A stretch of DNA of 53,821 nucleotides. It comes from Candidatus Babeliales bacterium. GTDB lineage: Bacteria; Babelota; Babeliae; Babelales; Chromulinivoraceae. Under the pieces are notes generated by a model that had not been told where the DNA came from, ran no database searches, and was given only the letters and a program-made list of their open reading frames with translations. This document shows positions 1 to 53,821 of the stretch, one piece after another. The translations under genes and the position numbers were made by a program. Each line of letters starts with the position of its first letter. Within the stretch, counting starts at the first letter, position 1. The stretch is taken from positions 67,358 through 121,178 of the forward strand of contig JAGOPI010000001.1 of NCBI GenBank assembly GCA_017992075.1. Direction: 5' to 3'.

Positions 1-1
1 G

Positions 2-316
2 ATTGTTTCAAATAAAGCATATCGTTTGCATCAAGCTTTGAAAAAAATTACGTTAGAAGTACATCCTCAATCAAATAAACCTTTGATTGCAGAGGCTATG
101 TATAAATTGTTTAATGTTGAAGTTGAGTCTGTACGTGTAATGGTTCGTAAAGGAAAACGCAAAATTTCTAAAACTAGAAATGAAAGCGTCGATAATTTAC
201 GTAAAATAGCAATTATTACGTTAAAAAATGGTCAAGATATGAATCTGTTTACAGATGCTCCAGTATCTATGGATCCGACAAATGCTTCACAATCTCACAA
301 TCTCGCAGCTAAGTAA
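2..316 (+). CDS. rplW: Ribosomal protein L23, 5' end cut by the window
   Basis: L23 binds 23S rRNA domain III at the polypeptide exit and docks SRP and trigger factor. The reading frame is open to the left window edge, and residues such as SNKAYRLHQAL before the first TTG match the L23 start region. The true start therefore lies upstream, and the TTG at 26 is internal. The visible part carries the family core (NKPLIAEAMYKLFNVEVESVRV) and the basic loop KGKRKISKTR. It is the first gene of a classical S10-type ribosomal operon and is followed 9 bp later by L2. Identity is secure from both sequence and gene order. Confidence 0.95.
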   Translation: MVSNKAYRLHQALKKITLEVHPQSNKPLIAEAMYKLFNVEVESVRVMVRKGKRKISKTRNESVDNLRKIAIITLKNGQDMNLFTDAPVSMDPTNASQSHNLAAK

Positions 317-325
317 GGATGATTT

Positions 326-1141
326 ATGGCAATAGTTTCGAGAAAACCTAGAAGTGCTTCTTTACGTTTTCAAACATTTATTGATACTTCACATCTTTCT
401 AATGATAAACCATTAAAATCTTTAACAGTTGGTTTAAAAAGAAAAGGTGGCAGAAACGCTTATGGACGAATCACTGTTCGTCATAGAGGTGGTGGAGCTG
501 CAAAAAAATATAGAATTATAGATTTCACGCGATCTGTAAGAGACGTTGAAGGAATTGTTCAAGGTCTTGAGTATGATCCAAATCGTAACGTTCATATTGC
601 ATTGGTTGCATATAAAAACGGTGAAAAACGTTATATTTTAGCACCTGATATTTTGAAAAAAAATGATGTTGTAATTTCTGGTGCAAATGTTGAACCAAAA
701 GTTGGTAACTGTTTACCTATTAATAAAATTCCAGTCGGTTTCTTTATTCATAACATTGAAATGAAACCTGGAACTGGTGGAAAACTTGTTCGTAGTGCAG
801 GAACTTCAGCGCAAATTATTGCAAAAGAAAATAATTTTGCAACATTAAAAATGCCGTCTGGTGAAGTTCGAATGCTGCTTCTTGAATGTTGGGCAACAGT
901 TGGTGTTTTAGGTAATGCTGACTATAAAAACATTTGTTGGGGTAAAGCAGGAAGAACTCGAAACCGTGGATTTAGACCTTCGGTTCGTGGTATGGCGATG
1001 AACCCTGTTGATCACCCGCATGGTGGTGGTGAAGGGCGATCAAAATCAGGATCACATCCAGTTTCTCCTTGGGGTAAAGGATGTAAAGGTACACGAACTC
1101 GTCGCAAAAAAGATGTCTTAATTATTAAAAGACGCAAATAG
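326..1141 (+). CDS. rplB: Ribosomal protein L2
   Basis: Large-subunit protein next to the peptidyl-transferase centre, needed for subunit association and peptide-bond formation. It has 271 residues, the normal family length. The N-terminal RNA-binding OB part contains KGGRNAYGRITVRHRGGG. The C-terminal part carries the invariant loop MAMNPVDHPHGGGEGRS, including the functionally important His, and ends in the basic tail TRRKKDVLIIKRRK. The ATG is preceded by AAGGATGA as ribosome binding site. It sits between L23 and S19 as in most bacteria. Confidence 0.98.
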   Translation: MAIVSRKPRSASLRFQTFIDTSHLSNDKPLKSLTVGLKRKGGRNAYGRITVRHRGGGAAKKYRIIDFTRSVRDVEGIVQGLEYDPNRNVHIALVAYKNGEKRYILAPDILKKNDVVISGANVEPKVGNCLPINKIPVGFFIHNIEMKPGTGGKLVRSAGTSAQIIAKENNFATLKMPSGEVRMLLLECWATVGVLGNADYKNICWGKAGRTRNRGFRPSVRGMAMNPVDHPHGGGEGRSKSGSHPVSPWGKGCKGTRTRRKKDVLIIKRRK

Positions 1142-1167
1142 CGTTTTGAAAAACACGGAAGTGAGAT

Positions 1168-1464
1168 ATGGCTAGATCGGCAAAAAAAGGTCCTTTTGTG
1201 GACCCTTCAGTTATAAAAAAAGTAGCAAAGGCTAAAACAGGTTCAAAGCGTGAACTCATTAAGACATGGTCACGCGCAAGTTTAATTTTACCTGAATTTG
1301 TTGGATTGACCTTTGCTGTGCATAATGGCAAAAAATTTGTTGAAGTGTTCGTCACTGAAAACATGGTTGGTCATAGTTTAGGTGAGTTTGCGCCAAGCAG
1401 AACATTTAAAATGCATAGTGGCCAACGTAAAACGGAAACTGCAACTGCATCAGCGGCTAAATAA
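1168..1464 (+). CDS. rpsS: Ribosomal protein S19
   Basis: Small-subunit head protein that forms a complex with S13 and contacts the A-site tRNA region. The 98-residue product starts [18 protein letters not shown] and contains the family signature ITENMVGH-like segment [20 protein letters not shown] followed by a basic C-terminus. It lies 26 bp after L2, with L22 65 bp downstream, a slightly larger gap than elsewhere in this operon. Confidence 0.97.
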
Positions 1465-1529
1465 TGGTTACGCTTGTGTTGTTACGGCATTTTGTTAAAA
1501 TAATAGTATGATTAATAAATGGGTAAAAC

Positions 1530-1886
1530 ATGAATTTTAAAGCTTCGGCAAGATATGTTAAACGATCACCGTATAAATTACGACCAATCGTTGATGTAAT
1601 TCGTGGCAAAAATGCAGCCTATGCTTTAGGTTGGTTAAAAGTATATGGTATTGATAAATCTTTACCGGTTAAAAAATTGCTTGATTCAGCAATTGCAAAT
1701 GCGAAGTGTCAACAAGATGACATTACGCCACAAGAATTAGTTATTGATGAAATTCGCGTTGATCAAGGTCCTGCGTATAAATACTTTAAGCCTTCGGCTA
1801 TGGGACGATCAGCAGTTTTGAGAAAACGATTGAGTCATATTACAATTGTGTTGAAACATGCACAAATTGAAAATAAAAACAGATAG
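1530..1886 (+). CDS. rplV: Ribosomal protein L22
   Basis: L22 lines the nascent-peptide tunnel with its extended beta-hairpin. The 118 residues begin with the typical ASARYVKRSPYKLRPIVDVI and contain the hairpin region DQGPAYKYFKPSAMGRSAVLRKR, where macrolide-resistance mutations fall in other bacteria, then the terminal HITIVLK strand. The start is ATG at 1530. The 65-bp upstream gap shows no clear promoter or hairpin. It is followed after 8 bp by S3. Confidence 0.97.
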   Translation: MNFKASARYVKRSPYKLRPIVDVIRGKNAAYALGWLKVYGIDKSLPVKKLLDSAIANAKCQQDDITPQELVIDEIRVDQGPAYKYFKPSAMGRSAVLRKRLSHITIVLKHAQIENKNR

Positions 1887-1894
1887 GAAATTTT

Positions 1895-2539
1895 GTGGGT
1901 CAAAAGGTTAATCCGATAGGATTTCGCGTCGGGGTTTATAGAGATTGGGACGCTCAATGGTTCCCAAGAAATACTGCAAAAGGTTCGTATGGCAAAGAAC
2001 TTCAGGATGATTTAGTAATTCGTAAATATCTTGAAAGTAATCTTGTTAAAGCAGAAGTTGCTCGTATTGAAATCAAAAAAACTGGTGGAATGGTTAAAAT
2101 TATTATTCATTCTGCGCGTCCGGGACTTGTCATCGGTAAAAAAGGTCAAGAAGTTGATGTTTTAAGAAAAACATTGGCAGAAAAATTGCAGGTAAGCAGT
2201 GTTGATATTTCTGTTGAAGAAATTAAAACTCCAGAATTGGATGCAGTGCTTGTAGCAAAAAGTATTGCTGCACAACTTGAACAACGTGCAAATTTTAAAA
2301 AACTTATGAAAAAAGCAACAATCTCAGCAATGAGAGCTGGTGCTCGTGGGATTAAAATTTGTTGCAAAGGTCGTTTGAATGGAGCAGAAATTGCTCGTGC
2401 CGAATGGTCTCGAGTTGGTTCTGTACCGTTGCATACATTGCGTGCAAATATTAGCTATGGTTATATTCGAGCGCAAACTGTGATGGGTGTTATTGGTGTC
2501 AAAGTTTGGATTTGCGTTGGCGAATATCAAACAAAATAA
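1895..2539 (+). CDS. rpsC: Ribosomal protein S3
   Basis: S3 forms the mRNA entry pore of the 30S head and has helicase activity with S4 and S5. It starts with GTG, giving MGQKVNPIGFRVGVYRDWDA, the invariant family N-terminus, which fixes the start. The KH domain is visible around RPGLVIGKKGQEVDVLR (about residues 73-90), and the C-terminal domain contains GRLNGAEIARAEW. The length of 214 residues is normal. AGGAAA precedes the start. Confidence 0.98.
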   Translation: MGQKVNPIGFRVGVYRDWDAQWFPRNTAKGSYGKELQDDLVIRKYLESNLVKAEVARIEIKKTGGMVKIIIHSARPGLVIGKKGQEVDVLRKTLAEKLQVSSVDISVEEIKTPELDAVLVAKSIAAQLEQRANFKKLMKKATISAMRAGARGIKICCKGRLNGAEIARAEWSRVGSVPLHTLRANISYGYIRAQTVMGVIGVKVWICVGEYQTK

Positions 2540-2557
2540 AACAGAAAGATTAAAGCC

Positions 2558-2968
2558 ATGTTAATGCCAAAAAAAGTAAAATTTAGAAAATCACATCGCG
2601 GCCGTATGACAGGAATGTCAAAAGGTGCACGTACTGTTGATTTCGGTCAATATGGACTTGAAGCAATGGAACCAGCTTGGATTACTTCGCAACAAATTGA
2701 AGCGCTTCGTGTTTCAGTTGCGCGAAAAATTAAAAAAGGCGGAAAATTCTTTTTACGAATGTTCCCTGATAAACCAGTAAGTAAAAAACCTTTAGAAACT
2801 CGTATGGGTAAAGGTAAAGGAAATCCTGAATTTTGGGTTGCAGTTATTAAACGTGGTCGAGTTATTTGTGAACTTGGCGATGTTGATGAAGCATCAGCAA
2901 AAGAAATTTTTAGACAAGCTTCATTTAAGCTTCCAATTAAGACCAAATTTGTTAGGAAAGAAGTTTAA
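2558..2968 (+). CDS. rplP: Ribosomal protein L16
   Basis: L16 organises the A-site and the 5S-23S junction of the large subunit. The 136-residue product begins [19 protein letters not shown], the standard L16 start, so ATG 2558 is preferred to the ATG two codons later. It also contains [20 protein letters not shown], the conserved central loop holding the Arg that is hydroxylated in some bacteria. It is placed between S3 and L29. Confidence 0.97.
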
Positions 2969-2970
2969 TC

Positions 2971-3168
2971 ATGCAAAAACATGAAAAACAAGAATTCATA
3001 AAGATGGAAGTAGCACAACTTAAAGTTCGTGCAGAAGAAATCAGAAAAGAATTATTTTTATTGAGAATGAAAAAATTCTCATCACCTGAAAAAAACACAT
3101 CTTTGCCAAAAACATTGCGTAAAAAGCTTGCTCAGGCATTGACAGTTTTAAATCAAAAGGGTTCATAA
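2971..3168 (+). CDS. rpmC: Ribosomal protein L29
   Basis: Small two-helix protein next to L23 at the tunnel exit. It has 65 residues, within family range, with the core VRAEEIRKELFLLRMKKFSS corresponding to the usual ELR..LFNLRFQ pattern. The first ten residues (MQKHEKQEFI) are more variable than usual. The gene is packed tightly, starting 3 bp after L16 and ending directly before the S17 ATG. Confidence 0.9.
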   Translation: MQKHEKQEFIKMEVAQLKVRAEEIRKELFLLRMKKFSSPEKNTSLPKTLRKKLAQALTVLNQKGS

Positions 3169-3414
3169 ATGTCTGTTGAAAATAAAAAACTTTTGATTGG
3201 CTTAGTAGTTTCTGACAAGATGGACAAAACAATTGTTGTTGCGTATGAACGAGCATATCGTCATAAGAAATTTCAAAAAATTGTCAAAAGCGTGAAAAAA
3301 TATAAAGTTCACGATCCTAAAGAAGTTGCAAGTATGGGCGATCGCGTAGAATTTTACGAAGGCGCTCCGCAGTCAAAAACAAAATATATGTATTTACACC
3401 GTGTTATTAGTTAA
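3169..3414 (+). CDS. rpsQ: Ribosomal protein S17
   Basis: Primary 16S rRNA-binding protein of the small-subunit body with an OB fold. The 81-residue product contains the signature GLVVSDKMDKTIVV and the conserved YKVHDP and GDRVEF strands. The start codon follows the L29 stop with no gap (stop 3166-3168, ATG 3169), which suggests translational coupling. Confidence 0.97.
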   Translation: MSVENKKLLIGLVVSDKMDKTIVVAYERAYRHKKFQKIVKSVKKYKVHDPKEVASMGDRVEFYEGAPQSKTKYMYLHRVIS

Positions 3415-3423
3415 GGAACAAGT

Positions 3424-3789
3424 ATGATTCAAAAAGAATCCTTTCTTAAAGTTGCTGATAATTCAGGTGCAAAATTATTAAAAGTTTTTCACTTGATTGG
3501 TAGCACTCGTAAGCGTTATGCATACATTGGCGATATGGTTCGATGTGCCGTTAAAGTTGCAATTCCTCAAGGAATGGTAAAAAAAGGTGATATTGTTGAC
3601 GTAATGATTGTTCGTACAAAAAAAGAGTTGCGTCGAGCAGACGGTACGTACATTCGTTTTAGTGAAAATGCTGGTGTTATTCTCAAAGATGATAAAATGT
3701 TGGGGACACGTATTTTTGGTCCAATTGCTCGAGAAATTAGAGCAACTGGTCAAACTAAAATTATTTCTTCAGCGCCAGAAGTATTATAA
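3424..3789 (+). CDS. rplN: Ribosomal protein L14
   Basis: L14 sits at the subunit interface and forms intersubunit bridges with 16S rRNA. It has 121 residues and starts [17 protein letters not shown], the canonical family N-terminus. Further conserved segments are [14 protein letters not shown] and the C-terminal [21 protein letters not shown] precedes the ATG. Its position between S17 and L24 is typical. Confidence 0.98.
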
Positions 3790-3797
3790 GGGGTGTT

Positions 3798-4067
3798 ATG
3801 AAAATTAGGTTGAAAAAAAATGATAAAGTTCAAGTAATTACAGGACACGACAACGGTAAAGTTGGCGAAGTTCTAGAACTTTGTCGAAAGTCTGGTAGAA
3901 TTAAAGTTAAAGGCGTAAATGTTGTAACCAAGCATCTTAAAGCTCGTAAACAGGGCGATGTTGCAGGGATACAAAAGCGCGAAGCTTTTATTCATATGTC
4001 CAATGTTATGCCCGTTGATGCATTAACAGGAAAACCAGTCAGAGTAAATAAAATTAAACGGATTTAA
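3798..4067 (+). CDS. rplX: Ribosomal protein L24
   Basis: Assembly-initiator protein of the large subunit, binding domain I of 23S rRNA. Its KOW motif is visible as NDKVQVITGHDNGKVGEVL (about residues 8-26), followed by KVKGVNVVTKHLK. At 89 residues it is slightly shorter than the usual 100 or so, with a reduced C-terminal tail. AGGGGTG precedes the ATG. Confidence 0.96.
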   Translation: MKIRLKKNDKVQVITGHDNGKVGEVLELCRKSGRIKVKGVNVVTKHLKARKQGDVAGIQKREAFIHMSNVMPVDALTGKPVRVNKIKRI

Positions 4068-4104
4068 CAGAGTGTCTTTAAGGCTACCAAAAGGAATTTA
4101 AAAC

Positions 4105-4665
4105 GTGAAAACTCAGGAAAAAGCACGATTAGAAATCTTATACAATGAGAAAATTCGTCCTGCGTTATTAAAAGAATTAAACTTAAATAACGTGATGGAA
4201 GTTCCAAAGATTTCAAAAATCGTTCTGAACATAGGTGTCAAAGAAGCTGTAGGTGATAGTAAAATTTTGCAAGTAGTGCAAAAAATATTATCACAAATTG
4301 CTGGCCAAAATGCAGTCATTACTCTTGCAAAAAAATCTATCGCAGGTTTTAAAATTCGTCAGGGTATGCCGCTTGGAACAAAAGTTACACTTAGACGTCG
4401 CAATATGTATGAATTTTTAGATCGTTTGATCAATTTATCATTGCCAATGGTTCGTGATTTTAGAGGTGTTCCAGTAAGTTTTGATAAAAACGGAAACTAT
4501 AACCTTGGAATTAAAGAGTGGACTGTTTTTCCAGAAGTTGATTATGATATGTCGAGCAAAATTTTTGGATTAAATATTTCTATTGAAATGAAAACAAAAG
4601 ATAAAAAACATTCCCATGCTTTACTTAAAAGTTTTGGTATGCCTTTTATTCAGGATGTAAAATAG
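4105..4665 (+). CDS. rplE: Ribosomal protein L5
   Basis: L5 binds 5S rRNA and contacts the P-site tRNA. It has 186 residues, with VPKISKIVLNIGVKEA near the N-terminus, the conserved KKSIAGFKIRQGMPLG, and VSFDKNGNYNLGIKEWTVFPE in the C-terminal half. It uses a GTG start at 4105 backed by AAGGA about ten bases upstream. The 37-bp gap after L24 shows no obvious signal. Confidence 0.98.
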   Translation: MKTQEKARLEILYNEKIRPALLKELNLNNVMEVPKISKIVLNIGVKEAVGDSKILQVVQKILSQIAGQNAVITLAKKSIAGFKIRQGMPLGTKVTLRRRNMYEFLDRLINLSLPMVRDFRGVPVSFDKNGNYNLGIKEWTVFPEVDYDMSSKIFGLNISIEMKTKDKKHSHALLKSFGMPFIQDVK

Positions 4666-4672
4666 GTACGCT

Positions 4673-4978
4673 ATGGCAAAAACGTCAGTTATAGAACGAA
4701 ATAAAAAACGAGAACGTCTCGTTAAGAAATTTCAAGAAAAAAGAAATGAATTAAAAAAACGTGTCAGCGATATTAAACTTTCATTGAAAGATCGTATGGC
4801 TGCACAAGCAAAACTTACAAAATTACCAAGAAATTCAAGTGCAACTCGTATTAAAAAACGTTGTTCGCAAACTGGTCGTGCTCGTGGATACATGGGCTTT
4901 TTTGGTGTTTCTCGTATAGTGCTTCGTGAACTTGCATCAAACGGGCTATTGCCTGGTGTTAAAAAAGCAAGTTGGTAA
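4673..4978 (+). CDS. rpsN: Ribosomal protein S14, long zinc-independent form
   Basis: Late-assembling small-subunit head protein. The 101-residue length and the segment RCSQTGRARGYMGFFGVSR identify the long (C-minus) type found in many Gram-negatives. The two CxxC pairs of the short zinc-binding paralogue are absent, and the only cysteine in this region is unpaired. The C-terminus, LLPGVKKASW, matches the invariant family end. It lies between L5 and S8 as in classical spc operons. Confidence 0.97.
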   Translation: MAKTSVIERNKKRERLVKKFQEKRNELKKRVSDIKLSLKDRMAAQAKLTKLPRNSSATRIKKRCSQTGRARGYMGFFGVSRIVLRELASNGLLPGVKKASW

Positions 4979-5005
4979 ATTAGATTACTAGGATAAGGGA
5001 TTACT

Positions 5006-5398
5006 GTGTCAAAAGATGTAATTGCGGATTTTTTAACGATTATTAGAAATGGCGTTTCTCGATCAAAATCGTCAGTTGAGATTGGTTATTCAAAGTTACG
5101 TTATGAAATTGCTCAAATCTTGAAACAAGAAGGCTTTGTTTCAGATGTTGTGCTTGAAGAAAAAGAGAGTGGAGCAACGATTAAAGTTGTTTTGAAGTAT
5201 GTTGAAGGCGAATCTGCAATTCATGAAATTGTTCGCGTAAGCAAACCAAGCCGTCGTGTGTATACTTCAATTGAACGTATTAAACCAGTCATTGGTGGTT
5301 TGGGTGTGAATATTTTAACAACTAGCAAAGGTGTGATGACTGATAAAACAGCTCGTCAAAACCGTGTTGGTGGTGAATTAATTTGTACAATTTGGTAA
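5006..5398 (+). CDS. rpsH: Ribosomal protein S8
   Basis: Primary binder of the central domain of 16S rRNA, and in E. coli the translational repressor of the spc operon. The 130-residue product starts with GTG and reads MSKDVIADFLTIIRNG. It ends with the conserved LTTSKGVMTDKTARQNRVGGELIC region, in which the usual family pattern STSKGVMTD is nearly intact. GATAAGGGA lies upstream. I looked for an S8-binding mimic helix near L5 but could not assign one by eye. Confidence 0.97.
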   Translation: MSKDVIADFLTIIRNGVSRSKSSVEIGYSKLRYEIAQILKQEGFVSDVVLEEKESGATIKVVLKYVEGESAIHEIVRVSKPSRRVYTSIERIKPVIGGLGVNILTTSKGVMTDKTARQNRVGGELICTIW

Positions 5399-5416
5399 TG
5401 TGTAAGGAAACTGTGT

Positions 5417-5950
5417 ATGTCTAAAATTGGACGCAAACCTATCAGCATTCAAGGTCTCACGGTGACTGTTGACGGTCAAATTGTTTCATATAAAGGACCT
5501 AAAAAATCAGGAACGTATGCACTTCCTGAAAGCTTAAATGCAACATTGGAAAATGAAACTATTAAGCTTGCGCTTGCAAATTCTGAAGATAAAAAAAATA
5601 ACAATGTTTGGGGTCTTCACAGAGCTTTACTTAACAATGAATTATTAGGTTCTAAAGAAGATTTCGTAAAAGATGTTGTTATTGTTGGATTAGGGTATAA
5701 AGGTGAATTAAAGGGTGACACAATTGTGTTCTCTTTGGGATATAGCCATAAAATTGATTTTAAACTGCCAAAAGATGTTTCTGTTGTTATTGATAAAACA
5801 GGTCAAAACATTACGATTCGTTCAAGCAGTAAATTTTTAGTTGGTGATGTTGCACAACGTATTTGCGCTTTACGCCGTCCTGAACCGTATAAAGGTACAG
5901 GCGTTCGCTTAAAAGATGAAGTAATACATAGAAAAACTGGCAAAAGTTAA
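5417..5950 (+). CDS. rplF: Ribosomal protein L6
   Basis: L6 lies near the GTPase-associated centre and the sarcin-ricin loop. It has 177 residues with the two duplicated L6 domains. The first begins SKIGRKPISI, and the second holds GYSHKIDF followed by the signature RRPEPYKGTGVRLKDEVI. This is normal for the family and its operon position. Confidence 0.97.
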   Translation: MSKIGRKPISIQGLTVTVDGQIVSYKGPKKSGTYALPESLNATLENETIKLALANSEDKKNNNVWGLHRALLNNELLGSKEDFVKDVVIVGLGYKGELKGDTIVFSLGYSHKIDFKLPKDVSVVIDKTGQNITIRSSSKFLVGDVAQRICALRRPEPYKGTGVRLKDEVIHRKTGKS

Positions 5951-5964
5951 TTAAGGAATTTTCG

Positions 5965-6330
5965 GTGAATAATAAAAAAATAGTTCAACGCCGTCAGCGA
6001 AGAGCTTTGCGAGTACGCAAATCACTATCTAAAATGTCACTGCGACCGAGAGTTTCGGTTTTTCGTAGTTTACAAAATATTTCTGCACAATTGATTGATG
6101 ATGCACAAGGTACAACAATTGTTGCATCTTCATCTCAAATTTTGAATTTGAATTCAAAAACAGAAAAATTAGATAAAACAGCAGTCGCTCGAGCTGTTGG
6201 TTTGGATCTTGCAAAAAAAGCACTTGCAGCCAATGTGCAGATGGCAAGTTTTGATCGAGGATGTTATTTGTATCACGGACGCATCAAAGCTCTTGCAGAA
6301 GGGTTGCGAGAAGGCGGATTAAAAGTATAA
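5965..6330 (+). CDS. rplR: Ribosomal protein L18
   Basis: L18 binds 5S rRNA in the central protuberance. It has 121 residues and starts with GTG preceded by AAGGAA. The family pattern is visible in RPRVSVFRSLQNISAQLIDD and the C-terminal FDRGCYLYHGRIKALAEGLREGGL, which corresponds to the usual FDRGGY.YHGRVKALAE.AREAGL. Confidence 0.97.
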   Translation: MNNKKIVQRRQRRALRVRKSLSKMSLRPRVSVFRSLQNISAQLIDDAQGTTIVASSSQILNLNSKTEKLDKTAVARAVGLDLAKKALAANVQMASFDRGCYLYHGRIKALAEGLREGGLKV

Positions 6331-6351
6331 CTTTGAATTGGTATTGAGATT

Positions 6352-6876
6352 ATGAGCAAAAAACAGGTTCAAGAAGAATCAACGTCAGTTGATAAAGCAG
6401 TCAGCGTACGACGTGTTACCAAAGTAACAAAAGGTGGAAAACGTTTTGCGTTTTCAGCATTTGTTGTTTCTGGGGATCAAAAAGGTAACGTTGGCATTGC
6501 TATTGGCAAAGGTAAAGACGTTTCTGCTGCAATTGGAAAAGCAACAATGCGTGCGCAAAAACAACGTATTGCTGTTCCACTTCGCAACACAACAATTCCG
6601 TATGATGTGCAAGGTTCTCATGGTGCATGTAAAGTTGTGCTACGATCAGCTTCAAAAGGTACTGGAATTATTGCAGGTGCTGCAGTTCGCGCAGTGATGG
6701 AATCTTTAGGTATTAAAGATGTTTTGACAAAAGCTATTGGTTCTTCAAATAACATTAACGTTGTTAAAGCAACATTAAATGCTTTAGCAAAATTACGTTC
6801 TGCGAAGCATATTGCAAAATTAAGAGGCAAAACAATTTTGGAAATAACACGAGGCAAAGATGTTGCAGCTAAATAA
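6352..6876 (+). CDS. rpsE: Ribosomal protein S5
   Basis: Small-subunit protein important for decoding fidelity and mRNA unwinding. Its 174 residues include the N-terminal dsRNA-binding fold RRVTKVTKGGKRFAFSAFVV and GNVGIAIGKGKDVSAAI, then the C-terminal domain GTGIIAGAAVRAVMESLGI. The last 17 bases overlap the L15 start. No L30 gene follows, although L30 normally lies between S5 and L15. Confidence 0.97.
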   Translation: MSKKQVQEESTSVDKAVSVRRVTKVTKGGKRFAFSAFVVSGDQKGNVGIAIGKGKDVSAAIGKATMRAQKQRIAVPLRNTTIPYDVQGSHGACKVVLRSASKGTGIIAGAAVRAVMESLGIKDVLTKAIGSSNNINVVKATLNALAKLRSAKHIAKLRGKTILEITRGKDVAAK

Positions 6877-7294
6877 TTTAACAAAATTATCGAAAAAAAG
6901 AAAACGAGTTGGTCGCGGCGGTGGTCGTGGTGGTACATCAGGAAAAGGACATAAAGGACAAAAAGCTCGTACGAGCGGTAATGTTCCTGCTCGTTTTGAA
7001 GGTGGACAAATGCCAATGTCTCGCCGAATTCCAAAACGAGGTTTTACGAACTATTTATTTAAAAGAGAATTTGAATTAGTTACTCTTGAGCAATTACAAG
7101 AACTTTTCCAAGAAGGTCAAACCGTAACGAAAGCTATGCTATTAGAAGTTGCTGGTTGTGGTAAAAAATCTGTTTTAATTAAAATTTTAGCAGATGGTTC
7201 ATTGGAAAAAAAATTAACTGTTGAAGTTGATGCATGTAGTGTATCCGCAAAAGCAGCAATTGAGCGTGTAGGCGGAGAAGTTAAACTCGTTTAG
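6860..7294 (+). CDS. rplO: Ribosomal protein L15
   Basis: Late-assembly protein of the large subunit. The 144-residue product contains the glycine- and arginine-rich N-terminal arm KRVGRGGGRGGTSGKGHKGQ and the conserved FEGGQMPMSRRIPKRGF. The ATG at 6860 lies inside the end of S5, a 17-bp overlap, with GAGG a few bases upstream as ribosome binding site. This suggests coupling of the two genes. It directly precedes secY, as usual. Confidence 0.97.
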   Translation: MLQLNNLTKLSKKRKRVGRGGGRGGTSGKGHKGQKARTSGNVPARFEGGQMPMSRRIPKRGFTNYLFKREFELVTLEQLQELFQEGQTVTKAMLLEVAGCGKKSVLIKILADGSLEKKLTVEVDACSVSAKAAIERVGGEVKLV

Positions 7295-7306
7295 GAGTAG
7301 TAAAAC

Positions 7307-8617
7307 GTGGTTTTATTAAAAAGCTTTCGAAATATTTTTTTAATTTCCGAACTTCGTAAAAAAATAGGATTTACGTTGGGCGTGATTATTATCAATCGTT
7401 TGGGTACGTATATTCCAGTGATTGGTGTTGATATTTTAAGACTCAGCGAATTCATGCAACAGAAATCAACTGTTGGTGGACTTTTGAGTTACTTTGACAT
7501 GTTTTCTGGTGGTGCATTGAATCGTTGCACGGTATTTGCTTTAGGTATCGGACCGTACATCACAGCATCAATTATGATGCAAATTTTAGGCATGACTTTA
7601 CCATCACTTGAGCAATTGCTTAAAGATGGTGAATTCGGTCGAAAAATTATGAACCAATACACAAGATATTTAGCACTTGGTTTAAGTGTCATGTATAGTT
7701 TTTCGTTAGCAATGCTTTTGGAGCAACAAGGGTTAATTCTTGTTCCCGGTTGGTCATTTCGAATGTTGTTTGTTATGACGCTTACAGCTGGTTCAATGAT
7801 GGTTATGTGGCTTGGTGATCAAATTTCATTGTATGGAATTGGTAACGGTAGCTCGGTCATTATTTTTGCAGGTATTGTGTCCGGTTTTCCAACAATGGTG
7901 TTAAAGTTGGTGCATTTGGTTCAAGAAGGAACTATTAATATATTTCTAGCGTTAATGGTTTTGGCGGTATTTTTGTTTATCACAGCATCGATTGTGTTCC
8001 TTGAAAAAGGTGAAAGAAAAATTCCTGTACAATACGCACGTCGTATTGTTGGCAATCGAGTTTTTAGCGGACAAACAAGTTATATTCCGTTCAAAATTAA
8101 TAGTGCTGGAATTATGCCAGTAATTTTTGCAGGAACAGTTTTACGTTTTCCTGCACTTCTTGCGGCAATGCTTTCAACAAAATTTCCAGTTGTAAATACG
8201 ATTGTTCAAGCTTTTTATAATGGACCGTTATATTTTGTAACTGATTTTTTATTGATCATTATGTTTTCATTCTTTTATACAGCATTGGCAATCAATCCTG
8301 TTGAATTGGCTGAAAATATTCGTAAAAATGGTGGATTTGTTCCTGGTATGCGTCCAGGAAAACAAACAGCTCAATATTTTGATTATTTATTAACGCGCAT
8401 TGGGCTTGTTGGTGCATTTTATTTAGGATTTTTGGCATTGTTCCCAGCAATTATTAGTATTGTGTTTCAGGTGCCGGTTGAATTTTCAGGAACGTCGATG
8501 TTGATCGCAGTCGGTGTAGCTCTTGAACTTGCAAGTCAAGTTGAATCGTATTTGATTGAACGTCGATATGAAGGATTCTTGGTTGGTGGCAGAATGAAAC
8601 GAGGGAGTGTTCGTTGA
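7307..8617 (+). CDS. secY: Preprotein translocase channel SecY
   Basis: Central pore of the Sec translocon in the inner membrane, exporting the many signal-peptide proteins seen in this window. It has 436 residues with about ten hydrophobic segments. Typical features are LLSYFDMFSGGALNRCTVFALGI (plug/TM2 region), GNGSSVIIFAGI, the cytosolic loop RRIVGNRVFSGQTSYIPFKIN, and NPVELAENIRKNGGFVPG. It starts with GTG after TTAGGAG. The last four bases, TTGA, overlap the adk start. Confidence 0.98.
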   Translation: MVLLKSFRNIFLISELRKKIGFTLGVIIINRLGTYIPVIGVDILRLSEFMQQKSTVGGLLSYFDMFSGGALNRCTVFALGIGPYITASIMMQILGMTLPSLEQLLKDGEFGRKIMNQYTRYLALGLSVMYSFSLAMLLEQQGLILVPGWSFRMLFVMTLTAGSMMVMWLGDQISLYGIGNGSSVIIFAGIVSGFPTMVLKLVHLVQEGTINIFLALMVLAVFLFITASIVFLEKGERKIPVQYARRIVGNRVFSGQTSYIPFKINSAGIMPVIFAGTVLRFPALLAAMLSTKFPVVNTIVQAFYNGPLYFVTDFLLIIMFSFFYTALAINPVELAENIRKNGGFVPGMRPGKQTAQYFDYLLTRIGLVGAFYLGFLALFPAIISIVFQVPVEFSGTSMLIAVGVALELASQVESYLIERRYEGFLVGGRMKRGSVR

Positions 8618-9303
8618 AAAACAAACTCTTTTTGTTTTTTGGGCCTCCTGGTTCTGGTAAAGGAACGTTGTCTGAACTTTGCGTTGAGCAGTTTGGTTGG
8701 TTGCAATTATCAACAGGTAATGTATGTCGACAGCATATTGCTCAAGCAACAAGCATTGGAAAACAGATTCAAAAAATAAGTTCAGAAGGTGGTTTAGTAC
8801 CTGATGAAATTATTGGACAGATGGTAAATGATTGGATTATTGGTCAAGAAATAAAACCGCAAGGAATTGTTTTTGACGGATACCCGCGAACGTTACAGCA
8901 AGCTGAGATGCTGTATCGTTTTTGGAAAGAAAAATTATCAGACTTTGAATTAATTTTAGTAAAAATAAATATTGATGCACAGCTTTTAACCGATAGAATT
9001 TTAAATCGAATTGTGTGTAGTAATAAAAATTGTGGACGTGTTTATTCATTGGTTCCATTATCACAAACCAAACCGAAAAACGATATGATTTGTGATGTAT
9101 GTAAAGCTGATTTAATCCGTCGATCTGATGACACTCAGGAATCAATGAAATTACGGCTTAAAATTTATTTTCAACATGAACAAGAAATTTTAAAATTTTT
9201 TGTTGATAAAGGTTTAAAAATTAATGTTTTAAAGGGTGATCAAAGTGTGCAAAAATTATTGCAAGATTTTAAAACGATAGTGCTTCAAAATTATGTTTGC
9301 TAA
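8614..9303 (+). CDS. adk: Adenylate kinase, zinc-type lid
   Basis: Cytosolic enzyme that interconverts ATP + AMP and 2 ADP. The P-loop GPPGSGKGT is at residues 10-18 and the AMP-site DGYPRT at 88-93. The lid holds four cysteines (C135, C140, C160, C163), so it is a structural zinc-binding lid. Spacing of the first pair is CxxxxC rather than the usual CxxC, a small oddity. The length of 229 is normal. The start is TTG overlapping the secY stop, supported by GAGGGAG six bases upstream. The end overlaps map by 11 bp. Confidence 0.96.
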   Translation: MKNKLFLFFGPPGSGKGTLSELCVEQFGWLQLSTGNVCRQHIAQATSIGKQIQKISSEGGLVPDEIIGQMVNDWIIGQEIKPQGIVFDGYPRTLQQAEMLYRFWKEKLSDFELILVKINIDAQLLTDRILNRIVCSNKNCGRVYSLVPLSQTKPKNDMICDVCKADLIRRSDDTQESMKLRLKIYFQHEQEILKFFVDKGLKINVLKGDQSVQKLLQDFKTIVLQNYVC

Positions 9304-10042
9304 AAATAAACAAGCTTTAGATACGATGAGAATTGCGGGTAAATTGCTCGCAGAAATCTTTGAAAACGTTAATTCGGTCATACAGCCAGGAAGATCAACA
9401 GCATCAATTGATGCTTGGATTGAGCAGCAACTTGTGCAAAAAAATTTAGTTTCACAGTCAAAAGGCTATAAAGGCTATCGACATGTGAGCTGTATTTCAG
9501 TGAACAATGTTGTCGTACATGGTGTACCTAGTGAGCAAGTTATTTTGCAGCTTGGTGATTATGTTAAAGTTGATGTTTGTGCGGCATGGAATTTTTATTG
9601 TGCGGATATGGCACGAGGATTTATTGTTGGATCGGTTCATAATGAAAAAGTGCAGCATTTAATGACGATTGCACGCCAAGCGCTTGATAAAGGAATTGCT
9701 CAAGCGATCGTGGGAAATCGGTTATATGATATTTCTGCTGCAATTCAACAGCATATTGAACAATTTGGTTATGGAATTGTCAGAGATTTTGCAGGACATG
9801 GTATTGGCAAACGTATGCATGAAAATCCTGATGTACCAAATTTTGGAACAGCAGGAACAGGTATGCGACTTGCTGAAGGAATGACATTTGCAATTGAACC
9901 GATGATTACACAAGGGTCGTATGAAGTGTTTGTTGATCGAGATGGTTGGACGGTAAAAACAAAGGATGGAATGCTCGCAGCGCATGTAGAAGATACGATT
10001 GCGATTACAGCAAATGGTCCTGAAATTTTAACACGTCCTTAA
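9293..10042 (+). CDS. map: Methionine aminopeptidase, type I
   Basis: Removes the initiator methionine from nascent proteins. The 249 residues carry the complete metal-binding set of the pita-bread fold: D94, D105, H169, E202 and E233, plus the catalytic H76. The segments VKVDVCAAWNFYCADMARG, DFAGHGIGKRMHENP and TFAIEPM are diagnostic. No N-terminal zinc finger or SH3 extension is present. It overlaps the adk end by 11 bp. The secY-adk-map-infA-rpmJ order is classical. Confidence 0.97.
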   Translation: MFAKNKQALDTMRIAGKLLAEIFENVNSVIQPGRSTASIDAWIEQQLVQKNLVSQSKGYKGYRHVSCISVNNVVVHGVPSEQVILQLGDYVKVDVCAAWNFYCADMARGFIVGSVHNEKVQHLMTIARQALDKGIAQAIVGNRLYDISAAIQQHIEQFGYGIVRDFAGHGIGKRMHENPDVPNFGTAGTGMRLAEGMTFAIEPMITQGSYEVFVDRDGWTVKTKDGMLAAHVEDTIAITANGPEILTRP

Positions 10043-10072
10043 AAATAAGCAGTTGAAAGCAATAAGGTTGTT

Positions 10073-10291
10073 ATGAAACAAAAAGATGATGTAGTCCGAA
10101 TTGACGGAATAGTTAAGGAAACATTGCCAAACGCAATGTTTCGAGTAGAAGTTGAAGGGGGACATATTGTTCTAGGGCATGTATCTGGTAAAATGCGTAT
10201 GAATTTTATCAAAATATTGCCTGGAGATAAGGTTGTTTTGGAGCTTTCTCCTTACGATTTAACTCGTGGAAGAATAGTCCGTAGAAATTAG
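10073..10291 (+). CDS. infA: Translation initiation factor IF-1
   Basis: OB-fold factor that occupies the A-site during initiation. It has 72 residues, exactly the canonical size. Family motifs are [20 protein letters not shown], the strand with [12 protein letters not shown], and the C-terminal [15 protein letters not shown] (usually [13 protein letters not shown]). An AATAAGGTTGTT stretch precedes the ATG. Confidence 0.97.
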
Positions 10292-10331
10292 TGGTTAAAT
10301 TACAATGTTTTTTTGAAAGAAAGCTGTTATA

Positions 10332-10448
10332 ATGAAAGTAAGAACTTCTGTTAAAGTGATGTGTAGTGATTGTCAAATTATTAAACGTGCAGGAATTGTA
10401 CGAGTAATTTGCAAAAAAAGCCCGAAGCATAAACAACGTCAAGGATAA
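10332..10448 (+). CDS. rpmJ: Ribosomal protein L36, zinc-binding form
   Basis: This 38-codon gene encodes [14 protein letters not shown] and continues to the invariant end PKHKQRQG. The zinc ligands are C11, C14, C27 and H33 (C-x2-C...C-x5-H), so it is the ordinary zinc-containing L36. The stop is TAA at 10446-10448. It lies between infA and rpsM, the standard site, and S13 starts 9 bp later. It is short but unambiguous. Confidence 0.97.
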
Positions 10449-10457
10449 AGGTCGTAT

Positions 10458-10844
10458 ATGGCAAGAATTTCTGGGGTTAATTTACCTCCTCGCAAAAGAA
10501 TCGAATTTGGTCTTACCTATGTCTATGGTATAGGACTTAATTCAGCTCAAAAAATTTTAAAAGAACTGAATATCGATTTTGATACACGAGTTAAAGATTT
10601 GTCAGATCAAGAAGTATTTGCAATTCAAAAAAAAGTGACTGATGAGTACACAACTGAAGGTGATTTGCGTAAAGAAGTTTTGATGAATATCAAACGTTTG
10701 CAAGAAATCGGATGTTATCGTGGCTTGCGCCATAAAAAAGGTCTTCCTTCTCGTGGTCAGCGTACAAAAACAAACGCTCGTACTCGTAAGGGTCCACGTA
10801 AAGCAGGATCTGCAGTTGCAATGAAGAAAAAAGTAGCTAAATAA
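10458..10844 (+). CDS. rpsM: Ribosomal protein S13
   Basis: S13 forms intersubunit bridges and contacts the P-site tRNA. It has 128 residues, starting [26 protein letters not shown]. The C-terminal signature [26 protein letters not shown] is intact and followed by a basic tail. First gene of the alpha-operon part, with AAAGGTCG upstream. Confidence 0.98.
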
Positions 10845-10868
10845 GATCTGATATTAGGTAAGAGAATT

Positions 10869-11255
10869 ATGACTGTTCCACAAAAGAAAATTAAAAAATC
10901 AAAACGACAACTGAGCGCAGCAGTAGCTCATGTTAAATCTTCATTTAACAACACCATGGTAACAATTACAACTCCTGAAGGTGATGTTGTTTTATCAAGC
11001 AGTGCGGGAAAATTAGGGTATAAAGGTTCACGTAAAGGAACTCCTTTTGCAGCATCTCAAGTTGCAAATACGCTTGCAAAAGATATGCATACTATGGGTA
11101 TTAAAACTGTTGAAATTAACTTGCAAGGACCTGGCGCTGGACGTGATTCAGTTGTTCGAGCATTTCAAGGTTCAGGATTGCACATTTCAGTACTCAGAGA
11201 TGTAACACCATTGCCTCACAATGGTCCTCGTCCTCCTAAAAAGCGTCGTGTATAA
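10869..11255 (+). CDS. rpsK: Ribosomal protein S11
   Basis: Platform protein near the mRNA exit. It has 128 residues with SSFNNTMVTITTPEGDV, KGSRKGTPFAASQVA and the invariant C-terminal half GPGAGRDSVVRAFQGSGLHI followed by DVTPLPHNGPRPPKKRRV. Start ATG at 10869 follows a TAAGAGAAT stretch. Confidence 0.98.
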   Translation: MTVPQKKIKKSKRQLSAAVAHVKSSFNNTMVTITTPEGDVVLSSSAGKLGYKGSRKGTPFAASQVANTLAKDMHTMGIKTVEINLQGPGAGRDSVVRAFQGSGLHISVLRDVTPLPHNGPRPPKKRRV

Positions 11256-11290
11256 AAGATTAACGTTTCAGAATTGGTTATAAAAAGATT

Positions 11291-11878
11291 ATGGCAAATA
11301 AACCGAATGCAAAAGCAAAAACAAAAGAGCAGTTAGCAGCGGGTGGCGGACAAGCAGAACCAGCAGCTAAAAAAGGTAGTTTTAAGCGTACGTCAGAGTA
11401 TGGACGTCAACTTCATGAAAAACAAAAATTAAAAGAGATGTATGGAATGCGTGAAAAGCAGTTCCGACGTTTTTATCAAGAAGCGAGCCGTATGCACGGT
11501 GTTCCTGGTGAAAATCTGTTGTCACTTCTTGAACGCCGTTTAGACAGTGTCGTGTATCGTTTAAAGTTAGCAGTAACTTGCTGCCAAGCTCGTCAAATGA
11601 TTGTGCATGGTCATGTTATGGTGAACGGTCAACGTGTAACGAGCCCATCATATTTAGTTAGTATTGGTGATAATGTTAGCTTGCATCAAACAGCTTTAAA
11701 CAATGCAGAATTTTTAGCACAAGTTGTTGATAAACGTTTAAACATTGCAATTAAAGTTCCTGAATGGTTAGAGCTTTCTAAACAAAGCAGAACTGGCAAA
11801 ATATTGCGTTATCCGGTTCGTACCGATATCCAATTCCCAGTTGAAGAACATTTAATTGTTGCTTTATACTCAAAATAA
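11291..11878 (+). CDS. rpsD: Ribosomal protein S4, zinc-free
   Basis: 16S rRNA assembly initiator that also affects accuracy. It has 195 residues. The S4 RNA-binding fold is visible as [16 protein letters not shown] and [28 protein letters not shown]. The N-terminal Cys cluster seen in some S4 proteins is missing. In its place is a low-complexity stretch rich in Ala, Lys and Gly (residues about 1-32). At 195 residues it is a little short of the usual length of about 200. Confidence 0.96.
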
Positions 11879-11945
11879 AAAAGAGAGTGAACGATTGCAT
11901 GAACATGAGTGTGGTGTATTTTTCAGTTTTGATTAGGGATTAACT

Positions 11946-13001
11946 ATGTCGAAATCTATGTATAAACCGCTTACGATTCCAACGTTGGGGTGGGATAAAA
12001 AATCAATGAATACAACATTTGGTCGGTTGACAGCTCAACCATTAGAACCAGGTTTTGGTATTACGTTGGGAAATGCACTGCGACGTGCGTTGTTGGGTGC
12101 AATTGAAGGTTCAGCGGTTACTTCAGTAATTATTAAAGGCGTGAATCATGAATTTTCAACAATTCCTGGAGTTGTTGAAGATGTTATGCAAATTCTTTTA
12201 AATATTAAACAGATCGTTATTAAAAACAAAGAAAATTTATCTGGAACATTGAAACTTTCAGTTTCTGGTGATCAAAAATCTGTTGCTACAGTTGGAGATC
12301 TTTTTGGTGATGCTCATTTAGAGTTGGTCAACAAAGATCACGTTATTGCTTCTTTAGCGCAAGATGGAAAATTAGAAATTGAATTTTTTGTTGAGTCTGG
12401 TCGTGGGTATCAAGTTGCACAGTGGCCGGTTGGTACAGCATTAAACGAAGATGGTCGTATTTATTTGGATGCGATGTTTTCACCAGTGCGTTCTGTTTCA
12501 TTAAATGTTGAAAAAACGCGTGTTGGTAAAGAAATTGATTACGATAAAATGATTCTTGAAATCACAACAAATGGCGCAGAAACTCCAGTTGATGTGCTTA
12601 ATTATGCTGTGTCAGTACTTCGAACACAATTTGAAAATTTTTTGATTGATAAAGAAATTCCATTTAATGAACTTTCATCAAGTGATGATGATCATGCAGT
12701 AATGCAAAGTGAAGATGTTGATGACAGCGGTCTTCAAGATTTACCTGTTGAAGCATTATTTAAATCAATTGATGAGTTGGAACTTTCAGCTCGTGCACAC
12801 AATTGTTTAGCAAATGCAAATATTAATCGTGTCATTGATTTAATCAATTTGTCAGAAGATGATAGCTTGCGTATCAAAAATTTTGGTCGCAAATCATTGG
12901 ATGAAGTTAAAGAAGTGCTTAAATCAATGGGCTTGCGTTTTGGCATGAGTGTCAAAGAAGAAGCTGCTGCAAAAGCATTAAAACGTAAAAATAACAAATA
13001 A
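11946..13001 (+). CDS. rpoA: RNA polymerase alpha subunit
   Basis: Dimerising platform for RNA polymerase assembly and target of activators. At 351 residues it is slightly longer than the typical 315-330. The N-terminal domain shows FGRLTAQPLEPGFGITLGNALRRALLG and HEFSTIPGVVEDVMQILLN. The C-terminal domain holds the helix-hairpin-helix region LSARAHNCLANANINRVIDL and IKNFGRKSLDEVKEVL. The linker between the domains is Asp- and Ser-rich (about residues 241-260). It lies between S4 and L17 as usual. Confidence 0.98.
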   Translation: MSKSMYKPLTIPTLGWDKKSMNTTFGRLTAQPLEPGFGITLGNALRRALLGAIEGSAVTSVIIKGVNHEFSTIPGVVEDVMQILLNIKQIVIKNKENLSGTLKLSVSGDQKSVATVGDLFGDAHLELVNKDHVIASLAQDGKLEIEFFVESGRGYQVAQWPVGTALNEDGRIYLDAMFSPVRSVSLNVEKTRVGKEIDYDKMILEITTNGAETPVDVLNYAVSVLRTQFENFLIDKEIPFNELSSSDDDHAVMQSEDVDDSGLQDLPVEALFKSIDELELSARAHNCLANANINRVIDLINLSEDDSLRIKNFGRKSLDEVKEVLKSMGLRFGMSVKEEAAAKALKRKNNK

Positions 13002-13130
13002 AAATTATTTGTTGTCCCACACTTTGTTAAAAATTTAGTGTGCTGTCTATTGTATGGCAGAACATGATGTAGTTGAAAACAAAGACAAGGGGCGAAAACA
13101 TTAAAAAATTACCTTGTTAAGGAAAGTCCC

Positions 13131-13493
13131 ATGAGACATTTAAATGCTCGTAAAAAATTAAACATGAAACCGTCCCATCGCAAATCATATTTGCGAAATC
13201 AAGTTATTAATTTGATTACTTATGGACACATTACTATTTCACTTGCTGGTGCTAAAGAAGTACGTCGTTTTGCAGAAAAAATGGTGACTTTGGCAGCGAA
13301 AGGCACTCCAGATTTTAATACACGTCGTCGTGCAAAACAGTTGTTGCCATATTCTGATAGCGCAATTGAAAAATTGTTTACAGAAATCGCTCCTGTTTAT
13401 GTAACTCGTCCGGGTGGATATACTCGTATTTTACGTCTTGGTCGTCGTGCAAGTGATTCTGCGTCAATGGCGCGTTTGCAGTGGGTTCAGTAA
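13131..13493 (+). CDS. rplQ: Ribosomal protein L17
   Basis: Large-subunit protein near the tunnel exit, the normal last gene of the alpha operon. It has 120 residues, with MRHLNARKKLNMKPSHRKSY at the N-terminus (usually MRH...GRKL.R...HR.A), TTAGAKEVRRFAEKM-like segment, and GGYTRILRLGRRASDSA. The 129-bp gap after rpoA contains short inverted repeats (CACACT/AGTGTG and ACAAGG/CCTTGT), but I cannot assign them a function. Confidence 0.97.
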   Translation: MRHLNARKKLNMKPSHRKSYLRNQVINLITYGHITISLAGAKEVRRFAEKMVTLAAKGTPDFNTRRRAKQLLPYSDSAIEKLFTEIAPVYVTRPGGYTRILRLGRRASDSASMARLQWVQ

Positions 13494-13525
13494 AATTTTA
13501 AGTCTCTTTTGATGAGTAGGATGTG

Positions 13526-13873
13526 ATGTTTATGTATGAAAATGATGAAAAATCGTCGATTTTACAAAAACATTCAAACTTGCAAAAAGAGCTAAAATCA
13601 ACGAACTTTGCAGAGCAGCAAGAAGAAATCATTCAAGCTAATTTAACTGATGTTATAAGCAAAATTCAAGCAGTTTTGAATGAATTGCAACCGTATATCA
13701 GCTCGCATGGTGGACGTGTTGAATTTGTTGAAATCAAAGATTTCGTTGTTTTTATTCGATTTTATGGGGCATGTCTATCATGTCCCCTTTCTTTTTATAC
13801 CCTGACCTATGGAGTTGAGCGCCATATTAAGGGCAAAATTCCCTCAATTCTGCGCGTTGAAGCGTTGGAATAA
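13526..13873 (+). CDS. NifU-like iron-sulfur scaffold protein
   Basis: A single NifU C-terminal-type domain that would assemble or carry Fe-S clusters. The domain covers roughly residues 45-115, with ELQPYISSHGGRVEFVEIKD and the cluster-ligand pair in ACLSCPLS (CxxC), matching the usual GxCxxCP pattern. The N-terminal 45 residues are charged and not recognised. Possible starts are GTG 13523, ATG 13526 and ATG 13532. I chose 13526 because AGG lies five bases upstream. It follows L17 by 30 bp and probably shares its transcript. Confidence 0.85.
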   Translation: MFMYENDEKSSILQKHSNLQKELKSTNFAEQQEEIIQANLTDVISKIQAVLNELQPYISSHGGRVEFVEIKDFVVFIRFYGACLSCPLSFYTLTYGVERHIKGKIPSILRVEALE

Positions 13874-13995
13874 TCCCATTTTTCGTTTAATATTCAATAT
13901 TTTTAAGTAAAAATTTTCAATCTGTTGCAATGTTGGAATTTTTGATTTGTTGATGCAGAGCGTTATTTAAAAGCTTATTAATAAATTCAGGGTAC

Positions 13996-14015
13996 CCTTT
14001 TGTGCCCTTAAAAGG
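13996..14015. other. Short inverted repeat in the gap between the ribosomal cluster and the secreted-protein cluster
   Basis: The 274-bp gap 13874-14147 separates the NifU-like gene from the first secreted-protein gene. It contains the 6-bp inverted repeat CCTTTT/AAAAGG here, a TATAAA at 14023-14028 that could be a -10 box (with a weak TTGTGC 17 bases upstream), and a perfect GACTAGAGTC palindrome at 14105-14114. None is strong enough for a firm promoter or terminator call. Confidence 0.3.
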
Positions 14016-14147
14016 CCTATGTTATAAATAGTATATGTCTAAAAATGTAAAATTCCTGAAAAAGGGCTTCATTTTAGGCATAAAGGGGTTAGTCATGAAA
14101 CATTGACTAGAGTCTAATTATATAAAAAAAACCTAATGGAGGTTCTC

Positions 14148-14918
14148 ATGAAAAATAAATTATTTTTATCATTATCGTTGTTGACAATGCCGTTTGTTGC
14201 TGTGTCAAATATAATGAATGCAACTGACGTATACGTATCTCAATTTGCTTATAATTCAAAGAATGGATTATTTAATTATAAAAATCCAAAATCTGGTAAT
14301 CTTCATCCAGTAAATGAGCGTTTTGTTGCAAAGCATTTAACGCCAGAAACTATTAAGTATTTAAAAGGTGATTTGCTAGGTTTTGCTGCTGCAAAAGTTT
14401 CAAAAATAGCTTCAAATGCTAAAGTAGCGGTTGTTGCTCTTCCTGCAGCGGTAGTTGCTGGTGGTATTTATGCTCTTGATCGTGTACAAGCTCAAGCTGC
14501 ACAAGCTGAATCTGTTGAATTAAACAGACGTGCTGAAAAATTAGCAAAACAAAAAATGATCGGTGCTCAATTAGCTGAAGAAAAAGCAAACATTGAAGCT
14601 GGTTTAGCGTCACAATCAACAAAAATGCAACGTGTTAAAAATGCGTTGAACATTGCTGGTTCATTTACAAAAACTCAAGCTATGAACGCTGGTTCATTTG
14701 TAAAAACTCATAAAGTTGCTACAGGTGCTGGTCTTGCAACAGTGGTTGCAGGTGCTTCAGTTTTAGCGTACAAAAAAGGTCTTTTTGGTAAAGCTACTAA
14801 AAAATCAACAGTAACAGTTTCAACTCCAGTTGTTACTCCAGTTGTTACTCCAGTTGTTAAAAAAGCTAAAAAGGCTGCTAAACGTTTACCAGGTGGTTAC
14901 GCTCCTCGTCGCAAGTAA
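14148..14918 (+). CDS. Secreted/membrane-anchored protein, tandem paralogue 1
   Basis: Function unknown. The ATG at 14148 is chosen over an in-frame ATG at 14136 because GGAGG at 14138-14142 is an ideal ribosome binding site for it. The 256 residues start with a signal peptide (MKNKLFLSLSLLTMPFVAVS). A short motif follows (NYKNPKSGNLHPV). Next come a hydrophobic segment (AVVALPAAVVAGGIYAL), an Ala/Glu/Lys helix with coiled-coil character (SVELNRRAEKLAKQKMIGAQ), a second hydrophobic segment (TGAGLATVVAGASVLAY) and a Val-Pro-Thr repeat with a Lys-rich tail. From about residue 84 it is nearly identical to the next gene. A membrane-anchored surface or periplasmic role is inference. Confidence 0.85.
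   Translation: MKNKLFLSLSLLTMPFVAVSNIMNATDVYVSQFAYNSKNGLFNYKNPKSGNLHPVNERFVAKHLTPETIKYLKGDLLGFAAAKVSKIASNAKVAVVALPAAVVAGGIYALDRVQAQAAQAESVELNRRAEKLAKQKMIGAQLAEEKANIEAGLASQSTKMQRVKNALNIAGSFTKTQAMNAGSFVKTHKVATGAGLATVVAGASVLAYKKGLFGKATKKSTVTVSTPVVTPVVTPVVKKAKKAAKRLPGGYAPRRK
14823..14858 (+). repeat. Three tandem copies of a 12-bp unit
   Basis: ACTCCAGTTGTT is repeated three times without change and encodes TPVV repeats in the first secreted paralogue. The same triplet of units occurs in the second paralogue. Perfect identity suggests slippage-prone DNA that could vary in copy number. Confidence 0.9.
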
Positions 14919-15026
14919 TTTTAGCTGATAATTTGAAGACCGTTAAAAGTTTCAAATTATGATGATTGAAATATTAAGTCAGCCTGTTAACAGTAATGTT
15001 GACGGGCTGATTTGAGTAAAATAAAA
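14916..15026 (+). repeat. Two-hairpin 3' module, copy 1
   Basis: This 111-bp segment begins at the stop codon of paralogue 1 and recurs after paralogue 2 with about five differences. It holds two stem-loops. The first is ATAATTTGAA (14928-14937) with TTCAAATTAT (14951-14960). The second is TCAGCCTGTTAA (14979-14990) with TTGACGGGCTGA (14999-15010), with G-U pairs. The second stem is followed by only three T residues, so it is at best a weak intrinsic terminator. It may instead be an mRNA-stabilising or processing element. Confidence 0.8.
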
Positions 15027-15049
15027 ATTTTATATGAAAGGTTCTTTTT

Positions 15050-15931
15050 ATGAAAAATAAATTAATGATATTGACGATGGCATTTATTGCTATGTCACAA
15101 GTAATCAATACAAATGTTTCAAATGCTTTAATGTCTCCTGAAGATGCTTCTAAAATAAGATATGGTGTTGAGCGATTTGGTTTTAAAAATGGTAAATTTA
15201 CTTATAAAAATCCAACATCAGGAAATATTCATCCTGTAAAGAATAATTTTACAAAAAAACATTTATTGGCTCATGGAACACAAGAATTTTTTAAAGCAGA
15301 AGTGCAAGCACCAACAGAAGCTAAACGTTTATTATCTTTCCAACCAAAACCATCAGCACTTGTTGTTTTACCATCTACTTTATTAAATAAAGGTAGTAAG
15401 GTTTTAAATTCTGCTTCATTAGTTTCAAAAATAGCTTCAAATGCTAAAGTGGCGGCGGTTGTTGCTCTTCCTGCAGCAGTAGTTGCTGGTGGTGTTTATG
15501 CTTATGATAGAGCACAAGCTCAAGCTGCTCAAACAGAATCTGTTGAATTAAACAGACGTGCTGAAAAATTAGCAAAACAAAAAATGATCGGTGCTCAATT
15601 AGCTGAAGAAAAAGCAAACATTGAAGCTGGTTTAGCGTTACAATCAACAAAAATGCAACGTGTTAAAAATGCATTGAACATTGCTGGTTCATTTACAAAA
15701 ACTCAAGCTATGAATGCTGGTTCATTTGTAAAAACTCATAAAGTTGCTACAGGTGCTGGTCTTGCAACAGTGGTTGCAGGGGCTTCAATTTTAGCGTATA
15801 AAAAAGGTTTTTTTGGTAAAGCTACTAAAAAATCAACAGTAACAGTTTCAACTCCAGTTGTTACTCCAGTTGTTACTCCAGTTGTTAAAAAAGCTAAAAA
15901 CGCTGTTAAGCGTAAAGCTCGTCGTAAGTAA
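15050..15931 (+). CDS. Secreted/membrane-anchored protein, tandem paralogue 2
   Basis: Function unknown. The 293 residues have the same plan as the upstream paralogue: signal peptide (MKNKLMILTMAFIAMSQVIN), the motif FTYKNPTSGNIHPV, two hydrophobic segments flanking a charged helix, TPVV repeats and a basic tail (KAKNAVKRKARRK). It has about 36 extra residues before the first hydrophobic segment (SFQPKPSALVVLPSTLLNKG region). The segment from 15422 onward is nearly identical in DNA to 14397 onward, whereas the N-terminal thirds have diverged. That pattern fits duplication followed by gene conversion. Confidence 0.85.
   Translation: MKNKLMILTMAFIAMSQVINTNVSNALMSPEDASKIRYGVERFGFKNGKFTYKNPTSGNIHPVKNNFTKKHLLAHGTQEFFKAEVQAPTEAKRLLSFQPKPSALVVLPSTLLNKGSKVLNSASLVSKIASNAKVAAVVALPAAVVAGGVYAYDRAQAQAAQTESVELNRRAEKLAKQKMIGAQLAEEKANIEAGLALQSTKMQRVKNALNIAGSFTKTQAMNAGSFVKTHKVATGAGLATVVAGASILAYKKGFFGKATKKSTVTVSTPVVTPVVTPVVKKAKNAVKRKARRK
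15851..15886 (+). repeat. Three tandem copies of the same 12-bp unit, second paralogue
   Basis: ACTCCAGTTGTT occurs three times in a row, identical to the array in the upstream paralogue. It encodes TPVV repeats directly before the Lys-rich C-terminus. Confidence 0.9.
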
Positions 15932-16039
15932 TTTTAGCTGATAATTTGAAGACCGTTAAAAGTTTCAAATTATGATGATCTGAATATTAAGTCAGCCTGT
16001 TAATAGTAATGTTGACGGGCTGATTTGAGTAAAATAAAA
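15929..16039 (+). repeat. Two-hairpin 3' module, copy 2
   Basis: Second copy of the 111-bp module, again starting at the stop codon. Stems are at 15941-15950/15964-15973 and 15992-16003/16012-16023. It ends 13 bp before the ATG of the next secreted-protein gene, so it also serves as that gene's 5' leader. Both copies precede another gene of the cluster, which would suit processing or differential expression. Confidence 0.8.
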
Positions 16040-16051
16040 CTTGGAGGTTTT

Positions 16052-16360
16052 ATGAAAAAAAAAATAATGATGATTTGTATGCTATTATTTGGTGTACAAA
16101 CAACTGTGCAAGCAAAATTATGGGATGATGTGAAACTGTATTATGCTGTTGCATGTTTTGTTGTGATGGAAAAAATTAAATCGATGAATCCGTTTGGTAA
16201 GGCGATAGCGTCATTAGATTATGATGATGATTTTTCATTTGAACCGGATCCTATCGTAGTTCCAAAATTTAAAAAATATCATACAAAAAATGGTAAACTT
16301 ATTTTACCAACAATAACACAAGCAATGCGTAAAAAATTACAAAAATTTAAAAAAAGTTAA
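16052..16360 (+). CDS. Small secreted protein, unknown
   Basis: I do not recognise this gene. The ATG at 16052 is chosen because GGAGG lies at 16043-16047, and the in-frame TTG at 16025 falls inside the repeat module. The 102 residues start with a clear signal peptide ending VQA before KLWDD. An acidic patch (DYDDDFSFEPD) follows, then a basic C-terminus (MRKKLQKFKKS). The segment HTKNGKLILP faintly resembles the KNGKFTYKNP region of the paralogues upstream, which hints at a shared origin. It ends before a strong terminator. Confidence 0.75.
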   Translation: MKKKIMMICMLLFGVQTTVQAKLWDDVKLYYAVACFVVMEKIKSMNPFGKAIASLDYDDDFSFEPDPIVVPKFKKYHTKNGKLILPTITQAMRKKLQKFKKS

Positions 16361-16381
16361 TCGTTTTGAAATAAAGATTGT

Positions 16382-16424
16382 ACGGTCAATTGGATTTTTA
16401 AAAATTTAATTGACCGTTTTTTTG
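16382..16424 (+). terminator. Intrinsic terminator of the secreted-protein cluster
   Basis: The perfect stem ACGGTCAATT (16382-16391) pairs with AATTGACCGT (16408-16417). The AT-rich interior can pair further, and a run of seven T follows. It lies 22 bp after the stop of the small secreted protein. Confidence 0.88.
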
Positions 16425-16450
16425 CTTTTTGACAGCACTTTTTAATTGAT

Positions 16451-16509
16451 AAATGAGTTTAAGTTTGATACCATTAAATTTGAATTTAATTTAAACTCAT
16501 TTTTTTAGG
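16451..16509 (+). promoter_or_regulatory. Terminator-like hairpin in the leader of the next gene
   Basis: A 12-bp perfect inverted repeat (AAATGAGTTTAA at 16451-16462, TTAAACTCATTT at 16491-16502) is followed by a T run to 16507 and then AGGGG, just 9 bases before the ATG at 16518. TTGACA at 16429-16434 upstream could be a -35 box, but no good -10 box stands at the right distance. It could be a second terminator for the cluster upstream or an attenuator for the gene downstream. Confidence 0.5.
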
Positions 16510-16517
16510 GGTCTTTC

Positions 16518-17174
16518 ATGCATAAATATAATTTATTGTCTATTATGTTCATTTTTAGTTCTGCAATGTTTGATTTAAATGCAGATTCAGATGATCTTTT
16601 AAGTCAAGGCTTTGAGTTGTTAGAACAAGGTGCTTGTTATGCATCAGAAGAGATAAAAAATGTTGCAAAAGAAATTTTTCAAAATGGACACACTCCAGAT
16701 TTAACAGATCCTATGGGCCAATATCCTGTAGGATTAGATACAACTCCAAATCTTGGAACTACTAAAAAAATAGCATTAATGGTTCAAAAATATAAAAAAT
16801 TAACAGAAGAAATGTTGGAAAATTCAGCAAAATTACAAAATAATACTGTTGAACAAGCATGGTACAATAAAGTTTGGAATGCGGAAATTGCTGGTTACCA
16901 AGGTGCTGGAAAATATGTGATTGTTGGATCAGCAGTCGTTGCAACTGCGCTTTTGACAGCTTATTATTTAGGATATTTTTCTAAAACAGTAAATATTGTA
17001 CCAATGGTTGAGAATTTAATTGCGCAAGCTCAACAAGATCCAAATGTTGTCATTGAAGAATTGCCAAAAATTCTTGCATTGTGCGAAAATGAACAACTGA
17101 AAAAAAATGTTTTTAAATATGTTTTATCAAATGTTGTTTTGACTGCAGAAATTAAAAAAGCATTTAATTGCTAA
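16518..17174 (+). CDS. Secreted/membrane protein, unknown
   Basis: Function not recognised. The 218 residues begin with a signal-peptide-like segment (MHKYNLLSIMFIFSSAMFDL). A helical region follows, then a single strong transmembrane segment (YVIVGSAVVATALLTAYYLG, about residues 134-153) and a C-terminal helical region of about 60 residues. The hydrophobic segment followed by a short aromatic or basic turn resembles the layout of the tandem paralogues upstream, but sequence similarity is weak. The gene ends at a bidirectional terminator. Confidence 0.75.
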   Translation: MHKYNLLSIMFIFSSAMFDLNADSDDLLSQGFELLEQGACYASEEIKNVAKEIFQNGHTPDLTDPMGQYPVGLDTTPNLGTTKKIALMVQKYKKLTEEMLENSAKLQNNTVEQAWYNKVWNAEIAGYQGAGKYVIVGSAVVATALLTAYYLGYFSKTVNIVPMVENLIAQAQQDPNVVIEELPKILALCENEQLKKNVFKYVLSNVVLTAEIKKAFNC

Positions 17175-17188
17175 CGAATTTTAAATTT

Positions 17189-17225
17189 AAAAAAAAGCTG
17201 CATTCCTTGAATGCAGCTTTTTTTA
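17189..17225. terminator. Bidirectional intrinsic terminator
   Basis: The stem AAAAAAGCTGCATTC (17191-17205) pairs with GAATGCAGCTTTTTT (17209 onward) across a 3-base loop. It is flanked by A and T runs on the two sides. It sits between two convergent genes and can serve both strands. Confidence 0.92.
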
Positions 17226-17281
17226 TTGATATCTGAATATTGATATTTAAATTTAAAGATCTGAATGTTTTGTCTTGATTT

Positions 17282-19981
17282 TCATCCTTGATGAACAATT
17301 GAAACAGTACTTCCTGATCGTTTTTTTTCGATTATAAATTGTACCGGAAACTGCTCTTTCATTTCAGGCAAATGTGACACAATTATAATTTTTGCAAAAT
17401 CATCTTGAATTTTATAAATATTATCCATAATAAGTTGCAAACCTTCTTCATCTTGTGATCCAAAACCTTCATCGATAAAAATAGTTTGAAGTGTTGTGCC
17501 AGCGCGACGTGCTAATAGTTTTGAAATGCCGATGCGTAGTGCAAAATCGATACGAAACGCTTCACCACCAGAAAACATTTCATAGTCGCGCAAGCCAAAT
17601 GAATCTGAAATTTTGATATCAAGTGTTTCTTTGCTACCACCTTTTTTTAAATCACGCAGTGATTCAATAAAAATTTGTGTTTGATTATTTGTTAATCGTG
17701 CCAAAATTTGATTTGTTTCATGTTCAATTTCAGGAATCGCTTGTTCGATAAGTAATGCTTGAATTCCATCTTTACCAAGCGCTTTTGCAATTTCTTGATA
17801 ATCAATCATATCCTGATACATCGTTTTAATCGTTACCTGTAATTTTGTTTGCTCTGATTCTAACTCACGCTGTTTTTTTTGTTGTTGCTCAAGGGTGCCT
17901 TTTTGCACGAGCAGTTGCTGATACTCTTTTTCCAGTTCTTGGATGTTTTTTTCAAACTGTTGTTCTTGAAGCCGTAGATCATGACGCTGTTGTTCAAGAT
18001 TGGTAAATAATTTTAATTTTTCTTGCACTTCGCGTTGTTGAAACTGAATTATTTCTAGATTTTTATGCAGTTGTGCCAGTTGCAGCTGTAAAGTTTCTCT
18101 TTGTGCACTATCGTTACTTGCTTGATGTTCTGTTAAAATTTTTCGAATGTTGGTTAATTTTCGTTCAAATTCTTGATGTTGTTGAGGTTGATATTGAATG
18201 ATTTTAGCTTCTTGTTCAATACTTTGTAATGTTTTTTGCATTTGAGTAATTTTAGGACTTTGCAAATCTTCATGAATTTTTTTTGATAAAAATTCTAATT
18301 CAATATTCAGATTTGTAATATTTTTTTGCAGTTCAATTAAAGTTGTTTCTTGAAGTGTTATTTTTTGATTTTGCTCTATGAGTTGGTCACTGAGTATTTT
18401 GTATTGTTTTGTTTGCTCATCAATTTTTGTTGAAAGTAAAATAAATTTGTTACAGTCTGTTTGTAATTTTTGCAGATGTGTATGTTCTTCTGTCAGTGTT
18501 ACTTTTAAATTTTGAATCTGTTCTCGAATATGAATAAATTCAGTTTCAGCATTTTTTTGAAGCGTTGCTAAACTTTGTATCATTTTTTGTTTTTGTTCTG
18601 ATGTGACTGTTTGCTCACATTGAGAGCAAATATTTTGTTCTTGATGATGTTGATCTATTTGTTGTTTTGCAAATACCGTAATTTGTTCTTTTAAATGGGC
18701 GCTTTGGGCACATAAATTTTGATACAATTGTTTATTTTTTTCAAATTGTGTTTGCGTTTGCGCATGTTCTTGGACAATGTTTGCAAGTGGTTGCAGTTGA
18801 GTTTGTAAATACTGCAACTGTTGGATAAAACTCGCGGAATTTTGACGTAGTTTTGTTTGTATATTTTTTTCAGCAATCAACTGTTTTTCACTCAGATGCA
18901 AAGTTTCTTGAACTGTTGCTTTATTAAGCTTTAATACTTGTTCTTCTAATTGAAATTTTTGCTGAAGCTTTGTTGTGCATTCGGTTAATTTTTCTTTAAT
19001 TGTTAAATATTGCTCTTTGAGTTGTACTTTTTTTTGATGTATTTGTTGCATCAATTGTACTGTTTGTATCAGTGTTTGTTCTTCTTCTTTAAGTTTTGCA
19101 AAATCGATAATCGGTTTTTGAGTAAGAATTGTTGTATGAATCGTTGTAATTTCTTGTTGTAGTTGTGCAATTTGTTTTTCAAATTCTTGTTGTTGTCGTG
19201 TTAAAAAAAGTAATTCATTATTTTTTTGTGAAATTGTTTGAGCTTGCGTTATTAAATCGGCTTTAATAATTATGGTATTTTGGCGAGTGGCTTCAATTTT
19301 TTGTAAAATTTCAGCAAATTGTTGTTGTTGTTCTTGAACTGATGCAAGAGAAATTAATTCTTGGTTAATGCGTGCAGATATGTTGGTTTGTGTTGTCCAA
19401 TCAATTTGTAATTTTCTGGCATGCATGAGAGCAATTTTTTTTTGTTGTTCAAATTGATTGAGTTGTAAAATTTGAGCTAAAATCTCTTTGCGTTCTTTCG
19501 GTAATTTTTTTGAAAATTCATTTGATTGACCTTGGCGCAAAAATGTTGAATTTGTAAATGATTCGTAGGTAATTCCGATGCTGCGTTCTATTTTTTCTTG
19601 TGTGTCTTTGATGGTTTTGTCGGTTAGCGCAGTTAATTTTCCATCAGGATGTTGTATACCAAAATCAAGAGTTGCAAAAGGTTTGCTTGCAGTATTTAAA
19701 TATTCTCGACGTACACGATAATTTGCACCATTTACTTCAAATTCTAAAATTACCATCATATGTTTTTGGCCTAAGTGCAAAAGTCCTGCATCAGGCTTTG
19801 CATTGCCACAAGATTTGCGAGCTTGACCCCAAATTGCCCAAGTTATTGCATCAAGCATTGCGGATTTACCATGACCATTTTTTCCAGAAAGACAAATGAG
19901 ATGATAATTTGAAAAATCTATGATTTGAGTTTCAGGTCCGTAACTTAAAAAATTTTTAATGTGAAGTTTATGAGGAATCAT
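17282..19981 (-). CDS. sbcC: SbcC/Rad50-type SMC-family ATPase
   Basis: ATPase subunit of the SbcCD (Mre11-Rad50-like) nuclease that opens DNA ends and hairpins. It has 899 residues. Walker A GKNGHGKS is at residues 33-40. A long coiled coil, very rich in Gln and Glu, runs on both sides of a zinc-hook CSQC (about residue 455). The ABC signature FSGGEAFR is near residue 803 and Walker B TIFIDEGFGSQD near residue 838. All key ATPase elements are present. The nuclease partner SbcD is not next to it and would have to be elsewhere. It is divergent from the phosphohexomutase gene, with a 78-bp intergenic region holding two TATAAT sequences on the plus strand. Confidence 0.92.
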   Translation of the reverse strand: MIPHKLHIKNFLSYGPETQIIDFSNYHLICLSGKNGHGKSAMLDAITWAIWGQARKSCGNAKPDAGLLHLGQKHMMVILEFEVNGANYRVRREYLNTASKPFATLDFGIQHPDGKLTALTDKTIKDTQEKIERSIGITYESFTNSTFLRQGQSNEFSKKLPKERKEILAQILQLNQFEQQKKIALMHARKLQIDWTTQTNISARINQELISLASVQEQQQQFAEILQKIEATRQNTIIIKADLITQAQTISQKNNELLFLTRQQQEFEKQIAQLQQEITTIHTTILTQKPIIDFAKLKEEEQTLIQTVQLMQQIHQKKVQLKEQYLTIKEKLTECTTKLQQKFQLEEQVLKLNKATVQETLHLSEKQLIAEKNIQTKLRQNSASFIQQLQYLQTQLQPLANIVQEHAQTQTQFEKNKQLYQNLCAQSAHLKEQITVFAKQQIDQHHQEQNICSQCEQTVTSEQKQKMIQSLATLQKNAETEFIHIREQIQNLKVTLTEEHTHLQKLQTDCNKFILLSTKIDEQTKQYKILSDQLIEQNQKITLQETTLIELQKNITNLNIELEFLSKKIHEDLQSPKITQMQKTLQSIEQEAKIIQYQPQQHQEFERKLTNIRKILTEHQASNDSAQRETLQLQLAQLHKNLEIIQFQQREVQEKLKLFTNLEQQRHDLRLQEQQFEKNIQELEKEYQQLLVQKGTLEQQQKKQRELESEQTKLQVTIKTMYQDMIDYQEIAKALGKDGIQALLIEQAIPEIEHETNQILARLTNNQTQIFIESLRDLKKGGSKETLDIKISDSFGLRDYEMFSGGEAFRIDFALRIGISKLLARRAGTTLQTIFIDEGFGSQDEEGLQLIMDNIYKIQDDFAKIIIVSHLPEMKEQFPVQFIIEKKRSGSTVSIVHQG

Positions 19982-20059
19982 AGTTTTTGAATTGTAAATG
20001 TGATACGCTAAATCTGATTTTTATAATCTGAAGAGAAGTATAATATGTAATGGTGCATT

Positions 20060-21220
20060 ATGCAAAATCATATTTTTCGAGTATCTGATATTCGTGGCAT
20101 TGTTCCAACAGAACTTAGTATGCAAGATAGTTATGACATTGCACAAGCTGCAGTTACTTGGTTTGCTCGTCAAGACTTAAATTTACAACGTATAGCGGTT
20201 GCTTTTGATGGACGATTGTATGGCCAAGAAATCTACCAGCAAGTTGCTCAAGCAATTGTGGATGCTGGATACCAAGTTTATTTTTTAGGTATTTGTCCAA
20301 CGCCTGTTTTTGTTTTTGGATTACATCAACTTCCTGTGCAAGCAGGAATTATGATTACAGCATCAGGTAGTGCTGCTCAATTTAATGGATTTAAATTTTT
20401 TTTACATAAAAATTTAGTGCAAGGATCAGAGCTTTTGCAAATGTATGAAATTTTGCAAAAAGGTGAATTTGTAAAATTGTCACAAATCGGAAAAATTATT
20501 CCTTGTCCTATTTTAGAACAATATTTGGATAGTTTATGGCAAGAATTTGCACATTTGTCTCAGTATGATTTTTCAGTATTGATTGACTGTGGTAATGGAG
20601 CAACTGGTCCAGTGATAAAAAAATTGATGTATCGTATGGGATGGAAGCAAGTGCAACCTTTATGTGATCAGGTTGATGGTCATTTTCCAGTACATATTCC
20701 TGATCCATTTGATGCAAAAAATATGGTTTTTTTAAAATCTGAACTTAAAAAAAATCAAAAAATGTTTGGTATTGCTTTGGATGGTGACGGTGATCGTATG
20801 CTTGCTATGGATCATGAAGGATCTTTAGTGTTAGGTGATCGATTATCAGCAATATTTGTACAAGATATTTTAGTAAAACATGCAGATCGCATGATTGTAA
20901 CTGATATAAAATCTGAAAAATTAGCAGCATTTTTTATGAAAATACATGCAAACAATTTTGTTGTTCAAAATTGTTTGAAAGCATTGTCTGAAGCAATTGT
21001 TGCATATCAGGCAATATTTGCAGCTCAAATACATGGTAGATTCTTTTTTAAAGATCGACATCCAGGATGTTATTCAGACGGTATGTATTCAATGTTGCGG
21101 TTATTTGATCTTTTAGTTAAAAATCGGACAACGTTTGATGATATGCTTAAACAAATTGATGAACAGATGAATTTTATACACATAAACATTGATACATCTG
21201 AAAATATCAAACAGCTTTAA
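20060..21220 (+). CDS. Phosphohexomutase family protein with altered active site and no domain 4
   Basis: Member of the phosphomannomutase/phosphoglucomutase family, which interconverts hexose 1- and 6-phosphates. Present are the phosphoserine loop with S102 (TASGSAAQFNGFK), and the metal loop DGDGDR at 241-246. Two departures stand out. The catalytic loop usually reads TASHNP but is TASGSA here. The sugar-recognition loop usually reads GE(M/N)SGH, but AQIHGR stands there (about 322-327). At 386 residues it stops before the phosphate-binding fourth domain expected in a protein of about 450. It may be a shifted-specificity, regulatory or decaying enzyme. Endonuclease IV follows 8 bp later. Confidence 0.82.
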   Translation: MQNHIFRVSDIRGIVPTELSMQDSYDIAQAAVTWFARQDLNLQRIAVAFDGRLYGQEIYQQVAQAIVDAGYQVYFLGICPTPVFVFGLHQLPVQAGIMITASGSAAQFNGFKFFLHKNLVQGSELLQMYEILQKGEFVKLSQIGKIIPCPILEQYLDSLWQEFAHLSQYDFSVLIDCGNGATGPVIKKLMYRMGWKQVQPLCDQVDGHFPVHIPDPFDAKNMVFLKSELKKNQKMFGIALDGDGDRMLAMDHEGSLVLGDRLSAIFVQDILVKHADRMIVTDIKSEKLAAFFMKIHANNFVVQNCLKALSEAIVAYQAIFAAQIHGRFFFKDRHPGCYSDGMYSMLRLFDLLVKNRTTFDDMLKQIDEQMNFIHINIDTSENIKQL

Positions 21221-21228
21221 ATTATGGG

Positions 21229-22077
21229 ATGAATGATATGAAACAAACAGAACGATTATTGGGGTTGCATGTTCGTTTAAAGCAAGATTTATTTGAAGTT
21301 ATCAACTTTGCACAGCGGTTAAAGGTAACTGCTGTGCAAAGTTTTTTAATTAATGAAGATGGAAAATATGTTAAACTTTCATCAGATGTTGTATCTGAAT
21401 TTGTTCATTTGAAAAAAAAATTAGCATGTGCTTATTTTGTACATGCAGCATATTGGTCCAGCTTGGTCAACGTAAAAAGTAAAGAATTTATAACGCTTTG
21501 CGAAGAAGCACAATTTGCATCAAATTTGCATAGCGACGGTATTGTAATTCATGTTGGAGCAACTCGTGTTAAACTTGATAAAAAAGATCAAGTAAAATAT
21601 GTAGCAGAATGTGTAAATACTTTAATTGCAAAAGTTTCAAATGTTCCATTAATTTTGGAAAATGCTCCTCATGCAGGGCGTAATTTTGGTGGAGATATAA
21701 CAGATTTTGGATTGTTGTATGAACAGATTGATCATAAAGATCGAGTTAAATTTTGTTTAGATACTGCTCATGCATTTGTGTATGGTTATGATTTAAAAAA
21801 TCAGATGAAATTAGATGATTTTTTAAAAGTGATTACTGAAATGATTGGAAAAAACAACATTGCACTTTTACATTTAAATGATGCGCCGGAACCTTGTGGC
21901 TCTTATATTGATAAGCATGCAGTGCCGGGCGAAGGGTTACTTCGAGAACAAGTGCTTAAACAAATTATGAAAAATAATCTTTTTGTAGATAGTCCTATTA
22001 TTTTGGAATTGCCAAGTTCATCTCAGGAAGAAGAATTGAAAATTTTGCAAATGATACAACATTGGGATGCCGTATAA
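21229..22077 (+). CDS. nfo: Endonuclease IV (AP endonuclease)
   Basis: Cuts DNA 5' of abasic sites in base-excision repair. It has 282 residues with a TIM-barrel AP-endonuclease-2 pattern. The zinc ligands appear as H72 (VHAAY), H108 (IVIHVGA), E144 (LILENAPHAG), D178 and H181 (LDTAHAF), H215 (LLHLNDA), D228 and H230 (DKHAVPGEG), and E260 (ILELP). All metal-binding positions are accounted for. A run of alternative ATGs lies at the start (21229 and 21238), and I keep the first. It probably shares a transcript with the mutase gene. Confidence 0.95.
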   Translation: MNDMKQTERLLGLHVRLKQDLFEVINFAQRLKVTAVQSFLINEDGKYVKLSSDVVSEFVHLKKKLACAYFVHAAYWSSLVNVKSKEFITLCEEAQFASNLHSDGIVIHVGATRVKLDKKDQVKYVAECVNTLIAKVSNVPLILENAPHAGRNFGGDITDFGLLYEQIDHKDRVKFCLDTAHAFVYGYDLKNQMKLDDFLKVITEMIGKNNIALLHLNDAPEPCGSYIDKHAVPGEGLLREQVLKQIMKNNLFVDSPIILELPSSSQEEELKILQMIQHWDAV

Positions 22078-22163
22078 GTTTTTAACTTTAAAGAATCTTC
22101 ACAATAATTGAAAAATGAATTACTCTGTAATAGTATTTATAAATTAAGTATAAAAATGTTTGC

Positions 22164-22239
22164 GGGCCTATAGCTCAGGGGTTAGAGCAGTCGGCTCATA
22201 ACCGAAAGGTCCCAGGTTCGATCCCTGGTGGGCCCACCA
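22164..22239 (+). tRNA. tRNA with CAT anticodon, probably tRNA-Ile2 (lysidine type)
   Basis: Complete cloverleaf of 76 nt with encoded CCA. The acceptor is GGGCCTA with TGGGCCC, the D stem is GCTC/GAGC, the anticodon loop is CTCATAA, and the T arm is CCAGG-TTCGATC-CCTGG. The anticodon is CAT. The C4-G69 and C5-G68 acceptor pairs match the determinants known for TilS modification of tRNA-Ile2. The other CAT tRNA in the window has G4 and A5. The initiator mismatch at 1-72 is absent, so it is not tRNA-fMet. Isoleucine identity is inference; the tRNA itself is certain. Confidence 0.93.
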
Positions 22240-22288
22240 AACAAAAAAGATTTCAATATTTTTTCAGAGCGCAACGCAAAGGGAAAAA

Positions 22289-22993
22289 ATGAATGAACAA
22301 AAATTGAAAAATTTTATTGCGCTTGTCACCTTCGATCAAAGTTTGACCGATATTGCACAAAAAGTACAAACGTCAAATAGTATGACTCAAAAATTTCAAA
22401 CTCAGTTACAACAACTTGAAAAAGATCTAGAAATTCGTGCTCATAAAAAAAGTGAAATTGAAACACAATTGCATGAACAAGAATTAAAAGTCAAAGAATT
22501 GCAAGATCAAGAATCGCATTTGATTGCTTCATCGCAATCTGTTGCTACAGCTCAAGAATATGATGCTGCAAACAAAGAAATTGATCGTGTAAAATTTAAT
22601 CGTGATCAACAAGAACAAAAAATGATGCAGATGATTAATAAAGTTGCCGCAGTGCAAAAAGAGTATCAAGCTTTGTACGAAACGTATCAAATTGATAAAG
22701 AAAAATTACTTACATTGATTGAGCAAGAAAAAAATGCTGTTAAAAATTTAACTGATCAAGTGGAACAATTTTATCAACAACGTCAAAGTAAATTGATAGA
22801 TATTCCACAAGAATGGTTAGATATTTATGAAACGATGCGTGGTCGTGTAAGCAATCCTGTTGTGCCAGTAAGTCAAGATTCTTGTAGCGCCTGTTTTTAT
22901 TTTATGGCAGCACGCGATATTCAATTTCTTAAAAATCAAGGATTGCTTCAATGTAAAGATTGCTATCGATTTTTATATCATGAACAATCGTAA
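22289..22993 (+). CDS. Coiled-coil zinc-ribbon protein (DUF164/CT398 family)
   Basis: The 234 residues consist of a long coiled coil (about residues 10-175, rich in Gln, Glu and Lys) and a C-terminal C4 zinc ribbon with C199, C202, C222 and C225 (SCSACFYF, LQCKDCYRF). This layout matches the DUF164/CT398 family of predicted nucleic-acid-binding proteins. Genes of this family commonly sit beside RNase H, as here, where the RNase HI start lies 14 bp downstream. Molecular role unproven. Confidence 0.85.
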   Translation: MNEQKLKNFIALVTFDQSLTDIAQKVQTSNSMTQKFQTQLQQLEKDLEIRAHKKSEIETQLHEQELKVKELQDQESHLIASSQSVATAQEYDAANKEIDRVKFNRDQQEQKMMQMINKVAAVQKEYQALYETYQIDKEKLLTLIEQEKNAVKNLTDQVEQFYQQRQSKLIDIPQEWLDIYETMRGRVSNPVVPVSQDSCSACFYFMAARDIQFLKNQGLLQCKDCYRFLYHEQS

Positions 22994-23007
22994 AAAAGGT
23001 TGTAACT

Positions 23008-23541
23008 TTGACGAATCAAAACAAACAACTTTCATTTTTTGATCAAGAAGAGCAGATAGAAAATCCTCAGCAATGTGAATCAGCTGGGCAAGTGACTGTA
23101 AAAATGCATATTGATGGTGCGTCTCGAAATAATCCAGGAAAAGCTGGAGCAGGATTTTCATTATTTCGTGGTGATTTTAAATTATGTGAACAAGGTTTTT
23201 TTGTTGGCCATCGAACGAATAATCAAGCTGAATATTTTGCATTGTTGTTAGGCTTGTATTTTGCAAAAGAATATCTTGAAAAACAAGAAAATTTGTTAGT
23301 TTTTTCTGATTCTCAATTGTTGGTTCGTCAAATGACAGGGGTTTATAAAATTCGTGATCCGTTGCTTAAAAAAATGAAAGTAGTCGCAGAGCAATTCATG
23401 AAAAATTATAAAGTTACATTTTGTCATGTATATCGTGAACAAAATCAGCGCGCAGATTTTTTGGCAAATCGAGGAATTGATAAAATTGTATTGATGCCAA
23501 AAAAATTTGCAGATCTTTTGAAAGATCATGATATTGAATGA
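23008..23541 (+). CDS. rnhA: Ribonuclease HI
   Basis: Degrades the RNA strand of RNA-DNA hybrids. It has 177 residues with the catalytic carboxylates D36 (HIDGASRNNPG), E75 (NNQAEYFALL), D101 (FSDSQLLV) and D150 (QRADFLANRG). About 30 extra N-terminal residues (NKQLSFFDQEEQIENPQQCE) precede the fold and may carry a protein-interaction motif: QLSFFD resembles sliding-clamp-binding peptides. The start is TTG preceded by AAGG, and no ATG fits without nearing the active site. It follows the zinc-ribbon gene. Confidence 0.93.
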   Translation: MTNQNKQLSFFDQEEQIENPQQCESAGQVTVKMHIDGASRNNPGKAGAGFSLFRGDFKLCEQGFFVGHRTNNQAEYFALLLGLYFAKEYLEKQENLLVFSDSQLLVRQMTGVYKIRDPLLKKMKVVAEQFMKNYKVTFCHVYREQNQRADFLANRGIDKIVLMPKKFADLLKDHDIE

Positions 23542-23580
23542 TTTTGTACAACTATGTGTGCAGTTTTTAGGTAGGGATTT

Positions 23581-25197
23581 ATGGCACGTATCAATTTTTT
23601 TGTATTATTTTTATTAATTTGTTGCACGTTAACGATAAAGACTTTTGATGTTAAGGTATTATTGCAAAAAAAATCGATACAGGATTTTGAGAAAAATAAT
23701 CTTGAATTAATTAGTAAACATGGATTTGTTTTTTCTGCTCATCCAAATTTAGCGATTGGTTATCAATATTTAGGCAAAACGATTACGATATCAGGCAAGC
23801 ATGATATAATTTTGTTGAATGCAAAACCGTTAAAAGAAAAATTAGTTTATATTTCGCCTATTTTATCTGCTGTGCAGCTTGCAACCTTAAAATCATATGT
23901 TTCTTGTTGGTTCGAATCAAAACGTGTTGATTTAGAAGATGAAGTAAAAAAAATATACGAATTATTTGATTTGTTTGTTGTTTCAGACAAATTGGATCCG
24001 TTACGTTATAATCAATTATATGAATTTTCATTGCAAATATTTCAAGGTTTTTTAGAAGATTTTATTGATGGCGTTGATCAACCGAGTGTAACTCTTGAAA
24101 CATTACAATTCTATGCGCAAGAATTTTTAAATGATCGAATTAAATTTTTATTTTTAGAACAGATTGCTGCATTAAATTTTTCAAAAGAAGATCGTAAAAA
24201 ATTAGAAAAAGATAAAAAATATCGCTACAAATTATTAGGGGATATTTTATTTGATGTTACTCAAAAATTATTGCATGAATTCGTACCTGTGTTACCTTCT
24301 AAGCTTTTACAACAAATTTTAGAGCAAGATGCTTCTGGGATTGAATTTCAAGGTAATCAGTATCTTGGATCTTTTGTATTATTTCAGGAAAAAAATCAAT
24401 TATATGTTATCAATAGTTTAGACATTGATGATTATTTATTGTCGGTGATTAAGCATGAAGGATGGCCAGGTTGGCCGCTTGAAATGAATAAAGTTTTGGC
24501 TATTGCCTGTAGAACTTATTTAATTTGGCAAGTGCTTCAAGCTCAAAAAATAAATCGACCGTATCATATTGAAAATGGCATTAAGCATCAAACATACAAA
24601 GGTCATCATAATCAATCTTTAAAATTTAAACAGGCCGTGCAAGAAACAAAAGATATGTTTGTTTCTTATGATGAAAAACCGGCTCTTACGATGTATGATG
24701 CTTGTTGTGGAGGTATTGTTCCTGCTCATATTGATGATCCTGATTATAAACGTGTGTCCTATTTAGCGCGAGAATATCCATGTACTTTTTGTAAAAATTA
24801 TAAAGTTTTTAATTGGCATGTAGATTTTAGTTCTGAAACAATTATTACTCGTTTGCAAAAAGATTTTCCAAAAGTAACAAAATTGATTGATATGATTGTG
24901 CTTAAAAAAGATAAAGCAGGTCTTGTTAAAAAAATTCAATTTAATGTTGGTACTCGAAAAATTATTATTACTGATAAAAAAATGAAATCATTATTTCCTG
25001 AATTGAAAAGTTATTGTTTTAATATTACGCGAGCACATCGTCATTATTTGATTGAAGGAAAAGGTTTTGGTCATCATCGTGGTTTATGCCAATGGGGTGC
25101 TTATAAATTGGTAAAAGATGATCATTGGAACTTTACTCAAGTCTTGCAATTTTATTATCCTGGTACGAAGTTAATGAAGTTGATGTATCAACGATAA
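23581..25197 (+). CDS. SpoIID/LytB-domain secreted protein
   Basis: The 538 residues open with a signal peptide (MARINFFVLFLLICCTLTIK). The SpoIID domain occupies about residues 260-530. Visible are the glutamate motif IKHEGWPGWPLEMNKVLAIACRTY, a Cys pair region (DACCGGIVPAH, PCTFCKNY) and the C-terminal GFGHHRGLCQWGAYKL, a variant of GWGHGVGMSQWGA. SpoIID proteins are lytic transglycosylases or amidase enhancers acting on peptidoglycan, and occur in many non-sporulating bacteria. The N-terminal 250 residues are unrecognised. The last bases lie 17 bp before the next start. Confidence 0.88.
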   Translation: MARINFFVLFLLICCTLTIKTFDVKVLLQKKSIQDFEKNNLELISKHGFVFSAHPNLAIGYQYLGKTITISGKHDIILLNAKPLKEKLVYISPILSAVQLATLKSYVSCWFESKRVDLEDEVKKIYELFDLFVVSDKLDPLRYNQLYEFSLQIFQGFLEDFIDGVDQPSVTLETLQFYAQEFLNDRIKFLFLEQIAALNFSKEDRKKLEKDKKYRYKLLGDILFDVTQKLLHEFVPVLPSKLLQQILEQDASGIEFQGNQYLGSFVLFQEKNQLYVINSLDIDDYLLSVIKHEGWPGWPLEMNKVLAIACRTYLIWQVLQAQKINRPYHIENGIKHQTYKGHHNQSLKFKQAVQETKDMFVSYDEKPALTMYDACCGGIVPAHIDDPDYKRVSYLAREYPCTFCKNYKVFNWHVDFSSETIITRLQKDFPKVTKLIDMIVLKKDKAGLVKKIQFNVGTRKIIITDKKMKSLFPELKSYCFNITRAHRHYLIEGKGFGHHRGLCQWGAYKLVKDDHWNFTQVLQFYYPGTKLMKLMYQR

Positions 25198-25214
25198 AAA
25201 TTCAAGGAGAGTCT

Positions 25215-25679
25215 ATGCCAAGTTATAGAGTTCATTTAGTCGGTGGATTTGTAATTTATATTGCTGTTTTGCATTGTTTGCAATCAGCTGAGCCAACAAT
25301 TGTAACTGTTTTGCAAGGGTTGGTTTTTTGTTTGCTTGGGGCATTATTTCCCGATATTGATGTAAAAAGTAAAGGGCAAAAAGTTTTTTATTCTTTACTG
25401 CTCATGTTACTTTTGTATCTGTTGTACCATGAAAAATACTGTATGTTTGTTGTTATGAGTTTTTTAGGAATTATTCCAATTTTAGTTCGTCATCGTGGTG
25501 TTTTTCATCATGTTTGGTTTTTAATGGCCATAACATTTGGTGCATCACTTTTTGTAAAATCTTTTTGTGGATTTTATGAGCAAGTTATGCTTTCTAATTG
25601 CTGGTTTTTCTTTGTAGGTACGGTTTCTCATGTTATGCTCGATCGTATTGTTTCAAAGTGTAAATCATACATGGGATAA
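25215..25679 (+). CDS. YdjM/DUF457-type inner-membrane metal-dependent hydrolase
   Basis: Multispanning membrane protein of 154 residues with the family's histidine and aspartate motifs: YRVHLVGG at the N-terminus, LFPDIDVKSKG, RHRGVFHHVWF and HVMLDR near the C-terminus. The family is predicted to be metal-dependent hydrolases in the inner membrane. No substrate is known to me. Start ATG 25215 follows AAGGAGAG. An upstream in-frame start overlapping the previous gene is unlikely. Confidence 0.85.
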   Translation: MPSYRVHLVGGFVIYIAVLHCLQSAEPTIVTVLQGLVFCLLGALFPDIDVKSKGQKVFYSLLLMLLLYLLYHEKYCMFVVMSFLGIIPILVRHRGVFHHVWFLMAITFGASLFVKSFCGFYEQVMLSNCWFFFVGTVSHVMLDRIVSKCKSYMG

Positions 25680-25682
25680 AAT

Positions 25683-26414
25683 ATGAAATTTTTTTTAGGG
25701 GTAGCATTGTTGTACAATTTTTTTGTACAAAGCGCACAAAATTTACCAACTGCAAATTTAGCTTGCAAATGTGATAAGTTAAAGCAAAATGAATCTGATT
25801 TTGAAAAAAATTTAGTAAGCTTAATTTTAATGCTGGATGTTGTCTTACAACAACAACGTTTGCAGCAAAATTCCATAGATCAATTAGCAATGAATCCAAA
25901 TTGTAATGATATGCCTAATCTATCAATTGCGCCAAGTAGTTTATTGCAGCGACGTCAGCAAAAATTAGCAGAAAATAATCAAAGCTTGCAACAGGTGCAA
26001 TTAAATGTTGATCAATTAAAAACACCGTTAAATCTTATAGATTTAAATTTTGTAAAAATATATTTACCGCGTTGTAAATTAGGATATGAAGAACCAGATC
26101 GAGAACTAGGATTTCAAGGTTCAGATCTTTTAGGAGCTTATATTTTTTATAATCCTGAAGGTTTTTTGAATGCATATGGTTCTCAAGATCCTATTTTTCG
26201 AATATATGTAGCTGTATCTAGAAAATTAAAACATGTTAAAGAATATTCAATAGCTGTTCAATTCGTTGATCAAAATTCAGTACATAAAGAAGATCGTATT
26301 GTTACATTTCGATATAATCGAAAGGGGATACTTGAAGGGTATTCTTCAAGTAATCGTCAAAGTAGTGTTGCACAGTCTTTAAAAATGGATAAACAACCAA
26401 ATTCTGTAACCTAA
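25683..26414 (+). CDS. Secreted protein, unknown
   Basis: I do not recognise it. The 243 residues begin with a signal-peptide-like segment (MKFFLGVALLYNFFVQSAQN). A Gln/Leu-rich helical region (about residues 30-115) follows, then a compact, possibly beta-rich C-terminal half (LLGAYIFYNPEGFLNAYGSQ; RIYVAVSRKL; IAVQFVDQ). Start ATG 25683 is only 3 bp after the previous stop. It converges with the symporter gene: the two stops abut at 26414/26415 and no terminator hairpin is visible between them. Confidence 0.75.
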   Translation: MKFFLGVALLYNFFVQSAQNLPTANLACKCDKLKQNESDFEKNLVSLILMLDVVLQQQRLQQNSIDQLAMNPNCNDMPNLSIAPSSLLQRRQQKLAENNQSLQQVQLNVDQLKTPLNLIDLNFVKIYLPRCKLGYEEPDRELGFQGSDLLGAYIFYNPEGFLNAYGSQDPIFRIYVAVSRKLKHVKEYSIAVQFVDQNSVHKEDRIVTFRYNRKGILEGYSSSNRQSSVAQSLKMDKQPNSVT

Positions 26415-27809
26415 TTATTTGTTGGTAATTTTAGATACAATTAGCGCTATCGTTGTGTTGAAAATATATCCTGCAACCATAACTGGAATAATTCCATCAA
26501 GTGGCCATAAAATTGCAGTAAGGCCACCAGCAATAAGTCCTGCTATCACACCGTAACGATTTAGCTGTTTTGAGTACAAACTTAATATAACAATTGGGCC
26601 AAACGTAACACCAAGTCCTGACCATGCATACAGTACTAAATTCCAAACGCCTGTACGATTCCATGCAATGAATAGTGATAGCATCGGAATTATAAAAATT
26701 GCTAAGCGTGTAAATAAAAGTTGCAATCGAGCAGATCTTTGTGAATTAAATAGTGGAAAATATAAATCTTGTGCGATTAATGATGCGCTAATAAGTGATT
26801 GAATATTGATCGTTGATATGGTTGCAGCTAAAATTGAACATAAAATTAATCCAGCAAAAAATGGTGTAAACATTTGCTTAACCATGACAATAAATACAAG
26901 TTCAGCATCACCAAGTTCAGGAAATAACATTACTTTTCCGACAACTCCGACAAGAACTGCTGCGCTGAGTGCTAAAATCTGCCAACTACAGCCAATCCAT
27001 TTTGCTTTAGATAAATTTTCAGGATTGTTGATACTCATGAAATTAATTAAAATGTGTGGTTGTCCAAAATATCCAGGGCCCCACTTTAAAATAGCCATGC
27101 AAGTTACAAGAATGCCACCTTGTGGCCAAAGTGAAAAATAATCAGATCCCAAAAGTTGTAAGCTTTGATGAAATTGTGCAAATCCACCAAGTTTTGTGTT
27201 GATTGCAAAAATAGGAACAAGCATGATGCAGACAAGTAAAAATGTTCCTTGTAGTAAATTGCTCCAAGCAACTGCAAGCAGACCGCCTAAAAGTGTGTAA
27301 AATAAAGAAATTGTCAGTCCAATAATAATTCCATAGTGATATGGTAATTTAAAAATTAATTCAAAAGCTTTGCCAAGTCCTACAATTCCTGCTGCGATGT
27401 AAAATGTGAAAAAATATAAACAAAAAAATCCGCTGATGATTTTGATTAATCCTGATTGATCTTGAAATTTTGTTTCAAAAAATGATGCAAGGGTTAATGC
27501 CTGATACGATTCTGTTTGTTTGCGTAGTTGTGGTGCAATGTATTGCCAGGTTAAAAACATAAATAGTGCTAATCCAAATGCAAACCAAATGCCTGAAATT
27601 CCAAGTAAATAAATTGCGCCAGGAAATCCCATGAATAACCAATCACTCATGTCACTTGCTTGTGCTGCAATAGCTGTAAGCCAATAATTTAATGATCGAT
27701 TACCAAGTGAAAATTCAGATTGATTCGTAGTTTTTCTATAAAAATAAACACCAATAGAAAGTAAAATTGCAAAATATAAAGAAAAAGAAGCAATCATTGC
27801 ATCAAACAT
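26415..27809 (-). CDS. putP: Sodium:solute symporter, PutP-like
   Basis: Sodium-driven importer of the SSS family, closest by motif to the proline transporter PutP. It has 464 residues and about 12-13 hydrophobic segments. Diagnostic stretches are FSLGNRSLNYWLTAIAAQAS and SDMSDWLFMGFPGAIYL, the sodium-site region of PutP, with the Asp and Ser conserved, and ATISTINIQSLISASLIAQD near the second sodium site. The substrate is probably proline or a related amino acid, which would suit a host-dependent bacterium. AGAAAGG precedes the ATG. Substrate assignment is inference. Confidence 0.85.
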   Translation of the reverse strand: MFDAMIASFSLYFAILLSIGVYFYRKTTNQSEFSLGNRSLNYWLTAIAAQASDMSDWLFMGFPGAIYLLGISGIWFAFGLALFMFLTWQYIAPQLRKQTESYQALTLASFFETKFQDQSGLIKIISGFFCLYFFTFYIAAGIVGLGKAFELIFKLPYHYGIIIGLTISLFYTLLGGLLAVAWSNLLQGTFLLVCIMLVPIFAINTKLGGFAQFHQSLQLLGSDYFSLWPQGGILVTCMAILKWGPGYFGQPHILINFMSINNPENLSKAKWIGCSWQILALSAAVLVGVVGKVMLFPELGDAELVFIVMVKQMFTPFFAGLILCSILAATISTINIQSLISASLIAQDLYFPLFNSQRSARLQLLFTRLAIFIIPMLSLFIAWNRTGVWNLVLYAWSGLGVTFGPIVILSLYSKQLNRYGVIAGLIAGGLTAILWPLDGIIPVMVAGYIFNTTIALIVSKITNK

Positions 27810-27855
27810 AACGGACCTTTCTTGAAAATATTGATACTTGTTAGTATAGCATGAA

Positions 27856-28677
27856 TCATAACAAACCGAAAAGTTTGCGTGATGTTTGATCTGTTATTTG
27901 TGCAATGGTTTCAAAACTTTCACCACGAAGATTTGCGATAAATTCTGCAATGATTTTTATGTTTGAAGGATTATTTTTTTTACCTCGCATACTTTGTGGT
28001 GGTAAAAAAGGAGCATCGGTTTCTAAAATTATTTTTTCAAGTGGTATCATTTTGACCACGTTACGTAATGTTTCATTTTTAGGGTAGGTGATTGTACCAC
28101 CAAAACCTAAAACAAAATTAAGATCTAAATATTTTTTTGCGTAATCTTTATTTGAAGAAAAACAGTGAATTGTTCCACGAAAATTTTTTTCACCACGATA
28201 CTCAGCTAATGCTTGATATGTTTCTTCATCTGCATTACGAGAATGAATGACAAGAGCTAAATCGTGTTTGAGTGCAAGTTGAATTTGCGCATGAAAAACA
28301 TCTTGCTGAAGTTTTAAATTAAAATTTGGATAATGTTTGTCGATACCACATTCACCAATTCCAACTATTTTTAATTCTTTTTTATTTTTTAATATCTTTT
28401 TGAATTCTTGCAAATTTGATTGCCAGGTTTCTGTTATATCGTTTGGATGAATTCCTAATGTTGCAAAACAGTTTGAAAATTGTTGTGCAAGTTCAACGCA
28501 CAATAAGCTTTCTGCAAGATTGATTCCTACGTTGATAATTGAAGTTACTTCATGAAATTTTGCATCATTTAAAATTGTTGTACAAATTTGAAGTTCTTGA
28601 GCATTGAATGGAATAAACGTTGCATTTTCAGTAAAATTTCGGACCATAATGTTTAAATGGCAGTGCGTATCAATCAT
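27856..28677 (-). CDS. tatD: TatD-family metal-dependent DNase
   Basis: Metal-dependent hydrolase of the TatD/YcfH family, with DNase activity and DNA-repair or quality-control roles in characterised members. It has 273 residues. The HxH metal site MIDTHCHL is at residues 5 and 7, followed by GIGECGIDKHYPN (Glu ligand), VIHSRNADEE, IHCFSSNKDYAK and the C-terminal LETDAPFLPP (Asp ligand). These are the full family signatures. AAGGATGA precedes the ATG. It is divergent from the HU gene, with a 156-bp intergenic region. Confidence 0.95.
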   Translation of the reverse strand: MIDTHCHLNIMVRNFTENATFIPFNAQELQICTTILNDAKFHEVTSIINVGINLAESLLCVELAQQFSNCFATLGIHPNDITETWQSNLQEFKKILKNKKELKIVGIGECGIDKHYPNFNLKLQQDVFHAQIQLALKHDLALVIHSRNADEETYQALAEYRGEKNFRGTIHCFSSNKDYAKKYLDLNFVLGFGGTITYPKNETLRNVVKMIPLEKIILETDAPFLPPQSMRGKKNNPSNIKIIAEFIANLRGESFETIAQITDQTSRKLFGLL

Positions 28678-28727
28678 GATCTAATCATCCTTTTGATTTA
28701 AAAATGTATTATTTTATACAGATTTAT

Positions 28728-28763
28728 TTGACAAACAGCTAAATAGATTTACTCTAGTGTACA
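28728..28763 (+). promoter_or_regulatory. Candidate promoter of the HU gene
   Basis: A perfect -35 TTGACA lies at 28728-28733. About 16 bases later, TACTCT is only a poor -10 match. The HU gene needs a strong promoter in this divergent gap, but the -10 is weak, so this is tentative. Confidence 0.35.
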
Positions 28764-28833
28764 TGAACTGAAAAAGTTTAGTAGTAGTTAGGTAATAAGC
28801 AGTGTTTCATATATGTATATGTAAGGAGACATT

Positions 28834-29118
28834 ATGAATAAAACTAAGTTGATCGACGCTTTGAGCGAAGAAACAGTTTTTAGCAAAAAAGATATCGCAA
28901 GAGTTCTAGATTCATTAGTACGCGTTATCGAACGTTGCCTTAAAAAAGGCGAAAAAGTTTCAATTACAGGTTTTGGTAGTTTTTGGATTTCTGAGCGTTC
29001 AGCTCGCAAAGGAATTAATCCTGCAACAAAACAAAAAATTAACATTCCAAGTGTTACCGTGCCTAAGTTTAAAGCAGGCAAAAATTTACGTGAAGTAGTG
29101 CGTAAAGTTCAATTGTAA
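28834..29118 (+). CDS. HU-family DNA-binding protein
   Basis: Histone-like nucleoid protein that bends DNA without sequence specificity. It has 94 residues with the family pattern KTKLIDALSEETVFSKKDIA, SITGFGSFWISERSARKGIN and the arm motif NPATKQKINIP with the intercalating proline, then VPKFKAGKNLREVV. The start follows AAGGAGAC. It is monocistronic, ending at a strong terminator. Confidence 0.95.
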   Translation: MNKTKLIDALSEETVFSKKDIARVLDSLVRVIERCLKKGEKVSITGFGSFWISERSARKGINPATKQKINIPSVTVPKFKAGKNLREVVRKVQL

Positions 29119-29170
29119 GAGTAGTAATGTTGAATTGACATTAATTTACCTTGCAAAATAGTTATCCATG

Positions 29171-29210
29171 TAAGGTCGTACAGTTTTCTGTTCGACCTTA
29201 TTTTTTTTAA
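29171..29210 (+). terminator. Intrinsic terminator of the HU gene
   Basis: The stem AAGGTCG (29172-29178) pairs with CGACCTT (29193-29199), extended by the inner ACAG/CTGT, and is followed by a run of eight T. The 193-bp gap to serS also holds a TATACT at about 29250-29256 that may be the serS -10 box. Confidence 0.9.
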
Positions 29211-29311
29211 TTTGAAATAGATTTTTTTGTAGAAGAATTATTTGAATTTTCGTATACTAAAAATATATTTTTTCATTTTTTTAAGAATAGATCCGCGATA
29301 GGAGTTTTATC

Positions 29312-30544
29312 ATGATTGATTTAGCAGAACTTCGAAAAAATCCTGAATTTTTCAAACAAAAAATTCTTAAAAAAGATCCTTCTTATTCTATTGATACTTT
29401 AATTCAAGCGGATGCAGCTCATCGAAATTTAATGATTGAAGTTGATGCTTTACGCAAAGAAAAAAATGACATTTCAAAATCTTTTTTTGGTCCTGTTAGT
29501 GATCAAGTTCGAGAACTTTCCATAAAAGTTGGTAAAGAGTTAAAAGAAAAAGAATCAATTTTAGAAATTTCTGAAAAAAAATTTAATGATCTCTATCTTT
29601 CTTGTCCTAATCCAATGGCTGATGATGTTCCTTTTGGAAATAAACCTGAAAATAAAGAAGTTCGTCATTTTGGGTCAAAACCAATATTTAATTTTATACC
29701 AAAAGATCACGTTATTTTAGGTAATGATCTTGGTTGGTTTGATTTTAATTCAGCTGCAAAAGTAACAGGAAGTAATTTTGCATGGTACAAAGGAGAAGCT
29801 GTTCGTGTGATGTATGCGTTAACACGCATGATGATTCAAACGAATATCAAACATGGTTTTTCACCAATGTTGCCACCGTACATGGCAAACACAAAATCTT
29901 TAGAAGCTTCAGGACAATTGCCAAAATTTGCAGACGGTGTGTATAAAATTGAAGGTGAAGATTTATACATGATTCCAACATCTGAAGTTAGTTTACTCAA
30001 TTATTTTCGCGATACTATTTTAGAGGCTGATCAATTGCCGCAACGCTTGACATCATGGACAAGTTGTTTTCGTCGTGAAGCAGGAGCTTATGGTTCTGCA
30101 GAGCGTGGTTTAATTCGAATTCATCAATTTGAAAAAGTAGAATTAGTTTCTTTTACAAAGCCGGAAAATTCATATGATGAACTTGAGCGCATGGTTGCGT
30201 GTGGTGAAGAAATTTTGCAAAAATTAGGTCTTCACTATCGAACGATGCTTTTGGCTGCACAAGATGCTTCATTTCAATCTGCAAAAACATACGATATTGA
30301 AGTTTGGATGCCAGGACAGGGTAGTTATTATGAAGTTTCTTCTGCAAGTAATTGTACTGATTTTCAAGCTCGTCGTGCAAAAATTAGATATAAAGAACAA
30401 ACGGGTGGAAAAACTGAATATTTACACACGTTAAATGCATCATCTTTAGCATTGCCACGTTTAATGGTTGCACTTATGGAAACATATCAAAAAGCAGATG
30501 GTTCAATTCAATTACCAACATGTTTGTTGGAGCAAGGATGGTAA
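29312..30544 (+). CDS. serS: Seryl-tRNA synthetase
   Basis: Class II synthetase charging tRNA-Ser (and tRNA-Sec where present). It has 410 residues with an N-terminal coiled-coil arm (about residues 30-100) and catalytic motifs PTSEVSLLNYFRD, SCFRREAGAYGSAERGLIR (motif 2) and NASSLALPRLMVALMETYQ (motif 3). AGGAG precedes the ATG. The coding end lies 3 bp before the DUF58 gene. Confidence 0.97.
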   Translation: MIDLAELRKNPEFFKQKILKKDPSYSIDTLIQADAAHRNLMIEVDALRKEKNDISKSFFGPVSDQVRELSIKVGKELKEKESILEISEKKFNDLYLSCPNPMADDVPFGNKPENKEVRHFGSKPIFNFIPKDHVILGNDLGWFDFNSAAKVTGSNFAWYKGEAVRVMYALTRMMIQTNIKHGFSPMLPPYMANTKSLEASGQLPKFADGVYKIEGEDLYMIPTSEVSLLNYFRDTILEADQLPQRLTSWTSCFRREAGAYGSAERGLIRIHQFEKVELVSFTKPENSYDELERMVACGEEILQKLGLHYRTMLLAAQDASFQSAKTYDIEVWMPGQGSYYEVSSASNCTDFQARRAKIRYKEQTGGKTEYLHTLNASSLALPRLMVALMETYQKADGSIQLPTCLLEQGW

Positions 30545-30547
30545 ATT

Positions 30548-31417
30548 ATGATTGCTGTCGAAATTGCACAAAAGGTTAAAGAATTAGAAATTTACACGCG
30601 TCGTATGCTTTCAGGGTCTTTAATTGGAAATAGCAAAACACGTCAAAAAGGTTTTGGTTTTGAATTTGATCAACTTCGAACGTATCAATATGGTGATGAT
30701 GTTCGATTAATTGATTGGAAAAGTTCAGCTCGTAATTTTAATAATTTGCTTGTACGGCAATATTTCGAAGAACGTAATCGTACGATTATGATTTGTGTTG
30801 ATGTTTCTGCATCAACCATGTTTGGTTCAAATCAATATTTAAAATATGAAATTATGCAACAAGTTGCTGGAATTTTAGCTTTAGCTGGGCAATGGTCGCA
30901 AGATCAGGTTGGATTGATTTTGTTTTCTGATCGTATTGAAAAAATGCTGCCTCCTGCAAAAGGGCAAAAACATGTGCATGGGATTTTGACAGATCTTTTT
31001 TCATATCAAGCTGTAGGCAAAGGAACTGATTTTGATTTTTTATGTGAGCATGTTGCACAAAGAGTTGCAAAGCGAGCAATGATCTTGGTAATTTCTGATT
31101 TCATTGGTGGTGATTTTTCTCAATCGGTGAAAAAAATTGCTCATGATAAAGATGTGATTGCGATTAATGTGACTGATCTTCAAGAAAAAAAAATGAATAA
31201 TGTTGGACTTGTTTGGATGAAAGATCCAGAAACTGGTTCAATAGAATTGGTCAATGTTGCAGGGTCTTCACAACAACAATTATCGCAAGCGTTAAGCCTT
31301 CGATTGTCAAAACAAAATTTGGCATTTCAAGGATGCAATGTTGATAATTTGTATATACAAGATGAAAAAACTTTGATGCATGATTTATTGGTTTTTTTTC
31401 AAAAAAGAATGATGTAG
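30548..31417 (+). CDS. DUF58 protein (BatA/MoxR-associated type)
   Basis: The 289 residues contain the family pattern RRMLSGSLIGNSKTRQKGFG, GDDVRLIDWKSSARNFNNL and a von Willebrand-like fold with MICVDVSASTMFGS, a MIDAS-type motif. These proteins usually sit in operons with a MoxR AAA ATPase and act on membrane or envelope complexes. No MoxR gene is in the window. The next gene, a one-TM protein, is the likely partner. Confidence 0.88.
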   Translation: MIAVEIAQKVKELEIYTRRMLSGSLIGNSKTRQKGFGFEFDQLRTYQYGDDVRLIDWKSSARNFNNLLVRQYFEERNRTIMICVDVSASTMFGSNQYLKYEIMQQVAGILALAGQWSQDQVGLILFSDRIEKMLPPAKGQKHVHGILTDLFSYQAVGKGTDFDFLCEHVAQRVAKRAMILVISDFIGGDFSQSVKKIAHDKDVIAINVTDLQEKKMNNVGLVWMKDPETGSIELVNVAGSSQQQLSQALSLRLSKQNLAFQGCNVDNLYIQDEKTLMHDLLVFFQKRMM

Positions 31418-31418
31418 G

Positions 31419-31940
31419 ATGAGCATGCAAGAACCAAAGATTGAGTTTGTCGATATTGAAAATGTTTGGTATCAACCATGGTGGCAAAGTCGTTGGTTTG
31501 CATGGTTGAGTATTGTTTTTAGCTGTTTAATTTTTGCTTTTCTGGTATGCTTTTTATATCGACGTGGTTGGTTTGGCAAAAAAATGTCATGTGACCAACA
31601 AGCTTTGAAAAAATTACAGATTTTAGCTGCGACACCATATGATTCACAAGAAAAAATGTATGCAGCTTATTTTCAGATAACTTTGATATTAAAAAATTAT
31701 TTTGATGTTTTGTATCAAGTGCGTTTGGACGATAAATCTGATGAAGAAATTGTACCAATTTTAAAAAATTTAATTGATCCAAAATTGCAACCGTTGTTAA
31801 TTGAATTTTTACAGCGTGCATTTCAAATTAAATTTGCTCGTGATCCTATTTCAGAGCAAATGCTTCAAGATGATATAAAATTTGTACAAAAAATTATTGA
31901 GCAAACGCGTAAAGATTTTGATAAGGTGGGACGTTCTTGA
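31419..31940 (+). CDS. Single-TM protein, DUF4381-like partner of DUF58
   Basis: The 173 residues have one transmembrane segment (about residues 26-46: WFAWLSIVFSCLIFAFLVCF) followed by a cytosolic helical domain of about 125 residues (PYDSQEKMYAAYFQITLILK, QMLQDDIKFVQKIIEQTRKD). Size, topology and position immediately after the DUF58 gene are those of DUF4381 proteins of Bat/MoxR operons, but sequence similarity cannot be checked here. Starts 1 bp after the previous stop. The following gene overlaps it by 4 bp. Confidence 0.6.
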   Translation: MSMQEPKIEFVDIENVWYQPWWQSRWFAWLSIVFSCLIFAFLVCFLYRRGWFGKKMSCDQQALKKLQILAATPYDSQEKMYAAYFQITLILKNYFDVLYQVRLDDKSDEEIVPILKNLIDPKLQPLLIEFLQRAFQIKFARDPISEQMLQDDIKFVQKIIEQTRKDFDKVGRS

Positions 31941-33094
31941 ATTATTCTTTTTCATCAATGCAGCATTTATATGTTCATTGGCCATTTTGTCCTTATAAAT
32001 GTCATTTTTGTGATTTTGTTGCGATGGCATCTCATGAACAATTTATGCAAGATTATCATAAAGCTTTAATCAAAGAAATTGAGCTTTTTATTCCTTTTGC
32101 GCCATTAAATAGACGTTTGCAAACGATATATTTAGGTGGTGGAACGCCAAGTACGTATCCAGCTCCTTTGCTACTTGACACGTTTGTTATACTAAAAAAA
32201 CATTTTGAATTTGATCAAACAACAGAAGTTACCATTGAAGTAAATCCTGGCACAGTAACGTTGGAATTATTGCTTACTTGGCAACAGGCGGGAATTAATC
32301 GTTTAAGTATTGGCGTTCAAAGTTTAAAAGATGTTGTTTTGAAATCTTTGAATCGACATCAAACAAAACAAGATGTGGAAAATGTTTTGAAAGAAGCTTC
32401 AGTTTATTTTCAAAACTTGTCGGTAGATTTTATTTTGGGACTTCCTGGAGTATCAGATGATGAATGGAAATTGATGATTCAAGAAGCAATGGGTTGGCCT
32501 ATTAAACATATTTCGGTTTATTTTTTAACAGTGCATGAAGATACGCCGTTATATTTTAAAGTGAAAACGAATCGTATGACATTGCCACCTGATGATGGCA
32601 CTGTTGATTTGTATGATTGGACGGTTGAAACATTGGCAAAGCATGGATTTGATCGTTATGAGTTATCAAATTTTGCAAAATTAGGATTTCAATCTCGTCA
32701 TAATTCTGCTTATTGGGATCGAAAAAATTATAAAGGGTTTGGGCTTGGTGCATGTTCTTTTAATGGAACAATGCGTTTTCAAAATGTAAAAAATTTAGGA
32801 AAATATCTTGAACTTTTGGGGCAAAAAGAAACTGTTATTGAAGTAAGTGAGCAGTTAACTTCTCATCAAATTGCGCTTGAAAAAATTATGTTAGGTTTGC
32901 GTCAAAGCAAAGGCTTGGTGGTTGCTGATTATATGAAAGAGGCAACACCGTCGCAACAGCTACATTTTTTTCAAGGAGCAGAAAAATTGAAAATAACTGG
33001 TTTAATTGAGTATGCAAATGGCATTATTTGTTTAACTCCAAAAGGCTATGCGTTAGAAAATGAAGTTGCGCTTCATTTATTTTCTGATTATTAA
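31937..33094 (+). CDS. hemW: HemW-like radical SAM protein
   Basis: Radical SAM enzyme resembling coproporphyrinogen III oxidase, and classed as heme chaperone HemW in characterised members. It has 385 residues. The iron-sulfur motif CPYKCHFC (C18, C22, C25) lies after HWPF, YLGGGTPSTYP and the NRLSIGVQS region follow, and a HemN-type C-terminal domain is present. TTG at 31937 is chosen because a strong AAGGTGGG precedes it. The ATG at codon 8 has no ribosome binding site. Heme handling in this organism is inferred, as no heme-synthesis genes are visible. Confidence 0.9.
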   Translation: MNYSFSSMQHLYVHWPFCPYKCHFCDFVAMASHEQFMQDYHKALIKEIELFIPFAPLNRRLQTIYLGGGTPSTYPAPLLLDTFVILKKHFEFDQTTEVTIEVNPGTVTLELLLTWQQAGINRLSIGVQSLKDVVLKSLNRHQTKQDVENVLKEASVYFQNLSVDFILGLPGVSDDEWKLMIQEAMGWPIKHISVYFLTVHEDTPLYFKVKTNRMTLPPDDGTVDLYDWTVETLAKHGFDRYELSNFAKLGFQSRHNSAYWDRKNYKGFGLGACSFNGTMRFQNVKNLGKYLELLGQKETVIEVSEQLTSHQIALEKIMLGLRQSKGLVVADYMKEATPSQQLHFFQGAEKLKITGLIEYANGIICLTPKGYALENEVALHLFSDY

Positions 33095-33113
33095 AATATG
33101 AAAGGTTTTTGTT

Positions 33114-33575
33114 ATGGCAAAACATGTTGGTGTAAAACTTCCTGAAGATTTACATGAAATTTTAAAAAAAGGACAAACTGTTGCGGTATTGGCAACTTTT
33201 TCAGAAAAGGGTGTTCCGCATACAACTCCAATTCAGGTAATGTATCCAAAAGGATCAGAAAGTATTTTGATTTCAATTCATAAAAATCACCAAGGTTATC
33301 ACAACATGGTTTGGCAAAAAAAAGTGATGCTTTGTTTTATGGATGAAGGAAATGTTGCATACAGTATTTTAGGTCGTGCTGGTGTTGTGCGTGCACCATC
33401 TTCAGTGCATCCGTTAATGAATGTTGTGCACATTGATATCATTGATATTAAATCAGATTGTTCAGTTTTGACGAAGGTTGATTCTGGTGTTCGATGGAGT
33501 TATACTTCATGGGAAGCAGAAGAATTATCCGTTGCTTTAATGAATGAATTAAAAGAAATTGCAAAATCATTGTAA
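33114..33575 (+). CDS. Pyridoxamine-5'-phosphate-oxidase-fold flavin protein
   Basis: The 153 residues have the FMN-binding split-barrel pattern (TVAVLATFSEKGVPHTTPIQ, then KKVMLCFMDE and YSILGRAGVV). Proteins with this fold include pyridoxamine-phosphate oxidases and various flavin-dependent reductases. Catalytic residues for pyridoxine oxidation cannot be judged here, so a generic call is safer. AAAGG precedes the ATG. Confidence 0.75.
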   Translation: MAKHVGVKLPEDLHEILKKGQTVAVLATFSEKGVPHTTPIQVMYPKGSESILISIHKNHQGYHNMVWQKKVMLCFMDEGNVAYSILGRAGVVRAPSSVHPLMNVVHIDIIDIKSDCSVLTKVDSGVRWSYTSWEAEELSVALMNELKEIAKSL

Positions 33576-33606
33576 TTTGAATTTTCAAATTAAAAGAGGA
33601 GCCTTT

Positions 33607-35058
33607 ATGGGGTTGAATAAAAAAACCTTAATTTTTGTGTTGATGATAGGCCTTCCATTGCTTGCAGAAGAAAATATTGCTTCGTTGGTTTCAACTCTTG
33701 CAGAACCAAAAATGGAATCACCTGTGGTAGAACAAACAGAGCAAGAAGAATCAGAAGCTTCTGCTGTTGATGCAGGTGAAAAGCCTGAAGAAAATATAAC
33801 AACCATAGATGATGTAGCGTCAAATTCAGAAGAACCTGATGAAGAAACTGTGCCACCAGTTATCGCAAAAGTAATAACTCCAGTTTTTGTAACACCTGTA
33901 CAACCAGAACCAAAAGTAATTGAACCGGTAAAACCTGTTGAGCCTGTAGTTGCAAAAATTATGCCTATAGTTCCGGTATCTCCTGTACAACCAGAGGTTG
34001 CAACAGCAACACATTCAACAGTTGCACCAAAAATGATAAATGCTCCAAAACTTACCGTATCAAAATCAGTTATATCACCAATTCAAATTGTTGATGTTTC
34101 TGATGAGGATATAGAAAAAGGCTTAGATACTTTAAATATTGATTCGAGTGGAAATTGGCTTGAAAAAAGAATTTGGTATCAAAAAGCTGAACAATTGTTC
34201 GAAGTGATTCGCGCAAATTTACAAAAAGCTGCTGATCTTCGTATGAAATTTGTGCATGAAGTAAATCATGTTGGACATAAAATTGATGAATTTTATGAAA
34301 GCGTGAATTTTGAAAAAGGTGAAATTGATGAAATGCTTGCCGTTGTTTTACAAAATTTAGCCCAAGAGCAAGAGATTCGTGGTGGTGATCTTTCTTCTTC
34401 TGAACGAAGTGTAAAATCAAAAGTGCAAGTTGAGCAAAAACATTTTGAAGTGCTCAGTAAAGATTTAAAATTGATTGATGATTTAGATGATCAAATTGAT
34501 AAAACAATGATGAAAGCATTTAAAGAAATTGATACTTGTCGTGGACTTGAAACTCGTGCATGGAATAATTTTAAAGAAATAGGTCTTGAACTTGATGATA
34601 AAAAAGCGCGAGTTTTGTATTATGAAATGGAAAATTTTCATAAAAATATAGAACAAAAAATGAATTATCTTCAAAGCAATTTGTTGCCATATTTACAACA
34701 TCAATTGGTATCAAAAGTTAATGAAACTATGGCACAAATTAAATCTGCAATTCAAATTTTTGATAGTAAAGGCTTAAATTTAACAAATATTTTGAAAAAA
34801 GATGAACATGGTGATTTGCTGATTTTAAAAGAGCGTGATGAAATGCAAGTTCAACAAGTATTGCAAGCAAAAGAAATTGCTGCAGCAGAAGCAAAAGCAT
34901 TATTAGCTCCATGGTATGAAAAGGTATGGAGTTCATTTATTTTATTGATGCAACAAATTTTTTGTAAATTACAAGAATGGTTTGGCGTTGCAATATGCTT
35001 TGTACAGTCAGTATTTTGTAATATTTCACAATGGATTTGTAGATTATTGGGGTATTAA
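33607..35058 (+). CDS. Secreted coiled-coil protein with Pro/Val-rich linker, unknown
   Basis: Function not recognised. The 483 residues begin with a signal-peptide-like segment (MGLNKKTLIFVLMIGLPLLA). Residues about 25-175 are acidic, then rich in Pro, Val and Glu (PVQPEPKVIEPVKPVEPVVA). A long helical region follows, and the C-terminus is strongly hydrophobic with several Cys and Trp (about residues 440-483; VWSSFILLMQQIFCKLQEWF). The ATG at 33607 follows GAGGAG. An upstream in-frame start overlaps the previous gene and is unlikely. A surface or envelope role is inference. Confidence 0.75.
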   Translation: MGLNKKTLIFVLMIGLPLLAEENIASLVSTLAEPKMESPVVEQTEQEESEASAVDAGEKPEENITTIDDVASNSEEPDEETVPPVIAKVITPVFVTPVQPEPKVIEPVKPVEPVVAKIMPIVPVSPVQPEVATATHSTVAPKMINAPKLTVSKSVISPIQIVDVSDEDIEKGLDTLNIDSSGNWLEKRIWYQKAEQLFEVIRANLQKAADLRMKFVHEVNHVGHKIDEFYESVNFEKGEIDEMLAVVLQNLAQEQEIRGGDLSSSERSVKSKVQVEQKHFEVLSKDLKLIDDLDDQIDKTMMKAFKEIDTCRGLETRAWNNFKEIGLELDDKKARVLYYEMENFHKNIEQKMNYLQSNLLPYLQHQLVSKVNETMAQIKSAIQIFDSKGLNLTNILKKDEHGDLLILKERDEMQVQQVLQAKEIAAAEAKALLAPWYEKVWSSFILLMQQIFCKLQEWFGVAICFVQSVFCNISQWICRLLGY

Positions 35059-35115
35059 CTTACCGGTTTTTTCGTTGAAAATAAGATGAATTCTGTTAAT
35101 CTGTTCAATGATTAT

Positions 35116-35201
35116 GCCGAAGTGGTGGAAAGGTAGACACGCAGCCTTGAGGTGGCTGTGAGAGAAATCTCTTGGGGGTTCGAGTCCCTTCTTCGGTACC
35201 A
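35116..35201 (+). tRNA. tRNA-Leu(GAG)
   Basis: Class II tRNA with a long variable arm (TGAGAGAAATCTCTT region). The acceptor GCCGAAG pairs with CTTCGGT, leaving a G1-U72 pair where G-C is usual. The anticodon stem CAGCC/GGCTG encloses the loop TTGAGGT, anticodon GAG. CCA is encoded at the 3' end. Confidence 0.93.
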
Positions 35202-35369
35202 GTCTATGTTATGTACACAATTTCGTCTGGTTTCATTAGTACTATTAAAGTAAAAATTAATTAAACTTTGAAGTAATAAAAAATAAATTGTTTAATCGAA
35301 GTTGTAGATGAAAACGGACGAAATAAAAATTGAAAATATCATTAACTCATAAGTTTTTGGAGAGAATTC

Positions 35370-36926
35370 ATGAATCACTCATTTCAAAAAATAGTTTCAG
35401 CAGGATTCACATTTTGGATCCTTTTTGCTTTAGCAACATGCGGATATCTTTATCGATATGGTAAAAAAGATATACGATTTGGCATTGATTTGGTGGGTGG
35501 TACGTACATTACGCTTGAAGTTCAAGAAGATGATGTAATTAGAAATTATCTTGGAGACAAAATTCGTATATTTGAAGGCATTGCTAAAATGTCACATTTT
35601 GAATTGGACGGCAAACCTATGCTTGCAGCCGATTCTTTAATTTTTAAATTTAATTCATCAAATATTGCTCATGAAGCTGAAAATGTATTTAAAACAGAAG
35701 AACGTTTTTTACGTTATGAAGTAGATGGTGCAAGTTTAAAAATTTCTTTACCTGATTCTTTATTTTCGAAATTACTTAATGATTCCGTTGAAGCAAATAT
35801 TGATATTTTACGTAGTCGATTTGCAAGCTTGAGTGAAATTCATATTAGTAAACAAGGTACTAAGCAAATTGTTGTTGAACTTCCTGATGTTTCAGACCCT
35901 CATCAAGCAAAAATGATGATTGGAAAATCTGCAGTGTTAGAAGTGAAATTAGTTGAAGATTCTGCACCAAGCAGAGAATCACTTCTTTCAAAATATGATG
36001 GAGACCTTCCAGAAGGTACGATGATTGTTCCTGGTCATCGTCGTGGTATGTCTGATGAACGAATCTATTATTTATTACCAACTTATACTCCAGTTTCAGG
36101 CTCACATTTTAAAGGTGCGCAAGTTGGTTTTGGTGGTGACATGGGCACTGAACTATGCGTAAATTTTGAATTTGATGAAGAAGGTGGCAAACGTTTTCAT
36201 GAACTTACCAGTGAAAATTTAGGTCGTTTACTTGCATTTGTGCTTGATGATGAAGTAATTCAATCAGGTGTCATTAAATCTGCAATTGGAGCTCGTGGAT
36301 CAATTTCTGGAAATTTCCGTTCAGAAGAAGCAAGCACACTTTCAAAATTGCTTAAATCTGGAGCATTTAAAGCAAAAGTTGATTTTGTAGAAGAACGTCA
36401 AATCGGGCCAACATTAGGTCAAGAAGCAATTAAACAAGGATTGATGTCTTGTATTATTGGATTAGGTTTGTTATTACTTTTCGGTGTTGCTTACTATCGC
36501 ATGTGTGGAATTTTTTCATTTTTCACGTTAATTTATAACATGATTTTATTGATGTTATTTATGGCAGTTTTGCATGCAACATTAACATTGCCAGGTATTG
36601 CAGGAATGATTTTAACTGTTGGTATGGCAATTGATTCTTCAATTTTAATTTATGAACGAATTAAAGAAGGCATTAAAGAAGGTTTAACTATTTCTACAGC
36701 AGTGGAAGATGGTTTTTCTGAAGCAATGTGGGTTATTTTAGATTCAAACATTACTACATTTATTGTTGCAACTGTGTTGTATTATTATGGTACTGGTCCA
36801 ATTCAAGGATTTGCTGTAACGATGATGATTGGTATTGTGACTACTTTGATTACTGGATTGTTCTTTTTAAAATCATTATTTAAATTTTATTTACGATTTT
36901 TTGATGTACAAAAACTTAGTATTTAG
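35370..36926 (+). CDS. secD: Protein-export membrane protein SecD
   Basis: Auxiliary Sec component that uses the proton gradient to pull exported proteins. It has 518 residues. The N-terminal membrane segment is followed by FGIDLVGGTYITLEV, the P1 domain and a C-terminal RND-like block with several membrane helices (GIAGMILTVGMAIDSSILIYERIKEG). GGAGAG precedes the ATG. No SecF gene follows, although secD and secF are normally adjacent or fused. Here the next gene is a tRNA. Confidence 0.95.
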   Translation: MNHSFQKIVSAGFTFWILFALATCGYLYRYGKKDIRFGIDLVGGTYITLEVQEDDVIRNYLGDKIRIFEGIAKMSHFELDGKPMLAADSLIFKFNSSNIAHEAENVFKTEERFLRYEVDGASLKISLPDSLFSKLLNDSVEANIDILRSRFASLSEIHISKQGTKQIVVELPDVSDPHQAKMMIGKSAVLEVKLVEDSAPSRESLLSKYDGDLPEGTMIVPGHRRGMSDERIYYLLPTYTPVSGSHFKGAQVGFGGDMGTELCVNFEFDEEGGKRFHELTSENLGRLLAFVLDDEVIQSGVIKSAIGARGSISGNFRSEEASTLSKLLKSGAFKAKVDFVEERQIGPTLGQEAIKQGLMSCIIGLGLLLLFGVAYYRMCGIFSFFTLIYNMILLMLFMAVLHATLTLPGIAGMILTVGMAIDSSILIYERIKEGIKEGLTISTAVEDGFSEAMWVILDSNITTFIVATVLYYYGTGPIQGFAVTMMIGIVTTLITGLFFLKSLFKFYLRFFDVQKLSI

Positions 36927-36957
36927 GTATAGTACTTATATCTTTTACATGAATTTT

Positions 36958-36986
36958 AATGATCCTCGCTTTTTGCGGGGATCATT
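36958..36986 (+). terminator. Hairpin after secD
   Basis: AATGATCCTCGC pairs with GCGGGGATCATT around a TTTTT loop (one G-T pair). The T run after it is short (TTA), so it is a weak intrinsic terminator or processing site, lying 10 bp before tRNA-Met. Confidence 0.6.
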
Positions 36987-36995
36987 TATGAAAAT

Positions 36996-37072
36996 GGCGA
37001 CGTAGCTCAGCTGGTTAGAGCGGCAGAATCATAATCTGTAGGTCCGGGGTTCGAGTCCCTGCGTCGCCACCA
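36996..37072 (+). tRNA. tRNA-Met(CAT), elongator
   Basis: Complete 77-nt cloverleaf: acceptor GGCGACG with CGTCGCC, D arm GCTC/GAGC, anticodon stem GCAGA/TCTGT with loop ATCATAA, T arm GGGG-TTCGAGT-CCCT and encoded CCA. The sequence is that of elongator tRNA-Met. Its last 18 bases are repeated 413 bp downstream. Confidence 0.95.
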
Positions 37073-37149
37073 TTCATTTGGTTTATCCAAATGAATGGCA
37101 AGCCATTTTATTTAAATGACTCATTTTTTAATACGTGACGTTGTCACAA
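37055..37149 (+). repeat. Direct repeat copy 1: tRNA-Met 3' end plus hairpin and palindrome
   Basis: This 95-bp segment begins inside the T-loop of tRNA-Met. It runs through the CCA end, a perfect 12-bp inverted repeat (37070-37081 with 37087-37098, including the CCA), and a 13-bp palindrome GTGACGTTGTCAC at 37135-37147. It recurs at 37468-37561 with about five changes. The two copies bracket the GIY-YIG gene. Confidence 0.9.
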
Positions 37150-37170
37150 AATAAAAAAAAGCAGCAAAGT

Positions 37171-37413
37171 ATGTTTTATGTTTATATTTTAAGATCATTA
37201 TCATTTTCTGATCAAATTTATGTTGGCTATACCAATAATTTAAGTAAACGACTCGCTGTTCATAATTCTGGAAATTCTACCTATACTTCAAAATATGTTC
37301 CTTGGGAAATTGTTACGTATGTAACGTTTTCAAATTCTAATAAAGCAATTGAGTTTGAAAAATATTTAAAAACTAATGCTGGCAAAATATTTTTGAATCG
37401 AAGATTCTTATAA
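37171..37413 (+). CDS. Small GIY-YIG nuclease domain protein
   Basis: The 80 residues starting MFYVYILRSLSFSDQIYVGY form the core of a stand-alone GIY-YIG nuclease fold (YVYIL as the GIY-like strand, YVGYT as the YIG-like strand, and Glu near the end in IEFEKYL). No DNA-binding extension is attached. ATG 37171 is preferred because the earlier in-frame GTG and TTG lie within the flanking repeat, though the ribosome binding site is weak. The gene sits between two copies of a tRNA-Met-derived repeat. Confidence 0.8.
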   Translation: MFYVYILRSLSFSDQIYVGYTNNLSKRLAVHNSGNSTYTSKYVPWEIVTYVTFSNSNKAIEFEKYLKTNAGKIFLNRRFL

Positions 37414-37439
37414 AATTCCTTTAAAAAGTTCGACCTGAT

Positions 37440-37467
37440 ATTCATTTGTGAGAATCACAGTGAATAT
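37440..37467 (+). other. Hairpin downstream of the GIY-YIG gene
   Basis: ATATTCA...TTTGTGA, GAA loop, TCACA...TGAATAT forms an imperfect stem-loop immediately before the second repeat copy. No T run follows. It could be part of the element's ends. Confidence 0.5.
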
Positions 37468-37561
37468 GTCCCTGCGTCGCCACCATTCATTTGGTTTATC
37501 CAAATGAATGGCAAGCCATTTTATTTAAATGATTCATTTTTGATATGTGACGTTGTCACAA
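37468..37561 (+). repeat. Direct repeat copy 2: tRNA-Met 3' end plus hairpin and palindrome
   Basis: Starts GTCCCTGCGTCGCCACCA, the last 18 bases of tRNA-Met. The same 12-bp hairpin (37483-37494 with 37500-37511) and GTGACGTTGTCAC palindrome (37547-37559) follow. No full tRNA precedes it, so this is a tRNA fragment, as left by integration at a tRNA end. Confidence 0.9.
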
Positions 37562-37657
37562 CATGTTGAGATGCCACAATTTATGATGAGTTGCTTTTTT
37601 TTAAGTTTATTTTAGGCTACGATTAGTCTAAAATACTTAAAAAAAGGAATTTGTTTT

Positions 37658-39658
37658 ATGGCATTTAATAAAAAAATTGTTCATGGAATTTATATTTTAA
37701 ATTTCTTATTTTTTTTATGTAATTCAATGATTTTTGGTGTTGTAACAACGCAGCAAATTCAACAAGTTCAAGAATTAGTTGAAGTATTGAAAAATCTTAA
37801 TGCTTTAGCTCCATCTGAAAAACAAGCATCTGCGCGAGTTAAATCGATTACGCCATCATCATCGCCAACAATAATAACTCCATCAGCAATGACAAATCCT
37901 GCAGCAAAGGTAACTCCTCCAATACAAACATCAACACCTCCAATAGCGTTACTAGCATTTAATGTAAACGGCTCAAAATGTTCAGCACCATTTACAGTAG
38001 TGAGTGTTGGGGCAGGAGCTGCATATAATGCGACAGCGTTATCATGTTCTGGAGGATTGCAATTAATAAATATTGCACTGACTGATGCAAATGTTACTGA
38101 TTGGAGTGCATCATTAACTATTTCTGATAATGTTTTATCAAATTCTGTATTAATAAAATTAATGCAGCAAGGAATGTACATAGCAATTAATATGATGCAA
38201 AACCCTGCAAATAATCCAGCAGGTAATTATATTCAAATAAATTTAACAGATGTTTCTGGAAATTTGTATGCTCAAAGTCCGTTGGTTCAGTTGCCAGCAG
38301 GTATTGGATTTGCTTATGCAAATGTTGGATTTAATGTATTAAATACTCAGATGGGTATGAATCCAAATCAAACATATGTAAATTGGATGCCGATTGCAAA
38401 TGGACAAGCGATATTTTATAAAGATCAAGGAACAGCAACAAAGGTTACAACTCCTGGAATTGGTGGTCAGGCATTAACACCTCCAATAGCGTTACCAGCA
38501 TTTAATGTGAATGGCTCAAAATGTTCAGCACCATTTACAGTAGTGAGTGTTGGGGCAGGAGCTGCATATAATGCGACAGCGTTATCATGTTCTGGAGGAT
38601 TGCAATTAATAAATATTGCACTGACTGATGCAAATGTTACTGATTGGAGTGCATCATTAACTATTTCTGATAATGTTTTATCAAATTCTGTATTAATAAA
38701 ATTAATGCAGCAAGGAATGTACATAGCAATTAATATGATGCAAAACCCTGCAAATAATCCAGCAGGTAATTATATTCAAATAAATTTAACAGATGTTTCT
38801 GGAAATTTGTATGCTCAAAGTCCGTTGGTTCAGTTGCCAGCAGGCATTGGATTTGCTTATGCAAATGTTGGATTTAATGTATTAAATACTCAGATGGGTA
38901 TGAATTCAAATCAAACATATGTAAATTGGATGCCGATTGTAAACGGACAAGCGATATTTTATAAAGATCAAGGTTCTGCAACAACGGTTACAACTCCTGG
39001 AATTGGTGGTCAAGTATCAACACCACCAGCAACAAAACAATCAGTATCAACAGGATTAACACCTCCCGCAACTCCTATTGCAGCAACTCAGGCATTGCAA
39101 TGGTTAGATGTTTCAGGTTTTGGAGATTTACCAAATGATTGGCCAGCAACTGCAACATCAAATGCAGCGCTTGGATCATGGCCTGTTGCAACGATACAAA
39201 ATAATACACCCTCTTCTTGTGCTCAGGGATTACAAACTTTGTATGTTGATTTAATGAATGCTGCAGGAACTGGAGTTTTAAATTGTCAGTTTACTATTTC
39301 TGCATCACCAATTTTGCAACAATTAGCACAACAAGGATTGTATGTAGCGGTACAAATTTCAAATGTGAATGTTTCAGCAGGAACTAGTACGATAACTGTT
39401 TTTGTGACAGATATATCAGGAAATGTTTTTGCGGCAACTGCAGCAAATTTAGCAAGTTCTGTTGGAGCTACGTATATTTGTGTAGGATTTAATATGAATC
39501 CTTATTTTTATGGTGAATTAATGAATCCATCAGGATCAACGCAAACGGCTGTAAATTTAGTAAAAATTTTAGATAGTTCAAGAATATTTTATAAAGATCA
39601 AGGTTCTGCAACTACAGTTACGACACCAATTTTTGGAGGTATAACGGTTCCTGTTTAA
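37658..39658 (+). CDS. Secreted protein with three copies of a ~180-residue repeat domain
   Basis: Function unknown. The 666 residues have a signal-like N-terminus, a Gln-rich helix (TQQIQQVQELVEVLKNL), and a Pro/Thr/Ser linker. Repeats run from about residues 92-271 and 273-452, with a diverged third from about 485. Each unit contains a Cys pair (SKCSAPF..SCSGGLQ), a central LMQQGMYIAI, DVSGNLYAQSPLVQLPAG and a C-terminal FYKDQG.TT..G pattern. Repeat units 1 and 2 are nearly identical DNA with a period of 543 bp. Extracellular display is inferred from the Cys pairs and signal. The neighbouring gene is its paralogue. Confidence 0.85.
   Translation: MAFNKKIVHGIYILNFLFFLCNSMIFGVVTTQQIQQVQELVEVLKNLNALAPSEKQASARVKSITPSSSPTIITPSAMTNPAAKVTPPIQTSTPPIALLAFNVNGSKCSAPFTVVSVGAGAAYNATALSCSGGLQLINIALTDANVTDWSASLTISDNVLSNSVLIKLMQQGMYIAINMMQNPANNPAGNYIQINLTDVSGNLYAQSPLVQLPAGIGFAYANVGFNVLNTQMGMNPNQTYVNWMPIANGQAIFYKDQGTATKVTTPGIGGQALTPPIALPAFNVNGSKCSAPFTVVSVGAGAAYNATALSCSGGLQLINIALTDANVTDWSASLTISDNVLSNSVLIKLMQQGMYIAINMMQNPANNPAGNYIQINLTDVSGNLYAQSPLVQLPAGIGFAYANVGFNVLNTQMGMNSNQTYVNWMPIVNGQAIFYKDQGSATTVTTPGIGGQVSTPPATKQSVSTGLTPPATPIAATQALQWLDVSGFGDLPNDWPATATSNAALGSWPVATIQNNTPSSCAQGLQTLYVDLMNAAGTGVLNCQFTISASPILQQLAQQGLYVAVQISNVNVSAGTSTITVFVTDISGNVFAATAANLASSVGATYICVGFNMNPYFYGELMNPSGSTQTAVNLVKILDSSRIFYKDQGSATTVTTPIFGGITVPV
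37933..39012 (+). repeat. Tandem 543-bp coding repeat, two near-identical units
   Basis: Unit 1 (37933-38469) and unit 2 (38476-39012) differ at only a handful of positions across about 540 bp. A third close copy lies at 40105-40638 in the neighbouring paralogue. The unit length is a multiple of three, so the frame is kept. Confidence 0.95.
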
Positions 39659-39723
39659 AAAATATTTGATTTTACTGAACGTGCTGTTTTTAATTTGTTA
39701 TTAAATTTTTTTAATTTTTTTAA

Positions 39724-39760
39724 AAAAACAAGCTTGGATTTATTTCAAGCTTGTTTTTTT
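39724..39760 (+). terminator. Intrinsic terminator of the first repeat-protein gene
   Basis: ACAAGCTTG pairs with CAAGCTTGT (39746-39754), loop of nine, with A-run before and seven T after. It separates the two repeat-protein genes, so they are likely separate transcripts. Confidence 0.9.
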
Positions 39761-39817
39761 AAAAATTATATTTTAAGTTTGTTCAAAGTAAAATTTTAAC
39801 AAAAAAGGATTAGTTGT

Positions 39818-41788
39818 ATGAAAATTATACAAAATTTTATAAGAACATATGCATTGTATAGTTTATTTTTGCTGAGTTCGATGTTTTTTAGTGCTCGACA
39901 AAGAATTCAACAAGTTCCACAATTTCAACAAATTTCACAAATTCAACAAATTCAAAATTTAGTTGAAGTGTTAAAATATGTTAAATCTTTACCGCCATTA
40001 TCAAAACAACCTGTGGCGCCTGTTCAACCGATTACATTATCTCCGCAATCACCAGTATCTGGATCACAAGGAGCGCAAGTAAATCCACCAATACAAATAC
40101 CTTCAACTCCAATAGCATTACCAGCATTTAATGTGAATGGTTCAAAATGTTCAGCACCATTTACAGCAGTGAGTGTTGCGGCAGGAGCTGCATATAATGC
40201 AACAGCGTTGTCATGTTCTGGAGGATTGCAATTAATAAATATTGCACTGACTGATGCAAATGTTACTGATTGGAATGCATCATTAACTATTTTTGGTGAT
40301 ATTTTATCAAATTCTGTATTGATGCAATTAATGCAACAAGGCATGTACATAGCAATTAATATGCTTTTAAATCCTGCAGGAAATACCCCAGGTAATTATA
40401 TTCAAATAAATTTAACAGATGTTTCTGGAAATTTGTATGCTCAAAGTCCGTTGGTTCAGTTGCCAGCAGGTATTGGATTTGCTTATGCAAATGTTGGATT
40501 TAATGTAGAAGATACTCAGGTGGGCATGGGTTCAAATCAAACATATGTAAATTGGATGCCGATTGTAAACGGACAAGCGATATTTTATAAAGATCAAGGA
40601 ACGGCAACAACGGTTACAACTCCTGGAATTGGTGGTCAAGTATCAATACCTCCAGTAACAAAACAATTAGTATCAACACTAAGATTTTGGGGTACAGATC
40701 CAACAGATGATTTTATTGTTACAGGTAATGGATTGCCTGCGAATATGGCAACAGTTGTTGATTCTCGTCAAAATGGAACTGCATTTGCATGTCAAGGAGG
40801 ATTACAATTTATTAATGTTGGACTTATTGGTTTAGAGATTGATGGTGGTTGGGCATGTAGATTCAATATTGAAGCTTCACCAAAATTACAACAATTAGCT
40901 CAACAAGGATTGTATGTTGTTGTAACGACGTATCAACAATCAGGTAATAATATTGCGGCAGTTTCACTTACTGATCAAAATGCAAACATTTATGCACAAA
41001 AGTTAGTCAATATTCCTGCAAATTCTGGATTTACTTGGATTAATATTGGTTATAATAAACATGACACACTTTCATCGTTACAATCAAATCAAGTCTATGT
41101 AAATTGGATTCGATTAACTGCAAACACCTTGGTTGCTTCATGGTATCAAGATCAAGGACCATCAACAAGTGTCTCAACGGCAAGCATTGGAGGTTTAATA
41201 GCACCTCTCTTAAATTCGCAACAAGGAAATTTACAACCAGGTGCAGTACAATTACCTTTCATTTTAGCTGCGGCAAATATTAATAATCCTTGTACTTTCC
41301 AAGCTCCAGGTCTGTTAACTTTTACATCAAGCGTAGCTGCTACTTTAAGCGGTACACCATTTTCTTGTCAAAGTGGATTGCGTAAAATAAATATTGGAAT
41401 ATCTGACACTGGTTCTTGTTTTGCATCATTTAATTTTGATAAAACTATCTTAGGTCAACCAGAAATACAAACATTGATGAATAATGGTATGTATATTGGT
41501 GTAAATACAAATGCTGCAACAAATACTATTGTTGCAATGTTGATGGATCAAAATGGTAAAATTTATGCCCAAGGTACTATGCAGTTGCCAGCAAAAACTG
41601 GTGGTAAAATTCAATTTTGGAATCTTGGTTTAAATACGAATGATTCAAATGTTGTAGATGGCAAAATAAAATTGGGATATAACGAAATAGGACTTTCTAA
41701 GACTGTGTTGTATAAACAGTTACCAAATCCATCGCAACCTCAAGGTGCTGTATTGCCACCGCAAATATATGGTCCAGGTGCTTATTAA
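39818..41788 (+). CDS. Secreted repeat-domain protein, paralogue of the upstream gene
   Basis: Function unknown. The 656 residues share the plan of the upstream gene: hydrophobic N-terminus, Gln-rich helix with FQQISQIQQIQNLVEVLKY, a Pro/Ser linker, then three repeat domains. Domain 1 (about residues 97-274) is almost identical in DNA to the upstream units. Domains 2 and 3 are diverged but keep the CQGGLQFIN/CQSGLRKIN Cys motif, QQGLYV/NNGMYI, and a YAQ strand. Terminator hairpins flank the gene. Confidence 0.85.
   Translation: MKIIQNFIRTYALYSLFLLSSMFFSARQRIQQVPQFQQISQIQQIQNLVEVLKYVKSLPPLSKQPVAPVQPITLSPQSPVSGSQGAQVNPPIQIPSTPIALPAFNVNGSKCSAPFTAVSVAAGAAYNATALSCSGGLQLINIALTDANVTDWNASLTIFGDILSNSVLMQLMQQGMYIAINMLLNPAGNTPGNYIQINLTDVSGNLYAQSPLVQLPAGIGFAYANVGFNVEDTQVGMGSNQTYVNWMPIVNGQAIFYKDQGTATTVTTPGIGGQVSIPPVTKQLVSTLRFWGTDPTDDFIVTGNGLPANMATVVDSRQNGTAFACQGGLQFINVGLIGLEIDGGWACRFNIEASPKLQQLAQQGLYVVVTTYQQSGNNIAAVSLTDQNANIYAQKLVNIPANSGFTWINIGYNKHDTLSSLQSNQVYVNWIRLTANTLVASWYQDQGPSTSVSTASIGGLIAPLLNSQQGNLQPGAVQLPFILAAANINNPCTFQAPGLLTFTSSVAATLSGTPFSCQSGLRKINIGISDTGSCFASFNFDKTILGQPEIQTLMNNGMYIGVNTNAATNTIVAMLMDQNGKIYAQGTMQLPAKTGGKIQFWNLGLNTNDSNVVDGKIKLGYNEIGLSKTVLYKQLPNPSQPQGAVLPPQIYGPGAY
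40105..40638 (+). repeat. Third close copy of the 543-bp coding unit
   Basis: This copy lies in the second repeat-protein gene and is nearly identical to 37933-38469, with scattered changes concentrated at the start and in the loop region (NMLLNPAGNTPGN against NMMQNPANNPAGN). Its identity across two genes suggests gene conversion or recent duplication. Confidence 0.9.
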
Positions 41789-41814
41789 TGGTGTTTTGAA
41801 ATTAAGTAATGCAC

Positions 41815-41860
41815 TAAAAAAAGAACAAGTCTGAATTTATTTCAGGCTTGTTCTTTTTTT
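41815..41860 (+). terminator. Intrinsic terminator of the second repeat-protein gene
   Basis: GAACAAGTCTGAA pairs with TTCAGGCTTGTTC (41841-41853) with one G-T pair, flanked by A-run and T-run. It is similar in design to the preceding terminator. Confidence 0.9.
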
Positions 41861-41915
41861 AGCAATTTTTATGCTAAGAATAAAAGAATGAATGCTTTAA
41901 CTTGGGATAAAATTT

Positions 41916-43658
41916 ATGAAATTTGAACAATTTGCTCAACGTTTACAAAAATTGGAAGAAGAATCATCGCGTACAGCGATGACAAAAGTGCTTGCAGGTG
42001 TTTTTGAAAAAGCTACAGCATCAGAAATTGAAATTATTTCTTATTTTTCACTTGGATCGTTGTTTGCACCATATCAGGATTTGCAATTTAATATTGCAAG
42101 TAAAGGAATGATTGCAATTATAGCATCACTTACTGAAAAATCTGAAAGTACGGTTCAAAAACATTTTAAAGAGGTTGGAGATTTAGGTCTTGTTGTTCAA
42201 GATTTATGGCATGGCAAAGATCAAGGACTTTTAGTTTTACAGGTGTATGAATTTTTAGTAGAAATTGCAAAAATTTCAGGTACAGGGTCAACAGATAAAA
42301 AATTAGAACAGGTGCATAAACTTTTAAACAAAGTGGATTCTATTGGTGCAAAATTTATTGTCCGGATGATTACCAAAACATTACGACTTGGTTTCTCGGA
42401 TATGACGATTTTAGATGCATTATCTTGGACAGTTTCAGAAAATAAATTTCACAGCAAAGATTTGGAGGCTGCATATAACGTTTGTGCTGATTTGGGTCTT
42501 GTTGCAAAAACTCTTAAAGAAAAAGGAATTAAGGGTGTTCAGTTAATGCAAATTCATGTTGGAATTCCAATTCGTCCAGCAGCAGCAGAGCGACTCAGTA
42601 GTCCAAAAGCAATTGTTGAAAAATTAGGTGACTGTATTGCTCAACCAAAATTAGATGGTTTTCGAGTGCAAGTACATTTGAAAAAACATGGATCAAATAC
42701 AGAGGTTCATTTTTTTTCACGCAATATGCTTGATATGTCTGACATGTTTCCTGAATTAAAATCTGCAGTTACTGCTTTGGATGTGAAAAGTTTGATCTGT
42801 GAAGGTGAAGCAATAGTATACGATGAAGATACTCAAACTTTTTTGCCATTTCAGCAAACAGTTAAACGAAAACGTAAGCATGATATTGAACAAGTTAGCC
42901 AAGATTTTCCACTTCGTTTGTATCTGTTTGATATTTTATATTTAAATGGCGAGTCACTGTTAGATAAAACTCATGCATATCGTCGTCAAATATTGCAAAA
43001 ATTAATTAAAAGTAGCAATGATGAAGCATTGCAAATTGTTGAAGAAGTAAAAATTAAAACAGTTCAAGAACTTGAAGAATATTTTTTAGCAAATATTCAA
43101 TCAGGCCTTGAAGGATTAGTTGTTAAACGAGAAGATGCAACTTACCAACCTGGAAAAAGAAATTTTAATTGGATTAAATTAAAACGTGAAGCTCACGGAT
43201 CACTCTTAGATACGATTGATGTGGTCATTTTAGGATATTATGTCGGTCGTGGTAAGCGTGCAAAATTTGGGATAGGTGCATTTTTAGTTGGTGTGTATCA
43301 TGCAAATAAAGATCAATTTGAAACGGTTGCAAAAGTTGGTACTGGTATGACTGATACTGAATGGAAAGAGCTGAAAGTTCGATGTGATAAAATTAAAGTT
43401 CATACGCAACCAAAAAATGTAATGTGTGCAAAACAGCTTTATCCTGATGTTTGGATTGAACCTGAACTCGTATGTACCGTACAATCGGATGAAATTACCT
43501 GGTCGCCATTGCATACTGCTGGCAAAACTGACAAAAATTTAGGAATGGCACTTCGATTTCCTCGCTTTGTTACTTATCGAGCCGACAAATCAGCAGAAGA
43601 TGCAACTACGGTGATCGAATTAAAACATTTGTATGAACAGCAAAAAGTGAAGGCTTGA
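41916..43658 (+). CDS. lig: ATP-dependent DNA ligase, archaeal/eukaryal type
   Basis: Seals nicks using ATP instead of NAD. The 580 residues show the three-part plan of archaeal-type ligase I: an N-terminal DNA-binding domain (about 1-200), a nucleotidyltransferase domain with adenylated lysine K245 (AQPKLDGFRVQVH), and an OB domain at the C-terminus. Further motifs are SRNMLDMSDMFPEL (motif III), CEGEAIVYD, LEGLVVKREDATYQPG (IV) and WIKLKRE (V). It is complete and appears functional. Most bacteria use NAD-dependent LigA, so this points to horizontal acquisition or an additional repair ligase. It lies alone between secreted-protein genes. Confidence 0.93.
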   Translation: MKFEQFAQRLQKLEEESSRTAMTKVLAGVFEKATASEIEIISYFSLGSLFAPYQDLQFNIASKGMIAIIASLTEKSESTVQKHFKEVGDLGLVVQDLWHGKDQGLLVLQVYEFLVEIAKISGTGSTDKKLEQVHKLLNKVDSIGAKFIVRMITKTLRLGFSDMTILDALSWTVSENKFHSKDLEAAYNVCADLGLVAKTLKEKGIKGVQLMQIHVGIPIRPAAAERLSSPKAIVEKLGDCIAQPKLDGFRVQVHLKKHGSNTEVHFFSRNMLDMSDMFPELKSAVTALDVKSLICEGEAIVYDEDTQTFLPFQQTVKRKRKHDIEQVSQDFPLRLYLFDILYLNGESLLDKTHAYRRQILQKLIKSSNDEALQIVEEVKIKTVQELEEYFLANIQSGLEGLVVKREDATYQPGKRNFNWIKLKREAHGSLLDTIDVVILGYYVGRGKRAKFGIGAFLVGVYHANKDQFETVAKVGTGMTDTEWKELKVRCDKIKVHTQPKNVMCAKQLYPDVWIEPELVCTVQSDEITWSPLHTAGKTDKNLGMALRFPRFVTYRADKSAEDATTVIELKHLYEQQKVKA

Positions 43659-43710
43659 TTCTTTTTTGAGGATATGTTTAATTCAAAACATTCTTTAAAA
43701 AGGAGAGTTG

Positions 43711-53721: not shown

Positions 53722-53821
53722 GCCATATCAACATTCCTACAAAATAAACAAAAGATAGAAAACTGTTAGCGCATTTATCGAATCGAGAAAAAATGCGACG
53801 AAAATGTTTTATTTTACTAAA

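Follow-up and report, generated by a model that had tools for sequence, protein, structure and literature searches.

The tRNA-Met(CAU) gene in the stretch of DNA analysed here (the window, 53,821 nucleotides from a Candidatus Babeliales bacterium) is followed by a small gene for a GIY-YIG nuclease, and behind this gene the tail of the tRNA appears a second time. The locus raises the question of whether a nuclease gene and a short leader can by themselves constitute a mobile element that settles at tRNA genes. On the evidence of sequence comparison, we consider it probable that positions 37073-37467, directly behind the CCA of tRNA-Met, are a mobile element of about 395 bp composed of a hairpin leader and a minimal GIY-YIG nuclease gene. 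The element would belong to a family that is widespread and apparently undescribed, with insertions behind tRNA and tmRNA genes of many phyla. Searches of an open-access library gave no description of bacterial GIY-YIG elements located behind tRNA genes.

Organization of the tRNA-Met locus

The features of the locus are the following:

36996-37072, + strand: intact host gene for tRNA-Met(CAU), CCA encoded (ARAGORN; Rfam RF00005, 69.5 bits)
37055-37072, + strand: tRNA tail copy 1, 18 nt, GTCCCTGCGTCGCCACCA, beginning directly 3' of the T-loop GTTCGA (37049-37054)
37070-37098, + strand: CCA hairpin 1, a perfect 12-bp stem that includes the tRNA's own CCA
37073-37149, + strand: leader of the putative element, comprising the remaining hairpin, the GGCAAGCCATTTT spacer and GTGACGTTGTCAC (37135-37147)
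37171-37413, + strand: GIY-YIG nuclease gene, 80 aa; catalytic Tyr, Tyr, Arg, His and Glu conserved
37414-37467, + strand: putative right end, with a T-loop-like GTTCGA (37428-37433) and a hairpin (37438-37467); its boundary is taken from the start of tail copy 2
37468-37485, + strand: tRNA tail copy 2, the putative duplicated target, GTCCCTGCGTCGCCACCA
37483-37511, + strand: CCA hairpin 2
37486-37562, + strand: second leader unit, leader-only (without nuclease gene), GTGACGTTGTCAC at 37547-37559
35199-35320, + strand: decayed leader-only copy behind tRNA-Leu(GAG) (35116-35201), recognized by visual comparison with the leader behind tRNA-Arg(TCT) in this genome

A 95-bp unit formed by the tRNA-Met tail, the CCA hairpin and GTGACGTTGTCAC is present twice, at 37055-37149 and 37468-37562. 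The two copies are spaced by 413 bp over their first 74 nt and agree in 91 of 96 aligned columns (BLAST 96%, E 6e-38), confirming the first-pass annotation, in which such a unit was said to recur 413 bp downstream around the GIY-YIG gene. The repeat is far above chance expectation, and a chance origin was rejected. In both copies the CCA hairpin reads CCATTCATTTGG-TTTAT-CCAAATGAATGG; as single-stranded DNA it has a folding energy of -11.6 kcal/mol (z -6.0). The GTGACGTTGTCAC sequence, previously called a palindrome, is not a full one and consists of a 5-bp stem with a GTT loop. Between the tail copies there is one ORF, the GIY-YIG gene (PF01541, E 8e-15; likely start ATG at 37171), so that the element was rightly described as being without an integrase.

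Two further observations concern this part of the window. AAAAAGTTCGA is found at 37423-37433, ahead of tail copy 2. Further downstream, at 37658-41788, two adjoining large proteins, probably secreted, have in common a repeat of about 180 residues (AFNVNGSKCSAPFT...).

The nuclease and its position in bacterial genomes

The window protein is a minimal GIY-YIG domain whose catalytic residues are invariant across the aligned family. Its predicted structure (pLDDT 96) is an alpha-beta fold, and the nearest solved sequences and folds are those of Slx1 and UPF0213 BH0048. As a single-domain protein of 80 aa, it consists of the nuclease fold and lacks a further DNA-binding domain. The median dN/dS of 0.06 across 77 Bradyrhizobium pairs indicates that in this genus the nuclease is under strong purifying selection; broken copies of the gene also occur.

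Comparison across genomes places the family behind tRNA and tmRNA genes. The window protein detects about 50 distinct loci in 49 genomes of the order, and in 36 of the 50 the gene stands behind a tRNA (34) or tmRNA (2) gene on the same strand, many isoacceptors being represented. More than 500 relatives were retrieved from the genome collection with a 9-row alignment as query. Among the best 80 of these, 66 have a same-strand tRNA or tmRNA gene ahead of them at a distance of no more than 700 nt (mostly 85-345 nt); they come from Dependentiae, Alphaproteobacteria, Lentisphaerota, Desulfuromonadales, Omnitrophica and Doudnabacteria. For 5 of the remaining 14 the upstream sequence is too short to judge. 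Since the best 80 are top-scoring and not random, the search was extended to 289 alphaproteobacterial genomes sampled evenly. The family is present in 34 of them, and 24 of the 30 loci examined are behind a tRNA gene. The distance from the tRNA or tmRNA 3' end to the nuclease gene is mostly 70-370 nt. Cultured carriers include Bradyrhizobium, Asticcacaulis and Thalassospira.

A sister subfamily of small GIY-YIG proteins in the same Dependentiae genomes was used as control, and none of its 20 loci has a tRNA or tmRNA gene within about 1.5 kb. Proximity to tRNA genes is therefore ruled out as a general habit of GIY-YIG genes, and the statement of the first-pass annotation that small GIY-YIG genes lie near tRNA genes holds for this family (36/50, 66/80 and 24/30 loci against 0/20 controls). 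A phage origin of the family was likewise discarded: the viral collection yielded only two relatives, both lacking a tRNA, and PHROG contains no match for the window protein. A role as a defence system was rejected, PADLOC giving only weak matches.

As a separate observation, in the window genome two differing GIY-YIG genes of the family are arranged in tandem behind tRNA-Glu (L003; G000:C39:44715-45325), each with a leader remnant.

The CCA hairpin leader

The 95-bp unit is a dispersed repeat in the window genome (G000), where it matches 9 places on the unit's strand with 79-100% identity. Seven of these are at the 3' ends of tRNA-Ser(GGA), Cys, Lys, Tyr, His, Gly(GCC) and Val(TAC), with the hairpin beginning with CCA. 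A related leader type, often decayed (as judged by eye), is found in the same genome behind tRNA-Arg(TCT), Ser(GCT), Ser(TGA), Leu(GAG), Asp, Glu and others. Copies consisting of the leader alone are more numerous in this genome than those with a nuclease gene, and the short gene-less copies share their ends with the gene-bearing copy, in the manner of MITEs.

In general the leader occupies about 70-150 nt behind the CCA (e.g., CCAGCCTTCGCCAAGGCTTCGGCTGGCAGGCCAG...GGCGAAGGCTGTCCGCCGAAGCTTTAGCGAAGGAGGAC-ATG) and can be recognized from Dependentiae to Bradyrhizobium and Geobacter, the window unit being an AT-rich form of this plan (CCATTC...GAATGGCAAGCCATTT). The three bases that follow the CCA are variable (GCC, CGC, CCC, TAC, TCC, GCT, ACC and more), and the complementary triplet plus TGG or CGG is present downstream in 72 of 95 leaders, whereas 1000 permutations gave 13.5 on average and 25 at most; these 72 are not independent events, as some are related and 24 carry CGC, mostly from Bradyrhizobium. 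Because 15 different triplets take part in the covariation, the CCA hairpin, including the tRNA's own CCA, can be regarded as real and conserved.

A profile of the Dependentiae leader, applied to the window genome at E<0.01, hit 6 of 30 tRNA tails and 3 of 30 upstream controls, a weak test because tRNA clusters place some leaders upstream of the next tRNA. At threshold, no Rfam family other than tRNA and tmRNA was found in 17 loci.

A group of orphan elements (L084, L086, L097, L113, L117, L125, L135) has no intact tRNA ahead but a short tRNA-like tail, e.g., GGGACGCCA. In these same orphans an A-rich GTTC(G/T)A is fixed 23 nt before the CCA end, the corresponding distance in tRNAs being 18; the AAAAAGTTCGA ahead of tail copy 2 in the window was noted in the same connection.

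Empty sites and movement between tRNA genes

The mobility of the family has support from comparison of related genomes. In three genomes of the same genus (G001, G002, G003) and one of the same family (G005) the secDF-tRNA-Met region is syntenic, and behind the CCA there is neither hairpin nor GIY-YIG gene. The idea of a nuclease-only mini mobile element at the tRNA 3' end, raised in the first-pass annotation, is supported by the empty site in these four relatives. An old tandem duplication without mobility is ruled out by the empty sites together with the presence of the same element at other tRNA genes.

Movement between targets is seen in two sister alphaproteobacteria (G171 and G172). They carry a 100% identical element of about 365 bp with one ORF, located behind tRNA-Lys(CTT) in one and behind tRNA-Lys(TTT) in the other. 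A conserved gene elsewhere in the two genomes shows 89% identity. The two sites are reciprocally empty, with a plain terminator hairpin after the CCA in the empty state, and both flanks align at high identity. Near-identical copies also occur within one genome, at tmRNA and tRNA-Arg (G032) and at tRNA-Ser and tRNA-Arg (G038), the likeness starting at the CCA. A tree of 117 proteins, built on only 79 columns and with most forks weak, contains at least 41 changes of the target amino acid.

In Bradyrhizobium the position of the family is stable at tRNA-Ala(GGC), where two alternative leader-nuclease types, or leaders alone, are found between conserved flanks. In one Bradyrhizobium locus (L276) the nuclease gene stands behind tRNA-Ala without a leader, possibly as a decaying copy.

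Such stability would also suit a resident gene with a host function, for instance a nuclease that matures or checks the tRNA preceding it, with the hairpin as processing signal. The constant co-direction of gene and tRNA and the strong purifying selection in Bradyrhizobium agree with this proposal, but it is most improbable: the tRNA or tmRNA target differs by lineage, the family is absent in 255 of the 289 alphaproteobacteria, close relatives have empty sites, and both broken copies and leader-only sites exist.

The leader units could also be passengers of another enzyme that is encoded elsewhere, such as an integrase or a transposase of the REP type, the GIY-YIG gene hitch-hiking with them. 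Although the excess of leader-only copies in the window genome is what such passengers would produce, leader type and nuclease type switch together at the Bradyrhizobium site and the same pairing recurs in distant phyla, and we regard this explanation as quite improbable. A mobile element in which leader and nuclease belong together is the preferred reading.

Duplicated tRNA tails and the ends of the element

Duplication of the tRNA tail had been named by the first-pass annotation as the hallmark of integration at a tRNA gene. It is present in the window, but it is not the main signature of the family: a full or partial tail copy 3' of the nuclease gene was found in 6 distinct loci of about 108, and none in the other approximately 102. 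The recurring unit, as judged by comparison, is the CCA hairpin leader plus the GIY-YIG gene; the leader also spreads alone, and tmRNA genes are targets as well.

The six loci are the window (18 nt), a tRNA-Ala (23 nt; G026), a tRNA-Asp (65 nt; G041) and three alphaproteobacterial tRNA-Gln sites. Five of the six copies begin within the T-loop, and the Gln(CTG) and Gln(TTG) sites each have a copy of their own tail beside nearly the same element. Of mismatched pairs of tail regions, 0.3% attain 12 nt. A second hairpin unit stands behind the tail copy both in the window and in G026, and can be read as an insertion at a site with a prior leader-only copy or as a tandem duplication. Across the loci compared, the left joint is precise at the CCA and the right end loose, with tail duplication occasional and bounded by the T-loop. 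The right end is variable and native terminator sequence can be lost, so that repair fits better than clean transposition.

The same looseness of the right ends would be expected if the family spread by homing through recombination only, as phage seg genes do. Element-free tRNA genes would be cut and repaired from an element-bearing tRNA gene, and the tail copies and the window repeat would be tandem duplications made by repair and not target-site duplications. The precedent is SegB, including tandem repeats of tRNA plus segB that arise via homologous recombination (PMC13096335). One tail copy 65 nt long points the same way, as does the likeness of the window copies, still 96% against about 80% for other copies in the genome. 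However, the moves connect targets with no more than about 5-7 bp in common at the joint (CACCA or TCCACCA), and the native acceptor stem is retained, which homing into cognate alleles does not predict. Homing alone is in our opinion rather unlikely, although it is the most probable of the rival explanations.

A possible mechanism and its significance

For an element that inserts behind the CCA, the following steps may be envisaged. The nuclease most likely cuts tRNA and tmRNA genes in their common region, which extends from the T-loop (GTTCRA) as far as the CCA end. A copy of the element would enter the break, by transposition or by break repair, and the tRNA would be left whole with the element placed after the CCA; the CCA could act as the joint because every tRNA gene supplies it. 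Strand cuts about 18-23 nt apart, or repair by duplication, would leave a tail copy at the right end, as in the window. Leader-only copies would be non-autonomous kin that the nuclease may move in trans. We infer that the GIY-YIG nuclease is the mover, as well as the position of its cut and the way in which the ends are joined. As the protein is a single 80-aa domain related to UPF0213 and Slx1, sequence-specific cutting at the T-loop is not assured.

A bolder proposal can be advanced tentatively, as a possibility of some weight. The family would be a new class of transposable element with an 80-aa GIY-YIG protein as sole enzyme, whose recognition targets are hairpins, namely the CCA hairpin and the T-arm. 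Insertion would be precise, directly 3' of the CCA at any tRNA or tmRNA gene, with a tail duplication of about 20 bp, and leader-only copies would be mobilized in trans. With a size of about 0.37-0.45 kb, such elements would rank among the smallest known mobile elements that are autonomous.

If the interpretation as a mobile family is right, many bacterial phyla harbour an overlooked family of selfish DNA next to their tRNA and tmRNA genes, and a GIY-YIG enzyme does what until now only transposases and integrases were credited with. It would also show how little autonomous mobility needs and account for the repeats found behind tRNA genes. In addition, it would provide an insertion system that is small, prefers certain sites and keeps the tRNA intact.

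Comparison with known systems

Integrative elements and prophages with tyrosine integrases that target tRNA genes insert at the 3' end of tRNA or tmRNA genes, leave the tRNA whole and carry a copy of its tail at the far end. The window family also inserts at the tRNA 3' end with the tRNA whole, but its element has no integrase and measures about 0.4 kb. REP/RAYT and IS200/IS605-type systems consist of short hairpin repeats, with non-autonomous copies outnumbering the gene-bearing copy, and depend on an HUH (Y1) transposase. Hairpin repeats and an excess of non-autonomous copies are common to both, whereas the sole ORF of the window element is GIY-YIG and not HUH (Y1), and the element is tied to tRNA ends.

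Among GIY-YIG proteins, UPF0213 and Slx1 are the closest to the window protein in solved sequence and fold. Slx1 acts together with Slx4 as a structure-specific repair nuclease, and as far as known neither UPF0213 nor Slx1 is tied to tRNA genes. Penelope-like elements, which are eukaryotic retroelements (PMC1564403), resemble the window element in being mobile elements that rely on a GIY-YIG nuclease, but the window element has no reverse transcriptase. Seg-type homing endonucleases share with the window nuclease a gene located outside introns and inteins and its presence or absence at a site; in contrast, the window family has no extra DNA-binding domain and its spread is not confined to the cognate site, reaching various tRNA genes and tmRNA.

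The mechanism may be most like that of SegB of phages T4 and T6 (PMC13096335, PMC2988022), a free-standing GIY-YIG homing endonuclease whose gene is likewise located beside tRNA genes of many isotypes. T6 SegB cuts inside tRNA genes at RAWTSGAAC and drives a recombination-dependent tandem duplication of tRNA plus segB (PMC13096335). The reverse complement of its site, GTTCSAWTY, matches the T-loop, an equation made in this analysis and not in PMC13096335; both this cut motif and the duplication of tRNA plus nuclease gene have their likeness in the window family. If our reading is right, phage SegB becomes linked to elements of bacterial chromosomes. SegB, however, is a phage gene among tRNA genes, whereas the window family resides in bacterial chromosomes, consists of the 80-aa nuclease domain only, and differs from it in having a covarying CCA hairpin leader, a junction at the CCA, leader-only copies and tmRNA among its targets.
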